A stretch of DNA of 64,000 bases from Acidobacteriota bacterium (lineage in GTDB: Bacteria > Acidobacteriota > Vicinamibacteria > Vicinamibacterales > CAVVIG01): contig JAFDVO010000004.1 in NCBI GenBank assembly GCA_018268955.1, positions 1 to 64,000 on the forward strand. The letters are read 5' to 3'. Position 1 is the first letter of the stretch; each line of letters starts with the position of its first letter. The position numbers and the translations under genes are program-made. Shown here piece by piece: positions 1 to 64,000 of this stretch. The notes below the pieces were generated by a model. It had not been told where the DNA came from. It did no database searches and saw only the letters and a program-made list of their open reading frames with translations.

Positions 1-248
1 TCGCGCTGGTGAAGCCGCAGTTCGAGGCGGGCCGCGACGAGGTCGGCAAGGGGGGCATCGTGAGAGATCCCGCCGTGCACGAGGCGGTCATCGCGCGCGT
101 GACCGCCGACGCGGAACGCCTTGGGTTCGAGCGTTGCGGACTCACGCCGTCCCCGATCACCGGAGCCACAGGCAACCGCGAGTTCCTGATGCACCTGCAC
201 CTGGGCCCATCGGCAGCCCCGCCCCCGCCCGCACCGGAAGCGCGCTAG
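1..248 (+). CDS. tlyA: TlyA-family rRNA 2'-O-methyltransferase, C-terminal part
   Basis: The reading frame is open at the left edge (first full codon at position 3), so only the last ~81 residues are visible. The segment LVKPQFEAGR followed by VGKGGIVRDP is the characteristic end of the FtsJ-like methyltransferase domain of TlyA (hemolysin A family), and SPITGATGNREF is the usual C-terminal motif. Family members methylate ribose of 16S/23S rRNA using S-adenosylmethionine. The tail ends in a proline/alanine stretch. nadK follows 13 bp downstream on the same strand, an arrangement common in bacteria, so the two are probably co-transcribed. Confidence 0.88.
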   Translation, partial: ALVKPQFEAGRDEVGKGGIVRDPAVHEAVIARVTADAERLGFERCGLTPSPITGATGNREFLMHLHLGPSAAPPPPAPEAR

Positions 249-261
249 GATACGGACACGC

Positions 262-1158
<897 letters not shown>

Positions 1159-2223
1159 CTAGTGGGCGTGTGTCTCGCCCTGCGCCTTCCGACGCTCGGC
1201 GATCCGCTTGTCCCTGAAGTACTGCACCTGGAACTTCTGCACGTTGCGGTTGTGCTCGTCGAGGGTGCGCGCGAACGCGTGCGTCCCGTCATTGCGGCTG
1301 ACGAAATACAGGTACTCGACGTCGGCCGGCCGCGCCGCCGCTTCGAGCGAGGCACGCCCCGGCGCGGCAATCGGCCCCGGCGGCAGTCCCGCATGCCGGT
1401 ACGTGTTGTACGGGGAGTCGAAGCTCAGGTCGTCCCGCCGGAGGTTGCCGTCGAACCGCCCGGCCCGCTGCAGCGCGTAGATGACCGTCGGGTCGCACTG
1501 CAGCCCCATCCCGATGCGCAGCCTGTTGCTGTAGACCGCCGCGACCAGCGGGCGCTCCTCGCCGGCGCCAGTCTCCTTCTCCACGATTGACGCCAGCGTC
1601 ACCAGTTGTCGGACCGTGAGATTGCGCGCGGACGCTGCCTCCCGCATCTCCGGCGTCAGCACGTGAACGAAGCGGTCGACCATGGCCTTCACCAGTTGCG
1701 CCGGCTGCACGTGGCGAGACACAGCGTAGGTCTCGGGAAAAAGATAGCCCTCCAGATCCGTCGCCGCCGGGTCGATTTCCGCGATCAGCGCAGGATTCGC
1801 GGCAGCCTCGCGAAATGCCGCGGCGGTCCCCAGCCCCTGGGACTCGAAGAGGCCGGCCATGTCGGCGATCGTCAGGCCTTCACGGAACGTGACGTTGACC
1901 AGGTCCACCTCGCCACGGGCGATCTTCCCCAACACCTCGCGCGGGGTCATCGCCTTGTCGAACCGGTACTCCCCTGCCTTCAGTCGCCGGGCGTCGCCGG
2001 TCGACCACAGCGCGAGGCGGTACGTCAGGTCGTCGCGGATCACGCCAGCCTCGACGAGCTGACGGCCGATCGCACGCGTGCCGGCTCCGGCCGGGATCTC
2101 CACGTCCTGCGCGTCGGCGTCGTAGCCCTTGAACGGCTCGTCCACCCGCAAGTACAGGAAGTAGCCCGCGCCGCCCGCCGCGACGACCAGCAGCACGATC
2201 GCGACGAGCAGCTTCTTGATCAC
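1159..2223 (-). CDS. mltG: Endolytic murein transglycosylase MltG
   Basis: 354 residues of the YceG/MltG family, which cuts nascent glycan strands in the periplasm and so ends peptidoglycan polymerisation. A single N-terminal membrane anchor covers about residues 5-24. The catalytic region shows IVEKETGAG at about 213-221, followed by SNRLRIGMGLQCDPTVIYAL, both hallmark segments, and later SPYNTYRHAGLPPGPI. Length is normal. It is the downstream partner of ruvX on the minus strand, a pairing seen in many bacteria, but the 141-bp gap between them holds a dispersed repeat. It converges with nadK with no spacing. Confidence 0.95.
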   Translation of the reverse strand: MIKKLLVAIVLLVVAAGGAGYFLYLRVDEPFKGYDADAQDVEIPAGAGTRAIGRQLVEAGVIRDDLTYRLALWSTGDARRLKAGEYRFDKAMTPREVLGKIARGEVDLVNVTFREGLTIADMAGLFESQGLGTAAAFREAAANPALIAEIDPAATDLEGYLFPETYAVSRHVQPAQLVKAMVDRFVHVLTPEMREAASARNLTVRQLVTLASIVEKETGAGEERPLVAAVYSNRLRIGMGLQCDPTVIYALQRAGRFDGNLRRDDLSFDSPYNTYRHAGLPPGPIAAPGRASLEAAARPADVEYLYFVSRNDGTHAFARTLDEHNRNVQKFQVQYFRDKRIAERRKAQGETHAH

Positions 2224-2298
2224 GGCGTCACTCGCTCACGCATCACAACCTGCGTCGAATCTGCAATCTGCAATCGCGGAAATCCTATGTGAAAACAG

Positions 2299-2335
2299 TG
2301 TGGCTCCGTGTTCTCAGTGATCTCCGTGGTGGAGC
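2299..2335. repeat. Dispersed repeat copy, CTCCGTGTTCT...CTCCGTGGTGG type
   Basis: Between mltG and ruvX lies a stretch built from repeated CTCCGTG and TTCTCAGTG words. A related copy in opposite orientation is at 23299-23334. Together they look like a degraded interspersed repeat family. Confidence 0.5.
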
Positions 2336-2364
2336 TTTGAAACAGGCTCTGGAGTCTTCAATTC

Positions 2365-2790
2365 CTATCGCGCCTGCCGATCCAGGAAGTCTTGCAGGAT
2401 CACGGCCGCAGCGGCAGCATCCAGCTGGGCTTTCCGCTTCTTCCAGTCGCGCTCCCGAACGGCAAGGCGGCTCTCGGCCTCGCGGCTGCTGAGGCGCTCG
2501 TCCTCGGTGTGAATCGGGAGCGTCACCCGGGATTGCAGCCGCTCGATGAACTGCCGGACGACAGCGGTCTCCTCGCTCGCCGTGCCGTCCAGACGCCTCG
2601 GCACACCGACGACGATGGCGGCGAGTCCGTCCGATTCTGTCATCAGCCGCTCCACCTCGGACACCACCCGCTGCACGGCGTCGGCACGAGACACCTCGAG
2701 CGTGACCAGCGGCCTCGCGAGCAGTCCCGATGGATCGCTCACCGCCAGCCCGATTCGTCGTCGTCCGACGTCGACCCCGAGCACGCGCAT
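2365..2790 (-). CDS. ruvX: Holliday-junction resolvase-like protein RuvX (YqgF)
   Basis: 141-residue RNase H-fold protein of the YqgF/RuvX family, implicated in 16S rRNA 5' processing and as a putative Holliday-junction resolvase. The N-terminal MRVLGVDVGRRRIGLAVSD carries the first acidic residue; VVGVPRRLDG and TEDERLSS follow, and the C-terminal part has LDAAAAAVILQDFLD. The reading frame stays open upstream, but the start at 2790 places the motif at the very N-terminus as in all family members and avoids overlap with envC. It is divergent from envC with 23 bp between start codons. Confidence 0.93.
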   Translation of the reverse strand: MRVLGVDVGRRRIGLAVSDPSGLLARPLVTLEVSRADAVQRVVSEVERLMTESDGLAAIVVGVPRRLDGTASEETAVVRQFIERLQSRVTLPIHTEDERLSSREAESRLAVRERDWKKRKAQLDAAAAAVILQDFLDRQAR

Positions 2791-2813
2791 CGCGATGCTA
2801 TATTCGCACGCGG

Positions 2814-3941
2814 ATGCTCCGCCGCTCGATAGGTCTCTGGCTGGCCCTGGTGTCGCTCGGCCTCGCGTCCCCGCGGGCACAGCAGCCGCCGCCGGCGACC
2901 GAGGCGGGCTCGGTATCGCAACGTGCGGCGAATCGCCTGCGCGCGCTGCGCGACGAAGCCGACCGGCTCGCGCGTGAGGAACGCACGGTGCTCGGTGACC
3001 TGCGACGGCTCGAGGTGGAACGCGACATCCGCGCAGCAGAACTCGAGCGGGCACGGGCCTCGCTCCGCACCGCGACCGACGAGCTCTCGGCGGTCGACGC
3101 AGACGTCGCCCGCATCACGGCGCAGACGCAGGCGGCGTTGCCCGATCTGAAGGCCCGACTCGTCACCGTCTACAAGCTTGGGCGCGGGCAGTACGCGCGA
3201 CTGCTACTGTCTGCATCCGACGTGCGCCAGTTCACGCAGGCACTCCGGCTCGTCTCGGCACTGGCCGAGCAGGACCGGCGCCGCATGGGCGAGTTCCAGC
3301 GGCAGCTTGCCGAACTGGAGACGGCGCGGAAGGCCGCCACCGAACGACAGGCGCAGGTACGTGAGGCGCAGGCGGCCGCAGTGCGCGCGCAGGCGGCGGC
3401 CCAGCAGGCGATCGACGCACGCAACGCGCTCGTGCATGACATCGACACACGACGTGACCTGAACGCCCAGTACGCCGCCGAACTGATGGCCGCGCAGGCG
3501 CGGCTGCAGGAGTCGATCAGCGGCCTGTCCTCCATGGCGGCGACGCTGCCGCTCACGCCGTTCAAGGGCGCGCTCGACTGGCCGGCCGCCGGGACGGTGA
3601 GCCACCCGTTCGGCGCATCGGTGGGAGGACGTCCGCCACTTCGCGGGCTCGAGATCGTCACGTCTGCCGGAGCGGCTGTTCGTGCCATCCACGAGGGGAC
3701 GGTGGCGTTTGCAGACGTCTTCAGCGGCTACGGACGCCTGGTCATCCTCGATCATGGCAACCAGACGTTCTCGCTCTACGGCAACCTTGCCGAGATAACG
3801 GTGTCGAAAGGCGCACGCGTCGAGGGCGGGGCGGAGATCGGTCGTGCTGCCGCTGATGAGCCGGGCGGGCCGGTGCTCTACTTCGAACTCCGGATCGACG
3901 GCCGCGCAGTCGATCCCTTACAATGGCTGGCGAAAAGGTAG
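2814..3941 (+). CDS. envC: EnvC-like murein hydrolase activator with degenerate LytM domain
   Basis: 375 residues: signal peptide (about 1-24, ending before QQPPP), two long coiled-coil blocks rich in Ala, Arg, Glu and Gln (about 35-240), then a C-terminal M23/LytM domain (about 250-372). The zinc ligands of active LytM peptidases are missing: the HxxxD site reads RGLEI and the HxH site reads VLYFEL. Such degenerate domains do not cut peptidoglycan but activate periplasmic N-acetylmuramyl amidases at division sites, as EnvC does in E. coli. The start at 2814 was chosen because a good signal peptide begins there; a TATATT hexamer sits at 2799-2804. The S41 gene follows 2 bp after the stop, the conserved envC-ctpA arrangement. 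Confidence 0.88.
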   Translation: MLRRSIGLWLALVSLGLASPRAQQPPPATEAGSVSQRAANRLRALRDEADRLAREERTVLGDLRRLEVERDIRAAELERARASLRTATDELSAVDADVARITAQTQAALPDLKARLVTVYKLGRGQYARLLLSASDVRQFTQALRLVSALAEQDRRRMGEFQRQLAELETARKAATERQAQVREAQAAAVRAQAAAQQAIDARNALVHDIDTRRDLNAQYAAELMAAQARLQESISGLSSMAATLPLTPFKGALDWPAAGTVSHPFGASVGGRPPLRGLEIVTSAGAAVRAIHEGTVAFADVFSGYGRLVILDHGNQTFSLYGNLAEITVSKGARVEGGAEIGRAAADEPGGPVLYFELRIDGRAVDPLQWLAKR

Positions 3942-3943
3942 CT

Positions 3944-5110
3944 ATGTTTTCGAGCATCCGCCGCGTCGTGCTCTGGGTGTCCGCTCCGGTACTCGCCTTC
4001 GCGCTGGTCGGCGGATTCCTCGGCCGGGTCAACGCCGGCGAGGAAACCTTCCCCCACCTGCGTGTCTTCCACGACGTGGTCACGCTCATCACCGATCGCT
4101 ATGTCGAGAAGACCGATCCCGACAAGGTGATGACCGGTGCGATGCACGGCCTGGCCGACAGCCTGGACCCGGACAGCGCGTTCCTCTCCGCCGATCTCGT
4201 GAAGCAGATCGAGTCGAGCGCGGCGGCCGCCCCGGGCGATGTCGGCATCGATTTCACGCGTCAGTACTGGCTGCGGATCATTGCCACGCGTGATGGCTCG
4301 CCGGCGGCCAGGGCCGGCCTGCGCACGGGGGACTTCGTCCGGCTCATCGGCGACACGCCGACCCGCGAGATGTCTGTCTATGAAGGCATGCGGCGGCTGC
4401 GCGGTGCGCCCGGGAGCAAGGTCACCCTCACCGTCATTCGTGGGAATACCAACGATCCGCACGTCGTCGAGCTGACCCGAGAGGCGGTGCCCACGGTCGA
4501 TGTGACCGGCCGGATGGCCGCGTCAGGCGTGGGACTGCTGCGGGTTGCCGCGTTCACGTCCCGCACGGCGGCGCAGGCGAAGGCGGCGGCAGCGGACCTG
4601 GCGAAGAACGGCGCCACCAAGTTGATCGTTGACGTGCGGCACACGTCCGGGGGCTCGAACGACGCGGGCCTGGCGCTCGCGCGGCTGTTCGTCCCGAGCG
4701 GCACGCTGGCCAAGCGCGAGGCGCGCGGCAGCGAGCCGACGAATATCGACGCGGCGGCAGGTGACGGCAGCATCACGATGCCGGTCACGATCCTCGCGGA
4801 CAACGGCACGTCGGGCGCCTCGGAGATCTTCGCGTCCGCGCTGCTGGGCAACAAGCGGGCGGAGCTCATCGGCGAGCACACGATTGGTCGGGCCGGCGAG
4901 CAGAAGCTCGTGAAGCTGCCGGACGGGACCGGCCTCTGGCTCACGTCGGCCAAGTACCTCACCCCATCGGGTGAACCGCTGCACGGCAAGGGTCTCACCC
5001 CGACGGTGGCGGTCGACGCGCCGGACGTGGAGTTCGGCCAGGCCGAGCCGACAGAAGACGCCATCCTCGACACCGCACTGGAGCGCCTCGCCGGAAAGAA
5101 AGCCGCGTAG
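3944..5110 (+). CDS. S41 family (CtpA-like) protein, catalytic residues altered
   Basis: 388 residues: N-terminal membrane/signal segment (about 7-27), helical N-domain, PDZ domain (about 98-165) and S41 core (about 195-345). C-terminal processing proteases normally carry Ser and Lys in SASASE and TFGKG; aligned by hand, these positions are Gly-291 (TSGASE) and Arg-316 (TIGRAGEQ), while Gln-320 of the triad remains. The protein may therefore be a non-proteolytic scaffold, or use a shifted serine (Ser-290). The start at 3944 gives a clean signal sequence and has AAAAGG upstream; an in-frame ATG at 3923 overlaps envC. It follows envC by 2 bp, so a periplasmic role in cell-wall enzyme control is likely. 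Confidence 0.85.
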   Translation: MFSSIRRVVLWVSAPVLAFALVGGFLGRVNAGEETFPHLRVFHDVVTLITDRYVEKTDPDKVMTGAMHGLADSLDPDSAFLSADLVKQIESSAAAAPGDVGIDFTRQYWLRIIATRDGSPAARAGLRTGDFVRLIGDTPTREMSVYEGMRRLRGAPGSKVTLTVIRGNTNDPHVVELTREAVPTVDVTGRMAASGVGLLRVAAFTSRTAAQAKAAAADLAKNGATKLIVDVRHTSGGSNDAGLALARLFVPSGTLAKREARGSEPTNIDAAAGDGSITMPVTILADNGTSGASEIFASALLGNKRAELIGEHTIGRAGEQKLVKLPDGTGLWLTSAKYLTPSGEPLHGKGLTPTVAVDAPDVEFGQAEPTEDAILDTALERLAGKKAA

Positions 5111-5145
5111 CCCGCACTTTTTTTGCGCAACCGAGCACGAAATCG

Positions 5146-5175
5146 TTGACGTGCGATTTCGGTGGTTGCTATACT
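5146..5175 (+). promoter_or_regulatory. Sigma-70 promoter of the tRNA-Val/thrS/infC operon
   Basis: TTGACG at 5146-5151 and TATACT at 5170-5175 are separated by 18 bp, the best consensus-like promoter in the window. Transcription would start near 5182, about 30 bases before the tRNA. Confidence 0.75.
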
Positions 5176-5210
5176 GCCTTTTCGTCTAACGCCTTGATTT
5201 TCAAAGCCGT

Positions 5211-5286
5211 AGGCGCGTAGCTCAGGGGTTAGAGCGCCTGCTTGACACGCAGGAGGTCGGTGGTTCGAATCCACCCGTGCCTACCA
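5211..5286 (+). tRNA. tRNA-Val (anticodon GAC)
   Basis: A full cloverleaf of 76 nt: acceptor AGGCGCG pairs with CGTGCCT (one G-U), D-arm GCTC/GAGC, anticodon stem CCTGC/GCAGG with loop TTGACAC (anticodon GAC, valine), variable loop AGGTC, T-stem GGTGG/CCACC with loop TTCGAAT. Discriminator A and an encoded CCA end it. It sits between the promoter at 5146-5175 and thrS with no terminator in between, so it is probably processed from the thrS-operon transcript. Confidence 0.95.
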
Positions 5287-5398
5287 GCCTTCGCTCACGC
5301 CGAGCACTCCGTGTGTGAGCTTCGGCCCGGCAAGCCAGTGAAGGCTGTCGCGCCGGAGCGGCGGTGCCGCGAAGGCGGACCGGCAATCGAAACATCCC

Positions 5399-7363
5399 AT
5401 GAGCCAGGTCAACGTCACGCTTCCCGACGGGTCCAGTCGCGCCGTGCCGCCCGGCACGCCGGTCCGGGACATCGCCGAAGCGATTTCGCCCAGGCTGGCG
5501 AAGGCGGCCCTTGCCGCGATCGTCGACGGTCGCCTGGTCGACCTCACCTTCCCGCTTCGTTCTGACGCCTCCGTCCGCATCGTCACGCAGGACAGCCCCG
5601 AGGCGCTCCATCTCTACCGGCACAGCACCGCGCACCTGCTCGCCGCCGCCGTTACGAACCTGTTCCCCGGCGTGCAGTGCGGCATTGGTCCCGCCACCGA
5701 CGACGGGTTCTTCTACGACTTCGTGGTGCCGCGGCCGTTCGTCCCCGAAGATCTCGAGGCCATCGAGAACAAGATGCGGGAACTGGCCAACCAGGACCTC
5801 GCGTACGAGCGGCAGCTGTGGCCGCGCGAGGAAGCGAAGGCCTTCTTCGCCGGGCGCGGCGAACCGCTGAAGGTCCAGCTGATCGACGAGAAGACGGAGG
5901 GCCAGCCCGAAGTCTCCTGCTACACCATCAAGGACAAGGACACCTTCGTCGACTTCTGCGTCGGGCCGCACGTGCCGTCGACCGGGAAGCTGAAGGCGTT
6001 CAAGCTGCTGACGACGTCGAACGCGTACTGGAAGGGCGACGCGCGCAACCAGCCGATGCAGCGCGTCTATGGCACCGCCTTCTTCTCCGAGAAGGAGTTG
6101 AAGGCGTACCTGACGCAGCAGGAAGAGGCGAAGAAGCGCGATCACCGCAAGGTCGGCAAGGACCTCGGCCTGTTCACGTTCCATCAGTGGGCGCCGGGCG
6201 CGGCGTTCTGGCTGGACAAGGGCACGACGCTCTACAACACGCTCGCCAACTACATGCGCGACGTGCTGTTCCCGGCCGGCTACGTCGAGGTGAAGACGCC
6301 GATCATCTTCAACAAGGCCCTGTGGGAGACGTCCGGGCACTGGTCCCACTACCGCGAGAACATGTTCCTCGTGAACGCGTCGGAAGACGAGGAGCTGGCG
6401 CTCAAGGCGATGAACTGCCCCGGGCACATGCTCGTCTTCGGCACGGCCGTGCGCAGCTACAAGGACCTGCCGATCCGCCTGCATGAGCAGACGCCGCTCC
6501 ATCGCAACGAGGCCTCCGGGGTGCTCTCCGGGCTTACGCGCGTGCGGCAGTTCTCCCAGGACGATGCGCACTGCTTCGTGATGGAGTCGCAGATTGCGTC
6601 CGAGGTCGAGCACCTGCTCCGCCTGGTGCAGCGCGTCTACGGCGACTTCGGCCTCGAGTACTCCGTGAAGCTGTCGACCCGTCCCGAGAAGTACCTGGGC
6701 ACGGTCGACACGTGGGATCACGCGGAAGCGTCACTGAAGGCCGCGCTCGAGGCGGCCCACCAGCCCTACACGATCAACGAGGGCGACGGCGCCTTCTACG
6801 GTCCGAAGCTGGACTTCGACGTCCTCGACGCCATCGGCCGCACCTGGCAGTGCGCCACGATTCAGCTGGACTACCAGCTGCCCGCCCGCTTCGGCCTGAC
6901 CTACGTCGGCGCCGACAACGCGGAGCACATGCCGGTCGTCATTCACCGGGCCATCTTCGGCAGCTTCGAACGGTTCATCGGGATCCTCATCGAGCACTAC
7001 GCCGGCGCCTTCCCGCTCTGGCTGGCTCCCGTGCAGGCGATGGTCCTTCCAATCTCCGATCGCCACCTCGAGTATGCGCAGCAGGTGCATGCTCAACTGA
7101 AGGCGGTGGGGCTCCGCGCGGATCTGGACGAGCGCCAGGAGAAGATTGGTTATAAAATTCGTGAAGCCCAACTGCAGAAGATCCCCTACATGCTTGTCGT
7201 CGGGGATCGGGAGGCGGCGGAGGGCACGGTATCGGTGCGTACGCGCACCGGGGGTGACCAGGGTGCGGTCACGGTCGCCGCGTTCATCGATCGAGCGCGC
7301 GCAGAAGTGGCCAGTCGTGGACGGAACGTGGCGGACCCCGTACAAGCGGGCGCATCCGCGTAA
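5399..7363 (+). CDS. thrS: Threonyl-tRNA synthetase
   Basis: 654-residue class II synthetase that charges tRNA-Thr in the cytoplasm. Domains in order: TGS (about 1-62), editing domain with HSTAH (about 76-80) and later catalytic cysteine region, class II core (about 245-535) with zinc-site MNCPGHM, RLHEQTPLHRNE and RVRQFSQDDAHCF, and anticodon-binding domain (about 540-640). Length is normal. The ATG at 5399 has no good Shine-Dalgarno; a 112-nt stretch separates it from the tRNA. infC follows by 15 bp (counting from the proposed AUC start), the conserved thrS-infC-rpmI-rplT order. Confidence 0.97.
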   Translation: MSQVNVTLPDGSSRAVPPGTPVRDIAEAISPRLAKAALAAIVDGRLVDLTFPLRSDASVRIVTQDSPEALHLYRHSTAHLLAAAVTNLFPGVQCGIGPATDDGFFYDFVVPRPFVPEDLEAIENKMRELANQDLAYERQLWPREEAKAFFAGRGEPLKVQLIDEKTEGQPEVSCYTIKDKDTFVDFCVGPHVPSTGKLKAFKLLTTSNAYWKGDARNQPMQRVYGTAFFSEKELKAYLTQQEEAKKRDHRKVGKDLGLFTFHQWAPGAAFWLDKGTTLYNTLANYMRDVLFPAGYVEVKTPIIFNKALWETSGHWSHYRENMFLVNASEDEELALKAMNCPGHMLVFGTAVRSYKDLPIRLHEQTPLHRNEASGVLSGLTRVRQFSQDDAHCFVMESQIASEVEHLLRLVQRVYGDFGLEYSVKLSTRPEKYLGTVDTWDHAEASLKAALEAAHQPYTINEGDGAFYGPKLDFDVLDAIGRTWQCATIQLDYQLPARFGLTYVGADNAEHMPVVIHRAIFGSFERFIGILIEHYAGAFPLWLAPVQAMVLPISDRHLEYAQQVHAQLKAVGLRADLDERQEKIGYKIREAQLQKIPYMLVVGDREAAEGTVSVRTRTGGDQGAVTVAAFIDRARAEVASRGRNVADPVQAGASA

Positions 7364-7368
7364 CGTGT

Positions 7369-7381
7369 AGGAGGCCTTATC
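7369..7381 (+). promoter_or_regulatory. Ribosome binding site and AUC start of infC
   Basis: AGGAGG at 7369-7374 is followed after four bases by ATC at 7379-7381, which is in frame with infC. No ATG or GTG exists in this frame until the GTG at 7415, which has no Shine-Dalgarno at useful distance. The site therefore points to AUC initiation. Confidence 0.75.
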
Positions 7382-7987
7382 GCTTTCGACAGAGGACCCC
7401 GGCGGGACGATCGCGTGCGAGTGAACGAGCGCATTCGCGTTCGGGAAATCCGCGTCATCGACGACACGGGGCAGCAGCTGGGCATCATGCCGCCGCCGCA
7501 GGCGCTGGCCATTGCGAAGCAGAAGGGGCTCGACCTGGTCGAGATCTCGCCGACGGCGCAACCGCCGGTCTGCCGCATCATGGACTTCGGGAAGTACCAG
7601 TACCAGGAGCAGAAGCGCACACGCGAGGCGCGGAAGCACCAGAAGGTCATCGAGGTCAAGGAAATCAAGTTCCGCCCGAAGGTGGACGAACACGATTACC
7701 AGTTCAAGAAGAAGCACATCGAGCGCTTCCTCGAGGACGGCGACAAGGTGAAGGCCACCATCTTCTTCCGCGGACGCGAGATGGCGCATCCCGAAATCGG
7801 TCGGCGCATCCTCGAACGTCTGGTCGAAGAACTGGGTGAGGTTGCCATCGCGGAGACGATGCCGCGGCTCGAAGGCAACCAGATGCACACGATCCTGAGC
7901 CGCCGGCCGCAGGGCGGTGGCAAGGGGCGTGCGGTGGCACGGCCGGCCCAGCCTGCCCCACCGCCATCGTCGGCGCAACAGGGCTAG
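7379..7987 (+). CDS. infC: Translation initiation factor IF-3
   Basis: 202 residues from the proposed AUC start (190 from the GTG at 7415). IF-3 binds the 30S subunit and rejects non-canonical start codons. The N-domain shows [16 protein letters not shown] and [19 protein letters not shown], then a basic linker ([13 protein letters not shown]) and the C-domain with [15 protein letters not shown] and [12 protein letters not shown]. The extra N-terminal [11 protein letters not shown] resembles the basic leader of many IF-3 proteins. In several bacteria a rare start codon lets IF-3 repress its own synthesis, and the strong AGGAGG before ATC fits that scheme. The C-terminus has a low-complexity Gly/Ala/Pro tail. 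Confidence 0.93.
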
Positions 7988-8028
7988 CGGCGACACGGTC
8001 GCCACAACTGAGAGACGGACACGAAGTC

Positions 8029-8226
8029 ATGCCGAAGCTGAAGACCCATCGCGGCGCTGCGAAGCGCTTCAAGAAGACGAAGACCGGGAAGTTCCTGCGC
8101 AGCAGCTCGTTCAAGCGCCACATCCTGACCAGCAAGACCACGAAGCGGAAGCGCGCCCTGCGCGGAACCACCGTCGTGGCGGAGCAGGATTCGGCCAAGC
8201 TCGAACGGATGCTTCCCTACGCCTGA
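8029..8226 (+). CDS. rpmI: 50S ribosomal protein L35
   Basis: 65-residue basic protein starting [17 protein letters not shown], the standard bL35 N-terminus, with [17 protein letters not shown] in the middle. It is a component of the large subunit. It lies 41 bp after infC and 113 bp before rplT, within the same operon. Confidence 0.97.
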
Positions 8227-8230
8227 TCAC

Positions 8231-8283
8231 GACGACCGGTCAACGGTCGTCAGGCTTTCGGCTTGGCCACGCTGGCGCCAGCC
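8231..8283 (+). promoter_or_regulatory. Paired hairpins in the long rpmI-rplT spacer
   Basis: Right after the rpmI stop, GACGACCG (8231-8238) pairs perfectly with CGGTCGTC (8244-8251). A second stem with one bulge joins 8260-8267 to 8277-8283. No U-run follows either. The 113-bp spacer is unusually long for this gene pair and might hold an L20-responsive control element or an attenuator; this is inference. Confidence 0.35.
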
Positions 8284-8339
8284 AAAGTCTTTAGGGCCCG
8301 GCCCTCGGCCGCGCGCTCAAAGCCAGTGAGGAATCAGCA

Positions 8340-8705
8340 ATGCCACGCGTAAAACGAGGAACGGTCCGCCGCGCGAAGCGGAAGAAGCTGCTCAGCCTTG
8401 CGAAGGGCTACTACCAAACGAAGAGCAAGCTGTATCGCGCAGCCAAGGAGTCGGTCGACACCGCGCTCAAGTACGCGTTCGTCGGTCGCCGCAACAAGAA
8501 GCGGGACTTCCGCCGCCTGTGGGTGGTCCGGATCAACGCCGCCGCCCGCCAGAACGGCCTCACCTACTCGCAGTTGATCAACGGCCTGAAGCACGCCGGC
8601 AACACGCTGGACCGGAAGAGCCTCGCGGAACTCGCCGCGACGAGCCCCGCCGCGTTCGCCGCCGTCGCCGCCCAGGCCAAGGCCGCGCTCCCGGCACGCG
8701 CGTGA
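8340..8705 (+). CDS. rplT: 50S ribosomal protein L20
   Basis: 121-residue bL20: [18 protein letters not shown] at the N-terminus, [36 protein letters not shown] and [14 protein letters not shown] are all family hallmarks. L20 is needed for early 50S assembly and, in studied species, represses its own operon. GAGGA at 8327-8331 is the ribosome binding site. A strong terminator follows 62 bp after the stop. Confidence 0.97.
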
Positions 8706-8767
8706 TCGGCCGATCGTCAGTCGAAGCGAGACGGTAGACATCAGACGTCAGCACTTCGGTGAACAAG

Positions 8768-8813
8768 GGCAAAGGCGCCGCTTTCCGGCTGGCGCCTTTG
8801 CCTTTTTTCTTTT
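8768..8813 (+). terminator. Intrinsic terminator of the thrS-infC-rpmI-rplT operon
   Basis: A perfect 12-bp stem (GGCAAAGGCGCC at 8768-8779 with GGCGCCTTTGCC at 8791-8802) and an 11-nt loop are followed by TTTTTTCTTTT. It is the only classical U-tract terminator in the window. Confidence 0.92.
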
Positions 8814-8828
8814 GCGGCCGCTGTGCAC

Positions 8829-8896
8829 CTTCTACACTTCTGACTTCGACACTTCTGACTTCTAACTTCTAACTTCTAAGTTCTAAGTTCTAACGT
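8829..8896. repeat. Short tandem repeat array, ACTTCTAA-type unit
   Basis: Imperfect copies of a 7-8-bp unit (ACTTCTGA, ACTTCTA, AGTTCTA) fill the gap between the rplT terminator and pheS. The same words reappear at 16862-16884. Confidence 0.8.
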
Positions 8897-8914
8897 CTAC
8901 CTTCCTCCGCCCAC

Positions 8915-9979
8915 ATGTCTCTCCCCGCCTCCTCCTCCGTCGCCGAGCAGCTCGCCGCATTCGAGCGCGAACTGGCCACGGCCGGTTCGCTGCGTGACGC
9001 GCAGGCCGTGCGCGACCGCTTCCTCGGGCGCAAGAACAGCGTCGTCGCCTCGTGGATGCAGATGATCGCGAGCGCGCCGGTCGACCAGAAGAAGCTGATC
9101 GGCAGGTACGCGAACGAACTGAAGCAGCAGATCGAGGCGCGCTGGACCGCGTATGCCGAGGCTGCGGAAGCCAATGCCCGACCCGCCGGTGCCGTGGACG
9201 TGACGCTGCCTGGTCGCGTGCCGAGGCTGGGTCGCCGGCACCCGCTGACGGTCGTGCGCGACCGGATGGAAGGCATCTTCACGCGCATGGGATTCGCCAT
9301 CGTCGAGGGGCCCGAGATCGAGGACGAGTGGCACTGCTTCGATGCGCTCAACATGCCGGCCGAGCATCCCGCGCGCGACATGCAGGACACCCTGTACCTC
9401 GGTGCGCCGGTGCGCGGCGAGTCGGGACGGCCGGACGATCGACGCACCATGCTGCGGACGCACACGTCGTCCATCCAGATCCGGTACATGCAGGCGCACA
9501 CGCCGCCGATCCGGATCGTGGCGCCAGGGCGGGTGTACCGTCGCGACGATCTGGACCTGACGCACACCCCGATGTTCACGCAGATGGAGGGGCTTGTCGT
9601 CGACGAGGGGATCTCGCTCGCCGACCTGAAGGGCACGCTGCTCGCCTTCGCGCGCGACATGTTCTCCGAGCGGGCACGCGTGCGCTTCCGCCCGAGCTTC
9701 TTCCCGTATACGGAGCCGAGCGCGGAGGTCGACATCTCGTGCTGGCAGTGTGACGGACGCGGCTGCGCGATGTGCAAGCAGACCGGGTGGGTCGAGATCG
9801 GCGGCTGCGGCATGGTCCACCCCGCGGTATTCGAGGCGGTCGGCATCGACGCAGAGCGTTATACCGGGTTTGCGTTCGGTGTGGGCATCGAGCGGGTCGC
9901 GATTCTCCGCCACCAGGTGCAGGACATCCGTCTCTTCTTCGAGAACGACCTCCGCTTCCTCGAGCAGTTCCCGTATTAG
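8915..9979 (+). CDS. pheS: Phenylalanyl-tRNA synthetase alpha subunit
   Basis: 354-residue class II catalytic subunit; forms the alpha2-beta2 enzyme that charges tRNA-Phe. An N-terminal coiled coil (about 5-85) is followed by the core: HPLTVVRDRMEGIF, GFAIVEGPEIEDEWHCFDALN, LRTHTSSIQIRYM, RVYRRDDLDLTHTPMFTQMEG and the final GFAFGVGIERVAILRHQVQDIR. A Cys-rich insertion, CWQCDGRGCAMCKQTGW (about 275-291), looks like a zinc knuckle and occurs in some bacterial PheS. Its ATG lies just after the repeat array and has no evident Shine-Dalgarno. pheT follows by 12 bp. Confidence 0.96.
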   Translation: MSLPASSSVAEQLAAFERELATAGSLRDAQAVRDRFLGRKNSVVASWMQMIASAPVDQKKLIGRYANELKQQIEARWTAYAEAAEANARPAGAVDVTLPGRVPRLGRRHPLTVVRDRMEGIFTRMGFAIVEGPEIEDEWHCFDALNMPAEHPARDMQDTLYLGAPVRGESGRPDDRRTMLRTHTSSIQIRYMQAHTPPIRIVAPGRVYRRDDLDLTHTPMFTQMEGLVVDEGISLADLKGTLLAFARDMFSERARVRFRPSFFPYTEPSAEVDISCWQCDGRGCAMCKQTGWVEIGGCGMVHPAVFEAVGIDAERYTGFAFGVGIERVAILRHQVQDIRLFFENDLRFLEQFPY

Positions 9980-9991
9980 CGTCGACGAGCG

Positions 9992-12052
9992 ATGAAACTT
10001 CTACTCTCCTGGGTCTGGGACTTCGTGGACATCGACGTCCCGGCACGTGCGATTGCCGACACCATGGCGCTGCGCGGCTTCGAGGTCGCCTCGGTGGAGG
10101 ATCTTGGTGGCGGCGACGCCGTCATCGACTTCGAAGTCACGGCGAACCGTCCGGACTGCCTGAGCGTCATCGGCCTCGCCCGCGAAATCGCGACGGCGTA
10201 CGACCTGCCGATGCGCGAGCTGGATGCGTTGCCGAACGCGCTCGCCTCCGTCCACCTCGGGGCGTCGGCAGATGTCGCGGTGACGATCGAAGATGCGGAA
10301 CTGTGCCCGCGGTACGCCGCTGCTGTCGCGGACCTCGTGCCTGTCTCGACGCCCGCCTGGATGTCGACGCGGCTGCAGGCATCCGGCGTACGTCCGATCA
10401 GCGCGTTCGTCGACATCACGAACTACGTGCTGCTCGAACTCGGGCATCCGATGCACGCGTTCGATCTCGACACGCTCGCACAACGCCAGATCCGCGTGCG
10501 ACGAGCGACCGCCGGCGAGTCGATCACGACGCTCGACGGCGCGGCGCGGACGCTGGATCCCGAGATGCTGGTGATTGCCGATACCGCTCGTCCGCAGGCG
10601 GTGGCCGGCGTCATGGGCGGCGCCGCCTCGGAAGTCTCGGCGACGACGACACGGATCGCGTTCGAGTCGGCGTACTTCAAGCCGGCGTCCGTGCGGAGAA
10701 CGAGCAAGCGGCTCGGGCTCAAGACGGAAGCCTCGTCGCGCTTCGAGCGTGGCGCCGACGTGAACGCCCCGGTCGTCGCCCTGCGGCGAGCCATCGCGCT
10801 CATGCAGCAGATTGGCGCGGGTGTCCTGCGCGGACCGGCGGTCGACGTGTACCCCGCGCCGCGGTCGCCGCTCACCCTGCACCTGCGCCGCGACCGGTTG
10901 GCGCGTGTGCTCGGGCTGCGCGTGCCCGACGCGGATGTGAGGCGGATCCTGACGTCCTTGCGGCTCGGCGCGACCGACACGGCAGACGGATGGGACGTCG
11001 TGGTGCCCACGTTCCGCGTCGATCTCCTTCGGGAAGTCGATCTCATCGAGGAGGTCGGCCGCCATTACGGCTTCGACAAGCTCGACGATGCGTTTCCCGA
11101 GATGCGCCAGGCGGCCGCGCTTCCGGATGCGCGCATCGCGCGCGATCAGCTGGTACGGCGGGTCCTGGCGTCCACAGGGTTGTCGGAAGCGGTCACCTTC
11201 GGCTTCATCGAGCGCCGCGCGGCTGAGGGGTTCGTCGCAGCAGAGGCGTCCGAATCGATCGTCGCCGTGGCCAATCCGCTCTCCGCGAAGTTCGACGTGC
11301 TGCGGCCGTCGCTCCTGCCGGGGCTGCTTGACGCAGTCGCGCACAACCGGAGGCACGGGCGCCGCGACGTCGCGCTGTACGAGATCGGAGCCCGGTTCAG
11401 CCACGCGTCAGGGGAAACCCGCGGCGTGGCGCTCGCGTGGACCGGCAGCGTGGCCGAGCACTGGTCGACGCCTGCGCGCATGGCGGACTTCTTCGATGCG
11501 AAGGGGGCCGTCGAACTGCTGTGCAGCGCGTTGGGCGTGACGGCGACGTTCGAGCCGATCCGAGAGCCGTTCCTCGTCCCCGGCCAGGCGGCACGGGTGA
11601 CCACTGGCGGACGGACGATAGGTGTGATCGGGCAGGTCTCGCCCGCCCTGGTGGAACGTGCCGGGGCGCCGAGGCAGGACGCGGTCGTCGTCGCGGAGCT
11701 CGATCTCGATGCCGTCGACGCCGCACGTCAGGGAGCGGTCGAGTCGGTGAAGCCGCTGCCGCGCTATCCGTTCGTGGTGCGGGATCTCTCGATCGTGGTC
11801 TCCGATGCCTTGCCTGCGGAGATCATTCGTGGCACCATTCAGACGGCCGGCCACGGGCAGCCAGCGCCGCTCGTCGCTGTCACCTTCTTCGACCGTTATC
11901 AGGGCAAGGGCGTGCCCGAAGGCTCCATCAGCCTCTCGCTCCGGCTCACCTTCCAGGCGCCGGATCGGACACTCACCGACCCCGAAGTGCAGACCTCATT
12001 CGACCAGATCCTGACGGCCCTCGTTCGCGAGCATGCCGCCGTTCAACGGTAG
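9992..12052 (+). CDS. pheT: Phenylalanyl-tRNA synthetase beta subunit, short form
   Basis: 686 residues, about 100 fewer than the usual ~790. The N-terminus (MKLLLSWVWDFVDI) runs almost directly into DFEVTANRPDCLSVIGLARE, so the EMAP-II-like OB domain that normally sits between them (about residues 40-150 in E. coli) is absent. The B3/B4 editing domain (about 95-265, ITNYVLLELGHPMHAFD), B5 domain (about 280-355), catalytic-like core and C-terminal FDX-ACB domain (about 590-685, LPRYPFVVRDLSIVV) are present. The protein partners PheS. Short beta subunits exist in some lineages, so the enzyme is probably functional. Confidence 0.95.
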   Translation: MKLLLSWVWDFVDIDVPARAIADTMALRGFEVASVEDLGGGDAVIDFEVTANRPDCLSVIGLAREIATAYDLPMRELDALPNALASVHLGASADVAVTIEDAELCPRYAAAVADLVPVSTPAWMSTRLQASGVRPISAFVDITNYVLLELGHPMHAFDLDTLAQRQIRVRRATAGESITTLDGAARTLDPEMLVIADTARPQAVAGVMGGAASEVSATTTRIAFESAYFKPASVRRTSKRLGLKTEASSRFERGADVNAPVVALRRAIALMQQIGAGVLRGPAVDVYPAPRSPLTLHLRRDRLARVLGLRVPDADVRRILTSLRLGATDTADGWDVVVPTFRVDLLREVDLIEEVGRHYGFDKLDDAFPEMRQAAALPDARIARDQLVRRVLASTGLSEAVTFGFIERRAAEGFVAAEASESIVAVANPLSAKFDVLRPSLLPGLLDAVAHNRRHGRRDVALYEIGARFSHASGETRGVALAWTGSVAEHWSTPARMADFFDAKGAVELLCSALGVTATFEPIREPFLVPGQAARVTTGGRTIGVIGQVSPALVERAGAPRQDAVVVAELDLDAVDAARQGAVESVKPLPRYPFVVRDLSIVVSDALPAEIIRGTIQTAGHGQPAPLVAVTFFDRYQGKGVPEGSISLSLRLTFQAPDRTLTDPEVQTSFDQILTALVREHAAVQR

Positions 12053-12062
12053 ACATATCCGC

Positions 12063-12341
12063 ATGGCGAAAACTTCCACCCCCGGCGTCGAGCTCGAACC
12101 GATCGACCGCCTCGAAGAAAAGCTCAAGCTCCTCATCAGCGTCGTCGAGCGCCTGAAGGACGAACAGGCGCAGGCCAGCGAAGAGAACGCCCGGCTGAAG
12201 GCCGAGGTCGAATCGCTGCGCTCGCGTGTCGCCGCTGGCGAGACGCTCTCGGGCGAGCTCACCGTGCTTCGCGAGGAGCGCGATCTCATCCGCAGCCGCG
12301 TGGGCGAGATGCTCTCGCAGCTCGACGCGCTGGAACTCTAA
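12063..12341 (+). CDS. Small coiled-coil protein next to zapA (ZapB-like)
   Basis: 92 residues, almost all predicted coiled coil: EKLKLLISVVERLKDEQAQ, ENARLKAEVESLRSRV and REERDLIRSRVGEMLSQLDAL show heptad leucines and charged residues. It begins 10 bp after pheT and its stop codon touches the GTG of zapA. Position and shape suggest a ZapB-like cell-division helper that would act with ZapA at the FtsZ ring; homology to ZapB was not tested and is inferred from context. Confidence 0.75.
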   Translation: MAKTSTPGVELEPIDRLEEKLKLLISVVERLKDEQAQASEENARLKAEVESLRSRVAAGETLSGELTVLREERDLIRSRVGEMLSQLDALEL

Positions 12342-12635
12342 GTGTCCGACGGACGCGTCATCACCGTCGAGATCCACGGGCAGCGGTACCCGATCCGCAG
12401 CTCCCTGGATCCGGACTACGTCCTCCGCATCGCCGCCTACGTCGACCAGAAGATTGGCGTCGTCGCGGCGAGCACGCCAGGGAGCGATTCCCTGCGGATG
12501 GCCGTCCTCGCCGCCCTGAACATCGCGGACGAACTGTTTCGCATGCGGGACGCGAACCGGGCGAAGGAATCGCGGATCGCGGAGCGCGCCAGCGAACTGG
12601 AGGAATTGGTCGATCGGGTACTCATGGCCTCGTAG
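12342..12635 (+). CDS. zapA: Cell division protein ZapA
   Basis: 97-residue ZapA family protein; it cross-links FtsZ filaments at midcell. The N-terminal beta segment VITVEIHGQRYPIRSSLDPDYV is typical, as is AAYVDQKIG and the helix RMAVLAALNIADELFRM, ending in a coiled coil (ERASELEELVDRVL). The start is a GTG directly after the stop of the coiled-coil gene, implying translational coupling. 6S RNA lies just downstream, a well-known linkage (zapA-ssrS). Confidence 0.9.
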   Translation: MSDGRVITVEIHGQRYPIRSSLDPDYVLRIAAYVDQKIGVVAASTPGSDSLRMAVLAALNIADELFRMRDANRAKESRIAERASELEELVDRVLMAS

Positions 12636-12645
12636 CCGCCGCCCT

Positions 12646-12673
12646 TGCCGCCCCGCCCCACAGGCGGTAAGAT
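12646..12673 (+). promoter_or_regulatory. Candidate promoter of 6S RNA
   Basis: TTGCCG at 12646-12651 and TAAGAT at 12668-12673 are spaced by 16 bp. The predicted start near 12680 lies just before the 5' closing strand of the 6S RNA. Confidence 0.5.
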
Positions 12674-12679
12674 CGCCGA

Positions 12680-12880
12680 GGTTCTTTTTCGTTTTCCCTG
12701 CTTTGCTCGTGATGGTGGCAGGCTCGTTTGAGCCAATGCATCACCCAAGCGAGTCGCGATGCTGCGTGGTGTGCATGCCTCTGTTCGAGGAAGCCTGAAG
12801 CGCAGCTTATATCAGCGGCTCCACCTGCTACCGCAGGTTCATCGACCTCCCCACACGGCAAAGCGGGGAATTTTCGTTCC
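12680..12880 (+). ncRNA. ssrS: 6S RNA
   Basis: 6S RNA mimics an open promoter and sequesters the housekeeping RNA polymerase holoenzyme. The closing stem pairs 12694-12706 (CCCTGCTTTGC core) with 12859-12871 (GCAAAGCGGGG), giving about 180-200 nt. The internal segment GGTGTGCATGCCTC and GAGGAAGCCT closely matches the E. coli 6S stretch GGTGAGCATGCTC and GAGAAGCCT, and the CACCTGCTACCGCAGGTT hairpin sits where expected. Location right after zapA supports the call. Exact ends are approximate. Confidence 0.87.
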
Positions 12881-12972
12881 CTCCCCAACATGATTCTCGC
12901 GGGGCGGACATCGCCCGCGCGCGGCGCCGACCCATCGCAGCCCGACGTGGGTCACGGGAAAGGACGTCACGC

Positions 12973-14547
12973 GTGTTGCCGATAGCCGGTCACCTCATCA
13001 GCGTCGTGCTGGCGCTCGTCGCCGCCGGCGCGGTGTTCGCTGCCTGGATCGCCACCCGGAAACGCATCGCCGCCGAGACCGTCGGCCGGGCGGAGGAACA
13101 GGCCCTCCGGATCGTCAAGGACGCCGAGCGTGACGCCGAGACGCGCCGCAAGGAAACCATTCTCGACGCCAAGGAAAAAGCGCACGAGATCCTTACGGAC
13201 GCCGAGCGCCAGGCCCGCCTGGAGCGCCAGCAGGCGCAGTCGCTCGAGCAGGATCTCGCCCGCCGCGATGCGCAGCTCACGGAGCGGCAGCTGTCGTTCG
13301 AGCGGGTCGAGCGCGAGTTGCAGGCACGCGAGAAGGCGATCCTCGCGCGCGAGCAACAGGCCGAGGCGATCGTGGCCAGGCACCAGCAGCTCGTGGCGCA
13401 GCACCAGCGCGAGCTAGAACGTGTCGCCAGCCTCACGGCCGACGAAGCCCGGGATGTCCTCCTGAAGCAGATCGAGGGCGACGCCCGGCACGACGCCGCT
13501 AACCTGCTCAAGCGGCTCGACGCCGAGGCGCGTGAGCAGGCGGCGAGCAAGGCGAAGCAGTACATCACCGAGGCGATCCAGCGCAGCGCCTCCGAACACG
13601 CGATCGAAACAACGGTCTCGGTCGTCGACCTCCCCAGCGACGACCTCAAGGGACGCATCATCGGGCGTGAAGGGCGCAACATCCGCGCCCTCGAACTTGC
13701 CACGGGCGTGGACCTCATCGTCGACGACACCCCCGGCGCCATCATCCTCTCGGCGTTCGACCCGTATCGGCGCGAGATTGCCCGCAAGGCGATTGAGAAG
13801 CTGATCGCCGACGGCCGCATCCATCCGGCCCGCATCGAGGAGGTCGTCGAGAAGGTCAAGCAGGAAACCGACGAGGACGTGCGGAAGGAAGGGGCGGCCA
13901 CCGCGTTCGAGCTGGGGCTGCACGACCTCCACCCGGAGCTCCTGCGGCTGATGGGACGCCTGAAGTACCGCACGTCGTACGGCCAGAACGTGCTGTCGCA
14001 CTCGGCGGAAGTGGCGCGCCTTGCCGGCATCATGGCGAAGGAGGTCGGTCTCGATGCCCACGTCGCGGTGCGTGCCGCGTTCCTCCACGACATCGGCAAG
14101 GCGATCGACCGCGAGATGCAGGGCACGCATCTCGAGCTCGGCATCGACGTGCTGCGCAAGCACGGCGAGAGCGAGGCGGTGGTGATGGCCATGGCTGCAC
14201 ACCACATGGACATCGACTGGCCTTCGCTCGAGGCCATGATCGTCCAGGCGGCCGACGCCATCTCGGCGGCCCGCCCCGGCGCCCGCCGCGACATCCTCGA
14301 GTCCTACGTCAAGCGGCTCGAGAAGCTCGAAGGCATTGCCGATTCGTTCAAGGGCGTGTCGAAGTCGTTCGCGCTGCAGGCCGGGCGCGAGATCCGGATC
14401 ATGGTCGAGAGCGAGAAGATTTCCGACGAAGAGGCGGTCTGGTTGTCGAAGGACATCGCACGCCGCATCGAACACGAGCTCGAATACCCCGGGCAGATCA
14501 AGGTGACCGTCATCCGCGAGACGCGGGCGGTCGATTACGCGAAGTGA
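12973..14547 (+). CDS. rny: Ribonuclease Y
   Basis: 524-residue membrane-anchored endoribonuclease that starts mRNA decay. One N-terminal membrane segment (about 4-26), a long coiled coil (about 30-175), a KH domain (about 215-275, with LKGRIIGREGRNIRALE) and an HD domain (about 340-435, with VLSHSAEVARLAG and AAFLHDIGKAID) are in normal order and length. The start is a GTG at 12973 with GGGAAAGGA upstream. Its stop overlaps the GTG of thiL by four bases, so the two are coupled. Confidence 0.96.
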   Translation: MLPIAGHLISVVLALVAAGAVFAAWIATRKRIAAETVGRAEEQALRIVKDAERDAETRRKETILDAKEKAHEILTDAERQARLERQQAQSLEQDLARRDAQLTERQLSFERVERELQAREKAILAREQQAEAIVARHQQLVAQHQRELERVASLTADEARDVLLKQIEGDARHDAANLLKRLDAEAREQAASKAKQYITEAIQRSASEHAIETTVSVVDLPSDDLKGRIIGREGRNIRALELATGVDLIVDDTPGAIILSAFDPYRREIARKAIEKLIADGRIHPARIEEVVEKVKQETDEDVRKEGAATAFELGLHDLHPELLRLMGRLKYRTSYGQNVLSHSAEVARLAGIMAKEVGLDAHVAVRAAFLHDIGKAIDREMQGTHLELGIDVLRKHGESEAVVMAMAAHHMDIDWPSLEAMIVQAADAISAARPGARRDILESYVKRLEKLEGIADSFKGVSKSFALQAGREIRIMVESEKISDEEAVWLSKDIARRIEHELEYPGQIKVTVIRETRAVDYAK

Positions 14548-15530
14548 CCGTCGCCGACCTCACGGAGCGCGAGCTCGTCGCCCGCATCCAGCAGCAGCTG
14601 GCCCCTCCACCCTCCTGGCTCACGGTCGGTATCGGCGACGATGCGGCCGTTGTCGAGAACGAGAGGAACCGTGTCGAGGTACTCACGGTCGATGCGCTCA
14701 TCGACGGCGTGCACTTCGATCGGCGCTTCACCCCACCGACCGCCATCGGGCACCGTGCACTGGCAGTGAACCTCAGCGACCTCGCCGCCATGGGCGCCAC
14801 TCCCCGGCTCGCGTTGCTCTCCCTCGCCCTTCCGGCGACGCTCACCTGCGAGGAGTTCGACGGCGTCATCAGTGGCATCGCCACAGAAGCGATGGCGCAC
14901 AGGCTCACGGTCGCCGGCGGCAACCTCACCCGCACCCCGGGCCCGCTCACCATCGACATCACGGCGATTGGCACCGCCAAACGGCGCGGGGTCCTCACGC
15001 GCTCCGGCGCGCGGCCGGGGGACCTCATCTACGTCAGTGGTGCGATCGGCGCCGCGGCAGCCGGGCTCGACATGCTCCGGACGGGCGCGGCCACTCCGTC
15101 TGAGGCGTGCGTGTTCCGCTACCTGCGGCCCAGCGCCCGTGTTCGGCTGGGGCAGATGCTCGGCCGCAACCGTGCGGCGTCTGCGTGCATCGACCTGAGC
15201 GATGGCCTCGCCGACGGCGTGAGTCGGATCGCCGACGCCAGCGGGGTCGGCATGACCGTCGACGCCGACGCGCTGCCGATCGAGCCGGAGGCGCGCCGAT
15301 GGTTCGAAGATCAGGGCCTCGATCCGGTGGTCGCGGCTCTCGGCGGCGGAGACGATTACGAGCTCCTCTTCACGGTCCGTCCGCGCCAGCGTGGACGGCT
15401 GCGCGCCGCGTTCCAGCAGGGCGGCGTGCCGCTGACGAAAATCGGCGTGTGCACGCCTGACACCCGGTGCGTGCTGCGCACGGCCGCCGGTGACGTGCCA
15501 TTCCCTTCAGGGTTCTCGCACTTCCGATGA
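14544..15530 (+). CDS. thiL: Thiamine-monophosphate kinase
   Basis: 328 residues of the PurM/ThiL family; converts thiamine monophosphate to the diphosphate cofactor. The N-terminus has ERELVARIQQQL, then GIGDDAAVVE, the metal/ATP motif VDALIDGVHFD, and ALAVNLSDLAAMGATPR. The C-domain carries CIDLSDGLADGVSRIADASG and GGGDDYELLFTV. The GTG start overlaps the rny stop (GTGA), and the stop overlaps the next ATG (ATGA). Coupling with rny is probably positional rather than functional. Confidence 0.95.
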   Translation: MTVADLTERELVARIQQQLAPPPSWLTVGIGDDAAVVENERNRVEVLTVDALIDGVHFDRRFTPPTAIGHRALAVNLSDLAAMGATPRLALLSLALPATLTCEEFDGVISGIATEAMAHRLTVAGGNLTRTPGPLTIDITAIGTAKRRGVLTRSGARPGDLIYVSGAIGAAAAGLDMLRTGAATPSEACVFRYLRPSARVRLGQMLGRNRAASACIDLSDGLADGVSRIADASGVGMTVDADALPIEPEARRWFEDQGLDPVVAALGGGDDYELLFTVRPRQRGRLRAAFQQGGVPLTKIGVCTPDTRCVLRTAAGDVPFPSGFSHFR

Positions 15531-16045
15531 TCGAGGCGACCCGGGATCTCGTCCGGCGCTGGCTCGAGGCGCTCCTGCACGTGCACGACACGCCGGAGCG
15601 GACGGCCGCCGCCTACGCTCTCGGGGTGTTCCTCGGCTTCTCGCCGTTCCTCGGGCTGCACACCGTCGTCGCCATCGCGCTGGCGTTCATCCTCAACTTC
15701 AACCGGGTGGCCGTGCTCCTGGGCGTCTACTCGAACCTGCCCTGGATCCTCGTGCCCTATTACGCGTTCACTACGATGGCGGGCGCGGCGATTCTGCGGA
15801 CCGAGACGCCGACCGACCTCCGCGAACGGCTCACGGCCATCTTCGCGCTCTCGGTCCGCAATGCCGAGTTCTGGCACGAGCTGGTCAGGCTGATCCGGCC
15901 GCTCTTCTGGCCGTACATGCTCGGCTCCCTGATTGGCGCGACCGTCCTCTCGTTCGTCGCCTACCGGGTGGCGCTCGAGTTCGTCGTTCGCCGGCGACGC
16001 CACCACGCCCTGCACCACCCCCCAAAACCGCCCTCGCAGCCTTAG
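15527..16045 (+). CDS. DUF2062 membrane protein
   Basis: 172 residues with three to four hydrophobic segments: YALGVFLGFSPFLGLHTVVAI, LAFILNFNRVAVLLGVYSN, and a C-terminal LGSLIGATVLSFVAYRVAL. The segments GVFLGFSPF and N-P-W (SNLPWILVPYYAF) are characteristic of DUF2062, a family of small inner-membrane proteins often tied to glycosyltransferases or cell-envelope genes, of unknown biochemical role. It overlaps the thiL stop by four bases. The C-terminus is basic and His/Pro-rich. Confidence 0.85.
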   Translation: MIEATRDLVRRWLEALLHVHDTPERTAAAYALGVFLGFSPFLGLHTVVAIALAFILNFNRVAVLLGVYSNLPWILVPYYAFTTMAGAAILRTETPTDLRERLTAIFALSVRNAEFWHELVRLIRPLFWPYMLGSLIGATVLSFVAYRVALEFVVRRRRHHALHHPPKPPSQP

Positions 16046-16078
16046 GAGCGGAACCCGGCGTCCGGCCCCCCCCGAGGC

Positions 16079-16162
16079 CCACGTCCCAAGTCCCGAGTTC
16101 CAAAGTCCGAGTTCCGGCTTCCGAGTCCCCAGTCCCCAGTCCCCAGTTCCCAATTCCGAGCC
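16079..16162. repeat. Low-complexity array, CCCAGT/CCGAGTTCC-type units
   Basis: Imperfect 7-9-bp units (AGTCCCGAGTTCC, AGTCCCC, AGTTCCC) fill most of the 184-bp gap between the DUF2062 gene and the 3D-domain gene. The same word family, mostly on the opposite strand, appears at 16822-16866, 20577-20640 and 32359-32399. Confidence 0.8.
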
Positions 16163-16229
16163 ACTGTCGGGCTGGCCGAGCGGCGATTGGCGTTCGGCGA
16201 TACGGCGCAGGTACAATTCAAGGCACCTG

Positions 16230-16820
16230 ATGCTCCTCGCCCGCTCGTTCTGGTGGAAGGCATTGGTGTGGGCCATTGCCGCCGGCGTGTTCGTCTCGCT
16301 GGCTGGCGTCACCATCTTCGACGCCCGGTACGTCACGCTCCCGCTGACGTTCATCGAGCCGGGGTTCGACCCGACCGCACCGCCCGCTCCGGGCGCGCGG
16401 CTCGCCTTCACGGCCACCGCCTATTGCAAGGGAATCGTGACCAGCTCCGGCGTGGTCGCTCAGCGCGGCATGACTGCCGCGGACCCTGCCCTTCTGCCCG
16501 CCGGCTCCATCGTCCAGCTCGACTTCAAGGAAGACCGGTGGGACGGCATCTACACCGTCGTGGACACCGGCCCCGAGGTACAGGGGCGCGAAATCGACCT
16601 CTACATGTGGAACTGCGACGAGGCCCAGCGGTTCGGGCGCCGCTCGGTCCGGATGACGGTGCTGCGCCTCGGCTGGAATCCGCACGCCACGACGAAGAGC
16701 TTCTTCGAACGGCTTCGCGCGAAGCCGGAGCCGGTTGAACAGGACCCGCTACCCGCGCGCCCGCTGCCGGTGATCCCGGTCCCGCCGCAGATGCCGCCGG
16801 CCACGGACAGCGAACGGTAA
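16230..16820 (+). CDS. Membrane-anchored 3D-domain protein
   Basis: 196 residues: N-terminal membrane anchor (about 10-30), then a 3D domain (about 60-150), named for three conserved aspartates: AADPALLPAGSIVQLD, YTVVDTGPEVQGREIDLYMWN. The fold is the double-psi beta barrel seen at the end of MltA-type lytic transglycosylases and in Bacillus YuiC, so a cell-wall glycan role is likely. The C-terminus is proline-rich. The start at 16230 gives a good anchor; a TACAAT hexamer lies at 16212-16217. The catalytic capacity without an MltA domain is uncertain. Confidence 0.8.
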   Translation: MLLARSFWWKALVWAIAAGVFVSLAGVTIFDARYVTLPLTFIEPGFDPTAPPAPGARLAFTATAYCKGIVTSSGVVAQRGMTAADPALLPAGSIVQLDFKEDRWDGIYTVVDTGPEVQGREIDLYMWNCDEAQRFGRRSVRMTVLRLGWNPHATTKSFFERLRAKPEPVEQDPLPARPLPVIPVPPQMPPATDSER

Positions 16821-16821
16821 C

Positions 16822-16866
16822 GGACTCGGGGCTCGGGACTCGGAATTCAACTCGGAATTCAAAATG
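16822..16866. repeat. Low-complexity array between convergent genes
   Basis: GGACTCGG/GGCTCGGGACTCGG words followed by AACTCGGAATTCA copies. The neighbouring ACTTCTGACTTCTGA words continue into the last codons of the ABC gene that ends at 16867, so the repeat has replaced or extended that protein's C-terminus. Confidence 0.75.
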
Positions 16867-18672
16867 CTAACTTCTGACTTCTGAAGGCGTCTCGCGCTGC
16901 GCGTACTGCAGTTCGAACAGGCGGTAGTAGATGCCGCGCGCGGCAAGGAGCTCCTGGTGCGTGCCCATCTCGCGCAGCACCCCCTTGTGCAGGACGAGAA
17001 TCTTGTCCATGTCCTGGATCGTCGAGAGCCGGTGCGCAATGGCGATGGTGGTCCGGTCTGCCATGAGCCGCTCCAGCGCGTCGCGAATCAGGAGTTCGGT
17101 CTCGGTGTCCACGCTCGACGTGGCCTCGTCGAGGATGAGGATCCGCGGGTCGAAGGCCAGCGCGCGGGCGAACGAGAGCAACTGCTTCTGGCCGACCGAT
17201 AGCGTCGACCCGCGTTCGGCGACCGGGGCGCCGTACCCGAGCGGCAGCCGATCGATGAACGCGTCGGCGTGAACCGCACTCGCCGCCGCACGCACCGCCT
17301 CGTCGGTAATCCTCTCGTTGCCAAGCCGGATGTTGTCCGCGATCGTGCCGGTGAACAGGTGCACGTCCTGCAGCACGAGGCTGAACATCCGGCGCAGGTC
17401 ATCCAGCCCGCGCTCACGCACGTCGATGCCATCGATGCGCACGGCCCCCTTCTGCACGTCATAGAACCGCAGCAGCAGGTTGATCAGCGTGGTCTTGCCC
17501 GACCCGGTGGCACCGACGATGCCGACCCGCTCGCCCGGACGGACCTCGAACGAGACGTCCCTCAGCACCCACTCAGGCTCGGCCCCTTCGGCGGTGTTGT
17601 ACGCAAACCAGACGTGGTCGAACACGATGTGACCGCCCCGGCCGTCCACCTGTGGCTGCCGTGGCGCTGCGGGCGACTCAATCGCAACCGGCTCGTCGAG
17701 CAACTTGAAGATGCGCTCGGACGAAGCCATCGCCGACTGCAGGACGTTGAACTTCTCCGACATGTCGGAGATCGGCCTGAAGAACCGCTGCGAGTACTGC
17801 AGGAACGCCGCGAGTGCGCCGAGCGTCAGGGTTCCTGCCATGACGTTCGCGCCGCCGTACCAGATGATCAGCGCCGAGGCCAGGGCACTCACCGCCTCGA
17901 TCGCGGGGTAGAACACCGCGTAGTAGAAGATCGACTCGATGTTGGCATCGCGGTGCTTCGCGTCGATGTCGTCGAACCGGTGGAAGTTCAGCGCCTCGCG
18001 CCGGAAGAGCTGCACCGTCGACATGCCGGTGATGTTCTCCTGCAGGAAGGCGTTGATGCGCGCGATCCAGCCCCGCACGACGCGGTACGACTCACGGACG
18101 TTCCGACGGAACCAGTTCGTGATGAGGGCGATGATCGGCAGCACGGCGAACGCCACGAGCGCGAGCCGCCAGTTCATCCAGAGCATCACGCCCATGATCC
18201 CGAACAGCGTGAACACGTCGCCGAAGATGGTGACCACGCCCGACGTGAAGAGGTCGTTCAGCACGTCGACGTCGGACGTGACGCGCGTCATCAGGCGGCC
18301 GACCGGGCTCCGGTCGTAATACCGCAGGTCCAGCCGCTGCAGGTGGCCGTATAGCGCCATCCGCATGTCGAACATGATCCGCTGTCCGGTGAGCTGCATC
18401 GTCCAGGTCTGGACGTACTCCGCCGCGAAGGCGGCGACCAGCACGGCCACGTAGACGAGCGCGAGCTGGTCGAGCCCAGCGAGCTCACCGACGGCGATGT
18501 GCTGATCGATGGCAACCTTCATCAAGTACGGCTGGGCCAGGGCCGCGAGGGCGCCGACGATGATGGCGACGAACGCGACGAGCACCGCCTTCCAGTACGG
18601 ACGCAGGTACGCGAGCAGCCGGCGCATCAGCCGCGCGTCGTAGGCCTTGCCGAGGATCTCGTCGTCCTGCAT
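16867..18672 (-). CDS. ABC exporter half-transporter (subunit with consensus Walker B)
   Basis: 601 residues: six-helix exporter membrane domain (about 20-320) and nucleotide-binding domain (about 350-590). Walker A is GATGSGKTT, the Walker B ends LDEATSSVD with the catalytic Glu, the H-loop is IAIAHRLSTI, but the signature reads LSVGQ instead of LSGGQ. It overlaps the stop of the upstream ABC gene by one base (ATGA). The pair should form a heterodimeric multidrug/lipid exporter (MdlAB, BmrCD or TM287/288 type). Substrate cannot be told. The last codons fall within a short tandem repeat. Confidence 0.9.
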   Translation of the reverse strand: MQDDEILGKAYDARLMRRLLAYLRPYWKAVLVAFVAIIVGALAALAQPYLMKVAIDQHIAVGELAGLDQLALVYVAVLVAAFAAEYVQTWTMQLTGQRIMFDMRMALYGHLQRLDLRYYDRSPVGRLMTRVTSDVDVLNDLFTSGVVTIFGDVFTLFGIMGVMLWMNWRLALVAFAVLPIIALITNWFRRNVRESYRVVRGWIARINAFLQENITGMSTVQLFRREALNFHRFDDIDAKHRDANIESIFYYAVFYPAIEAVSALASALIIWYGGANVMAGTLTLGALAAFLQYSQRFFRPISDMSEKFNVLQSAMASSERIFKLLDEPVAIESPAAPRQPQVDGRGGHIVFDHVWFAYNTAEGAEPEWVLRDVSFEVRPGERVGIVGATGSGKTTLINLLLRFYDVQKGAVRIDGIDVRERGLDDLRRMFSLVLQDVHLFTGTIADNIRLGNERITDEAVRAAASAVHADAFIDRLPLGYGAPVAERGSTLSVGQKQLLSFARALAFDPRILILDEATSSVDTETELLIRDALERLMADRTTIAIAHRLSTIQDMDKILVLHKGVLREMGTHQELLAARGIYYRLFELQYAQRETPSEVRS

Positions 18673-20564
18673 CAGGAAGCCGCCAGTTCTTCCTCGAGCA
18701 GCTGCTTGCGATGCAGCTCGGCATAGAGGCCGTCGTGCGCAATCAGCTCGTCGTGTGTGCCCCGCTCGGCAATGCCCCCGCCGCTCAGCACCAGAATCTG
18801 GTCGGCGTCGCGCACGGTCGAGATCCGGTGCGAGACGATGATGGACGTGCGCTCGCGCATGACGCCGCGGAGCCGCGAGAGAATCTCCTCCTCGGTGTAC
18901 GTGTCGACCGCCGAAAGCGCGTCATCCAGGATCAGGATCGTCGGATCGATGGCAATGGCGCGCGCGAGGGCGGTCCGCTGCTTCTGGCCGCCCGACAGCG
19001 TGATGCCCCGCTCCCCGACCATCGTCGCGTAGCCCTGCGGGAAATCCGTAAGGTCCTTGTCGAGCCGCGCGATCGCCGCGGCCCGCTCGATCGCGAGTTG
19101 CCGCTGCTCGTTCCAGTCGTCATCCAGCGGCACACGTCCCTGCTGTTCCCTCGGGCCCGCCTGACCAGCCCGCCCTGATGGCCCTGCCAGCCCTTCCTGT
19201 GACAGCCCGGTCCGCCTCGCCAGCCCTTCGAGTGCAAATCGCCGCGCGTCCAGGCCAAACGCCACGTTGTCCGCGATCGTGTCGGAGAACAGGAACGGCT
19301 CCTGCGGCACGAAGCCGATGGCTCCGCGGAGCGAGGCGAGCGGCCAGTCGCGGACATCGCGGCCGTCGACGAGCACCGAGCCAGCAGGCGGCTCGTGCAG
19401 CCGTGCAATGAGCCCGATGAGAATCGATTTGCCCGAGCCGGTTTCGCCGACGATCGCGGTGGTCTTCCCGGCGGGGATGCGGGCCGAGATGTCGCGGAGC
19501 ACGACGCGATCGCCGAACGCAAAGGTGAGATTGCGGAACTCGATGTCGCCGTGGACGACGCCCGCAGTCGACGCGCCTGGCTTCAGCCTGGCGTCCTCCG
19601 CGTCGCGAATGGCGGGCACGGTGTCGAGCACCTCGAGCATGCGTGACCAGCTCGCCATCCCGCGCTGGAGCATGTTCGTCACCCAGCCGAACGCGATCAT
19701 CGGCCACGAGAGCATCGTGAGGTAGGCGAAGAAGGCGACGAACTCCCCAAGCGTGATGCGGCCCGAGATGACCGCGCGGCTCCCGAGCCACAAGACCATC
19801 ATCGACCCGAGCCCGAGGAAGAACGACATCGTCGGGAAGAAGAAGCCCTGCAGCGCGATGAGGCGGCGGTTGCGCCGCAGGTACTCGGCGTTGGCGCGAC
19901 GGAAGCGATCCAGCTCCGCCTCCTCCTGCCGGTACGCGCGGACGACCCGGACGCCCGCGAGCGCTTCCTGCGCGACCGCGCTTACTTCCGAGAGCTGTGC
20001 CTGAATCTGCTCGAAGCCCTTGTGGATCGCATTCCCGAAGTACTTCACCGAAATCGAGACGAACGGCAGCGGAATCAGCGAGAGCAGCGTCAGCCGCGCG
20101 TCGATCGACACCATCATGGCGAGGGCGGCGACGAACGTGAGCAGCGTGTTCGCTGAGTACATGATCGACGGGCCGATCATCATGCGCACGGCGTTGAGGT
20201 CGTTCGTGGCGCGCGACATGAGGTCGCCGGTCCGGTTGGCCTGGTAGTACCCGAGCGGCAGCGTCTGGAGATGCGCGAAGAAGTCGTTGCGCATGTCGTA
20301 CTCCAGATCGCGCGACGCTCCGATCAGGATGCGCCGCGTCCAGAAGCGGAACACGCCCCCGACAAGCCCGATACCCAGCAGTTCGCTCGCGTAGAGGAGC
20401 AGCTTCGCGCGGGTGACCTCAGCGGTGAGGTCGTCGATCGCGTGCCGCAGGACGACCGGAGACAGGAGTGCGATGCCGGTCGTGCAGAAGGAGCAGATCA
20501 GGCCGACGGTGAACGCACGCCGGTAACGCCCGACATAGCTCAGCAGCCGCCGCAGCGGAGACAT
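18672..20564 (-). CDS. ABC exporter half-transporter (subunit with degenerate Walker B)
   Basis: 630 residues: membrane domain (about 15-310) and nucleotide-binding domain (about 335-620). Walker A is GETGSGKS and the signature is consensus LSGGQ, but the catalytic Glu after Walker B is Asp (LDDALSAVD). Combined with the LSVGQ of the partner, one of the two ATP sites would be degenerate, as in heterodimeric exporters. A Gly/Ala/Arg-rich insertion (about residues 428-465, SQEGLAGPSGRAGQAGPREQ) lies between the Q-loop and the signature and is unusual. It is the first gene of the minus-strand pair; its upstream region is a repeat tract. Confidence 0.9.
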   Translation of the reverse strand: MSPLRRLLSYVGRYRRAFTVGLICSFCTTGIALLSPVVLRHAIDDLTAEVTRAKLLLYASELLGIGLVGGVFRFWTRRILIGASRDLEYDMRNDFFAHLQTLPLGYYQANRTGDLMSRATNDLNAVRMMIGPSIMYSANTLLTFVAALAMMVSIDARLTLLSLIPLPFVSISVKYFGNAIHKGFEQIQAQLSEVSAVAQEALAGVRVVRAYRQEEAELDRFRRANAEYLRRNRRLIALQGFFFPTMSFFLGLGSMMVLWLGSRAVISGRITLGEFVAFFAYLTMLSWPMIAFGWVTNMLQRGMASWSRMLEVLDTVPAIRDAEDARLKPGASTAGVVHGDIEFRNLTFAFGDRVVLRDISARIPAGKTTAIVGETGSGKSILIGLIARLHEPPAGSVLVDGRDVRDWPLASLRGAIGFVPQEPFLFSDTIADNVAFGLDARRFALEGLARRTGLSQEGLAGPSGRAGQAGPREQQGRVPLDDDWNEQRQLAIERAAAIARLDKDLTDFPQGYATMVGERGITLSGGQKQRTALARAIAIDPTILILDDALSAVDTYTEEEILSRLRGVMRERTSIIVSHRISTVRDADQILVLSGGGIAERGTHDELIAHDGLYAELHRKQLLEEELAAS

Positions 20565-20576
20565 CTACCGAGTATA

Positions 20577-20866
20577 CGGGGACGCGGGACTCGGGGCTCG
20601 GGACTCGGGGCTCGGGACTCGGAACTCGGAACTCGGGGCTCGAGGCTGGAGGTTGGAGGTTGGAGGTTGGAGGTTCGAGGTCGGAGGTCGGATGGTGGCG
20701 GGAGCGAGCACCGAGCCCAGGCCGCCCAGGCTCCACGTTCAGCGTTCCGGCTCCTGCGTTCCAGCGTTCCAGCGTTGCTGCGTTCCAGCGTTCCTGCGTT
20801 GTTGCGTTGTTGCGTTGCTGCGTTCCAGCGTTGCTGCGTTCCTACACTACAGCGAGGCGTGCGTTG
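20577..20866. repeat. Composite tandem-repeat tract
   Basis: This 364-bp gap (20565-20928) carries no gene. It holds, in order, GGGACTCGGGGCTC copies (about 20580-20640), GGAGGTT copies with 7-bp period (about 20645-20690), and CGTTCCAG/CGTTGCTG/CGTTGTTG copies with 7-9-bp period (about 20747-20850). Confidence 0.85.
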
Positions 20867-20871
20867 CCTCG

Positions 20872-20903
20872 CCTTCGCACGCGCCCGAGGGCGCGTGCGA
20901 AGG
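20872..20903. terminator. Strong inverted repeat after the OFA transporter gene
   Basis: CCTTCGCACGCGCCC (20872-20886) and its exact reverse complement (20889-20903) are separated by two bases. It lies 26 bp past the stop of the minus-strand transporter. No U-run follows, so terminator function is only possible. Confidence 0.45.
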
Positions 20904-20928
20904 CGGGGCGGACACTGCGTCGTGCGCG

Positions 20929-22215
20929 CTAGGCGGCGCCGATCTCGCGCAGTTGCTGGGCCGATGGCGGCTTGGCCATCGAGAGGAGCGCGAGCGAGAT
21001 GGCAGAGGCCGCGGCTGCGGCGTAGAACGCGTACTGGTAGGTCTTGTACGTGTCGAACACCCACCCGCCGACCAGGGGGCCAGCGATGCCTGCGGCACCC
21101 CACGCCAGGAGCAGGATGCCGTAGTTCGCGGCCGAGAACTTGGGACCGTAGAAGTCGCCCGCGAGGGCGGTGTAGACGGAGAGCTGCGTGCCGTACGCGT
21201 AGTTCACGACGAACAGCATCAGGAAGAACATCGCGGCCGACGCCTTGAGGTGGAACATCAGGGGCGCCGCGAAGAACGCCGCAATCAGCACGGCGCGCAC
21301 GGTCAGCAGTCGGCCCAGGTGATCCGACATCCATCCAGAGAGGAAGCGTCCCACGGCGCTGCCCGCCGATCCCATCGGAATCGCAAGCGCCGCGACGACC
21401 GACGCGACGCCCGCGACCGCCGGGAACGACTGGTCAGCGAACGGCTTGATCTGGCTCACCGTCATCGTGCCTGAGAAGCAGCCGAACATGTAGGCGATCC
21501 AGAGGATCCAGAACGACGGCAGCTTCGTCATCTGCGACGTGGTGAGGTTCACCGCCGACACCTTCGGTGCGGCGCCGCTCTCCTTCGGCTTCGGTGCGAC
21601 GAAGTTCGACGGCGGATCATTCAGCCACAGCGCGCCGAGCATCGTGAACACGAAGTAGATGACCGCCAGCACCTGGAACGTCTGGCGCCAGCCGATCAGG
21701 TAGATGAGCCCCTTCCAGCCCAGCAGGCCGCCCGCGAGTGGCCCGACGATGCCCGAGCCGGCGGCGAAGATGCCGACCGCGAGGCCCGACACCAGGCCGC
21801 GCGCTTCCGGATACCACTTGAATCCGACGTAGAGCGGCGGCAGGTAGCCGAAGCCGAGGCCGAGGCCGACCAGGAAGCCGGCGGTGAGATAGAGCGTGAG
21901 CAGCGAGTGGCTGAAGCTCGCGAGCAGCATGCCCGAGCTGTAACAGAGGCCGCCGAAGATCGCGATCTTGCGCGCGCCGAACCGGCCGATCAACGTGCCC
22001 GCCACGTTGTAGAGCACGGCCAGCATCACCATGTTCACCGACGAGATCGACGTCGTCTGCAGACGGGTCCACTCAGGGAACTCGGTCTGGAGCGGTTTCA
22101 CGAACACGCTCCACGCGTAATAGGAACCAAGGGCGATGTTGAACAGACACCCGCCGGCGAGGGCGTGCCAGCGGCTGAAGGAAGTCGTCTCTGTTTCCTG
22201 GGCCATGTGTGCCAT
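20929..22215 (-). CDS. MFS transporter, oxalate/formate antiporter-like (OFA) family
   Basis: 428 residues, 12 membrane segments. The N-terminal part reads GGCLFNIALGSYYAWSVFVKPL, a signature of the OFA family, and the loop 2-3 motif is GRFGARKIAIFGG. The second half has GRFLSGWMSDHLGR. The family exchanges small organic anions (oxalate/formate, pyruvate-like acids); substrate here is unknown. The start at 22215 (MAHMAQETE) was chosen because residues before it are not family-like; an alternative ATG is at 22206. No partner enzyme is adjacent. Confidence 0.82.
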   Translation of the reverse strand: MAHMAQETETTSFSRWHALAGGCLFNIALGSYYAWSVFVKPLQTEFPEWTRLQTTSISSVNMVMLAVLYNVAGTLIGRFGARKIAIFGGLCYSSGMLLASFSHSLLTLYLTAGFLVGLGLGFGYLPPLYVGFKWYPEARGLVSGLAVGIFAAGSGIVGPLAGGLLGWKGLIYLIGWRQTFQVLAVIYFVFTMLGALWLNDPPSNFVAPKPKESGAAPKVSAVNLTTSQMTKLPSFWILWIAYMFGCFSGTMTVSQIKPFADQSFPAVAGVASVVAALAIPMGSAGSAVGRFLSGWMSDHLGRLLTVRAVLIAAFFAAPLMFHLKASAAMFFLMLFVVNYAYGTQLSVYTALAGDFYGPKFSAANYGILLLAWGAAGIAGPLVGGWVFDTYKTYQYAFYAAAAASAISLALLSMAKPPSAQQLREIGAA

Positions 22216-22444
22216 AGATGTGTTCTGACGGAAGGCGTACCAGCGGCGGATTCTAGCAGAGATCACAAAGGCGCGTAAGGAAATCGGGCGCTAGGTATCG
22301 GCACCGCGCGCGCTCCGCAACAGCGGTCGCGGACGATATTTTCTCCGCGCGCAACTGCGCCGGATCGGCCCGAATCCGTGTGCTATTTTGGGTTCGTGCC
22401 TACCCAGCGGGCGTGCTCGCCTAACCGGAGAACACCGTAGCGCC

Positions 22445-23290
22445 ATGCTTCTGAGAACCGTTGCCAGACTCACGCTGCTCATCCCCGCGGCGCTCCTGCT
22501 GACCGCCGCCTCCGCGCACGCGCAGTTCACGCCGCGCACGCTCGGCGACCCCGCGACCGGTGAGCGTTATCACATCGAAGCCTCGGCCGACCTCTGGATG
22601 CCGACGACGGACATGCGGATCTCGAGCGAAGCGCTCGGCATCATCGGCACCGACATCGACTTCAAGAAGGACCTCGGCCTCACCGACCAGAAGACCAAGG
22701 GCCTGCACATCGTGCTGCGCCCGGCCCGGAAGCACCGGTTCCGGTTCCAGTACGTGCCGCTGAAATTCGAACAGCAGGCCACGCTGACGCGCGACATCGT
22801 GTTCCAGGGCATCCGCTACAAGGTCGGCCTCCCGGTGAACTCCCTGCTCGACTGGAAGGCGTACCGCTTCACCTACGAGTACGACTTCATCTATCGCGAC
22901 CGCGGGTTCGTCGGCTTCATGCTCGACTCGAAGTACACCGACGTCACCGCCTCGCTGCAGAGCCCGATCGACTACGAGAAGATCCACGCGCGCGCCCCAA
23001 TCCCGACGCTGGGTGGCATCGCCCGCTACTACGTCGTGCCGAACATCTCCATTACGGGCGAACTGTCTGGCTTCAAGATCCCCGACAGCATCTCCAAGCA
23101 GTACAAGGCGCACTACGCGGACCTGGACATCTACGGCACGCTGAACGTCACCAACAACTTCGGCGCGCAGTTCGGCTACCGCACCTTCGACCTCGGCTAC
23201 ACCATCAAGGAAGACGACGAGGTGACGACGAAGGACTTCGGGTCGTTCGTGGTGAAGGGTATCTACTTCGGGGCGGTCGCGCGCTTCTGA
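22445..23290 (+). CDS. Predicted outer-membrane beta-barrel protein, unrecognised
   Basis: 281 residues with a clear signal peptide (about 1-27, cut after SAHA). The mature part alternates polar and hydrophobic residues in many short strands (HRFRFQYVPLKFEQQ, YRFTYEYDFIYRDRGFVGFML, FGAQFGYRTFDLGYTI) and ends with Phe (YFGAVARF), all typical of an outer-membrane barrel. No family was recognised with certainty. It is a single gene; an in-frame start 57 bp upstream would spoil the signal peptide. Confidence 0.75.
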   Translation: MLLRTVARLTLLIPAALLLTAASAHAQFTPRTLGDPATGERYHIEASADLWMPTTDMRISSEALGIIGTDIDFKKDLGLTDQKTKGLHIVLRPARKHRFRFQYVPLKFEQQATLTRDIVFQGIRYKVGLPVNSLLDWKAYRFTYEYDFIYRDRGFVGFMLDSKYTDVTASLQSPIDYEKIHARAPIPTLGGIARYYVVPNISITGELSGFKIPDSISKQYKAHYADLDIYGTLNVTNNFGAQFGYRTFDLGYTIKEDDEVTTKDFGSFVVKGIYFGAVARF

Positions 23291-23298
23291 TCAACGGC

Positions 23299-23334
23299 TC
23301 CACCGCGGAGTACGTGGAGGAAGAACACGGAGGA
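23299..23334. repeat. Dispersed repeat copy (opposite orientation to 2299-2335)
   Basis: Read on the minus strand, this is TCCTCCGTGTTCTTCCTCC...CTCCGCGGTGG, related to the copy between mltG and ruvX. Confidence 0.5.
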
Positions 23335-23351
23335 CGCCGGGGACGGGACCT

Positions 23352-23378
23352 GCGGAAACCGGCGACCTCGGTTTCCGC
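23352..23378. terminator. Hairpin between convergent genes
   Basis: GCGGAAACCG (23352-23361) pairs exactly with CGGTTTCCGC (23369-23378) around a 7-nt loop. It lies between the outer-membrane protein gene and the convergent aminotransferase gene. There is no U-run, so it may act as a weak bidirectional terminator or protect 3' ends. Confidence 0.45.
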
Positions 23379-23437
23379 TCCGTGCGTGCCGCAGTAGTGC
23401 CTCTGGTCCTGCCCCTTCGTGGCGGCGCTTCGAGCGG

Positions 23438-24607
23438 CTAGGCTCTGACGGCCAGCTTCGCGAGGCGGCGGTCGGCTTCCGCCAGCGTCTCGTGCCGCTT
23501 GCAGAAGCAGAATCGCAGCTTGGTCCGGCCGAGTTCGGCGTGGCGGTAGAAGCTGCTGCCCGGCACGGCCGCGACCCCAACCTCCTTCACCAGGTACCGC
23601 GCAAACTCGACGTCGTCACCGCACGCGAAGTGCGCGATGTCCGTCATGATGTAGTACGCGCCCTGCGGCACGTAGCAGGTGAAGTGATGGCGGCGCAGGA
23701 TCTCCAGGAGCGTGTCGCGTCGCGCCGCATACGAAGCGGCCAGACCGCGGTAGTACGTGTCGGGCATGCCGAGCGCTGCCACGCCAGCCTCCTGCAGCGG
23801 CGCGGCGGCACCCACCGTGAGGAAGTCGTGCACCTTCCGGATCGCGCCCGTGAGCGAGGGCGGTGAGATCGCCCAACCCACACGCCAGCCGGTCACGCTG
23901 TACGTCTTGGACAGGCTGTTGATCGTCACGGTGCGATCCGCCATGCCGTCGAGCGTGGCGATCGGGACGTGCGTGGCGCCGTCGTAGACGATGTGCTCGT
24001 AGATCTCGTCGGAGATCGCGACGACGTCCCACTTGCGACAGAGCGCCGCAATGGCGTCGAGTTCGTCGCGCGTGAAGACCTTGCCTGTCGGGTTGTTCGG
24101 CGTGTTGAGGATAATGGCCTTCGTCCGGTCGTTGAACGCGGACGCGAGTTCGTCGGGATCGAAGCTCCAGTCCGGCTCTCGCAACGGCACGTAGCGCGGC
24201 GTCGCTCCCGAGAGAATCGCATCCGGCCCGTAGTTCTCGTAGAACGGCTCGAAGATGACCACCTCATCGCCCGGATCGATGATGCCCATCATCGTGGCCA
24301 TCATCGCTTCGGTCGAGCCGCAGGTCACGGTCACCTGCTGGTCGGGCACCACCGTCACACCGTAGCGGCGCGTGAACTCTCGCGCGACCGCTTCACGCAG
24401 CCCCTTCGCGCCCCAGGTCACCGCGTACTGGTTGACGTCCGCCATGATCGCGCGGCACGCCGCCTCCTTGACCGCATCAGGCGCCGGAAAGTCCGGGAAT
24501 CCCTGCGACAGGTTCACGCCGCCGTAGAGCTGGTTGAGACGGGTCATCTCGCGGATGACCGACTCCGTGAACTGGGTGGCTTTCCTCGATCCGCTCAGCT
24601 TGGTCAT
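23438..24607 (-). CDS. Class I/II PLP-dependent aminotransferase
   Basis: 389 residues of the aspartate-aminotransferase fold. Key parts: NLSQGFPDFPAP, CGSTEAMMATMMG, NTPNNPTGKVF, SDEIYEHIVYDG, and the PLP lysine in NSLSKTYSVTGWRVGW, with a C-terminal substrate arginine in KLRFCFCK. The sequence resembles the kynurenine/methionine aminotransferase subgroup, but the donor cannot be fixed from sequence. It ends the run of genes before slt; 18 bp separates it from the slt stop on the same strand, so it could be the first or second gene of a unit with slt downstream relations reversed (slt is transcribed first). Confidence 0.88.
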   Translation of the reverse strand: MTKLSGSRKATQFTESVIREMTRLNQLYGGVNLSQGFPDFPAPDAVKEAACRAIMADVNQYAVTWGAKGLREAVAREFTRRYGVTVVPDQQVTVTCGSTEAMMATMMGIIDPGDEVVIFEPFYENYGPDAILSGATPRYVPLREPDWSFDPDELASAFNDRTKAIILNTPNNPTGKVFTRDELDAIAALCRKWDVVAISDEIYEHIVYDGATHVPIATLDGMADRTVTINSLSKTYSVTGWRVGWAISPPSLTGAIRKVHDFLTVGAAAPLQEAGVAALGMPDTYYRGLAASYAARRDTLLEILRRHHFTCYVPQGAYYIMTDIAHFACGDDVEFARYLVKEVGVAAVPGSSFYRHAELGRTKLRFCFCKRHETLAEADRRLAKLAVRA

Positions 24608-24625
24608 CGGTCGGTGCGGCCGGAC

Positions 24626-26911
24626 TCAGCGCCGGCGGGCGGGCTTACGCGGGGCCTTCGGCGCCCGCTTCGCGGGCACGGCCTTGCGGGATGGAACGGT
24701 GAGCGTCGGGACGGTGAGCGCGCGCGTGCTCTCGAGGGGCTCGAGGACCTGCGCCTCCTTGTAGATGCGCCGGTAGTCGTCCGCGGTCCCGAGGATCTTC
24801 TTCACGTAGTTCTGCGTTTCCGGGTACGGGATGTCGTCGATGAACTCGTCCGTGTCCAGCCCTGCCCGTTCGTTCTGCCACCGGCGCACGGGCCGTTCAC
24901 CGGCGTTGTAGCTGGCGAGCACGAGATGCAGGTCACCGAACTCGCGGATCTTGTCTGCAAGGTAGGCCGTGCCCATGCGGATGTTCGATTCCGGATCGGT
25001 CAGCAGGCGTGACGAGTACCGCAACCCCAGCTTCTTCGCGTACTGGCGCGCGGTCGAGGGCAGCAACTGCATCAACCCGTACGCGTTCGCGCCAGACTTG
25101 ACGTCGGCCGAGAAGGTGGACTCCTGCGCGACGAGCGCAGCAACCAGGTACGGATCGAGGCGGTTCGCCTCCGCGTGCTTGCGGATGAGGTCCCAGTACG
25201 CGAGCGGGTAGATGACCGTCAGCACCTCGCGTGGGAGCTCTTCCCCACCGGCGGCCATGAACTGCGGGTAGGCGCGCTTCATCGTGTTGATCGCGCCGCG
25301 CAGGAGCAGCAGCCGCTTCATGCCGCTCTCGCTCCGGGCCTGCTGTTGCCGCGTCCACGCGACGGTCGCCTGGACGACCGGCGAATCGCCCCACACGATC
25401 TGCGCGTATCGCAGCTCGTTCAGCGCGTCGTCGAACATCTCGGCCGACAGCAGCGCGCGGACGACCGCGCCGTTCGCGGGGAGCCCCCGGTCGTCGGGCG
25501 CAGCGGTCGACGTGAGCAGCGCGCGGGTCGGTACCGGGGTCGTCAGCCGCTTCAGCGCAAGGCGGCCGTAGTAGGTGTTCGCGTAATCGGCCGCCGCAAG
25601 TGCGTAGCGCTCCTGTGCCACGGCAGCAGCGCCGAGCCGCTCCTGCGCGCGACCCGACCAGTAGAGCCAGCCCGGCCGATAATCGGAGCGCGAGAAGTCG
25701 GACGCGGCACGCTCGAACACGGCGGCCGTATCCGCGTAATTGCCCTGCCGGTAGGAGCTCCAGCCGATTTTCCACGCCGCGCGCTCGGCGTTGTTCCCGC
25801 GCGGATACCGCCGATAGAGTTCGCGAAAGGTCGCGTCGGCGAGGTCGTCCTGATCGGTCTTCAGGTAGTGCGTGGCGAGCGCGTTCAGCGCATCGTCCGC
25901 CCAGGTCTGCTCCGGGAAGTCCGCGGCGACGCGCTGCATGGTGCTCACGAAGGTGTCGACCTCTCCGGCCTCCTTCGATGCCAGCCCGTAGAAGTACGTC
26001 GCCTCGCCACGGCGTGCGGCGTCGGCACTCAGGTCCCGGAAGACGTCACGCGCCTGGCGTGCGCGTTTCGTGAAGTAGTCGCACTCCGCCACGCGCAGCC
26101 GCAGCAGCTCACGGTCGTCGTCGCCGGCGTAAGGCCGAAGCGCGTCGAAAGCATTTCGCGCGTCCGCATACTGCCTGGCGCCGAACAGCCGCTCGGCGCG
26201 CCCGAGCTCCACCTTGTACCGCTGCGATCCGGCCTTCAGCGGCTGCAGGCCAGTGAGCGCATCCAGCTCGTTGCCAGCCGTCGCCGCGTTCTCGCCAAGG
26301 GGGAACTCGTAGAACACGTGCGCAAAGGCCTCAGCCGCCCGCGTCGGGTCACCGGCCGCCTTCGCCGCGCGTCCGAGCCGCATGTACACGTCCTCGACGT
26401 TGCTGAGGCGCCCCTTGAGCAGACGGTTGTAGATGCGGACTGCGTCGGCCGGACGGTCCAGTGCTTCGCTCGCTTCGGCTTCGCCGATGGCGGCCGCCTC
26501 CCAGAGATAGCCGGTCGGCTTCTGGTCCTGCACGCTGCGGAAGGACTTCAACGCATCAGCCGCACGGTTGAGCCGAAGCTGCGCGACCCCGGCGTAGTAC
26601 GCGGCGTACTGTCCGAGCGGTCCTTCCTTCGCGATCGGTTGTGTCGCGACCGCCAGTGCCTTGGAGTACTCACCGCTGGCGGTGAAGCGAGCGGCATTCA
26701 TGACGGACGTTACCGCGTTCGAGCGGGGCGCCGTTCTGTCGGGGGCGAGCCAGAGCTGGGCAAGGTCGCGCGGCACCTGCGGGTGCGCGGTGGGGCTGAG
26801 CACCGTCACGTCCCCGGACGTCGGGGAGTAGCGGGCCTGCTGCGCTCGGGGTGCCGGCGCGGCCGGAACAAGCATCAGCAGGCCAATGAACGCGAGCACC
26901 GATCTCTTCAT
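24626..26911 (-). CDS. slt: Soluble lytic murein transglycosylase with TPR-like repeats
   Basis: 761 residues. A signal peptide (about 1-23) is followed by a long helical repeat region (about 65-540, TPR-like ring as in Slt70) and a C-terminal SLT catalytic domain (about 565-720). The catalytic glutamate lies in VAQESTFSADVKSGANAYG, followed by LMQLLPSTARQYA and LASYNAGERPVRRW. The enzyme cleaves glycan strands to 1,6-anhydro products in the periplasm. The C-terminus is basic and low in complexity (KAPRKPARRR). It lies 18 bp upstream of the aminotransferase on the same strand, so co-transcription is likely. Confidence 0.93.
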   Translation of the reverse strand: MKRSVLAFIGLLMLVPAAPAPRAQQARYSPTSGDVTVLSPTAHPQVPRDLAQLWLAPDRTAPRSNAVTSVMNAARFTASGEYSKALAVATQPIAKEGPLGQYAAYYAGVAQLRLNRAADALKSFRSVQDQKPTGYLWEAAAIGEAEASEALDRPADAVRIYNRLLKGRLSNVEDVYMRLGRAAKAAGDPTRAAEAFAHVFYEFPLGENAATAGNELDALTGLQPLKAGSQRYKVELGRAERLFGARQYADARNAFDALRPYAGDDDRELLRLRVAECDYFTKRARQARDVFRDLSADAARRGEATYFYGLASKEAGEVDTFVSTMQRVAADFPEQTWADDALNALATHYLKTDQDDLADATFRELYRRYPRGNNAERAAWKIGWSSYRQGNYADTAAVFERAASDFSRSDYRPGWLYWSGRAQERLGAAAVAQERYALAAADYANTYYGRLALKRLTTPVPTRALLTSTAAPDDRGLPANGAVVRALLSAEMFDDALNELRYAQIVWGDSPVVQATVAWTRQQQARSESGMKRLLLLRGAINTMKRAYPQFMAAGGEELPREVLTVIYPLAYWDLIRKHAEANRLDPYLVAALVAQESTFSADVKSGANAYGLMQLLPSTARQYAKKLGLRYSSRLLTDPESNIRMGTAYLADKIREFGDLHLVLASYNAGERPVRRWQNERAGLDTDEFIDDIPYPETQNYVKKILGTADDYRRIYKEAQVLEPLESTRALTVPTLTVPSRKAVPAKRAPKAPRKPARRR

Positions 26912-26939
26912 GACCTGACAGACATCCGCGTGAAACGCC

Positions 26940-27947
26940 TTATACCGGCGGCGACGGGCTCCCGCCGTGCGCGGGCTGCGCGCCGAGCTGCGCGAGCCGG
27001 AGCGCCGTCAACGACTCGAGCACGCGCGCCGCATGACGCGCGAGCACCTCGTAGTGTGTCGCCAGCCAGGCTCCCTGATCCGTCCCGTCGGGCTGTTCAC
27101 CGCAGACGACCGCGATCACCTGGCCGTTCATCGTGAGGGGCACCGCAACGAGAGTGCCCATGCGCGTGTCCTGGGCAAACGCCGGCCGACCGGCTGCCGG
27201 GTCGCTGGTCCGTGCCGTCACGCCGCCGCGGATGACCTCGGCAAGCACGCCGGCGTCAGCCAGCGGCACATCGAAGCTGCCGTCACCCGGCGCCGCGGGA
27301 AACCCGGTGTGGCTCCAGACCCGCAGCGTGTGGCCCCGGACCAGGAACACCGCGCTCCGGTCCGCCTCTGCCTGCGCGGCACCCGCCAGCGCATCCAGCG
27401 TCTGCGACAGCGACGCCGCCGTATCGAGCCGCCGCAGCGCATCGAGCAACCGTTCAACCGAGGCCCGTTCGATGCGAGCCTCGAGCGCGGCCTGCAGCTC
27501 GTTCACGTGATCGGCATGCTGGGCCGCGGCTTCAGCGGACCCGGCTCTCACCTGCTCGAGTTCCGCGCGCAGCGCGGTGCTCTCCTGCTCGTGGCGCGCC
27601 GCCACGGCCGCCGCATCCACCTTTGCCGCCGTCAACGCCGCATTCAGCTGGGCTGCCGCTTCACTGCGCGCCTGCTGTCGGCCGAGTTCGAGGCCTTCGG
27701 TGTGCGCCGCCTCGCGGATCGCCTGCTCGCGCCCGGCGAACTCCTGCGCAAGCCGTTCACGCACGGCATGCTCGGTCGCCTGGCTGGCCTCGCGCGCCGC
27801 GGCGTCCACGGCCGCACGACGGTCGGCATCGATGGTGGCGACCAGCTGGTCGAAGGTGGTGGCGACGTGGTCCGTCACCGTCGCGTGCATCCGCTCGGCG
27901 AGCGTGTCGAATGCGTGGCGAAGCTGCTCGTCCAGTGGCTGTGTCAT
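26940..27947 (-). CDS. Coiled-coil protein with C-terminal GAF-like domain
   Basis: 335 residues. Residues about 1-185 are Ala/Glu/Gln-rich coiled coil; about 195-320 look like a GAF domain (DRSAVFLVRGHTLRVWSHTGF, then VPLADAGVLAEVIRGG and GTLVAVPLTMNGQVIAVV). It has no output domain, so it may be a sensor or scaffold acting with a partner. The start at 27947 leaves out 13 in-frame codons that lie over the candidate -10 box TATAAT (minus strand, 27964-27969). slt begins 28 bp downstream on the same strand. Confidence 0.7.
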   Translation of the reverse strand: MTQPLDEQLRHAFDTLAERMHATVTDHVATTFDQLVATIDADRRAAVDAAAREASQATEHAVRERLAQEFAGREQAIREAAHTEGLELGRQQARSEAAAQLNAALTAAKVDAAAVAARHEQESTALRAELEQVRAGSAEAAAQHADHVNELQAALEARIERASVERLLDALRRLDTAASLSQTLDALAGAAQAEADRSAVFLVRGHTLRVWSHTGFPAAPGDGSFDVPLADAGVLAEVIRGGVTARTSDPAAGRPAFAQDTRMGTLVAVPLTMNGQVIAVVCGEQPDGTDQGAWLATHYEVLARHAARVLESLTALRLAQLGAQPAHGGSPSPPV

Positions 27948-28113
27948 CAGGTGCGCCGAGGCGATTATAGCGCCGCGCAAATCCAATTGGTACAGGCGCT
28001 TGCCCTTGCACGTGGAGGGCGCCTCCGGAAATCCGTCCGGATTTCTTACGGATCTCTATCGAAGTGTCGACGCGCGCCAGCCAGACCGCACGCTATACTC
28101 CTGCCACACCGAC

Positions 28114-28689
28114 ATGCTGGTCCGCGGTTCGATCCGACGAGCGCTCGTCCTGCTGCTCGCCTGCCTCGCATTCGTCGTGCGTACGGCGTCGGCGACTGAG
28201 CCGGCCGTGCAGGCGGACTTCGACGGCGACGGCCGCGGCGACCTCGTCACCCTCGACCGTTCGGAACCGTCAGTCCTCCACGTCTGGCTGTCATCGTCCA
28301 ATGCCACCTCGATCGTGCGCAGCACCAGGCCGATCGTGCGGGTGTGGGCGACGGATCTCGACGGCGACCGTCGTGCCGAGCTGATCGCCGACACGCCGTC
28401 GAGCATCCAGGTCTGGTCCAAGAAGCGCCTGGGCTTCCGCTCCTATCGCCCCCGCCGCATCCTGCTCGGGGACCTCACGCCTCCGCGTCGTCGCATCGAC
28501 GACGGGCCGCTGGATTCGCGTTCGGCGGTCGTGTGGAGCGGACCGATCCTGCCGGCCATGCTGGCCGGCGCGACGGCGATGCCTCCGCCCTCTTCGGCAG
28601 CAGGAGGCCGACCGGGCGCGCTCCCGGTCCACGTTCTCGCACGTCCCCTCGCACCGCTCGCCCCACGCCCTCCGCCCATCGCTGCCTGA
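28114..28689 (+). CDS. Secreted protein with FG-GAP/VCBS-like repeats
   Basis: 191 residues: signal peptide (about 1-28), then two calcium-loop-like repeats, ADFDGDGRGDLVTLD and ATDLDGDRRAELIAD, as in FG-GAP/VCBS beta-propeller blades. Only two blades are visible, too few for a full propeller, and the C-terminal half is Pro/Ala/Arg-rich with no fold I recognise. A TATACT hexamer at 28094-28099 is a possible -10. Function unknown; may be a truncated family member. Confidence 0.6.
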   Translation: MLVRGSIRRALVLLLACLAFVVRTASATEPAVQADFDGDGRGDLVTLDRSEPSVLHVWLSSSNATSIVRSTRPIVRVWATDLDGDRRAELIADTPSSIQVWSKKRLGFRSYRPRRILLGDLTPPRRRIDDGPLDSRSAVVWSGPILPAMLAGATAMPPPSSAAGGRPGALPVHVLARPLAPLAPRPPPIAA

Positions 28690-28787
28690 CCCCATTCTGC
28701 CCACGCGACCGCGACCGCCTTTGTACGCCGGGTCCGCGCAGCGTGGGCCGGTGCAGGTGCGGGGCTGACGGCCCCGACACGTGAGGC

Positions 28788-28803
28788 GTGGCCCAGGGGC
28801 CAC
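28788..28803 (+). promoter_or_regulatory. 16-bp palindrome just before the radical SAM gene
   Basis: GTGGCCC AG GGGCCAC, two 7-bp arms with a 2-bp spacer, ends 15 bp before the ATG. A weaker hairpin GGGGC/GCCCC is at 28761-28775. It could be an operator or an mRNA hairpin that covers the start region. The rest of the 129-bp gap shows nothing else. Confidence 0.35.
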
Positions 28804-28818
28804 CGGTTCAGGTGATTC

Positions 28819-30213
28819 ATGCGGATTGTGCTCGCGGACATCAAGGGCGGAGACGGTTTCATCAGCAAGGATACGGTGGCCGGCGGATACGGCTCACGGC
28901 TTCGCCCCTTCTCGAAAGTGACGGGGGTGGTCGCGTCGTTGAAGTCGCGGTTCCACGACCTGCCGAGCGTGCACCTCGCCTACGTCGCGGCGCTGGCGGA
29001 GCGGGCCGGACATGAGGTGATGGGCTCGCGAGGAGAGCTCGTCGACCGGGCGGATGTGGCCCTGGTCCTCTCGTCGCTGGTGGACTTCAGGCGGGAGACG
29101 GCCTGGGCGAGGGCCATGCGTGAGCGCGGGACGAAGGTCGGCTTCATCGGCCTCGCCTCGCAGAAACTGCCCCACCTGTTCGAAGCCGACGCGGACTTCA
29201 TCGTCGACGGCGAGCCTGAGGCGGCCATCATGCGGCTGGTGGCCGGCGAGCCGCTGACCGGCATGGCAGCCAGCCCGCAGATCGACGACCTCGACTCACT
29301 GCCGTTCCCGCAGTGGCAACCGCTGATCGGCGCACGCCGGCGCTTCCGTGTGCCGTTTGCCGGACGTCCGGTGGGCGGCGCCCTGCCGGTCCTTGCCTCG
29401 CGCAGCTGCCCGGAGTTCTGCACCTACTGCCCGCATCGCATCCAGACGAAGTACCGCGCGCGGAGCGTCCGGAACATCCTCGAGGAGCTGACCTACCTCG
29501 AAGACACGCGCGGCCCCATTCACGTGGTCTTCAGGGATCCGCTCTTCTCGCAGGAGCGCGACCGCGTCCTCGAACTCTGCGACGGCATCCGCTCGCGCGG
29601 CCTGCACCACACGTTCGAGTGCGAAACGCGGCTCGACCGTCTGGATGACGAGCTGCTGACGATCATGCACCGTGCGGGCCTCCGCGCCATGAGCTTCGGT
29701 GTAGAGTCGCAGGCACCGACGACGCTGAAGAAGGTGGGGCGGCGTCCGATTCCGGAGGCGCACCAGCGTGCGATTCTGGCCCGCTGCCGGGAGCTGGGCA
29801 TCGTGACCGCCGCGTTCTACGTGCTCGGGTTCGGCGAGGACACGTGGGATTCGATCAACGCGACCATCGACTACTCCATCGAGCTCGGGTCGACCGTCGC
29901 GCAGTACAAGATCCTGACGCCGTATCCCGGGACGCCGCTCTTCAAGCGGATGGAGACGACACTGACCGAAACGGACTGGGAGAAGTACGACGGCTTCACG
30001 CCGACGTTCACGCACGAGCGGCTCACGCACGACGAACTGCGCCTGCTGCTCGGCAGCGCGTACACGCGCTTCTACATGCGTCCGTCGTTCCTCGCGAACT
30101 ACCTCCGCGTCTCGGCACCGGCGGTCCGCTCGGTCGTCCAGAAACTCGACGCACGCGTCGAGCGCCGTCATGCCCGCCGCGAATGCGTGCGGGTCGCCGG
30201 GTCAACGGCGTAA
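28819..30213 (+). CDS. B12-binding-type radical SAM protein
   Basis: 464 residues. The N-terminal part (about 1-135) is a cobalamin-binding-like Rossmann domain, with DFIVDGEPEAAIMRLV near its end, the usual motif of this class. The radical SAM core (about 175-400) carries the cluster motif C-x3-C-x2-C in SRSCPEFCTYCPHR, followed by DPLFSQERDRVLELCDGI and AMSFGVESQAPTTLKKVGR. The family modifies lipids, cofactors or natural products; substrate is unknown. The B12 motif DxHxxG is not evident, so cobalamin binding is doubtful. No close partner gene; DedA follows after a tandem repeat. Confidence 0.85.
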   Translation: MRIVLADIKGGDGFISKDTVAGGYGSRLRPFSKVTGVVASLKSRFHDLPSVHLAYVAALAERAGHEVMGSRGELVDRADVALVLSSLVDFRRETAWARAMRERGTKVGFIGLASQKLPHLFEADADFIVDGEPEAAIMRLVAGEPLTGMAASPQIDDLDSLPFPQWQPLIGARRRFRVPFAGRPVGGALPVLASRSCPEFCTYCPHRIQTKYRARSVRNILEELTYLEDTRGPIHVVFRDPLFSQERDRVLELCDGIRSRGLHHTFECETRLDRLDDELLTIMHRAGLRAMSFGVESQAPTTLKKVGRRPIPEAHQRAILARCRELGIVTAAFYVLGFGEDTWDSINATIDYSIELGSTVAQYKILTPYPGTPLFKRMETTLTETDWEKYDGFTPTFTHERLTHDELRLLLGSAYTRFYMRPSFLANYLRVSAPAVRSVVQKLDARVERRHARRECVRVAGSTA

Positions 30214-30221
30214 GAGCGACT

Positions 30222-30307
30222 GGTGAATTGGTGAATTGGTGAATTGGTGAATTGGTGAATTGGTGAATTGGTGAATTGGTGAGTTGGCGAAGTGGTGAGT
30301 TGGTGAC
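30222..30307. repeat. Tandem repeat, 8-bp unit GGTGAATT
   Basis: Seven perfect copies of GGTGAATT (30222-30277) are followed by three to four degenerate ones (GGTGAGTT, GGCGAAGT). The array ends at the GTG start of the DedA gene and takes up its whole 5' region. A related array is at 60058-60152. Confidence 0.95.
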
Positions 30308-30889
30308 GTGGACCTAGGACTGGGCCACCTCTCGGGATGGTGGCCGTATTGGGGGATCCTGATCGCGGCGATCGTCGAGGGCGAGATCGCGTACATCGGT
30401 GCGGCCGCCCTCGTCGCGCAGGGCCACCTCAGTCCGTTTGGCGTGGTGCTCGCGGGGTCGTTCGGGGCTGCGATTGGCGACCAGGCGTTCTTCTACGTCT
30501 TCAGGGGGCGCCTGCCGCGCTGGATGGCGAAGTACCCGTCGCTCGAGAAGAAGACCGCTCCGCTGCTCGAGCGCGTGCGCACGCACGACGCGCTGATGGT
30601 CCTGCTGATCCGCTTCGCGCCAGGGCTGCGCGTGGCGATTGCCGCCGCCTGCGCCTGGGTGGATGTCTCCCCGCTGAAGTTCTCGGTGCTGAACCTGCTG
30701 TCGTCCTTCGTCTGGGCGATCGGGCTGCTCATCCTGGTGGGATGGTTCGGGCCCGCCTACCTCGCGCACTACGGACTCGGCGGATGGAAAGGCGCCGTCC
30801 TCGTCGGCCTCATCATCCTCGGCCTCTTCAAGCTGCTGGGGCGGTACGAGGAGCGCACACTGGAGGAACGTCAGAGCTCAGAGTTCTGA
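30308..30889 (+). CDS. DedA family membrane protein
   Basis: 193 residues with four to five membrane segments and the VTT/SNARE-associated domain. Key family features are EGE-IAYIGAAALVAQGHL near the N-terminus, GAAIGDQAFFYVFRGR, and the arginine motif LIRFAPGLRVAIAAACA. DedA proteins flip or transport phospholipids/undecaprenyl phosphate and keep the proton-motive force. The GTG at 30308 follows the last repeat copy directly; GGTGA within the array could serve as ribosome binding site. The repeat may therefore affect expression. Confidence 0.88.
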   Translation: MDLGLGHLSGWWPYWGILIAAIVEGEIAYIGAAALVAQGHLSPFGVVLAGSFGAAIGDQAFFYVFRGRLPRWMAKYPSLEKKTAPLLERVRTHDALMVLLIRFAPGLRVAIAAACAWVDVSPLKFSVLNLLSSFVWAIGLLILVGWFGPAYLAHYGLGGWKGAVLVGLIILGLFKLLGRYEERTLEERQSSEF

Positions 30890-30918
30890 ACTCAGGACTC
30901 AGACGTCGGGCCCGGAAC

Positions 30919-32193
30919 CTACGCGACGCTCTGGGCCGGAGCACCGGCGCGCGAGAGCTTCAGCACCTGCTCGCGCACGAGCCGACCGACACGCTCGACT
31001 TCCTCGTCCTGCAACGACTCGTAGACCGGCACCTGCACAGCCGTGGCCGCCTTGTCCGCCCCGGGAGCCGCGGCCCCCTTCCACCCGAAGAGATCCATCC
31101 GCGTGCAGACGTCGACGTGCATCGGCGCCACGTCGACACCTCGCCGAATGCAGCGCTTCACGAGCGCGTCGCTGTCGGGCACATAGGGGCAGTACTGGTA
31201 GTAGACGTGCGTCTGGCCCTGCGGCGTCCGCGGGATGGTCACCCCGGGGATGTCGCCGAGGAGGTTGTCGAGTATGCGCGCGTGCCGACGGGTCCGCTCG
31301 ATGAACTCCGGCAGGTGCTTCAACCCGGCGAGCCCCATCGCGGCCTGCACGTTGCTGAAGCGCCCGCGGTAATGCGGGGGCAGCGGATCGAGCGGGCGGA
31401 CGTTCTCCCACAGCCGTTCCTCGGGCTTGCTTCCGGTAAACGACGCCACATACCAGACCGGGAAGAGCGACCAGGTGAAGACCTTCGGCCGGATGAACGT
31501 GTGCTGCCACTTCCCCTGCGTGAGGATGCTCTCGACGCGCTTCTCGCTCGGCCACTCTTCCGCGTCGGCCATCTCCCCGACACGCCGCGCCACGTCTGCA
31601 TCACGCAGCCATGCCAGTCCGCCGCCGTAGGTGTTCAGCGGCTTGAAGGCCTGGAAGCTGAAGAAGCTCGCGTCCCCGAGGGTGCCGACCATGCGGCCCT
31701 TGTACTCGGCTCCGAGCGAGTGGGCGCAGTCCTCGATCACCTTGAGATTGTGCCGCTTCGCGATGTCCAGGATCGGATCCATGTCGCACGACAGACCGTA
31801 GAGATGTGTCGGCAGCACCGCGCGCGTCCGCGGGGTGATCGCCCGCTCCACCGCCTGCGGCGAGATCGTGAACGTGTAGGGATCGATGTCCGCGAACACG
31901 GGTGTCAGCCCGGCGACCCGCGTGATCTCCGGCACCACCCAGAACGTCAGCGCCGGCACGATGATCTCGGACCCGGCCGGGAAGTCCATCGCCTTCAGGA
32001 TGAAGTAGAGCGCCATGCGCCCGTACTCGGTCGAGCAGGTCTTCACGTGTCCCGTGCCCAGCAATCGGCCGAACTCAGCCTCGAACTGCTCGATATACGG
32101 GCCCTGCACGAGCTGCCTGCGCTCGCGGCATTCCTGGATGATCTGCGGCAGTTCGGGCGGAACGCGGGTGCCGAAACGGGCGATGGCGGCCAT
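30919..32193 (-). CDS. DegT/DnrJ/EryC1/StrS family PLP aminotransferase
   Basis: 424 residues. The family makes amino sugars on nucleotide-activated sugars, usually for surface polysaccharide. Features: CSTEYGRMALYFIL near the N-terminus, PTHLYGLSCDMDPIL, VIEDCAHSLGAEYKG, and the PLP lysine in FSFQAFKPLNTYGGG. The C-terminal domain is present (HVYYQYCPYV, RGVDVAPMHVDVC). GGAGAG lies upstream of the ATG. The glycosyltransferase gene lies upstream on the same strand with a repeat in the 220-bp gap, so the two may serve one glycan pathway. Confidence 0.9.
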   Translation of the reverse strand: MAAIARFGTRVPPELPQIIQECRERRQLVQGPYIEQFEAEFGRLLGTGHVKTCSTEYGRMALYFILKAMDFPAGSEIIVPALTFWVVPEITRVAGLTPVFADIDPYTFTISPQAVERAITPRTRAVLPTHLYGLSCDMDPILDIAKRHNLKVIEDCAHSLGAEYKGRMVGTLGDASFFSFQAFKPLNTYGGGLAWLRDADVARRVGEMADAEEWPSEKRVESILTQGKWQHTFIRPKVFTWSLFPVWYVASFTGSKPEERLWENVRPLDPLPPHYRGRFSNVQAAMGLAGLKHLPEFIERTRRHARILDNLLGDIPGVTIPRTPQGQTHVYYQYCPYVPDSDALVKRCIRRGVDVAPMHVDVCTRMDLFGWKGAAAPGADKAATAVQVPVYESLQDEEVERVGRLVREQVLKLSRAGAPAQSVA

Positions 32194-32358
32194 GTCTCTC
32201 CGATGAAATACACCTGCCGGAACGGCAGGTCGTAAGGGATTCTAGCGCCGCCGCGGCGGCTTCTCCCGCGTGCTGATGAAGAGTTGATGCGAAACAAAGA
32301 GAGCGTAAACAGCGCTCGCGCCACGCCACAAGTATCCAAGGGCATACTCGGGAACGTA

Positions 32359-32399
32359 CCGGGACTGGGAACTGGGGACTGGGGACTCGGGACTCGAGC
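32359..32399. repeat. Low-complexity array, GGGACTGGGAACTGGGGACT-type
   Basis: A 7-bp-period array of the GGGACTC/GGGACTG family, between the DegT and glycosyltransferase genes; nothing else is seen in this gap. Confidence 0.75.
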
Positions 32400-32413
32400 G
32401 GGTGGCCGACGTC

Positions 32414-33370
32414 CTATGCTCGTCGGCGGAAGCGCCGGATGCCGAGGACTGCTGCGAGGCGCAGTGGCGTATCCAGTCCGTCCCACTTGAGGCGCGATGG
32501 AAGCGGCCCATGGCGATAGAGGTGCGTCACATCGGGCGGCATCGCGTCGAGCCCGCCGCGGCGCAGCACGTGCAAGAGCATCTCGAGTTCCAGGGCGCGA
32601 CGTGTGTAGCGCCACTTACGCCGAGCGTACGTGCGCCAGTCCGCGGGACGCAGCGGGCTCAGTGAGCGGAACGAGAACTCCGCCGACGGGCAGAACATCA
32701 TCCGTCGCGTCCGCCCAGCAACGCCAGGAACCTGCACCAGGTCCACGAGCCAGGAGACGACGAAGTCCTCGCCGACGATGCCGACCGGCAACCGGATGCC
32801 TTGGCTGCGCACGGCCTCGAGGAAGCGCCCGGACAACGCGTAGAGATTCCCCGCCAGCAGGCCGTTCTCGACCATGCGCTGTCGCCAGCCGGCCTTGTCG
32901 CGCCCGCTCGCCGGCATTCCGCCTACGGCGAGCACCGAGCTGTTCTGCCGCATGGACGCCATCAACTGCGCGATGGCGCCAGGCTCGATGGCGACGTCGC
33001 CATCCGTGAAGACATGGGTGTCGACTACCTGCCTGTGCTGCGCGGCCGCGATCTCGTGCACGTAGACGTTCCAGGCGTTCGCCTTGTCGCCGAGAGGAAT
33101 CTCCACGAGCCAGAGATTCCTCAGCAGCGCTGCACACGCGCGCACTTCCTCGCTCGTCTGGTCAGAGCATCCGTTTGCGAGAACCCAGACCTCGATCGTG
33201 CTCGTGTCGTCGACGCCGCGCGCGACGGCAGTCAGCGCCTGGCGGATGTGCGCGGCCTCGTTGTGCGCGAACACAACGACGGCACAAGAGGGTCGATCGT
33301 CGGTTTGCGCGGAGATGCGCGAGGTGCGCACCGTCGGCGGCGTCTCCCCCTGAGCCTGTTGTCGCGACAT
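32414..33370 (-). CDS. Family 2 glycosyltransferase
   Basis: 318 residues with a GT-A fold. The N-terminal nucleotide-binding motif is CAVVVFAHNEAAHIRQAL, followed by VLANGCSDQTSEEV and the metal-binding DGDVAIEPGAIAQL (DxD-like). GEDFVVSWLVDL probably carries the catalytic acid region. No membrane segment is visible, so it would act in the cytoplasm on an activated sugar. Acceptor unknown. It sits upstream of the DegT gene on the same strand. Its stop lies 220 bp from the DegT start, the gap being repeat-rich. Confidence 0.85.
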   Translation of the reverse strand: MSRQQAQGETPPTVRTSRISAQTDDRPSCAVVVFAHNEAAHIRQALTAVARGVDDTSTIEVWVLANGCSDQTSEEVRACAALLRNLWLVEIPLGDKANAWNVYVHEIAAAQHRQVVDTHVFTDGDVAIEPGAIAQLMASMRQNSSVLAVGGMPASGRDKAGWRQRMVENGLLAGNLYALSGRFLEAVRSQGIRLPVGIVGEDFVVSWLVDLVQVPGVAGRTRRMMFCPSAEFSFRSLSPLRPADWRTYARRKWRYTRRALELEMLLHVLRRGGLDAMPPDVTHLYRHGPLPSRLKWDGLDTPLRLAAVLGIRRFRRRA

Positions 33371-33403
33371 CGTCGTCGAGGATGATACCGTCGCCCTGCG
33401 GCC

Positions 33404-34075
33404 TCATTGACGTGTCAGCGCGCAGTACGACGTCCACACGAGCGTGTTCCCCGATGCGTCGAGCGTCCATGGCTGGAGCTGCCCGTCGAAGATGCGGATC
33501 AGCAGCCGACGCGGGTCGCTGATCGTTCCCGAGAACGGGACCTGCAGCGTCGGCACCTTGTAGGTGCCGGACACCGTCGTCCCGCTCTGGTTCATCTCGT
33601 AGGTTTGCGGTCCGGTGCCCGAGAGGGCGCATCCGATCCACGTGCCGATGAGCGAGACCGCCTTCACCGGCGTGTGCAGGGTGGCCGACTCCCCTGCCTG
33701 GTCGCGCACCGTGAGAGCGACCGCCAGCGTTCCGGCATCCCTGAACACGTGCTGTACGGTAGGCCCGCCATTCGCGAGCCCGGAACCGTCGCCGAAGTTC
33801 CAGTCGTAGGAGAGCGCGTCGCCGTCGGGATCGGACGCCGTGGCCGTGAGCGTCATCACCGTGGCGCCGACGAGCGCGACCCCTTGCGGTGAGACGTCAA
33901 CTCCGGCAATGGCGGGGGCCTTGTTCACCGGAGCAGGCGCCGGTGGAGGAACGACGGGTGCGGCCGGTGTCGGAGTGGGCGTGGTGGGCATCGTGCTCTC
34001 GCTGCGGCACCCGCTCGAGAGCGCGCTCGCCAGCAGCAGGCACACGGTCGTCATCGTGAGGGGGCGCAGCGTCAT
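33404..34075 (-). CDS. PKD-domain lipoprotein (paralogue 1)
   Basis: 223 residues: an N-terminal lipoprotein-like signal (LLLASALSSGC at about 15-25), a Pro/Thr/Ala-rich linker, a PKD domain (about 55-135, SDPDGDALSYDWNFGDGS and VQHVFRDAGTLAVALTV) and a C-terminal beta-rich domain (about 140-223, beginning LIGTWIGCAL with QTYEMNQSGTTVSGTY). The same layout occurs in the divergent gene at 34380, so the two are paralogues. Start at 34075 keeps the signal sequence; MTTV at 34054 is an alternative. Likely exposed on the outer face; binding partner unknown. Confidence 0.72.
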   Translation of the reverse strand: MTLRPLTMTTVCLLLASALSSGCRSESTMPTTPTPTPAAPVVPPPAPAPVNKAPAIAGVDVSPQGVALVGATVMTLTATASDPDGDALSYDWNFGDGSGLANGGPTVQHVFRDAGTLAVALTVRDQAGESATLHTPVKAVSLIGTWIGCALSGTGPQTYEMNQSGTTVSGTYKVPTLQVPFSGTISDPRRLLIRIFDGQLQPWTLDASGNTLVWTSYCALTRQ

Positions 34076-34379
34076 TCGGTCGTTCGGTCGTTGGGACATC
34101 AATCGGGTCCTCGCGTGGACACAATCGCCGGATAACCGGCGTTCTCGGATCGCACGGCCATCCGCCAGGATGGCCGGGTGCAGATTGCTCAGGATTCTGC
34201 CGCAGTATGCGCGCGCCGGTGCTCGGCAAACCACTTGCTCTACCAACCGGAGTGGCCAGCGTGATGTGACGTCCGCACGCGGCCTGGTGGTGGACTGGAC
34301 TTCGGCAGCGCGCTCAAACGGTAGATTATGCGCGAGTCGAGGCGAGGCACCGTCGCCCCGTTCGAGACGGAGGTGGATC
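34076..34379. other. 304-bp divergent promoter region of the PKD pair
   Basis: The region between the two PKD lipoprotein genes carries no gene. It contains a TAGATT hexamer (34322-34327) and a GGAGGTGG ribosome binding site (34369-34376) for the plus-strand gene. A D-arm-like stretch of a tRNA on the minus strand (34218-34260) is too incomplete to be a tRNA. Confidence 0.5.
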
Positions 34380-35066
34380 GTGACCCGTCGGTCGACGCTG
34401 ACGCTTGTCATCCTTGTCGTCGCCAGTGCCATGTCGGGGTGTGGCGACAGCAAGAGCCCGACGCTCCCCGTTGTGCCGCCGATCGTCACGCCGACCCCTG
34501 TCGTCCTGCCGATCGCAGTCCCGTCGGTGATCCCGGCAGGCCAGGAGCCGATCGCGGCGGTCAGCGCTGTGCAGTTCGACGCGTCGGGCTCGACCAGCAA
34601 GGCGCCGGGCGGCATCACGGGTTACCAGTGGAACTTCGGCGATGGCACCCTGGCCAACGGCATCCAGACGCAGCACGTGTTCACGACGAGCGGCCCGAAG
34701 ACCGTTGCGCTCACCGTCACCGACGCGAACGGCACATCGACGGCGGCGACGACCACGGTCGTCGTGAAGGACCTGACCGGCACATGGCAGACATCCTTCA
34801 ACGTGCAGGTCCGGACCTACACGCTCGCGCAGAACGGCTCGGCCCTCACCGGCACGTATACCAACACCCTGCTCCTCAGGCAGGAGTGGCCGGTGAATGG
34901 CTCGGTCGACACCAGCCGCCGCTTCACCATCACCGCCACCTACCCTGGCGAGACCACCGTCGTGGTGAGCAACGCGGGGGTCGACGCGAGCGTGACGTCG
35001 TTCACGGGCGTCACGTACGGCGGATCGGCGGACGGGCAGACGCTGACCTATCGACGCGTGCAGTGA
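34380..35066 (+). CDS. PKD-domain lipoprotein (paralogue 2)
   Basis: 228 residues: lipoprotein signal (VILVVASAMSGCGDS, lipid-modified Cys at about 20), Pro-rich spacer, PKD domain (about 55-135, ITGYQWNFGDGTLANG and TQHVFTTSGPKTVALTVTD) and a C-terminal beta domain (about 140-228, LTGTWQTSFNVQVRTYTLAQNG). GTG at 34380 is preceded by GGAGGTGG at 34369-34376; no ATG fits. The two proteins share LxGTW, the Q-x-G-x-x-V/L-x-GTY core and a later RR-[FL]-x-I stretch. It is divergent from its paralogue, suggesting an inverted duplication. Confidence 0.75.
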   Translation: MTRRSTLTLVILVVASAMSGCGDSKSPTLPVVPPIVTPTPVVLPIAVPSVIPAGQEPIAAVSAVQFDASGSTSKAPGGITGYQWNFGDGTLANGIQTQHVFTTSGPKTVALTVTDANGTSTAATTTVVVKDLTGTWQTSFNVQVRTYTLAQNGSALTGTYTNTLLLRQEWPVNGSVDTSRRFTITATYPGETTVVVSNAGVDASVTSFTGVTYGGSADGQTLTYRRVQ

Positions 35067-35176
35067 ACGCGATCTCGGACGCGCACGGATGAGGCTTCGG
35101 CCCCGTGGTCCTGCGCACCCGGCGCCGCGTGCCCTCATTGGGCACTGCAGTTGCAGACGCTCGCGCTGGAGGAGCC

Positions 35177-35359
35177 ATGCCGAACAAGCATCGAGGCCGC
35201 GAGTTGATCAACACCGGCACCGACAAGCGCTACGTGCGGCGCGACGCGCAGGGGCGCTTCAAGGAAAGTGCGGATGTCGGCCGCTCGCTTGCCGCGGACC
35301 GTCGTCAGCACGCGAAGACCAAAGCCTCACGTGGACAGGGCGACCGAGGGGACCGTTAG
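35177..35359 (+). CDS. Small conserved basic protein, unknown function
   Basis: 60 residues (MPNKHRGRELINTGTDKRYV then RRDAQGRFKESADVGRSL). GGAGGAGCC directly upstream is a strong ribosome binding site. Very similar short basic proteins with INTGTDKRYVRRD and FKES-DVGRSL occur in many unrelated bacteria as I recall, but no function is assigned. The tiny gene at 35369 follows by 9 bp. Confidence 0.7.
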   Translation: MPNKHRGRELINTGTDKRYVRRDAQGRFKESADVGRSLAADRRQHAKTKASRGQGDRGDR

Positions 35360-35368
35360 GAGGGACTG

Positions 35369-35443
35369 ATGGCGCGCAAGAACAAGAAGGGCGGATCGTC
35401 GGGCAGCAACCAAACGGGCAAGAACAAGGCAAAGGGCAAGTAG
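35369..35443 (+). CDS. Tiny lysine-rich peptide gene
   Basis: 24 residues, MARKNKKGGSSGSNQTGKNK then AKGK, too short for ordinary gene calls. AGGAGGG at 35358-35364 is an excellent ribosome binding site with 4-bp spacing, overlapping the stop of the preceding gene. High Lys/Gly/Ser/Asn content with no hydrophobic segment suggests a nucleic-acid-binding or intrinsically disordered peptide; that is inference. Probably co-transcribed with the 60-aa protein. Confidence 0.5.
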   Translation: MARKNKKGGSSGSNQTGKNKAKGK

Positions 35444-35457
35444 CCGCGCCTGCGCGA

Positions 35458-35620
35458 GAGTTGTGCCGAGCGCGCCGGCCCCAAGGCCGGTGCGCGGAGC
35501 CTGAGCGCGACGCCAGAGCGATGCAGGGCGAAGCCCGACGCGGAGTGAGTGAGAGAGGCGGCGGGAGTTGTGCCGAGCGCGCCGGTCGAAGGCCGGTGCG
35601 CGAAGCCTAAACGCGTCGCC
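35458..35620. repeat. Two ~56-bp direct repeats downstream of tmRNA
   Basis: Copy A (35458-35513) and copy B (35565-35620) share GAGTTGTGCCGAGCGCGCCGG, then AAGGCCGGTGCGCG and AGCCT. Each can fold through CCGGC/GCCGG. Copy B begins inside a 16-bp match (35555-35570) to the tmRNA 3' end at 35647-35662. Confidence 0.75.
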
Positions 35621-35644
35621 GACAATGCGACGAGCGAGGAGAAT

Positions 35645-35995
35645 TGGAGGCGGCGGGAGTTGAACCCGCGTCCGAAGGCACGTCCCCGAAGGACTCTACA
35701 TGCGTGTCCGCTTCTGTTTTCTCGTGCCCAACGTGTGGAAGCGGCCAAGTACCGCCAGGCACCAGACCCGGTAGATCTCACGACCAGGCGCCGAGCCGCC
35801 ACCTGATCGCCAGCCCGTTTAATGGCGCCTTGAACCCAGCCACCGGGCGAGGCTGGGGAGGCGCTCACAGCTTAATTAGGCTGCGAGAGCGTAGTCAGTA
35901 TCCGCAGTTAACGGATGTCCCGTCAGATTTACGAGTTAACGGTGCTCGGCATGCATCCCGCGAGTCTTTACCCCCGTCGAAGCCAAGTCGCCCCC
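35645..35995 (-). ncRNA. ssrA: Transfer-messenger RNA
   Basis: 351 nt on the minus strand. The 5' end GGGGGCG (35995-35989) pairs with CGCCTCC next to discriminator A (35645), with one G-U. The 3' half has the T-arm GCGGG TTCAACT CCCGC and GGACGCGGGTTCAACTC, a tmRNA hallmark; the 5' half has GGCTTCGACGGGG and GCATGCCGAG. The tag frame reads Ala-Asp-Thr-Asp-Tyr-Ala-Leu-Ala-Ala then TAA, at about 35917-35888. CCA is not encoded and must be added after processing. Together with SmpB it rescues stalled ribosomes and tags the peptides for proteolysis. Confidence 0.95.
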
Positions 35996-36048
35996 ATACG
36001 GCAGGAAGAGCTGCGCGCGGGCCGTTTCGGTCACGACCCGCACTCACA

Positions 36049-36064
36049 GTCTAACAGGTTAGAC
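36049..36064. promoter_or_regulatory. 16-bp palindrome between tmRNA and toxin-antitoxin genes
   Basis: GTCTAAC AG GTTAGAC, two perfect 7-bp arms with a 2-bp spacer. It lies 54 bp upstream of the tmRNA 5' end and 86 bp before the antitoxin ATG, so it could be an operator for either. Confidence 0.4.
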
Positions 36065-36149
36065 GCCCGCGTCCAGGCGGAGGTCCACGGCCCTGCCGCA
36101 GTGATCGGCACCTCGGGATACGGCACCTGTTCGAGCTACACTGAAGACC

Positions 36150-36392
36150 ATGAAAGAGATCTCGATTCAGGCACTGAAGGGTCACCTTTCAGGTGCTGTT
36201 GCTGACGCCGAGGCTGGGGAGACCATCCTCATCACGCGACGCCGCGCCCCCGTGGCCCGCCTCGGACCGGTAGGCGATCAGCACGTGACGAGAGGTGCGA
36301 AGGTCGGAACCGGCCCCCTACGGCCGGCCATCAAGAGGGGTTCGAATGGACGGTATCTGGCGGTGTTGTCCGAAGACCGGGGGAATGGGTGA
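36150..36392 (+). CDS. Phd/YefM-type antitoxin
   Basis: 80 residues. The N-terminus KEISIQALKGHLSGAVADAEAGETILITRRRAPVARLGPV is the standard Phd/YefM DNA-binding fold (Met-beta-helix-helix, then the ITRRRAPVARL strand). The C-terminal tail (GSNGRYLAVLSEDRGNG) would wrap the toxin. The stop overlaps the GTG of the toxin gene by four bases. TACACT at 36137-36142 lies 7 bp before the ATG, and no Shine-Dalgarno is present, so a leaderless transcript is possible. It would repress its own operon and neutralise VapC. Confidence 0.88.
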   Translation: MKEISIQALKGHLSGAVADAEAGETILITRRRAPVARLGPVGDQHVTRGAKVGTGPLRPAIKRGSNGRYLAVLSEDRGNG

Positions 36393-36829
36393 GCCGCCCC
36401 TCGGCACCACGGCCGCTTCGGCGGTTGTACCTGGATACATCTGCCTACCTGTGCATCCTGCTCGGAGAGGACGGTGCGGACGACCTGACCAGCGAAACCG
36501 CCGATGCCGAGTTGATGTCCAGTGTGCTGCTCGTTCTGGAGTCTCGCCGTAACCTGATTCGTCTCGCACGTGACGGCGCGCTCTCCCGCGAGCGGTATGC
36601 CCGCTGCATGGCTCAGCTCGAGAGCGACATGGACCTCTTCGCGTTCCGTGAGCTGACACTCGACCTGTGCATGTCGAACCTGCTACCGCCTGTCTCCACG
36701 CCGCGGTCGCTCGACCTGGCGCACCTCGGGACCGCTCTCTGGTTTCACAACCTCGAACCTCTCGACCGCTTCATCACCATGGACTCCTCGCAATCCGCAG
36801 CGGCCAAGGAGCTGGGTCTCCCCGTGTAA
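36389..36829 (+). CDS. VapC-like PIN-domain toxin
   Basis: 146 residues of a PIN ribonuclease. Acidic residues expected at the active site are visible: LYLDTSAYL (first Asp), LVLESRRN (Glu), RSLDLAHLGTA (Asp) and FITMDSSQ (last Asp). The protein would cleave tRNA or rRNA when free of antitoxin. The GTG start overlaps the antitoxin stop (GTGA), giving coupled translation. The C-terminal AAKELGLPV is the usual end of this family. Base composition does not stand out from the neighbourhood. Confidence 0.88.
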   Translation: MSRPSAPRPLRRLYLDTSAYLCILLGEDGADDLTSETADAELMSSVLLVLESRRNLIRLARDGALSRERYARCMAQLESDMDLFAFRELTLDLCMSNLLPPVSTPRSLDLAHLGTALWFHNLEPLDRFITMDSSQSAAAKELGLPV

Positions 36830-36910
36830 CCGACCGCGCTGTCGACGCGGCACGGCAGTACGCGCAGTCTCCTCGTGGTTTGCTCATGCGCGCTGAGTAA
36901 GATCCTCGGC

Positions 36911-38026
36911 ATGCGTGCTGTCGCTGCCCTCCCCGCCGAGAAACGCCTCGCCCTCGTCGACCACCCTGCCCCAACGCTCGAACACGATACGGACGTGCTC
37001 GTGCGCATGCTCGACGTCGGCATCTGCGGCACGGACCGCGAGATCGCGCGCTTCGACTACGGCACGCCGCCGCCCGGATCCGACTACCTCGTCATCGGCC
37101 ACGAATCGCTGGCGCGCGTCGAACAGGTCGGATCCGCGGTCGCGACCCTGAAGCCGGGCGACCTCGTCGTCACCATGGTCCGCCGCCCGTGCCCGCATCC
37201 GGAGTGCCGCGCCTGCCGCGCAGGTCGCCAGGACTTCTGCTTCACTGGCGACTTCACCGAACGGGGCATCAAGGAGCGCCACGGCTTCATGACCGAACTC
37301 GTCGTCGACGACGAGCGCTACATGCACGTGGTCCCGAGCGAGCTGCGTGAGATTGGGGTGCTCGTGGAGCCACTGACGATCGCCGAGAAGGCGCTCATCC
37401 AGGTGTGGGACGTGCAGGAGCGCCTGCCCTGGACCGCGCCTGGCACACGCCCGGGCGACGGTCACGGCCAGCGCGCCCTTGTGCTCGGTGCCGGACCGGT
37501 CGGGCTGCTGGGCGCCATGGCCCTGCTGCTCCGCGGGTTCGACACCTGGGTGTACTCGCGCGAGGAGGCAGGCGACCCGAAGGCACAGTGGGTCGAGTCG
37601 GTCGGCGCGCACTTCCTCTCCGCAGGCTCGAACACCCTCGAGCAGGTGGCGCAGACGATGGGCCGGATCGACCTGGTGTATGAAGCGACAGGTGCCTCAG
37701 CCCTCTCATTCCAGACGCTGCAGGTCCTCGGGACGAACGGCGTCTTCATCTTCACCGGCGTACCGGGGCGCAAGGGGCCGATCGAGATCGACGCCGATCG
37801 CCTGATGCGCAACCTCGTGCTGCAGAATCAGCTGGTGTTCGGCACGGTGAACGCCGGCGCCGATGCCTTCCGCGCCTCCATCGACGACCTTGCACGCATG
37901 CACGGCCGATGGCCCGACGCGGTGCGCACGCTGATCACCAGCCGCCATGCGCCTGAGGATGTACCCGCCCTGCTCACCAGCCCAGGCAGCGGCATCAAGG
38001 CGGTCGTGCAGTTCGCGAAGGAATAG
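36911..38026 (+). CDS. Glucose 1-dehydrogenase-like zinc alcohol dehydrogenase
   Basis: 371 residues of the medium-chain dehydrogenase family. Catalytic zinc site: ICGTDREI and GHESLARVEQVG; the structural zinc loop carries CPHPECRACRAGRQDFC. The nucleotide fold shows LVLGAGPVGLLGAMALL. Spacing and the TGDFTERGIKERHGFMTE segment resemble archaeal/bacterial glucose 1-dehydrogenases (NAD(P)-dependent oxidation of glucose to gluconolactone). ATG at 36911 has TAAGAT 7 bp upstream (36898-36903) but no Shine-Dalgarno. The glucosidase gene follows by 4 bp, so the pair may release and then oxidise glucose. Confidence 0.85.
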   Translation: MRAVAALPAEKRLALVDHPAPTLEHDTDVLVRMLDVGICGTDREIARFDYGTPPPGSDYLVIGHESLARVEQVGSAVATLKPGDLVVTMVRRPCPHPECRACRAGRQDFCFTGDFTERGIKERHGFMTELVVDDERYMHVVPSELREIGVLVEPLTIAEKALIQVWDVQERLPWTAPGTRPGDGHGQRALVLGAGPVGLLGAMALLLRGFDTWVYSREEAGDPKAQWVESVGAHFLSAGSNTLEQVAQTMGRIDLVYEATGASALSFQTLQVLGTNGVFIFTGVPGRKGPIEIDADRLMRNLVLQNQLVFGTVNAGADAFRASIDDLARMHGRWPDAVRTLITSRHAPEDVPALLTSPGSGIKAVVQFAKE

Positions 38027-38030
38027 GGAA

Positions 38031-40718
38031 TTGCCGATCGACCCGACCGACGCGGAGTGGCAGCGGCTGGATGAGGACCGTCGACGTGTCCGCAACTGGC
38101 GCAAGTGGGGTCCTTATCTTGCCGAGCGGCAGTGGGGCACGGTGCGCGAGGACTACTCCGCCGACGGCCGGTGCTGGGACTACTTCCCCCACGACCACGC
38201 GCGCAGCCGAGCCTATCGCTGGGGCGAGGACGGCATCTTCGGCATCAGCGATCGCGAGTGCCGCCTCTGCTTCGCCCTCGCGCTCTGGAACGGCCACGAC
38301 CCGATCCTGAAGGAGCGCTTCTTCGGGCTCGCCAACGAGGAAGGCAACCACGGCGAAGACGTCAAGGAGCTCTACTACTTCCTCGACGCGACGCCGACCG
38401 CGTCCTATCTCAAAGCGCTCTACAAATACCCGCTCGACGCGTTCCCGTACGAACAGCTCGTCGAGAACAACCGCCGCCGTGGCCAGCACGAACCCGAATT
38501 CGAGATCGAAGACACCGACGTCATCCGCACGTCCCGCTACGCCGACGTCATTGTCGAGTACGCGAAGGCGGGCGTGGACGACCTCCTGATCCGCATCACC
38601 TGCACGAACCGCAGCAGCAGCGAAGGCACGCTCCACATCCTTCCCACGCTCTGGCTGCGCAACACGTGGAGCTGGGGGCGGACCGGCGAAGGCTACTGGC
38701 CTGAAGGGGTCATCACCCGTTCCGCTGACGACCGGCTCGTCGTCGACCACGCCTCACTCGGACGTTACGTGCTGTGCGTCGACGCGTGCGGGGGCACGGC
38801 ACCCACCTTCCTCTTCACGGACAATGAGACGAACGCGGCGCGGCTGTTCAGCGCGCCGAACACGCGACCGTTCACCAAGGACGCGTTCCACCGCCATGTC
38901 GTCAACGGCGATCGCACGGCGGTGAACCCGGCGCTGCGCGGCACGAAGAGCGCTGCCTGGTACGTGGTCGCGCTGCCGGCGGGGGGCTCCTGCACGCTGA
39001 AGCTGCGGCTCACACCAGAGGCTGCCTGCCCCGCGACGCCGTTCGACGCGAGCTTCGACAACACATTCGCAGCTCGCATCGCCGAGGCGGACGCCTTCCA
39101 TCTGCGCTCCCGCAATGCGCCGCTCACGGACGACGAGCGCCTCATCGCGCGTCAAGCGGATGCGGGACTTGTCTGGACCCGACAGTTCTACCACTACATC
39201 GTCGACCACTGGCTCGACGGCGATCCGTCGTTCCCGCCGCCACCGCGAGAACGCCGCTGGGTGCGGAACGCGCCGTGGACGCACGTCTACGCGCGGGACA
39301 TCGTGTCGATGCCCGACACCTGGGAATACCCATGGTTCGCGGCGTGGGATCTCGCGTTCCACTGCGTGGCCATGGCCCGCGTGGACCCGGACTTCGCGAA
39401 GCGTCAGCTCGTGCTGCTCTGCCGCGAGTGGTACATGCACCCGAACGGGCAGCTTCCGGCGTATGAATTCGAGTTCGGCGACGCGAACCCGCCGGTCCAT
39501 GCCTGGGCGGCGCTGCGCGTTTACGAACTGTGCGCGGGTCAGGGGCTCGGGAAGGATCGCCTCTTCCTCGAGAGCGTCTTCCAGAAGTGCCTCGTGAACT
39601 TCACGTGGTGGGTGAACCGGCGAGACGACGAGGGGGACAACCTGTTCAGCGGAGGGTTTCTGGGCCTCGACAACATCGGCGTGTTCGATCGTTCGAAACC
39701 GCTGCCGGGCGGCGCTCGCCTCGAACAGGCGGATGCCACCGCCTGGATGGCGTTCTACTGCACGACGATGTTGGCGATCGCCCTGGAACTGGCGCGCGAG
39801 GACGAGGCGTACGCCGACATCGCATCCAAGTTCTTCGAGCACTTCGCCGCCATCACACAGGCGATGAACGAACTCGGCGGTACGGGCCTCTGGGACGAGG
39901 ACGAGGGGTTCTACTACGACCAGGCGCACCTGAACGGCCAGACGGTGCCGGTACGGATCCGCTCGATGGTGGGGCTGGTGCCGTTGTTCGCGGCGCACGT
40001 CATCGATGCGCAGGATCTGGAGCGGCTCCCGTTGTTCCGCGCGCGGCTGGAATGGTTCCTGGCGAATCGCCCGTCGCTCGGCCGGCACATCGCCTTCCAC
40101 GCAGGCGAGAACGGCGCCGGACGGTACCTGCTCGCGGTGCCGACGCGCGACCGGTTGGAGCGGGTGCTGCGTCGCGCGCTCGACGAGCGGGAGTTCCTGT
40201 CGCCATTCGGCCTCCGCTCGCTGTCACGCATCCACGGTGAGACGCCCGGGTCGCTGCAGCTCGACGGAATCAGGTACGAAGTCCGCTACGCGCCTGGAGA
40301 ATCGGAGTCGCGCATGTTCGGCGGCAACTCGAACTGGCGCGGGCCGGTGTGGATGCCGATGAACTACCTGCTCGCCGAAGCGCTCAAGCGGCATCACCAC
40401 TTCTACGGCGACACCCTGACAGTGGAGTGCCCGGTGGCGTCCGGACAGCGACTGGACCTGCTGCAGGTGGCGGAGGAACTCGAGCGGCGCATGGCGGTGC
40501 CGTTCATGAGAGACGTGGATGGGACGCGCGCGTGCGACGGGGGGAACCGCCTCTACGCGACAGACCCGCACTTCCGCGATCTGGTGCTCTTCCACGAGTA
40601 CTTCCATGGCGAGACCGGCCGTGGGCTTGGCGCGAGCCATCAGACCGGCTGGACCGCGCTGGTGGCGAACGTTCTGGAGCGCATCGCGTTCGCGCGCGAG
40701 GCACGCACCCTCGGCTGA
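38031..40718 (+). CDS. GH63-like glucosidase (MGH1-type, (alpha/alpha)6 barrel)
   Basis: 895 residues from a TTG start at 38031, preceded by AGGGAA. There is no ATG/GTG nearby in this frame that is not inside the previous gene. The N-terminal domain (about 1-330) is beta-rich; the C-terminal (about 400-890) is helical with the GH63/MGH1 segments VYARDIVSMPDTWEYPWFAAWDLAFHC, SGGFLGLDNIGVFDRSKPLP and NSNWRGPVWMPMNYLL. The family hydrolyses alpha-glucosyl linkages in oligosaccharides or glucosylglycerate-type solutes. No signal peptide: cytoplasmic. It lies 4 bp after the glucose dehydrogenase gene and converges with the MFS gene at 2 bp. Confidence 0.85.
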   Translation: MPIDPTDAEWQRLDEDRRRVRNWRKWGPYLAERQWGTVREDYSADGRCWDYFPHDHARSRAYRWGEDGIFGISDRECRLCFALALWNGHDPILKERFFGLANEEGNHGEDVKELYYFLDATPTASYLKALYKYPLDAFPYEQLVENNRRRGQHEPEFEIEDTDVIRTSRYADVIVEYAKAGVDDLLIRITCTNRSSSEGTLHILPTLWLRNTWSWGRTGEGYWPEGVITRSADDRLVVDHASLGRYVLCVDACGGTAPTFLFTDNETNAARLFSAPNTRPFTKDAFHRHVVNGDRTAVNPALRGTKSAAWYVVALPAGGSCTLKLRLTPEAACPATPFDASFDNTFAARIAEADAFHLRSRNAPLTDDERLIARQADAGLVWTRQFYHYIVDHWLDGDPSFPPPPRERRWVRNAPWTHVYARDIVSMPDTWEYPWFAAWDLAFHCVAMARVDPDFAKRQLVLLCREWYMHPNGQLPAYEFEFGDANPPVHAWAALRVYELCAGQGLGKDRLFLESVFQKCLVNFTWWVNRRDDEGDNLFSGGFLGLDNIGVFDRSKPLPGGARLEQADATAWMAFYCTTMLAIALELAREDEAYADIASKFFEHFAAITQAMNELGGTGLWDEDEGFYYDQAHLNGQTVPVRIRSMVGLVPLFAAHVIDAQDLERLPLFRARLEWFLANRPSLGRHIAFHAGENGAGRYLLAVPTRDRLERVLRRALDEREFLSPFGLRSLSRIHGETPGSLQLDGIRYEVRYAPGESESRMFGGNSNWRGPVWMPMNYLLAEALKRHHHFYGDTLTVECPVASGQRLDLLQVAEELERRMAVPFMRDVDGTRACDGGNRLYATDPHFRDLVLFHEYFHGETGRGLGASHQTGWTALVANVLERIAFAREARTLG

Positions 40719-40720
40719 AA

Positions 40721-41947
40721 CTACATCGACGCGCGAATCGCGCGCGCATGGAGCGCACCGATCGCTGCCGCCAGCAGCGACGTCAGGCCGCCGATGACGA
40801 TCAGCGTGCGGCCGCCGGTGGTGTCCGCAATCCAGCCGAGCAGCGGGCCGCCGAAGAGCGCGCTGGCGCCGAGCAGCACCGTCTGCAGCGCGAGCATGCG
40901 CCCTCGCATGTCAGGCCGCGCTTCGAGCTGGACGACCGTCGAGTTCGCCGTCATGTAGAGCAGGCTCATGGCGCCGACGATGAATGCCGCTGCGGCGGCG
41001 GTGCGGACGCCAGGCGAGCCTGCGAGCAGGAGCAGGGCGAACCCGAACCCCGCCGCCCCCAGCAGCACATCCCGCATCGTCACCCGCCGACGCGCCGCGA
41101 ACAGCAGCGCGCTGACCACGGAGCCGAAGCTGAGCACGGAGTAGATCACCGTGAAGGTTCCCTCGCCGGCGCCCAACCCGCGCGTGACGAAGAGCGGCAG
41201 CGTCACCGTGAAGTTGTAGGCGAGCATGGTGATGGCCGCGAGCATCGCGAACGACACCCGCAGCACCGGGACCGATCGCGCATAGCGAAGCCCCTCCACC
41301 ACACCGCCGGATCTGCCTTCGACCGCTCCGTGCCGGTACAACTCGGCGGGCCGCATCATGATCAGGCTGGCAATCACGGCGACGTACGACAGCGCGTCGA
41401 TGGTGAAGCACCAGCCGTAGCCGGTCGTCACCACGAGCACGCCGGCCAGTGACGGCCCGAAGATGCGCGAGAGGTTGACCAGCGTGCTGTAGAGCACGAC
41501 GGCGTTGGGCAGGTCCTCGTGCGGAACCATCTCGGAGACAAACGATCGGCGCAGCGGGTTGTCCAACGACAGCAACACGCCGCCGAACAGCGCCAGCGCG
41601 TACAGGCCCCAGAGCGGCGGTGCCGGCATGAAGGCGAGCGCAGCCAGCGCGATGGATTGCCCCATCTCGAGGCTCTGCGTCACGAGCAGCATGCGGCGCT
41701 TGTCCGAACGGTCTGCAACCGCCCCGCCCCACGCGGACAGGAAGAGCATCGGCCCGAACTGGCAGGCGGTCAGAAAGCCGACCCCGACGCCCGTGCCGGC
41801 GAGCTTGAGCACGAACAGCGTCATCGCGACGTTCGTAAGCCAGTTGCCGCTGTTGGAGATCGACTGCCCGATGAAGAACAGGCGGAAGTTCCGGTGACGC
41901 AGGGAGGCGAACGTCGCCTGTCCCGCACTGACCGCCGTCGCACGCAT
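40721..41947 (-). CDS. MFS exporter (EntS/MFS_3-like)
   Basis: 408 residues with 12 membrane segments. The start ASLRHRNFRLFFIGQSISNSGNWLTNVA and the segment FGPMLFLSAWGGAVADRSDKRRML are typical of the EntS-type exporter subfamily. RRSFVSEMVPHEDLPNAV is the conserved middle loop. Substrate unknown. ATG at 41947 was chosen; upstream codons are not family-like and TACAGT (41954-41959, minus) lies only 6 bp before it. It ends 2 bp from the GH63 gene on the other strand. Confidence 0.85.
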   Translation of the reverse strand: MRATAVSAGQATFASLRHRNFRLFFIGQSISNSGNWLTNVAMTLFVLKLAGTGVGVGFLTACQFGPMLFLSAWGGAVADRSDKRRMLLVTQSLEMGQSIALAALAFMPAPPLWGLYALALFGGVLLSLDNPLRRSFVSEMVPHEDLPNAVVLYSTLVNLSRIFGPSLAGVLVVTTGYGWCFTIDALSYVAVIASLIMMRPAELYRHGAVEGRSGGVVEGLRYARSVPVLRVSFAMLAAITMLAYNFTVTLPLFVTRGLGAGEGTFTVIYSVLSFGSVVSALLFAARRRVTMRDVLLGAAGFGFALLLLAGSPGVRTAAAAAFIVGAMSLLYMTANSTVVQLEARPDMRGRMLALQTVLLGASALFGGPLLGWIADTTGGRTLIVIGGLTSLLAAAIGALHARAIRASM

Positions 41948-42073
41948 CCTTGTACTGTACCCGCCCGTCCATGGCGGACGCCTCGTCGGGCGCAAAGCAA
42001 AGGATTTGCATCAAGCACTCGTGCCCGGCGCCACGCGCCGGAGATCCGGCAGCGGTCCCGAGAAGAAGCGGCC

Positions 42074-42925
42074 ATGACGGATCTGGATTATCGTGAGCGG
42101 TCCCAGGAAGGTGACCTGATGGCCCTCGCTCCGCCCCTTCGACACTGGCGCCCCGTGCACACGGTGCTCGTCATCCTGCTGACCACGTTCTTCGTGTGGA
42201 TGGCGGTGCATCAACCCTGGGGGCTCTTTGCCTCCTGGGTCATCACGATGTCCGCGGTTGGCCTGTTCACGATGCTGGTCGGTCACGGCGTGACCGGCGC
42301 GCTGAAGGGCGCCCTGGTCGACGACCGGCTGCGGGTCAGCCTGTCACGCCTCCAGATGCTGACCTGGACCGCCGTGATCATCCCGGCGTTCGGCGTGATT
42401 GCGATTGCCCGCACCGGGCACGATCCGGTGACCGCTCTGGACGTCAGCGTGCCCTCCACGGTGTGGTGGCTGCTCGGCATCAGCACAACCTCGCTCGTCG
42501 GCTCACCCGTCATTCGTGACTTCAAGGCCGATGCGGCGAAGATGCCGCTGCCGCCGGTGCTGAAAGCCATCGTGTCCCAGCAAGGAATCGACCCGTCGCT
42601 CGTGCAGGTGGAGGACCAGTACGTGAAGAACACGTCGATCGACCAGGCCAGCTTCGCGGACCTGTTCATGGGCGAACTGGTCGACGACTTCGCCCTCCTC
42701 GACGTCTCGAAGATGCAGATGTTCTTCTTCACGCTCCTCGCGGTGCTCGCCTACGGCACTGCCATCGCCGCCTCGCTCCGGTCGGGCACGATCCCGGACG
42801 CGCTCCCTGACGTCAGCGCCGGCCTGCTCGCGATCCTGGGCATCAGCCACGGGGGCTACCTGGCGACGAAGATGTTCACGTCTCCACGGGGGGCGGAGGG
42901 CAGCACCCACACACAAGAACGCTGA
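42074..42925 (+). CDS. Four-helix membrane protein, unknown
   Basis: 283 residues with four clear hydrophobic segments: about 28-46 (VLVILLTTFFVWMAVH), 50-72 (LFASWVITMSAVGLFTMLVG), 90-112 (LQMLTWTAVIIPAFGVIAIA) and 210-235 (MQMFFFTLLAVLAYGTAIAA), plus a shorter C-terminal LLAILGISHGGYLATKMF. The SLSRLQMLTWT and ALLGIS elements are repeated in some membrane proteins of unknown function. GCGGCC before the ATG gives no good binding site. It lies downstream and opposite to the MFS gene. Confidence 0.6.
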   Translation: MTDLDYRERSQEGDLMALAPPLRHWRPVHTVLVILLTTFFVWMAVHQPWGLFASWVITMSAVGLFTMLVGHGVTGALKGALVDDRLRVSLSRLQMLTWTAVIIPAFGVIAIARTGHDPVTALDVSVPSTVWWLLGISTTSLVGSPVIRDFKADAAKMPLPPVLKAIVSQQGIDPSLVQVEDQYVKNTSIDQASFADLFMGELVDDFALLDVSKMQMFFFTLLAVLAYGTAIAASLRSGTIPDALPDVSAGLLAILGISHGGYLATKMFTSPRGAEGSTHTQER

Positions 42926-42937
42926 ATGCTCAAACGC

Positions 42938-42957
42938 AGGAATGCAGGAATGCAACG
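42938..42957. repeat. Short tandem repeat GCAGGAAT
   Basis: Two to three copies of GCAGGAAT, related by complementarity to the array at 60757-60788. Confidence 0.6.
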
Positions 42958-43026
42958 CGAAAGCGGTAGCCGCAGGCGTTGGGCCGCGGAGGCGCGGAAG
43001 TAAGTCGAAGCGGCGGGTAGCTGGGC

Positions 43027-43725
43027 CTACCGCTCGAGCACGGTTGTGCGGGCGGGATCGCAGTCCTTGGGCAGCGTGGCGCGCGCAGGGTCCACGTTGC
43101 CGGCGTAGCACCCCGGAATGATGTAGACCGTCATCGGGCGGGCTGGAGCCGTGGCCGGGGAACCTGGTGTCGCGTTCGGATCGCGCACGAACGCGTGTTG
43201 ATAGACGACGTGTCGATCGGCAGGCACGCGCACCTTGAACGCGTGCGACTGGTATCCATCAGCGCGCAGCTCGACCGCGTGCGGCCCGGGCTCCAGCACG
43301 ACGCCGGATCCGAGTTCATCGCTCGTCCCTGCGTAGTACCCGTCCACGAAGAGCTGCCACCGGTCCGCGCCAGAGACCTGCAGGTCAAGAGTTCCCACCG
43401 GCTTCAACGCCGGCGCCGCAGCGTCAGGCACCGCAGGGGTCTGGCGGCTCATGGCTGGTGGCGGTTGAGCCGGCACAGCCACCACAGGCGGAGCCACAAT
43501 CACGACAGTGGGCGGAGCCCCACGTCGGCGCTTCTGCTTCGGAGCGTCGCCCTCTGCGTCCTTGTGGGGCTCGTCGACCGGGTGCTCGCTGGGCGGCAGT
43601 CCGATGTGCGGCAGCGGCAGGCCGATCGGCGGGAGCGGAGGCACAGGCAGCATGACGCCAGTGGTCTGCGCCTGCAGTGAAGCGGCAGCACACATCAGAA
43701 CGGCGCTCAGCGAGAGAACGCGCAT
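43027..43725 (-). CDS. Secreted PEGA-domain protein
   Basis: 232 residues: signal peptide (about 1-19, cut after SLQA), a proline-rich segment (about 25-105) with a KQKRRR basic patch, then a PEGA-like domain (about 110-190): GTLDLQVSGADRWQLFVDGYYAG, GSGVVLEPGPHAVELRADGY. PEGA domains are surface or periplasmic beta sandwiches that often attach to kinases or the peptidoglycan. AGGAGG upstream of the ATG at 43725. The C-terminus has two Cys (PGCYAGNVDPARATLPKDCD), possibly a disulfide. No gene beside it suggests a role. Confidence 0.72.
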   Translation of the reverse strand: MRVLSLSAVLMCAAASLQAQTTGVMLPVPPLPPIGLPLPHIGLPPSEHPVDEPHKDAEGDAPKQKRRRGAPPTVVIVAPPVVAVPAQPPPAMSRQTPAVPDAAAPALKPVGTLDLQVSGADRWQLFVDGYYAGTSDELGSGVVLEPGPHAVELRADGYQSHAFKVRVPADRHVVYQHAFVRDPNATPGSPATAPARPMTVYIIPGCYAGNVDPARATLPKDCDPARTTVLER

Positions 43726-43923
43726 GCAACCTCCTGCTCAAGTGTCCGCCTCATGGCGCCTCCACCCAAGCAGGGCGCGACGCGGAAGCCTGCGAAAGTC
43801 GGGGTGGACAGGACGGTCGGGAAGGGCGCGACAGGCGGGAACGGCGTCTGACATCGCAGCGGCTCAGCCGATCTGCCGATATCTCATCTGACGCGCCCCG
43901 GCATATGCCGGACGTGTGTCCCT

Positions 43924-44799
43924 ATGATGACCTTCGACACCAGCTCGCGCGACGCCGTCGTCACCGCCGCCCTGCGGCGCGCGTCGAGCCTGGCGATGCT
44001 GCCGGAAACAGCCACGCGCGTCATCCAGCTCGCGAGCGACCCGAACGTGACGATGGGCCGGCTCGCGGAGGTCATCGAGACCTCGCCTGAACTGTGCGCC
44101 AGGATCCTGCGCATCGTGAACTCCGCGTTCTACGGATTCCCCGGTGAGGTCCGCTCCATCCAGCGGGCGACGACGCTGATGGGGCTCGAGAGCGTGCGGA
44201 ACGTCACGGTGGCTGCGAGCCTGACGCGGGTGTTCCAGGGTCGGTCGCTCTCGGCCACCTTCTCGCCGAAGGACATCTGGACGCATAGCGTCGCGGTCGG
44301 CACCGCCACGCGCCTGCTGGCCGAGGCAGCTGTCCCGACGCTCGCCGAGGAGGCGTTCCTCGCCGGCATGCTGCACGATATCGGGTTGATGATGGAACTG
44401 CAGATGGACCGCGCGAAGCTCTCCTCCGTCGTCGCCGTCGTCGAGGCAGGACAGGCCGACGTGCTGGGCGCTGAGGAGGCGGCGTTTGGCGCCACGCACC
44501 AGGACTTCGGGGCGGCGCTGCTCACCGCGTGGGGGCTGCCCAGCAGCCTCTCCATCACGGCGCAGTATCACCACAGTCCGCTGCCGCTGCCGGCGCAGCA
44601 CAGGCTGGTACCCGCCCTGGTGTACACGGCGGAACGGCTTGTTGCCGGGGTCGACCGCGTGTTCCTGCTCGACGATCGTTCGTCAATCGTCTCGGACGAC
44701 CTGCTGGAGTGCTTCTCGATGTCGCGGGATCGCCTGGTGGCCGTGACCGCCGAACTGCCGGCCGCGCTCGACGAAGGCAGCCGGCTCTTCGTCCAGTAG
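43924..44799 (+). CDS. HDOD domain protein
   Basis: 291 residues dominated by an HDOD domain (about 20-215), the HD-related output domain that often lacks phosphodiesterase residues and serves in signalling scaffolds. Features: LPETATRVIQLASDPNVTMGRLAEVIE, IVNSAFYGFPGEVRSIQRAT, AGMLHDIGLMMELQM and ITAQYHHSPLPLPAQH. The conserved HD pair is present as HDIG. It converges with the GGDEF-EAL gene; both may belong to one c-di-GMP regulatory group. No receiver domain is attached. Confidence 0.87.
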   Translation: MMTFDTSSRDAVVTAALRRASSLAMLPETATRVIQLASDPNVTMGRLAEVIETSPELCARILRIVNSAFYGFPGEVRSIQRATTLMGLESVRNVTVAASLTRVFQGRSLSATFSPKDIWTHSVAVGTATRLLAEAAVPTLAEEAFLAGMLHDIGLMMELQMDRAKLSSVVAVVEAGQADVLGAEEAAFGATHQDFGAALLTAWGLPSSLSITAQYHHSPLPLPAQHRLVPALVYTAERLVAGVDRVFLLDDRSSIVSDDLLECFSMSRDRLVAVTAELPAALDEGSRLFVQ

Positions 44800-44829
44800 C
44801 GCGACGCGCCCGCACGGGAACACCGCTGC

Positions 44830-46866
44830 TCAGGCTGCGGCAACGCAGCGGGACGAGAAGTCGGCTCCGATCAACGCGTCCGCCTCGTGAGCGGGGACCG
44901 GACGCCCGAACAGGAACCCCTGCGCGAGGTCTGCCTCGAGCGCCAGCACGGTGGCCACCTGCGCCGGGTCGATCACTCCCTCGACCGTGATGGTCTTCCC
45001 GAGGTTATGCCCTAGGGCGATGATCGCGTTGAGGATGGTGATCGCCTGCACGTCGCCGTTGGACGAATCCAGGAAGCTGCGATCGATCTTGATGCCGTCG
45101 AGCGGCAGGGTGCGCAGAAGGCTCAGTGAGGAGAGGCCGGCGCCGAAGTCGTCGAGGAGGATTTCCACCCCGAGCGCCCGCACCTGACGCAGCAGCTCCG
45201 ACACCGGCTCGCTGGCCGCCCCGGACACGGCGGTCTCCGTGATCTCGAGGCGCAGCCGGCGGGGGGCCACGTGCATCCCCGCAACCACCTCGCGCACGTG
45301 CGCCAGGAAGCGCGGATGCACGAGTTCCTTCCTGGATACGTTGACGTTCATGCGAATCGCGCGGCCGCCTGGCAGCGTGTCCATCCGCTCGAGGGTGGCC
45401 ACCGCATCGCGCAGGATCCGCTGGCCGAGCTGGAAGATGAGCCCCGTCTCCTCGGCAATCGGGATGAACGCATCGGGCGGAATCATCCCGTGCTCCGGGT
45501 GGTCCCACCGGGCGAGCGCCTCGAAGCCAACCACCGACCCGGTGGCGAGGTCCACGATGGGCTGGTAGTGCGTGTGAATCTGGTCCGATTCGAGCGCGAC
45601 ACGCAGCGCGTTCTCGAGCACCAGCCGGCGGCGCGCGGCCACGTGCATCGACTCGTCGAAGATGACGAAGTTCGCACGACCTGTCTGCTTCGCCCGATAC
45701 ATCGCCGTGTCGGCCTCCCGCAGGAGGTCCTCACTGCCGACCGCCGCTCCAGCCGGGTGGGAGACGCTGATGCCGATGCTGCACTGCACCGACACGCGCT
45801 GCCCTTCGAGGCTGAACGGTTCCGCCATCGCTTCCAGGATCCGCTCCGCCACCGCCGCGGCGTCTTCCGGCTTCGTGAGCTGGTCGAGGATCAGCACGAA
45901 TTCGTCACCGCCGAAGCGGCCCGCCAGCGACTCCCCACCCCTCGCCAGCATGTCGTTGGAGCGGATGACACGCATCAGCCGGTGCCCGGTTTCGACCAGC
46001 AGCTGATCCCCGGCCTGGTGGCCGAGGCTGTCGTTCACGTACTTGAAGTTGTTGAGGTCGATGAACAGCACCGCGTAGAGCGTGCCGGGCTGCATGGCCG
46101 CTCGCGCGGCGAGCCTGCCGAGGCGGCTCGTCACCATCGCGCGATTCGGCATCTGCGTGAGCGCGTCCACCCGGGCGGCCGTGCTCAGTGCTTCCTCCGC
46201 GTGCCGCCGCTCGGAGACGTACCGGTCGTTGCACATCAGCACGAAGCCGAACGGGAGCACCACCGCGAAGATGTAGAACACCATCAGCGTCGCCGCGCTG
46301 AGCGGGTTGTCGTCCACCGGCGACACACGCGCCGGGTCGGCAATCAGGAAGATGAAGCCGCGAAGCGCCAGGAAGCCGCCGCAGACCGCGAAGACGACCG
46401 CCATGAACCTGTGGCTGGCCACGTGCCGATCGGGACCGTGCAACAGGACATGCGCGCTGTGCACGGTGATGGTGCCGGCGGTGATCGCGAGCAGCACCTG
46501 CCTTGCCGCGGTGCTCGGGACGATCAGCGTGAAGAAGGTCGAGGCCGCGAGGTTGAAGGCGAGGAGGATGTAGTACCAGCGGGTCCGAATCGGGCGTGCC
46601 TCGAAATCGTGAAGCACGAAGAGGCAGATGGTGAGGGCGACCTGGATGAGGAACGGTCCGAGCGCCAGTGTGACGAGCGGCGGTGCCTCGCCGCGCAGCG
46701 CGCCGGTGATGAACCAGCCGAGCGACTGCAGCAGCGTCGCGGCTGCCCAGCGATACGTCCCCGTCACCGCGCCCAGATGGCCGCGAGTCACCATCAGCAG
46801 CCCGCCGCCGATCAGCAGGGTGCTGGTGATGATGACGACAATCATCGTGCGCGGATCGAGGCTCAT
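44830..46866 (-). CDS. Membrane GGDEF-EAL protein
   Basis: 678 residues: six or seven membrane segments (about 5-215), GGDEF domain (about 235-400) and EAL domain (about 420-665). The active-site motif is intact (GRFGGDEFVLI) and so is the phosphodiesterase set: FEALARWDHP, MNVNVSRKEL, EITETAV, LDDFGAG, IKIDRSF and AQGFLFGRPV. The protein could make or break cyclic-di-GMP. A small insertion (GGESLAG) precedes GGDEF, and no clear RxxD inhibition site is seen. The start at 46866 gives the N-terminal anchor directly. Confidence 0.9.
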   Translation of the reverse strand: MSLDPRTMIVVIITSTLLIGGGLLMVTRGHLGAVTGTYRWAAATLLQSLGWFITGALRGEAPPLVTLALGPFLIQVALTICLFVLHDFEARPIRTRWYYILLAFNLAASTFFTLIVPSTAARQVLLAITAGTITVHSAHVLLHGPDRHVASHRFMAVVFAVCGGFLALRGFIFLIADPARVSPVDDNPLSAATLMVFYIFAVVLPFGFVLMCNDRYVSERRHAEEALSTAARVDALTQMPNRAMVTSRLGRLAARAAMQPGTLYAVLFIDLNNFKYVNDSLGHQAGDQLLVETGHRLMRVIRSNDMLARGGESLAGRFGGDEFVLILDQLTKPEDAAAVAERILEAMAEPFSLEGQRVSVQCSIGISVSHPAGAAVGSEDLLREADTAMYRAKQTGRANFVIFDESMHVAARRRLVLENALRVALESDQIHTHYQPIVDLATGSVVGFEALARWDHPEHGMIPPDAFIPIAEETGLIFQLGQRILRDAVATLERMDTLPGGRAIRMNVNVSRKELVHPRFLAHVREVVAGMHVAPRRLRLEITETAVSGAASEPVSELLRQVRALGVEILLDDFGAGLSSLSLLRTLPLDGIKIDRSFLDSSNGDVQAITILNAIIALGHNLGKTITVEGVIDPAQVATVLALEADLAQGFLFGRPVPAHEADALIGADFSSRCVAAA

Positions 46867-47005
46867 GGCGGGGCTGACGGGAAATCGGTCCGGACTGGAC
46901 AGACTTGAGCCGTTCCCGCCGGAGCTGCGCGGCGCTGCCCCGATGTGCATCGGGACGAATGCCAGCCGCGCACCACTCCCAGCAGATGTCTGGCTGGCGT
47001 GCGGG

Positions 47006-50000
47006 CTAGCCGACGCGTTCGAGGAACCAGCTCGACTCGCCAGCCCCCTTCATCACCCGAATGCAGCCAGGCAGCCGCTCGGTCAATTCGGTGCGGTGGC
47101 TGATGACCCCGATCAGCCGGGAGCCATCCTGCCGCAGCGCCTCCATCGCATCGGTGACCTCCGCGAGCGCATCGGTGTCGAGCGTGCCGAACCCCTCGTC
47201 GATGAAGAGGCTGTCCATCTGGAGGGCTCCGGAGGTCTTCAGCACTTCCTCGCTGAGCTGGAGCGCGAGGCAGAGCGAGGCCATGAAGGTTTCCCCTCCG
47301 CTCAGCGTCTCCGCCCGCCGGCGTTCGCCCGCGTTGTCGTGATCGACCACGAAGAAGTCCCCGTCCTGCCATTCGAGGGTGTAGCGGTTGGACATCTGCC
47401 TCAAGCGAACGGATGCCCCCTTCACCAGGTCGCGGAAAGCCTCCTCGAGCAGGTACTCCTGGAACGCGTTGCCCTGCAGGTCGGCCGCCATGCCGGCATG
47501 GAGCGCGAGGCGCCCCCGGATGTCCTCCTGCTCGCGGAGCAGGCGTATGCGGTGCTCGACCTGCGCCGCCAGCCGATCGCACTCGGCCGCGAGCGCGTCA
47601 TGCCTGCGCTCGGCCTCGCGCCAGCGCTCGAACGCGTCCGTGCACGCCCGTTCGGCCTCGGCGAGTTGCGCCGCCGATACGGTGCGACCCGCAAGCTGCG
47701 GCTCGACGACCACCAACCGTGCGAGCACCGCGCCGAGTTGCGCCTCGTGCGCCGCGATCCGACGCTCGCGCGTGGCCTGCCCCATCATATCGATCGCCGC
47801 AGCGTGGGCCGCTCGCGCGCTGGCGAACCCGCCCTCGGCCAGCGCGGCGTCCAGCGCGGCTCGTGCATCCGCACGTGAGCGCTCGGCGCTCCCGACCGCC
47901 TCCGTGGCCGCGGTGAGCCTGGCCTCGGCGGAGGCGACGGCGAGCTGGGCTGCCGCATGCTCCTCGCGTGCGGCGCGGACGGTCCGCTCGATCCGGTCGA
48001 CCTCGTCGGCAAGCTCGCGCCGCTCCTGCGCCGGATCGTCATGCGTCGTCACCGCCAGAATCCGGCTGCGCAGCACGTCCAGCTCCTCCCGCGCAGTCCG
48101 TTCGGTGTCCAGCAGATGCTGGAGTGCCTGCGTTCGGGAGGCATGGCCTGCCTCCGCGGACGTGAGGGTCACCTGTGCCGCGCCGAATGCGGACTCCGCC
48201 GCGTACAGTCGCGCGGCCGCCGTCTCCTGCAGGGCTCGCGAGGCGCGGAGTGCCTTCCGCCGCTCCTCGACGATGTCGCAGGCCGCCACCGCTCCGGCTC
48301 CGGCCGCCATGCCAGCGAGCGCGGCGACGATCGTGTCGAGCAGCTGCGCGCGCGCCACGCGTGCGTTGGCGACGGCCGCACCGGACAGCTCCATGGCCGC
48401 GCGCGCCGCCTCGATCCGGGCACGGGCCTCGGCACGTTGTTCAGCGGTACGCTGGAGGACCGCTCGCGCGTCCTTGGCCCTCGTCGAGGCGTTTGCGAGT
48501 GCCGCGACCAGGGCGTCGAGCTCGGGGACGGGTGGCACGTCCGGCAGCGCCGGAACCGGCTGCAGGCACACGGGACACGGTTCGCCAGCGTGCAGGTGCG
48601 CTCGCACGGCAGCCGCCTGGTTCCGTATCCGCGCGTCGTCGAGGGCTCGGCTCGCGACCTGCTCCTTGTCCACAGCGCTGGCATGCGCGCGCTCGGCCTC
48701 GACGACCGCTGTCTCGGACACGCGGCCTTGTGCCTCATGGGCCGCAAGTTCCGACAGGCATTGCGTGTGGCGCGCCTGCAGCCGCGACAGCTCCTCATCG
48801 AAGCCCCGCACCTGGGTCACCACGGTTGCGAGTTCCTCGATGCGGTCGTGCTCGGCTCGGTCATATCCGACCGCTACGAGCGCCTGTTCAGCGGCAGACC
48901 GTTCCGACGCCGCTCGCCCGGCCGCCTCGCGCGCGGCTGCAGCGCGTGTTGCGGCAGCCTCCAGCTGTCGGCGCGCATCCACGATGCGCTGCGCCGTCTC
49001 CAGGACCGACGTCGTCAGCACTGAGCGGCGTGCGAGGTCTCCTTTGATTTCATCGATGGCGGTCACCCGCTGCCTCAACACGGCGCAGCGTTCGCTCGAT
49101 GCGTCCGCGTTGGCCAGGGCCTGCTCCGCGCGCGACAACGACGTCCGTGCGGAGCTCACAGCCGCGGCGGCGTCCTCGCGTTCGCTGATCGCACGACCGT
49201 GTTGCGCGTCGCACTCGGCAACACGTTCGATGCGCGGCAGGACCGCCCCCGCCTTTCGCGCAGCGGCCAGTTCCGCGCGCATGGCCTGCACCGCCTCCGA
49301 CTCACGCTCGAGCCCGGCGCGCTGCTCCCGCAGCTGGTCCGCCTCCGCGGTCAGGGCGCGGCGGGCACGCACCTCCTTCACCTGCTCCTCCGCGGCTGCG
49401 CGGCGCTGCGCGAGGTCAGCGAGCGTCGCATGGACTGCGTCGCGCTCGTCGCAGCGCGACGCCCACGCCTCCGGTGTCGCGTCGACGAACGCCTGTAGCT
49501 GACCGTCGAGCCCTTTCAGCTCGCGCTCGAACGCACCGCGTCGGCGCTCGGCCTCCTCGCGCATGCGCGTGAAGACATCGTGTCGCAGCAAGTGCTGCAG
49601 GATGCTCCGCTGGTCCTTCGGGTCTGCTTTCAGGAAGCGGGCGAACTCCCCCTGGGGCAGGATCACCGTCTGCGTGAACGCGTCGAAGTCCAGGCCGAGC
49701 AGCCGCTCGATCGCCTCGTTGACCGGCTTCACGCCGTCGGCAAGGCTGCGCTCCGGACCGCTGGTCCGCTCGGCCAGCGTCGCCTGCGTCGTCAGGTTCT
49801 TCCGCCCGCGCCTGACGCGGCGTACCACGCGATAGGTTGCGCCGCGGACGGTGAAGTCCAGGCTCACGCTCATCGCATCGCGGCCATGCGCGATGAACTC
49901 GCCAATCCCCTGCTTGCCGATGCGGGGCACCTCTCCGTAGAGGGCAAACAGCATCGTGTCGAGGATGCTCGACTTGCCGGCCCCGGTCGGCCCGGCAATC

Positions 50001-50089
50001 GCGAACAGCGAGAGGCCACTGAAGTCCAGCGGCGCCTGCCGATCGCGATAGCAGGTGAAGCCCTCGGCTTCCAGACGCACCGGTCTCAT
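47006..50089 (-). CDS. sbcC: Exonuclease SbcC (Rad50-like)
   Basis: 1027-residue SMC-like ATPase. The N-terminal Walker A is AGPTGAGKSSI (about residue 35), the C-terminal end has TLSGGETFMASL and LFIDEGFGTLD, and the middle is a long coiled coil (about 190-880) interrupted by the zinc-hook motif CPVC near 500 (GEPCPVCLQPVP). With SbcD it forms the Mre11-Rad50-type nuclease that opens hairpins and processes DNA ends. The start at 50089 was chosen because RPVRLEAEGFTCYRD is the family N-terminus; codons before it overlap sbcD. One base separates it from the sbcD stop. It is the last gene of the nurA-herA-sbcD-sbcC operon. Confidence 0.95.
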   Translation of the reverse strand: MRPVRLEAEGFTCYRDRQAPLDFSGLSLFAIAGPTGAGKSSILDTMLFALYGEVPRIGKQGIGEFIAHGRDAMSVSLDFTVRGATYRVVRRVRRGRKNLTTQATLAERTSGPERSLADGVKPVNEAIERLLGLDFDAFTQTVILPQGEFARFLKADPKDQRSILQHLLRHDVFTRMREEAERRRGAFERELKGLDGQLQAFVDATPEAWASRCDERDAVHATLADLAQRRAAAEEQVKEVRARRALTAEADQLREQRAGLERESEAVQAMRAELAAARKAGAVLPRIERVAECDAQHGRAISEREDAAAAVSSARTSLSRAEQALANADASSERCAVLRQRVTAIDEIKGDLARRSVLTTSVLETAQRIVDARRQLEAAATRAAAAREAAGRAASERSAAEQALVAVGYDRAEHDRIEELATVVTQVRGFDEELSRLQARHTQCLSELAAHEAQGRVSETAVVEAERAHASAVDKEQVASRALDDARIRNQAAAVRAHLHAGEPCPVCLQPVPALPDVPPVPELDALVAALANASTRAKDARAVLQRTAEQRAEARARIEAARAAMELSGAAVANARVARAQLLDTIVAALAGMAAGAGAVAACDIVEERRKALRASRALQETAAARLYAAESAFGAAQVTLTSAEAGHASRTQALQHLLDTERTAREELDVLRSRILAVTTHDDPAQERRELADEVDRIERTVRAAREEHAAAQLAVASAEARLTAATEAVGSAERSRADARAALDAALAEGGFASARAAHAAAIDMMGQATRERRIAAHEAQLGAVLARLVVVEPQLAGRTVSAAQLAEAERACTDAFERWREAERRHDALAAECDRLAAQVEHRIRLLREQEDIRGRLALHAGMAADLQGNAFQEYLLEEAFRDLVKGASVRLRQMSNRYTLEWQDGDFFVVDHDNAGERRRAETLSGGETFMASLCLALQLSEEVLKTSGALQMDSLFIDEGFGTLDTDALAEVTDAMEALRQDGSRLIGVISHRTELTERLPGCIRVMKGAGESSWFLERVG

Positions 50090-50090
50090 C

Positions 50091-51251
50091 TCACTCCGTC
50101 TCCGCCGCGGCGTACAGCTCGTTGAACAGGGCGATGGTGTCGCCCCGTGGCTCCGCCTGATGGCGGCGCTGGTAGTAAGCCTTGAACCGTTCCACCGGAG
50201 CGTGCAGCGCGACGGCGCCAGGCTCCGGCCCCGCAGGAGAGAGCTCGGGCAGCACGGCATCCACGACCACGACGTTCGGCAGCATCTGGCGCACGCGCCT
50301 GTTCAGCTCCGGCATCGGTGCGTCCAGGGTGACCCGCACACGCAGGAAGCCGAAGGTCGACAGGCGGTCGACCGAAGCCTCGAGCTCGGGCCACGTGCCG
50401 ACGAAGTCCCCAAGGCTCGCGGCGCCCTCGTACGGCACCCGCTCGACACGGGGCGGCCTGCCGGGGATCACGTCGATCACCGCGAACGTCTTGTCGTCGG
50501 CGACCTCCCCGAAATCGAGCTGCATGGGCGACCCCGCGTACTCCGTGTGCGGGCCGGCTGCCTGCATGCGCTGCGGCCGGTGGATGTGGCCGAGCGCCAC
50601 GTACTGCGCGGTTGCGGGAATCGACTGCGGCGTTGCCGCCCAGTCATCTCCCAGCGTAACGACCCGCTCGGAGCCTGCGTGCTGGGCGCCAGACACATGC
50701 GTGTGGGCGATGACGAGGTTGACCGACGATGGCGTGAAGCCGTCCGCGAGATGCGCGAGGATCTGCCGCATCGCGTCGGCGTACTGCTGCCTCGCCAGCG
50801 TTTCGTCGTGCGCCAGCGTCAGCGCTTCGACGAGCCGTCCGACCGGCGCGAACGGGACAGCGGCCACGCAGGCGACCTCGCCGTTCTTTGCGCCCACCTG
50901 AATCAACCCGCCAGCGGAGCGCGCACGCGGCAGGCCGCGCGTCTGCACGCCGACGAACTCGGCCAGCAGCCCCCAGGCCTCGAGCCTGGCCGGGCTGTCG
51001 TGGTTCCCGGCAATGACGACGGAGGGCACACCGGCCTTCCCGAGCCGTCGGAAGAACTCGGTGACCAGCCGCTCGGCGTCCGCCGACGGCGACGCGCTGT
51101 CGAAGACATCCCCCGACATGAGCACGAGATCGATCGCCTCACGCTCGATGTAGCGGCCAAGGTGATCGAGGAGGCGCGCCAGTTCCTCGAGGCGGCTGCG
51201 GCTTTTCCAGACCCGTCCCGCGTGCCAGTCGGATGTGTGAACGATCCGCAT
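50091..51251 (-). CDS. sbcD: Exonuclease SbcD (Mre11-like)
   Basis: 386-residue metallophosphoesterase. Motifs in order: MRIVHTSDWHAG, SGDVFDSA, IAGNHDSPARL, AHTHVSGAQ and ALGHIHRPQ, all needed for the two manganese sites. A C-terminal capping/SbcC-contact region follows (about 290-386). It is the nuclease partner of SbcC. It begins one base after the herA stop and ends one base before the sbcC start, so the four genes are translationally linked. Confidence 0.95.
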   Translation of the reverse strand: MRIVHTSDWHAGRVWKSRSRLEELARLLDHLGRYIEREAIDLVLMSGDVFDSASPSADAERLVTEFFRRLGKAGVPSVVIAGNHDSPARLEAWGLLAEFVGVQTRGLPRARSAGGLIQVGAKNGEVACVAAVPFAPVGRLVEALTLAHDETLARQQYADAMRQILAHLADGFTPSSVNLVIAHTHVSGAQHAGSERVVTLGDDWAATPQSIPATAQYVALGHIHRPQRMQAAGPHTEYAGSPMQLDFGEVADDKTFAVIDVIPGRPPRVERVPYEGAASLGDFVGTWPELEASVDRLSTFGFLRVRVTLDAPMPELNRRVRQMLPNVVVVDAVLPELSPAGPEPGAVALHAPVERFKAYYQRRHQAEPRGDTIALFNELYAAAETE

Positions 51252-51252
51252 G

Positions 51253-52932
51253 CTACAGGCCCATGCGGGCGAACGGGTCGAGCCCGCCGCCCGCCCCTGC
51301 CGCCACTTCGCTCGCGCGCGTGGCCCATGCCGGGAATGGGAACCGCAGCAGGATGGCCATCGGAATCTCCGGCTGCGCGACGATCATCGAGCCTGGCCGC
51401 AGCAGCGTCGCACGCACCCGGCCCACGCGGGTCAGGAATCCGTACTCGCTTCGCTCCGACTCCGCCGCATCAAGCCGTCCAACCACCTTGATCGCGGCGT
51501 TGCCGACGATCCGGCGCTCCACTTCGCTCGCGGTCTGCTGCGCGCCGAAGAGCGAGACGCCGAGCGAGCGTCCACGCTCGGCGATGTCGAGAAGCAGCCC
51601 ATGGAGCGGACTCCATCCCTCGCGCGGGGCGTACTTGTTCAACTCGTCGAGCACGACGAACACCAGCGGCCGCGATCCGCCCTGCTGCTCCTTCTGGTCC
51701 ATCATCCGCTTCAGCAGCACGCCGACGACGAACAGCTGGGCGCTCGCATGGAGCGAGTGGATGTCGACAACCGTCACCTGCTGGGCCGACCAGTCGATGG
51801 TCCGGTTCCGCGCTTCGGAATGGCCGCTGACCAGGTGCCCCATCCGCTCGGACGCCGCGTGCAGCCGGCGGCGGAACGCGTCCTGGGTGCCCTGCGCGAC
51901 CGGCGCGCCCCGCATCATCAGGTCCAGCGACGGACCGTCGAGCAGATCGATGAGGTCACTGAACGACGTCAGCACCGTGCCGTCGACGGTCACGCTTGCG
52001 CTCGCCTGGTCCCCCTCGCGCGCAGCCTTCTCGAGCGCCTGCTCGACCCGCGTGATCACCAGGTGGATCTGCGCGCGTGCATCCTCGCCGTCCACGAAGA
52101 CGAACCGCAGCAACCGCTCGCGACAGAACTCCCTCATCGTCCAGAGGTACGGACGCACGCCCTCCTGGCGGCTGCCGGTGTCCGGCATCGGCGTGACGGT
52201 TCCCTTCCGTGCGGGTGCGAAGAACGCGACGCTCTGGAATGGGCCTGCAGGGAGGCCAAGCTTCTGGTATTCGGCGCGTGTGTCGGCGTCCAGCTTCGCG
52301 TTCGGCTTGTCGAGCCACAGCAGGTCCTCACCCTTCACGTTGAAGATGAGGGCCTTTGCGTTCGCGGCATCGAGCCCGAGCGCGTTCGAGTGGAACAGCG
52401 AGTAGAGGATGAACGTGGCGTACGAGGTCTTCGTGGCGACGCCGGACACGCCGCTGATGGAGGCGTGCGCGCCGCGCGTGCCGTCGAGGAATTCGAGGTT
52501 CGCGTGCACCGGCTCGCCCGTGCGCGTGAGCCCTATCGCGACGCTCCGTTCCATCCGGTCGAAATAAAGGGCCTTCCTGAACTCCTCGTTGCGCACGACG
52601 TGCACGGCTTCACCAGGCGTGGGCGGCACGAAGTACTCAGGCTCCACCCGCGTCACCTGCACGTGGGCCGCGTACGAGATGTCGGCCGGTAGCGTGCCGT
52701 CGGCCACGCGAAACGCGTCGGTGTCGAACTGGCTCCCCTCGAATCGCTTCCGGACGATGTCGACGATGCCGTAGAAGGTGACCGTGTCGCCGCTGCTGAG
52801 GTGTGAGCGCACGAGCACGAGATCGTCCAGTTGCAGGTGCTCGCCGTCGCGAACGCCGACCCAGAAGTCCAGCGGCGTCGCATCCTGCGAGCCGAGGACG
52901 AGCCCGACGACGGGCGATTGCGAATCAGACAT
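51253..52932 (-). CDS. herA: HerA-like DNA translocase (DUF87 ATPase)
   Basis: 559 residues. An N-terminal HAS-barrel-like region (about 1-130) precedes the ATPase core. The P-loop expected at about 161-170 reads GVSGVATKTS, not GxxGxGK[ST]: the Gly before Lys is Thr and the spacing is one residue longer. Walker B is normal (LVFVVLDELNKY). QQTASEVE and an arginine-finger-like region follow. HerA forms hexamers that feed DNA to NurA. The start at 52932 overlaps the nurA stop by 8 bp. The unusual P-loop may be a lineage trait, since such GISGVATKTS-like sequences seem to recur in HerA-like proteins (recollection, untested). Confidence 0.86.
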   Translation of the reverse strand: MSDSQSPVVGLVLGSQDATPLDFWVGVRDGEHLQLDDLVLVRSHLSSGDTVTFYGIVDIVRKRFEGSQFDTDAFRVADGTLPADISYAAHVQVTRVEPEYFVPPTPGEAVHVVRNEEFRKALYFDRMERSVAIGLTRTGEPVHANLEFLDGTRGAHASISGVSGVATKTSYATFILYSLFHSNALGLDAANAKALIFNVKGEDLLWLDKPNAKLDADTRAEYQKLGLPAGPFQSVAFFAPARKGTVTPMPDTGSRQEGVRPYLWTMREFCRERLLRFVFVDGEDARAQIHLVITRVEQALEKAAREGDQASASVTVDGTVLTSFSDLIDLLDGPSLDLMMRGAPVAQGTQDAFRRRLHAASERMGHLVSGHSEARNRTIDWSAQQVTVVDIHSLHASAQLFVVGVLLKRMMDQKEQQGGSRPLVFVVLDELNKYAPREGWSPLHGLLLDIAERGRSLGVSLFGAQQTASEVERRIVGNAAIKVVGRLDAAESERSEYGFLTRVGRVRATLLRPGSMIVAQPEIPMAILLRFPFPAWATRASEVAAGAGGGLDPFARMGL

Positions 52933-53920
52933 GTGAAAGCTCCCGGGCAAGCAGCGACGCGAGGCGACGGTGAATCAGGCGCGCATCACCGAGCCCGCGA
53001 CGGAGGTGCTGCTCGAGCGCACCGATCGGCACGAGGTTCTGCGGAGCCCGCGGGTCGCGACTGCGCGACGGGACGAACCTCGGCACGACTAGCGTCGTCA
53101 GGTCCGCCAGGCGAATCGCCTCGTCGCGCCCGACCGCTTCCGACACCTCGAGCCGCACGAGGCCGGTCATGTCCGACTCGACGACGAGACGCGCCGCGAG
53201 CCGAACGAACCACGAGTAGCGGGCGAACCGGCCGGCACTGCGGATGAGGAACACGGGAGTGCGCGTGCCGCACGGCAGCGACCGCAGGACAGGCAGGTGT
53301 TCAGGACCGAGATAGAGCTTGAACAGGCGCTTGACGAAGCCGACCACGCGGCCCGGCGTCTGCTCGCCGATGTTGAGCGGCCCGTCGGCGACGACGAGCA
53401 GGCGCTCGTCCTGCGACAGCCGCCGCGCAAATGCCTCCTCGGCGACGCGCATCTCGTGATGCAGCCCACGGAGTGGCGCATCTGGATCGTCCTCCGCCAC
53501 ACTGCGCGGGTCGTAGACGAGCCCCGGTGACACCGCGACCGATGCAGGCGGCATGTAGCCGGAGCCGAAAATCAGCAGGCGGCCTCGCTGTTCTTCGCCG
53601 AAGGTCGCTCGACCATCGCGACAGTGCACCACGCCGACGGCGTACGTGCCGAGCGCACCGTGCAGCGTCTGGCCGCCCCTGGACACGACGAGCCGAGCCT
53701 CCATGCGGCGCACGCCGTCAACCACCGCGAGGTCCGGCACCTCGCCGCCGCCTGCGGGTCGGACCGGGGACCACGCGCCCGCGTCCTGCTCCACAGACAC
53801 ATCGAGGTCGGCAGCCTCATCGTCCGCACCGAACTCGAGCGGGGTTTCGGATCCGTACTCGACGGCCCAGGGATCGATGCGGACGTCGAACTCGGCAAAA
53901 GGGGAAGCAGGGTGCGCCAC
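52925..53920 (-). CDS. nurA: NurA-like nuclease
   Basis: 331 residues. The two NurA metal-binding aspartates fit AVVDGVRR (Asp-68) and VVADGPLN (Asp-179); the C-terminal PQNLVPIGALEQHLRRGLGD is a highly typical NurA end. NurA is a 5'-3' exo- and endonuclease that resects DNA with HerA. Start is a GTG at 53920; no ATG suits. The coding end overlaps herA by 8 bp. This gene leads the operon and is divergent from the gene at 54069 by 148 bp; a CATAAT hexamer (53939-53944, minus) may be its -10. Confidence 0.85.
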   Translation of the reverse strand: MAHPASPFAEFDVRIDPWAVEYGSETPLEFGADDEAADLDVSVEQDAGAWSPVRPAGGGEVPDLAVVDGVRRMEARLVVSRGGQTLHGALGTYAVGVVHCRDGRATFGEEQRGRLLIFGSGYMPPASVAVSPGLVYDPRSVAEDDPDAPLRGLHHEMRVAEEAFARRLSQDERLLVVADGPLNIGEQTPGRVVGFVKRLFKLYLGPEHLPVLRSLPCGTRTPVFLIRSAGRFARYSWFVRLAARLVVESDMTGLVRLEVSEAVGRDEAIRLADLTTLVVPRFVPSRSRDPRAPQNLVPIGALEQHLRRGLGDARLIHRRLASLLARELSHV

Positions 53921-54068
53921 GGTCGGATGGATGCCTCTATTATGCGATGCCCGGGTGAGCTGGCCCGCGCGGTCCGACCCGATTCACGCCGTACGGATGG
54001 GCTCGCCAGCCCATGACGTCAGGTCGTACGCACGCGCGAGCGCGGTATGCTAATCGCTGTCTGGTTCC

Positions 54069-54485
54069 ATGGCTCGCACCACTGTCCTGACCGAGGCACC
54101 GCCCGAGCCGACCGTCGCTGAACTCGACGGTCTCATCGCGCAGCTGAAGGCCTCGTGGACGTCCCGAGTCACCGTCCGTCGCCAGTCGAAGGACGACGTG
54201 GGCTTCCGTGACATCTACGTGTCACTCGACGACGAGCGGATTGCGGTGCTGTACAACGGCCAGGAGGTCTCGCGCGAGGTGAAGCCCGGACGTCACCGGC
54301 TCCGGGTCCACAACACGCTGTTCTGGAAGACCATCGACTTCGAACTGCAGGTCGGTGAGCACGCCAGCTTCATGGTGGTGAACCGGCGCGGGTTCGGCAC
54401 CTACTCGATCCTGGCCTACCTGATCGGCGCGAACATCCTCTACCTCACCGTCGAGCGCGAGAGCTTCCCGGGCGAGCGGCGGTAG
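54069..54485 (+). CDS. Small protein with PEGA-like domain and C-terminal membrane segment
   Basis: 138 residues. After a charged N-terminus comes a beta-rich domain (about 35-120: DIYVSLDDERIAVLYNG, REVKPGRHRLRVHNTLFWKTIDFEL) resembling PEGA-type domains, and a hydrophobic segment near the end (SILAYLIGANILYLTV, about 113-130). No signal peptide. Function unknown. It is divergent from nurA and converges with the 963-aa gene 27 bp downstream. Similar short sequences with VHNTLF and a late hydrophobic helix appear, as I recall, in several bacterial phyla. Confidence 0.6.
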   Translation: MARTTVLTEAPPEPTVAELDGLIAQLKASWTSRVTVRRQSKDDVGFRDIYVSLDDERIAVLYNGQEVSREVKPGRHRLRVHNTLFWKTIDFELQVGEHASFMVVNRRGFGTYSILAYLIGANILYLTVERESFPGERR

Positions 54486-54512
54486 CGGTTCCAGACACGC
54501 TGCGGAAGCCGA

Positions 54513-57404
54513 TCAGCCCCTTGCGGCCGCATCCGTCATGAACAGCTTTTCCACCGGAGTCGCGCCCACGCGGCTGGTGAGACGGAGCACGGCGACGGAG
54601 CGCTCACCGCCCGGGTCGGCCAGCCGCACGAGTTCGCTGAAGAGCACGAACACCGTGCTGGTGCCGACGCCGTTGCGGCCACTCGTCTGATCGAAGTCGT
54701 CGAAGTCCTTCATTGCGTTCCCGACGCGATGGAGCACCTGCTCGAGTGCGGCCGGGGTGGTGCGCGGGGCCGCGAGCGCTGCGAGCAACCCTCGGGTGGC
54801 GTCGATGAAGCCGGTCTCGATGTTATAGAGCGTCGTCAGCCGCTCGAGTTCAATTCGATCGAGCGTGACGCTCGCAGGCGCGCCAATGCCCGCCGGCAGG
54901 GTGACAGGAAACGTCCGCTCGGCATGCATCGGGAAGGACGCGGCTCCTTCGTTCCTGAACGCGAGGAACACCGGGTCGCTCGCGTATGCGAAGGCGACGT
55001 CGTGCAGTTCGCGGCTCCGCAGGTAGTTCGCCAGCAGCATCAGCCGCATCCGTCGCCGGAGCTGCAGTTCATCGGACTTCGACAGTGCCTGCATGGAGGC
55101 CAGTGCGGCAAGCGACTCGGGCGAGAACCGGACTTCGTAGCTGGCCTCCACCGGCCCGAACCCACCGTTCTGCGCACGCGGCAGCAGGGGCTCGAGTTGC
55201 GTGAGCGTCGCCCCATGGCGGTCCAGCCCGAGATCCTTCGCGAACGCGAGGTAGTCGTTCAACTCCGCGGCCGACGTGTCGGCGTCGGTGAACGCCAGTT
55301 CATAGCGCGCGGTGAACGCGTTCAGCGCGTCGACGACGTATTGGGCCGTCGGCGTGCGGGAGGCCAGCACACCGGCCGACTGCCCAAGCGCCTGCAGCAG
55401 GAAGTTGACGTGCGTTGATTCGCGGTCTCGCCGATTCTGCCGGTCGCGGTCGAGACCGAGCGAGACGGTCGTGTAGACGATGAGGCCCCGATCCGAGGGT
55501 ACCAGGCGCTGGCTGGCGTCGGTCACCACGCGGTCGATGCCTTCATAGTGGTAGTCCAGATGCCAGCCGAGGACGTTCACCTTGAAGGCGGCTGTCCGTG
55601 CGGTCCGGTGTGTCAGCGTGCCCTCGCGCAGCACTACCACGTCTGGACTGCTCATGAGGAGCGCCTGCTCAAAGTCCCCCCGTCCGACCTGTGTCATCAA
55701 CGTGCGGCCGAGTGGCGCCTCGAGGTTGATCAGCAGGTCGACGAGGGCATCAGTGGCGGCGGTGCGGCTGTACTCGGTGTGCAGCGCCACGGTGTACGCG
55801 CTGTTGGTGGCCTGCCGGAAGGCCTCGTAGAGCTGGTTCGAAAAGCGGTCAACGTTCTGCAGCACCTCGTGAATCTCCGCGAGCGCCTCCTTCAGGTCTG
55901 CCGAGGAGCCGAGCGTCCGGCCAACGAGCCGGCGCACGAAGTCGCCCACAGCGTCCGTGCTGCGTGCCTTCAGTTCGTCGACGGTATCGATTTTCGAGAG
56001 TTCGGCGATGAGGGCATCCAGGCCGAAGCGCTGCTTCGCCGTCCCAATCGCGCGCCGGATCTCTGCGTGGGCGCCGTCGGAGATCAGTGAGCGCACCTGC
56101 CGCGCGCGCTCCTGCAGGAGCGGGACACTCGGGACGGTCGTGCCGTCGACCACGACGCGACCGAGCAGGAACCCCAGCGGGTCACCGTCGGTGAGCTGGG
56201 CGAGCACGGTCCACCATTCGGGGGTCAGGTCATGCCGGAGCCGGTCGAGGCCGTCCTCCGTCAACGTGTCGAGCCGGTCCAGGAACGGCACGAGCTGGCC
56301 GAGCCGATCGAAGTAGCGGTCGAACAGCGTGACCGCCCGATCCCCAACGTCGTTGTAGCTGCGGACGATCGTGGATGCCGTCGACAGGAACGCCCGGAAC
56401 GGGTCCGCGCGCGCCAGCGCGTCGAACGTGTCGCCGACCACGGCTTCGATGTACTTCGTCGCCAGCCCGTCGATCGCCTTCTCGAGCGCCGAGGCATCCG
56501 AGAGTTCGAGGGCTTTGTCGAACAGCGTCAGGTAGCTCTTGGCATTCACGCCGAGGAGTGCGCCGAGGAACTCACGGCTGTTGACCGGCAGATCCAGGTC
56601 GTTGCGGAACCCCACGTTCACATCGGCGGCAACAGCGAGGTCCCGTGTCGCGCTCCGCTTCACTTGCACGCGCGCCCACCCGGGGCGATCCCCAGCCGTC
56701 ACGAGAATCGAAAAGCGTCCGGCCACCTTCGCCGTCAGCCCGATTCGCCCCGAGATGCTGAGGCCGTACTTCTCGGACAGTGCGATGCGCCCAAAATCCA
56801 GCGCCTTCGTTCCGGTGATTTCGTAGCCTGCCGCGGCCTGCGCTCCCAGCCGGAGATATCCGCCGTACTCGAGCGCGATCGCCTCGCCAGCTTCCGGGGC
56901 CTCCATCACCTGCTCCGGAAACCGCATCGTCGCGAAGAACCGCGGGACGACGACGCCGAGCGGCGCGGCGGGATCGAAGGCTCGCACGTACGCGAAGGCC
57001 GCATCGGCGCCCGCGTCCAGTTGCGTAGACGCCTTCAGGAAGGAGTAGGCGAACGGGGCCGTCGCCGTCGCATCGACGGCGGCCTTCACCTCGAAGCACA
57101 GCGTATCTCGCCCCTCGGCACCGACGCCGTACTGCGACAGCGTCGCACGGAGCGCCGGCGCCCCCGCGGCGAAGACCGGCGTCAGCGTGGCGGACGTCTT
57201 CGCGGTGACGCCGATCTTCACGCTGTCGGCCAGGCCCAGCGTTGCGCCGCCCGGTGTGGCGCCGCTGAACGACACGTCGAACACGGAGGTCGCCGCTGCA
57301 GGGATCGGCGCGTCGATCGAGAGGTCCCCCGTGTCGACGGCGCACTGGCTGGCGCCGTCGAGGAGGAACGGCAGGTTCTTCTTGTCGAGTGAGATGACGG
57401 GCAC
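54513..57404 (-). CDS. 963-residue protein, unrecognised
   Basis: No family was recognised. The first ~290 residues are beta-rich (VFDVSFSGATPGG, LTAKVAGRFSILVTAGDRPGW), about 300-600 is mostly helical (FDKALELSDASALEKAIDGL, TLFDRYFDRLGQLVPFLDRL), and the rest is mixed with several long charged helices. There is no signal peptide or membrane segment, so it should be cytoplasmic unless exported otherwise. Start is a GTG at 57404 preceded by GGAGG. A candidate promoter lies just upstream, after the sigma factor gene (57455). Size, domain change and operon partner suggest a defined complex rather than a random reading frame. Alternative guess: a contractile- or shell-type structural protein; this is unsupported. 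Confidence 0.85.
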   Translation of the reverse strand: MPVISLDKKNLPFLLDGASQCAVDTGDLSIDAPIPAAATSVFDVSFSGATPGGATLGLADSVKIGVTAKTSATLTPVFAAGAPALRATLSQYGVGAEGRDTLCFEVKAAVDATATAPFAYSFLKASTQLDAGADAAFAYVRAFDPAAPLGVVVPRFFATMRFPEQVMEAPEAGEAIALEYGGYLRLGAQAAAGYEITGTKALDFGRIALSEKYGLSISGRIGLTAKVAGRFSILVTAGDRPGWARVQVKRSATRDLAVAADVNVGFRNDLDLPVNSREFLGALLGVNAKSYLTLFDKALELSDASALEKAIDGLATKYIEAVVGDTFDALARADPFRAFLSTASTIVRSYNDVGDRAVTLFDRYFDRLGQLVPFLDRLDTLTEDGLDRLRHDLTPEWWTVLAQLTDGDPLGFLLGRVVVDGTTVPSVPLLQERARQVRSLISDGAHAEIRRAIGTAKQRFGLDALIAELSKIDTVDELKARSTDAVGDFVRRLVGRTLGSSADLKEALAEIHEVLQNVDRFSNQLYEAFRQATNSAYTVALHTEYSRTAATDALVDLLINLEAPLGRTLMTQVGRGDFEQALLMSSPDVVVLREGTLTHRTARTAAFKVNVLGWHLDYHYEGIDRVVTDASQRLVPSDRGLIVYTTVSLGLDRDRQNRRDRESTHVNFLLQALGQSAGVLASRTPTAQYVVDALNAFTARYELAFTDADTSAAELNDYLAFAKDLGLDRHGATLTQLEPLLPRAQNGGFGPVEASYEVRFSPESLAALASMQALSKSDELQLRRRMRLMLLANYLRSRELHDVAFAYASDPVFLAFRNEGAASFPMHAERTFPVTLPAGIGAPASVTLDRIELERLTTLYNIETGFIDATRGLLAALAAPRTTPAALEQVLHRVGNAMKDFDDFDQTSGRNGVGTSTVFVLFSELVRLADPGGERSVAVLRLTSRVGATPVEKLFMTDAAARG

Positions 57405-57430
57405 GCGCGCCTCCGGGTGTGTGAGGCGCT

Positions 57431-57458
57431 GTTATACACCTGTTCCCCGCCGCGTCAG
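57431..57458 (-). promoter_or_regulatory. Candidate promoter of the 963-aa gene
   Basis: On the minus strand CTGACG (57458-57453), 16 bp, then TATAAC (57436-57431). Transcription would start near 57424, about 20 bases before the GTG. The -35 overlaps the stop of the sigma gene. Confidence 0.45.
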
Positions 57459-58234
57459 ACGGCGCGGCTGAACCCGTTCACCGTGCCCCGTGCCCCGCTG
57501 ATCGGGCTGCCCGGCCCAAGGCCCTGCGCCTCGAGGTGCTGTCGCAGCGAACGCAGCAGCCGGTCGCACCGGCGATAGAGCACTTTGGGTGGCTCGCCGA
57601 GCAGGTGCGCAATGTCCGGCACGCGCCGGTCCTGGAGATACCGCACCTCCAGCAGCTGGCGATCCGGTTCCGGCAGCCTCGCAAGCAGTTCCTGAACCGC
57701 GCGCCAACGAAGGGCCTGCACTCGTGCGTGCTGCTGTGCGACGAGAGGGTCCTCGTCGCTGGCAGCCGGCATGTCGGCCAGGATCTCGTCGCTGACACGC
57801 CGCTTCGCGGGGCGACGTGCAAGCTGGTCGAGCAGCTGCCGGAGTTCGCGCACGGGTGGCGCACCTGGCCGCATCGCCAGCGTGCCGATCGCCTCGTCGG
57901 CGCTCAGGCCATCGCGGACGATCAAGCGCTCGAGTGCGACTGCCGCCGGGCCCCGGCGCGACGCCGCCGCCGACGGCCGCCACTTGCCCCAGACGTGATT
58001 CTTCCAGTCCTTGAGCAGGCGGTCCGCAACAACGGACAGGTAGGTCTTCAGCGAGCTCTGATGTTCGAAGCGCCCGAACAGCGCATAGTCGGTTTCGAGC
58101 AGCCTGAGATGGACACTCTGCGTGAAGTCCATCAGGTCGTCCGGCGTGAGCCCGCCGCGGCGACCGGCCCGCTCGAGCAGCCTGAAGAACAGGCGAAGCT
58201 CCTCGTCCCCTGGAGCGTGCGTGTCAGCAGCCAT
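57455..58234 (-). CDS. Sigma-70-like factor (two-domain, ECF-like)
   Basis: 259 residues. Region 2 is at about 10-80 (DDLMDFTQSVHLRLLETDY and KTYLSVVADRLLKDWKNHVW), and a region-4-like helix-turn-helix lies at about 200-255 (PEPDRQLLEVRYLQDRRVPDIAHLLGE then LYRRCDRLLRSLRQHL). The spacer between them (about 80-195) is longer than in ordinary ECF factors. No anti-sigma gene adjoins. The start at 58234 removes a low-quality N-terminal extension. The 963-aa gene lies 50 bp downstream on the same strand, so that protein might belong to its regulon or serve as its regulator. Confidence 0.75.
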   Translation of the reverse strand: MAADTHAPGDEELRLFFRLLERAGRRGGLTPDDLMDFTQSVHLRLLETDYALFGRFEHQSSLKTYLSVVADRLLKDWKNHVWGKWRPSAAASRRGPAAVALERLIVRDGLSADEAIGTLAMRPGAPPVRELRQLLDQLARRPAKRRVSDEILADMPAASDEDPLVAQQHARVQALRWRAVQELLARLPEPDRQLLEVRYLQDRRVPDIAHLLGEPPKVLYRRCDRLLRSLRQHLEAQGLGPGSPISGARGTVNGFSRAV

Positions 58235-58476
58235 GTGGATCGCTCCCTCCGCCGGTCCTGACGGAGCCGGCGCACACGACGACGGGCATGCGGAGCCGGG
58301 TTGGCGCCGGAGCTGTCGTTCATCGAGAGAGGCGGGAACCCGGGGTGAAAACTGGCACGGTGGCCGTGCGACGCACGACCGGCAGGGACCAACTTGCTTG
58401 CAGGGAAAACGCCCGCGTTGTCCGTCAGTAGGTGCAAGGGCGCCAGTTCTGGCAACCCTCAACCGGAGACCTGCTG

Positions 58477-59517
58477 ATGACTCACCAATCGACCCTCGAC
58501 GAACCGGCCGCAGGAGCGGCCGCCGCGACGGCGACCATCGCCCCCATCGCTCAGGAACTCGATGACGTCGTGAAGGAAGTGTCCCGGCTGGGCAGCTATC
58601 GCCAGGTGCCAGCCGCCGATGGCCTGCACCTGGCCATGTCGCTTACGCATCGGGCGATCCTCGGCATCGCGGAACTGCAGCAGGTCGGATGGTCGCGCGA
58701 ACGCATCATGGGTCGTCTCGAACCTTCACGCACCGTTCACGCCGAGTCGCCCTTCGTTCGTCGGCTGCAGGCGTGGCCCCGCGGCTACCCCGGTGACTTC
58801 GAGACGATCGAGTACCTCATTCAGCAGCGGAACACAGGGATCCCGGGTCGGTTCTCGTACTGGCTCGAGCAGGTGACGCTCGACAGTGCGATGGCCCAGC
58901 AGCACCGCAACAAGGTGGAACTGCAGGCGCGCGCCATCCTGGAGACGGTGCTTGCGTCCTCGTGCGGCACGGAGCAGCCGCGGGTGCTCGTCCTCGCCGC
59001 CGGCGGCAGCCCGGATCTGCGGGCTATCCAGTCCATCCTCTCCGCGCAACGCTTCCGTGCCGTGTTGCTCGATCAGGATGAAGGCGCGTTGGCCTTCAGC
59101 GCCAGTTCACTCCCTCTCCTGGCAGACCGGCTCACGCTCGTGAACCGGAACGTCGTGCGCGGGCTGCAGGATGTCCGCCACCTTGGTCCGTTCGACCTCG
59201 TGTTGGCCGGGGGGCTCTTCGACTACCTCCCCGACAGGGTCGCCACACTGGTGCTGCGTTGCGCTTATCAACACCTCTTGGCACCAGGCGGCCAGATGTT
59301 CTTCACCAATATTGGCGAGACGAACCTCTACCGGCCCTGGATCGAGCACATGGTCGATTGGGTGCTGATTCACCGGAGTGAGGCGGACGTGCGGAGTCTG
59401 TGCGTGGAGGCCGGCTATTCGGACGCGGCCGTGTCGGTCTCGCGTGAGCGCACCGGGCTGACGCTCGTGGTGACCGCACGGCGCGACAGCGGCACGGCGG
59501 ATGCGAGGAGCCGGTAG
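58477..59517 (+). CDS. SAM-dependent methyltransferase, PhcB-like
   Basis: 346 residues. The N-terminal ~130 residues contain LQAWPRGYPGDFETIEYL, matching the motif of the enzyme group that makes the methyl ester of 3-hydroxypalmitic acid (PhcB of Ralstonia, a quorum-sensing autoinducer synthase) and similar proteins. The Rossmann domain follows: VLVLAAGGSPDLRAI, AVLLDQDEGALAFS and LVLAGGLFDYLPDRVA. Start at 58477 is preceded by CCGGAG. It is divergent from the sigma gene. A link to cell signalling is possible but not proven from sequence. A broad SAM-methyltransferase function is secure. Confidence 0.75.
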   Translation: MTHQSTLDEPAAGAAAATATIAPIAQELDDVVKEVSRLGSYRQVPAADGLHLAMSLTHRAILGIAELQQVGWSRERIMGRLEPSRTVHAESPFVRRLQAWPRGYPGDFETIEYLIQQRNTGIPGRFSYWLEQVTLDSAMAQQHRNKVELQARAILETVLASSCGTEQPRVLVLAAGGSPDLRAIQSILSAQRFRAVLLDQDEGALAFSASSLPLLADRLTLVNRNVVRGLQDVRHLGPFDLVLAGGLFDYLPDRVATLVLRCAYQHLLAPGGQMFFTNIGETNLYRPWIEHMVDWVLIHRSEADVRSLCVEAGYSDAAVSVSRERTGLTLVVTARRDSGTADARSR

Positions 59518-59536
59518 TTCGCGCGATGACGTCGAC

Positions 59537-60022
59537 TCAGTGTCTGGGCTCGACGAGCGCGAGGAGACGGCGGTAGTTGTCGGTCGCGTCGGCGAACGTG
59601 CGCGAGAGGCGTTCGCGCTCCTGCGCGGTGGCGTGCGGATGCCGGTCCGGATGGACCCGACGCGCGAGTTGCCGATACGCGCGCCGGAGTTCGTGAGCCG
59701 TGAAGCCTGAGGTCAGTGCGGCACCCAGAGCGTTCAAGCCGTCGAGGGCGCGCTGCTGAACGGGCGTGAGCGTCCGCACCGGCCGACGGACCTCGACCGG
59801 CGTTGGCGCGTCGAACCGGCCCGTGTCCGCGCTCTTCGCGGAAGGGGATGGCGCCGTCGCATAGGTGACGCGCGCGCCGGCAAAGGCCGGCAGCTTCACG
59901 AAGAGCAGCGGATGCGCGGGCTGGTGTGTGAACGTCGTGGCGCCGCGGCTCGCGTATGTTGCCGGCCCGGGCGTGACCCCGAGCGCGTCATCGAGCACCT
60001 CAGCGAACGTCCGGCTCCACAC
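59537..60022 (-). CDS. J-domain protein
   Basis: 161 residues with a C-terminal J domain (about 95-158): LRRAYRQLARRVHPDRHPHATAQ carries the HPD motif. The N-terminal part (about 1-90) is not recognised (MWSRTFAEVLDDALG, then PAFAGARVTYATAPSP). J domains recruit Hsp70 (DnaK) and stimulate its ATPase. Here the unknown N-terminus would define a client. It converges with the methyltransferase gene. Confidence 0.8.
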   Translation of the reverse strand: MWSRTFAEVLDDALGVTPGPATYASRGATTFTHQPAHPLLFVKLPAFAGARVTYATAPSPSAKSADTGRFDAPTPVEVRRPVRTLTPVQQRALDGLNALGAALTSGFTAHELRRAYRQLARRVHPDRHPHATAQERERLSRTFADATDNYRRLLALVEPRH

Positions 60023-60057
60023 GCGCGAGTAATCGGCGGCGAGGGAAAGAGCTTGAA

Positions 60058-60152
60058 ACTGGTGAATGGGCGCGTTGGCGAATTGGTGAATGCGCGTCGG
60101 CGAAGTGGTGAAGTGGTGGGTCCCTGGATTGGTGAATTAGGGGATTGGTGCA
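60058..60152. repeat. Degenerate tandem repeat, GGTGAATT family
   Basis: Words such as GGTGAATG, GGCGAATT, GGTGAATG, GGCGAAGT, GGTGAAGT and GGTGAATT fill the gap before the ECF gene; related to the perfect array at 30222-30307. Confidence 0.8.
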
Positions 60153-60181
60153 AGAATGCGCTTTGAGGCTCCCCGGCCCAC

Positions 60182-60754
60182 ATGGACACAGACTCCTCGG
60201 TCGAACTCATTCGGCGTGCCCAATCGGGAGACGAAGACGCGCTCGGGCAGCTCTTCGAGCGTCACCTGCCCGACCTGCGACGATGGGCGCACGGTCGCTT
60301 GCCGCAGTTCGCGCGCGACCTCGCGGACACGCACGACCTCGTCCAGGACGCCATGAAGCGCACCGTGATGAACTTCACGCGCTTCGAATACCGCGGGGAA
60401 GGGGCGCTGCGCGCCTACCTGCACCAGGCGGTGGTCAACCAGGTCTACGACCACGTTCGTCGCGTCGGGCGCCGACCGCTGCAGGGGGACCTCGAGGAGG
60501 GGCTGGCCGACGGCGGACGCTCCCCCCTCGAAGCGGCCATCGACGGGCAGACGCGTGAACGGTTCGAAGCGGCCATGGCCCAACTGGCCGTGGACGACCA
60601 GCAGGCGGTCCGGGCCCGTCTCGAACAGGGGCTCAGCTACGACGAGATTGCGACGCTGGTCGGCAAGCCGTCGGCCGACGCCGCCCGAATGGCGGTTGCG
60701 CGCGCGGTCAAGCGGCTCGCCACGCTGATGGCCGCAACTAGCGGCCAGGCATGA
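60182..60754 (+). CDS. ECF-type RNA polymerase sigma factor
   Basis: 190 residues. Region 2: LIRRAQSGDEDALGQLFERH, DLADTHDLVQDAMKRTV and FRRYEYRG-like GALRAYLHQAVVNQVYDHVRR. Region 4: LSYDEIATLVGKPSADAARMAVARAVKRL. It has no anti-sigma partner, but a Ser/Thr kinase gene lies downstream on the opposite strand, converging after a small repeat. In several phyla ECF factors near such kinases are controlled by phosphorylation; here that is inference. A weak ribosome binding site precedes the ATG. Confidence 0.82.
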   Translation: MDTDSSVELIRRAQSGDEDALGQLFERHLPDLRRWAHGRLPQFARDLADTHDLVQDAMKRTVMNFTRFEYRGEGALRAYLHQAVVNQVYDHVRRVGRRPLQGDLEEGLADGGRSPLEAAIDGQTRERFEAAMAQLAVDDQQAVRARLEQGLSYDEIATLVGKPSADAARMAVARAVKRLATLMAATSGQA

Positions 60755-60756
60755 CG

Positions 60757-60788
60757 TGCATTCCTGCATTCCTGCATTTCTGCATTAC
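60757..60788. repeat. Tandem repeat CTGCATTC-type
   Basis: Three to four copies of TGCATTCC/TGCATTTC between the ECF gene and the kinase gene; the complementary strand reads GCAGGAAT as at 42938-42957. Confidence 0.65.
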
Positions 60789-60802
60789 AGGTTCTTCTCG
60801 CG

Positions 60803-63241
60803 TCAGACCGTCCCTGACCACCGTCTCCAGCCGCGTAGCGCCAGATCCTCGAGGTGGCGCGGGTGATCCTGCAACTGCTGGATGACCGGATTGAAGTAGT
60901 TGAAGGGAGAGGCCCCGTCCTCGTTGGCCCGGTCCTGCCACGCGAAGGCCCGATCGAGATCGCCAAGGCCCGCGTAGATGTACGTGAACGCGTGCGGCGG
61001 GATGTAGGTGTCGGCCATCCGCGAATCGAGCTCGGACAGCAGGGCACGGGCATCGTCCTCACGACCGGCCCGCGCGAAGAAATTGCCGAGCAGGCCGAGA
61101 TAGAACGGAGCGCGGTTGGACATGGCCGCGGCCCTCGAGAGCAGGTCGATGGCTTCGTCCAGTTGCCCCTGCACGGCGCGGCACATCCCCTTCACATAGA
61201 GCCCGATGATGAAGTTTGGCTGCGCCTCCAGCGCGCGATCGCACTCGACGGCCCCCTCGTCGAACTGCCCCGCCATGAAGCACGCGTAGCCGGCCCCACT
61301 GTTCACGAGTGGTGACTGGTCGTCAATCGCCTGCGCCTCGCGCGCGAGCCGGACCGCTTCGGGGAGGTTGCCGAGAATCGCCTGAATCCAGGAGTGATAG
61401 ATCCGCGGCAGCGCCTGCGTGCGATCGAGCTCGACCGCGCGTTCGAGGTGCCGCATCGCACGTGGCATGTCCCAGTCACGCCCGGTCGCCACCAGCCCGA
61501 GCGAGGTCTGCACTTCCGGGACGTCCGGGTCGATCTGCATGGCACGCCGCGCTGCGGTCGACGCCATCGAGAACGCATCCGAGGGGCGCATCAGCGAGTA
61601 GAGGCCGAGGAACGCGTAGACGTCCGCCAGGCCCGCATGCGCGAGGGCGTACCCGGCATCCTCCGCGATGGCGCGAGTGAAGCAGTCGATGGCCGTCGCC
61701 AGGCCGCCGTGGTACCGACGGCTCCAGTTGAATCGCCCCTTGAGATACAGGTGGTACGCGCGCGGGTTGTCGGTGTGCCGAGCCCCGAGGACGCGCTGCT
61801 GCAGTTCACCGGCCGAGAGGCGGAACCGCTCGACCACGCGACGCGCGATGTCATCCTGCACCGCGAACACATCGTCCATCGTGCGGCCGTAGCGCTCCGA
61901 CCAGAGCAGGAATCCGTCGGCCCCGTTCACCAGCCGAGCCGAGACGCGCAGCTGGCTCCCGCTCTTGCTCACGGTGCCTTCGAGCACGGTGGTCGCATCG
62001 AGTTCGCGGCAGAGCGTCTGCAGATCGACCTGGTGCCCCTGGAACCGCATGGCCGCCGTGCGGGAGACAACGCGGAGGCCGCGGACCTGGCCGAAGGCGG
62101 TCACCAGTTCCTCCGCGAGCCCTTCGCTGAAGTAGTCCAGCTCGGCGTCAGGCCCGACATTGGAAAACGGGAGCACCAGGATCGAAGGCAGGTCTCGCGC
62201 CGGCGAGGCCTGCAGCGCGAACGACTCGGCCTGCACGCCAAGGTTCATCGAACGGACCAGCGCATCCTGCATGGCGCCCGCGCTCCTGAACCTCCGTGCG
62301 GGATCGCGCTCGATCGCCCGGCAGATCACCTGCACGAACGCGTCGGGCAGGTCGGGACGCAGGTCGGCCAGCGGACGCGACGCGCGCTGATGGTGGCCCT
62401 CACGGATCTCCTCGATGGAGCGTCCTTCGATCGGAAAGCGTCGGCTGACCAGGTTGAACAGGAGCACGCCGAGGCTGTAGACGTCGCTCGCCACCGACGC
62501 CGCACCACCCTCGAAGATCTCGGGGGCGAGATACAGCGGCGTGCCGGTCATGGTGCGCGTGAACGATGCCCGATCGTTGAGGTTGCCGACACCGCCGAAA
62601 TCCATGAGGACGACCCGACCGCCCACCGCGCGCATGACGTTCTGCGTCTTGATGTCGCGATGGACCAGCCCGGCGCGATGTACGGCCGCCACGGCGCCGC
62701 ACAGGTCGAACCCGATCAGCGCCGCCTCGCTGGCGCTGAACACGCCGCGTTCGTCGAGCGCCGCCTTGAGCGTCAGCCCCTCGATGAACTCCATCGACAG
62801 GCCGATGGCGTCGTCATGTTCGTCGATGCCGTGGATGCGCACCACGTTGGGATGCGTGACGCGGGCGAGCAGGCGCCCCTCCTGCAGCACCGCCTCGATC
62901 GGCGCGACGTCACCCCGCCGGTGCAGCACCTTCAGCGCCACTTCACGCTCGAGCCCGCGGTCCCAGGCGAGGTAGACCGTCGCGAAGGAGCCGCGACCGA
63001 TCTCGCGCCGGATCTCGAGCGGTCCCCACTGGCTGCCCGGAGCCAGGCCGGGTGGACGCGGCGCAGGTCGATGCCCCTCGGTCCGTGACGCGACGATGGC
63101 GGCGATGGCCCTCAGTTCACGGATGATCGACGAGTCGTCTGGCGAAGCATCCGCGGCGGCACGGTCCCAGTCGACCGAACCGGAGTCGGCCACGGCCGCA
63201 GCGAGGTCCAGGAGGTCCGGGTCGTCGTCAGGGATGGCCAT
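60803..63241 (-). CDS. Ser/Thr protein kinase with TolB-like and TPR domains
   Basis: 812 residues. Kinase domain (about 75-340): IGRGSFATV, catalytic Lys at about 104 (VALKVL), VHRDIKTQN, LMDFGG and LAPEIFEGG. A TolB/FlgO-like domain follows (about 365-480: ILVLPFSNVGPDAELDYFSE), then TPR repeats (about 500-790). No membrane segment is evident. The layout is frequent in Acidobacteriota and related groups, often with an ECF sigma factor next door, as here. The start at 63241 was chosen; the upstream frame is not kinase-like. The enzyme probably regulates transcription or metabolism via phosphorylation. Confidence 0.9.
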   Translation of the reverse strand: MAIPDDDPDLLDLAAAVADSGSVDWDRAAADASPDDSSIIRELRAIAAIVASRTEGHRPAPRPPGLAPGSQWGPLEIRREIGRGSFATVYLAWDRGLEREVALKVLHRRGDVAPIEAVLQEGRLLARVTHPNVVRIHGIDEHDDAIGLSMEFIEGLTLKAALDERGVFSASEAALIGFDLCGAVAAVHRAGLVHRDIKTQNVMRAVGGRVVLMDFGGVGNLNDRASFTRTMTGTPLYLAPEIFEGGAASVASDVYSLGVLLFNLVSRRFPIEGRSIEEIREGHHQRASRPLADLRPDLPDAFVQVICRAIERDPARRFRSAGAMQDALVRSMNLGVQAESFALQASPARDLPSILVLPFSNVGPDAELDYFSEGLAEELVTAFGQVRGLRVVSRTAAMRFQGHQVDLQTLCRELDATTVLEGTVSKSGSQLRVSARLVNGADGFLLWSERYGRTMDDVFAVQDDIARRVVERFRLSAGELQQRVLGARHTDNPRAYHLYLKGRFNWSRRYHGGLATAIDCFTRAIAEDAGYALAHAGLADVYAFLGLYSLMRPSDAFSMASTAARRAMQIDPDVPEVQTSLGLVATGRDWDMPRAMRHLERAVELDRTQALPRIYHSWIQAILGNLPEAVRLAREAQAIDDQSPLVNSGAGYACFMAGQFDEGAVECDRALEAQPNFIIGLYVKGMCRAVQGQLDEAIDLLSRAAAMSNRAPFYLGLLGNFFARAGREDDARALLSELDSRMADTYIPPHAFTYIYAGLGDLDRAFAWQDRANEDGASPFNYFNPVIQQLQDHPRHLEDLALRGWRRWSGTV

Positions 63242-63396
63242 GGTCCGATAATCTACCCTCTGGCTCGGCCGTGCGTGCGCATTTCGTGTGGCCGACGTTC
63301 TGTTCCGATGGACACCGGCTCGCATGTGGCCGGACGAAGCGACGTAGCATTGAGAGCCGCGCGACCGCGGCAGCACGATCCTGAGGAGATCCCAGC

Positions 63397-64000
63397 ATGG
63401 CGCTCTATGCCTTCGACGGCACCTGGAACGAAGCGAAGACGACCGAAGACCCGCGATACGAGAACACCAACGTGGTCCGGTTCTACAACGCGTACTCGCA
63501 GCGAACGCCTCCAGGCAGCAACTTCTATGTGGCTGGCGTCGGCACCCGCTACGACACGCTGGGCCGTGTGCTCGGTGGCGCGTTCGGGCTCGGTGAGCTC
63601 TCCCGCATCAAGGAAGGCTTCGACCACCTGTGTCGTCGCTGGGCCGCGGGCGATACCACCATCGACGTCGTCGGATTCAGCCGGGGCGCGGCGACGACGC
63701 TGGACTTCTGCCATTACCTGCAGGAGCGCGGTATCCGGCACCCGGAGACGGGAGAGATGCTCGACGCGGATCCGCAGATCCGCTTCCTCGGCGTGTGGGA
63801 TACCGTGGCGGCCTTCGGCCTCGGGAACCTGGGCAACGAGGTCCTCAACTTCGGCCATCACCTGACGCTGCCGCAGAAGAACCTGAAGTACTGCTTCCAC
63901 GCGCTGGCGCTGGACGAGCGTCGGCTCTCCTTCCTGCCCACGCGGCTGCCTGGCGCCTGCGAGGTCTGGTTCCGCGGGGTCCACTCCGACATCGGAGGCG
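63397..64000 (+). CDS. DUF2235 alpha/beta hydrolase, N-terminal part
   Basis: 201 residues are visible; the frame runs off the right edge. MALYAFDGTWNEAKTTEDPR is a DUF2235 start; the nucleophile elbow is GFSRGAA at about residues 93-99, and LGVWDTVAAFG and RGVHSDIGG are the other hallmarks. Members include Tle1 phospholipase effectors and other secreted or housekeeping hydrolases. GAGGAG precedes the ATG. No secretion genes are visible nearby, so its target cannot be said. Confidence 0.88.
   Translation, partial: MALYAFDGTWNEAKTTEDPRYENTNVVRFYNAYSQRTPPGSNFYVAGVGTRYDTLGRVLGGAFGLGELSRIKEGFDHLCRRWAAGDTTIDVVGFSRGAATTLDFCHYLQERGIRHPETGEMLDADPQIRFLGVWDTVAAFGLGNLGNEVLNFGHHLTLPQKNLKYCFHALALDERRLSFLPTRLPGACEVWFRGVHSDIGG

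Follow-up and report, generated by a model that had tools for sequence, protein, structure and literature searches.

A nurA-herA-sbcD-sbcC operon of an Acidobacteriota bacterium: a probable accessory DNA-end resection module recurring across phyla and on plasmids

INTRODUCTION

Do SbcCD and HerA-NurA act together on DNA ends when a bacterium encodes both in one operon, and if so, in repair or against foreign DNA? The question is raised by four genes, nurA, herA, sbcD and sbcC, which follow one another in tandem on the minus strand at positions 53920-47006 of the 64,000-nt stretch of an Acidobacteriota contig analysed here (hereafter the window). In Sulfolobus, Pyrococcus and Thermococcus, the same four families (HerA, NurA, Mre11 and Rad50) form one operon, for which joint 5′ resection of breaks has been proposed. 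Sulfolobus HerA, Mre11 and Rad50 co-precipitate (PMC2288612), and herA and nurA are reported to be essential in Sulfolobus islandicus (PMC4351679). The role of the bacterial NurA-HerA pair is disputed, partly because it was studied in Deinococcus and Thermus, with no SbcCD link reported. A recurrent four-gene operon offers a natural system for probing whether SbcCD works jointly with HerA-NurA.

RESULTS

Layout of the operon

The first gene, nurA (53920-52925, GTG start, TGA stop), encodes an RNase H-fold nuclease of 331 aa and is followed by herA (52932-51253, ATG start, TAG stop), encoding a hexameric-type DNA translocase ATPase of 559 aa. Downstream lie sbcD (51251-50091), for an Mre11-type nuclease of 386 aa, and sbcC (50089-47006), for a Rad50-type ATPase of 1027 aa with a zinc hook. 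nurA and herA overlap by 8 nt (ATGTCTGA), while a single base separates herA from sbcD (herA-TAG-C-ATG-sbcD) and sbcD from sbcC (sbcD-TGA-G-ATG-sbcC). An earlier sequence-only reading had described the four genes as overlapping or one base apart, and the three junctions are as it stated. The four co-located genes make up one operon, as do those of the archaeal HerA-NurA-Mre11-Rad50 set.

Two start codons needed attention. The list of open reading frames also offers a TTG at 52950 for herA; the ATG at 52932 is most likely the start and was preferred because a close relative starts at the equivalent ATG. The sbcC start listed at 50260 was rejected, being 57 codons too early and inside sbcD; the conserved N-terminus MRPVRLEAEGF begins at 50089. 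The GC content of the operon is 70%, against 67.7% for the whole window. A foreign base composition was considered and discarded, the operon lying at the high end of the range yet showing no discordance. Since the same gene order is conserved in many genomes, a chance arrangement is ruled out.

Identity of the four proteins

Neither the window NurA nor the window HerA matched any Pfam or NCBIfam model when scanned, and the Pfam NurA model gave zero matches in the whole genome. After this null result a false NurA call was considered; it was dismissed by profile, structure and member-by-member scans. A NurA profile (A1) of 11 sequences, the window copy and ten relatives, retrieved D. radiodurans NurA (7f6d_H, 2.7e-62) and the NurA-like protein of T. 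maritima (1zup, 3.8e-15). The window NurA as a single sequence also matched D. radiodurans NurA (3.7e-28), and the Pfam NurA model was matched by 9 of the 11 profile members scanned singly. Similarly, its AF2 model (pLDDT 82) matched 7f6d_G (7.9e-21), archaeal (Sulfolobus) NurA 2ygk (4e-6) and Thermotoga NurA. Residues D68-G-V-R-R, E161 and D179-G-P-L are invariant in the family alignment. An RNase H-fold NurA nuclease therefore adjoins HerA here, as in the Deinococcus-type pair.

For HerA, a profile (A2) and the single window sequence both retrieved D. radiodurans HerA (7f6d_B at 1.7e-196 and 1.5e-140, respectively), and the AF2 model matched 7wrw_A (1.1e-57, 46% identity). The P-loop, SGVATKTS, is unusual and invariant across the family; Walker B reads LDELNK. 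We do not regard this P-loop as a sign of inactivation because drHerA has it too, and there the same Lys and Thr (K175/T176) bind nucleotide. The window protein is thus a close relative of drHerA with a nucleotide-binding P-loop and a Walker B motif.

D. radiodurans NurA and HerA are direct homologues of the window proteins (about 30% and 46% identical, the latter with the same P-loop). Publications treat them as a pair, whereas here sbcD and sbcC belong to the same operon; D. radiodurans is said in a 2026 paper to lack Mre11-Rad50. The window HerA model is only 14-15% identical to archaeal HerA structures and belongs to a bacterial branch.

SbcD scored 180 bits with TIGR00619 (cut-off 77.65) and its phosphoesterase motifs are complete (DWHAG, GDVFD, GNHD, HTH and GHIH). 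SbcC reached 277 bits with TIGR00618, under the cut-off of that model, and was above cut-off with both Pfam AAA_23 and SbcC_Walker_B; it carries Walker A (GPTGAGKS), the zinc hook (CPVC), the signature (LSGGE) and Walker B (DEGFG). Both proteins therefore have the motifs expected of an SbcCD (Rad50-Mre11) complex, and this SbcD is the sole canonical one in the window genome. Profiles, fold and motifs together uphold the four gene identities proposed from the sequence alone.

Restricted distribution in the family and the phylum

Close HerA homologues were found in 2 of the 27 genomes of the family, the window genome and a mate from the same genus (HerA 88% and SbcD 76% identical between them). 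Operon-type SbcD occurs in the same two genomes, with one weak match elsewhere. At phylum scale, 2 of 199 genomes contain a close HerA, the second being G172, where HerA stands alone on a 19-kb contig and SbcCD lies on a different contig; SbcD was above cut-off in 35 of 297 genomes. In both genus members the operon is located downstream of the same DnaJ-domain gene. When this upstream gene was used to search for an empty site, a clear copy was obtained in the genus mate only, so that no empty site can be defined.

With two family carriers and a shared site in one genus, a housekeeping status of the operon in the phylum is refuted. Its acquisition by this genus is probable, a loss in the rest of the lineage being the less economical account. 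The objection foreseen earlier, that this order might be common and housekeeping in the phylum, does not hold with these counts. A viral origin was also considered and rejected, as four viral contigs and phage records had only divergent HerAs (23-29% identical).

Recurrence across phyla and on plasmids

Short peptide patterns taken from the window HerA were used to scan a single genome of each species, a procedure that favours close relatives, and 12 loci were obtained. In all 11 loci with a long enough contig, SbcD comes directly after HerA; NurA is likewise part of the cassette in all 11 that could be assessed. Bryobacteraceae and Sulfopaludibacter are among the related loci; at L038, NurA is split over two frames and the contig stops before SbcD. 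Plasmid records, searched separately, added four close matches, all with the four genes: an 11.85-Mb Nonomuraea record labelled as a plasmid, a linear plasmid of Streptomyces, a conjugative one of Sphaerospermopsis and one of Nostoc in which the cassette spans the start of the record. Plasmids of Chlorohelix and Aulosira carry divergent cassettes (HerA 26% identity), again with all four genes.

Altogether, SbcD adjoins HerA in 15 of 15 assessable close loci, G172 being an exception outside that count. The four-gene set sought in other genomes thus recurs in four phyla (Acidobacteriota, Chloroflexota, Actinomycetota and Cyanobacteriota) and on plasmids, in two orders, with NurA either first or last (the latter in 3 of 3 Actinomycetota loci). 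The earlier reading had assumed that bacteria as a rule keep SbcCD and HerA-NurA apart; given these 15 loci, this does not hold for Deinococcus-type HerA outside Deinococcota. A bacterial case of linkage, in Oceanithermus profundus, had also been published.

The O. profundus order, nurA-hepA-sbcD-sbcC, has the same four-gene architecture, as judged from the published gene order, and was explained as local SbcCD recruitment (PMC5448004). The cross-phylum recurrence argues instead for an older, travelling cassette. In the literature searched, outside which most subscription papers fell, we found no account of the cassette in several phyla or on plasmids. The bacterial four-gene order is thus already known, and we cautiously present its recurrence across phyla and plasmids as new.

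Plasmid carriage also bears on the idea of a module for natural DNA uptake, for recombination or for the replication of plasmids. HepA mutants of T. thermophilus are defective in competence and in transjugation (DNA donation), and sensitive to UV and heat, which agrees with such a role; against it, hepA is not linked to sbcCD in that organism (PMC5448004). In addition, although several cassettes are plasmid-borne, the contigs of the window copy and of most relatives look chromosomal, and no transfer genes were recognised close to the cassette; we regard this explanation as very improbable.

Co-inheritance of HerA, NurA and SbcD

Pairwise distances of HerA, NurA and SbcD among 16 cassettes were correlated at 0.90, 0.93 and 0.98, values to which shared phylogeny and two divergent outgroups both contribute; none of 2000 permutations was as high. 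In a tree with other Acidobacteriota SbcDs, the cassette SbcDs clustered, their label changing 3 times, compared with 11.4 in shuffles. Four cassette-type SbcDs stand without adjacent HerA-NurA (G125, G059, G172 and G008); one of the four, belonging to the same order as the window genome, branches inside the cassette group. These four show that the partnership of SbcCD and HerA-NurA is not obligatory and can dissolve, a point that counts against the resection module proposed below.

Could the operon then simply hold two separate repair modules that are merely co-transcribed? SbcCD without HerA does occur elsewhere, as do HerA-NurA without SbcCD (L050-L052 and a Marinitoga virus) and the solitary HerA of G172. 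The four genes are nevertheless found together in at least four phyla and in two gene orders, which suggests selection for linkage, and mere neighbourhood is in our view hardly credible.

Genomic context and the defence hypothesis

The sequence-only reading had also proposed defence against foreign DNA. Under this hypothesis, SbcCD would detect incoming DNA, from phages or plasmids, by its ends or palindromes, and HerA-NurA would then destroy it. The distribution, patchy and cross-phylum, is compatible with such a function, as is plasmid carriage in Streptomyces, Sphaerospermopsis and Nostoc, with divergent cassettes on plasmids of Chlorohelix and Aulosira. The Streptomyces plasmid copy adjoins DUF2397 and TIGR02678-TIGR02680 genes, which we take to be a Wadjet-type set, together with an ImmA/IrrE gene; the Chlorohelix copy adjoins TIR, kinase and HEPN genes. 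Moreover, in two Acidobacteriota genomes an Eco57I-type methylase gene precedes a divergent NurA-HerA pair that has no SbcCD with it.

The chromosomal cassettes gave a different picture. Their neighbours are housekeeping genes of various kinds that form no coherent defence set, and among the matches listed for 92 neighbour proteins from 12 loci no coherent defence enrichment was seen. The site is syntenic in both genus members, and in every carrier that could be checked the cassette holds the only canonical SbcD. PADLOC matches of the window proteins were weak and generic, at family level: those of SbcC to mad3 and LmuB and of HerA to mad8 were set aside as generic ATPase homology, with no other system parts among the neighbours.

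Known defence systems offer further likenesses. In the Sir2-HerA and DUF4297-HerA systems a hexameric ATPase of the HerA type works with a partner enzyme; structures of these systems were matched by the HerA model, although the window HerA is only 10-16% identical to these HerAs. The window NurA fold resembles a chain of structure 8wfd, from TdpAB, an anti-phage system tied to phosphorothioate DNA. Unlike all three, the operon is devoid of a Sir2, DUF4297 or DNA-modification partner, and of an immunity partner as well. Pfam scans of the neighbours gave no Sir2 or DUF4297, the partners of HerA being NurA, SbcD and SbcC, and no thiolation gene (TdpC or dnd) was matched by Pfam or NCBIfam among ten window proteins around the operon. 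We found no report of a HerA-NurA-SbcCD defence system in the literature searched.

Some parts of the wider HerA-NurA family may therefore have a defence role. For this operon, the chromosomal loci give such a role no support, and the only hints come from two plasmid neighbourhoods and the methylase-linked divergent pairs; the earlier proposal thus finds suggestive plasmid contexts but no consistent defence neighbourhood on chromosomes. As an account of the operon itself, we consider defence unlikely.

A probable end-resection module

We consider it likely that the operon is an accessory, co-inherited DNA-end resection module, a bacterial counterpart of archaeal HerA-NurA-Mre11-Rad50. The observations behind this proposal are the protein identities, the intact motifs, the tight coupling of the genes, their cross-phylum co-inheritance and the patchy distribution. 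The archaeal parallel drawn at the outset is supported, with the same four families in one operon; the differences are that the Mre11 and Rad50 partners are here of SbcD and SbcC type and that the operon is accessory and patchy. The simplest reading is a single resection machine of which SbcCD is the end recogniser and starter. SbcC-SbcD would recognise DNA ends, including blocked or hairpin ones, and make the first cut; the HerA hexamer would next pump the duplex into the NurA dimer, and this dimer would degrade the 5′ strand, leaving a 3′ tail for RecA. The order of these steps is modelled on work in D. radiodurans and archaea. In D. radiodurans, drHerA pumps duplex DNA into drNurA, with 5′ end resection in vitro, and resistance to UV and mitomycin C is raised about 10-fold in cells devoid of nurA and herA (PMC9960219). 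Because such cells survive better, a simple repair role is disputed, and this phenotype is a caution that the function in the cell may be one of regulation.

A broader scheme, which we put forward only tentatively, would make the operon a widespread, horizontally moving and partly plasmid-borne module in which SbcCD, as a sensor of ends or hairpins, licenses the degradation of foreign or broken DNA by HerA-NurA. Such a module would have a dual, RecBCD-like function in repair and defence and be the main resector in some AddAB-less bacteria.

Finally, we examined other nucleases in the carriers. PF12705 nucleases, of the AddB/AdnAB kind, are present in Acidobacteriota, Actinomycetota and 'Alphaproteobacteria' carriers and in 27 of 27 genomes of the family, the window genome included. 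In this lineage the resection module would thus work beside AddAB/AdnAB-type enzymes; that the window host already has such systems counts against the resection reading. Among six Chloroflexota carrier bins, PF12705 was absent from five and marginal in one, a provisional absence as bins may be incomplete. All carriers that could be checked, these six bins included, have one canonical SbcD each, the cassette copy. The cassette may therefore be the main resection machine in Chloroflexota bins seemingly devoid of AddAB/AdnAB-type enzymes, and the recurrent operon gives a hint as to which bacteria may manage break resection with neither RecBCD nor AddAB.

Divergent NurA-HerA pairs and a solitary HerA

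At two Acidobacteriota loci (L050, 8488-14780 and L052, 2979-10589), an Eco57I/N6 methylase gene was directly followed by a divergent NurA-HerA pair, without SbcCD. The methylases, 1120-1160 aa in length, were 50% identical between the two loci, and the HerA proteins shared about 30% identity with that of the window. In L052, herA is followed by a further methylase gene, of the N6/N4 kind. Both loci look like a restriction-like system made up of a methylase and NurA-HerA. NurA-HerA pairs of the divergent type, again with adjacent genes, also occur in viruses: in Marinitoga camini virus 1 as well as in viral contigs (L068, L069, L070, L071 and L060).

Another Acidobacteriota genome, G172, has a solitary cassette-type HerA (L049, 7491-9146; 57% identical). 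Neither NurA nor SbcCD was present on this contig, and this HerA is possibly the remnant of a decaying cassette.

Neighbouring genes and record titles

Within the window (54513-58462), a gene for a 963-aa protein is preceded by a sigma-70-region-4-like gene. The protein matched no known family; a few members of the host's family have homologues, at 35-53% over the full length, whereas G202, the genus mate, lacks it at the corresponding syntenic position.

On the Streptomyces linear plasmid (L055, 1-9334), genes of the DUF2397/TIGR02678-80 set lie beside the cassette copy, as does one for an ImmA/IrrE peptidase. ImmA/IrrE is also found ahead of the Chlorohelix plasmid copy (L058).

L037, a record titled as a Bifidobacterium breve MAG, has the same operon as G202, and contig number, coordinates and length all agree. 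This title is evidently a misassignment; the Alphaproteobacteria titles of L038 and L041 may likewise be wrong.
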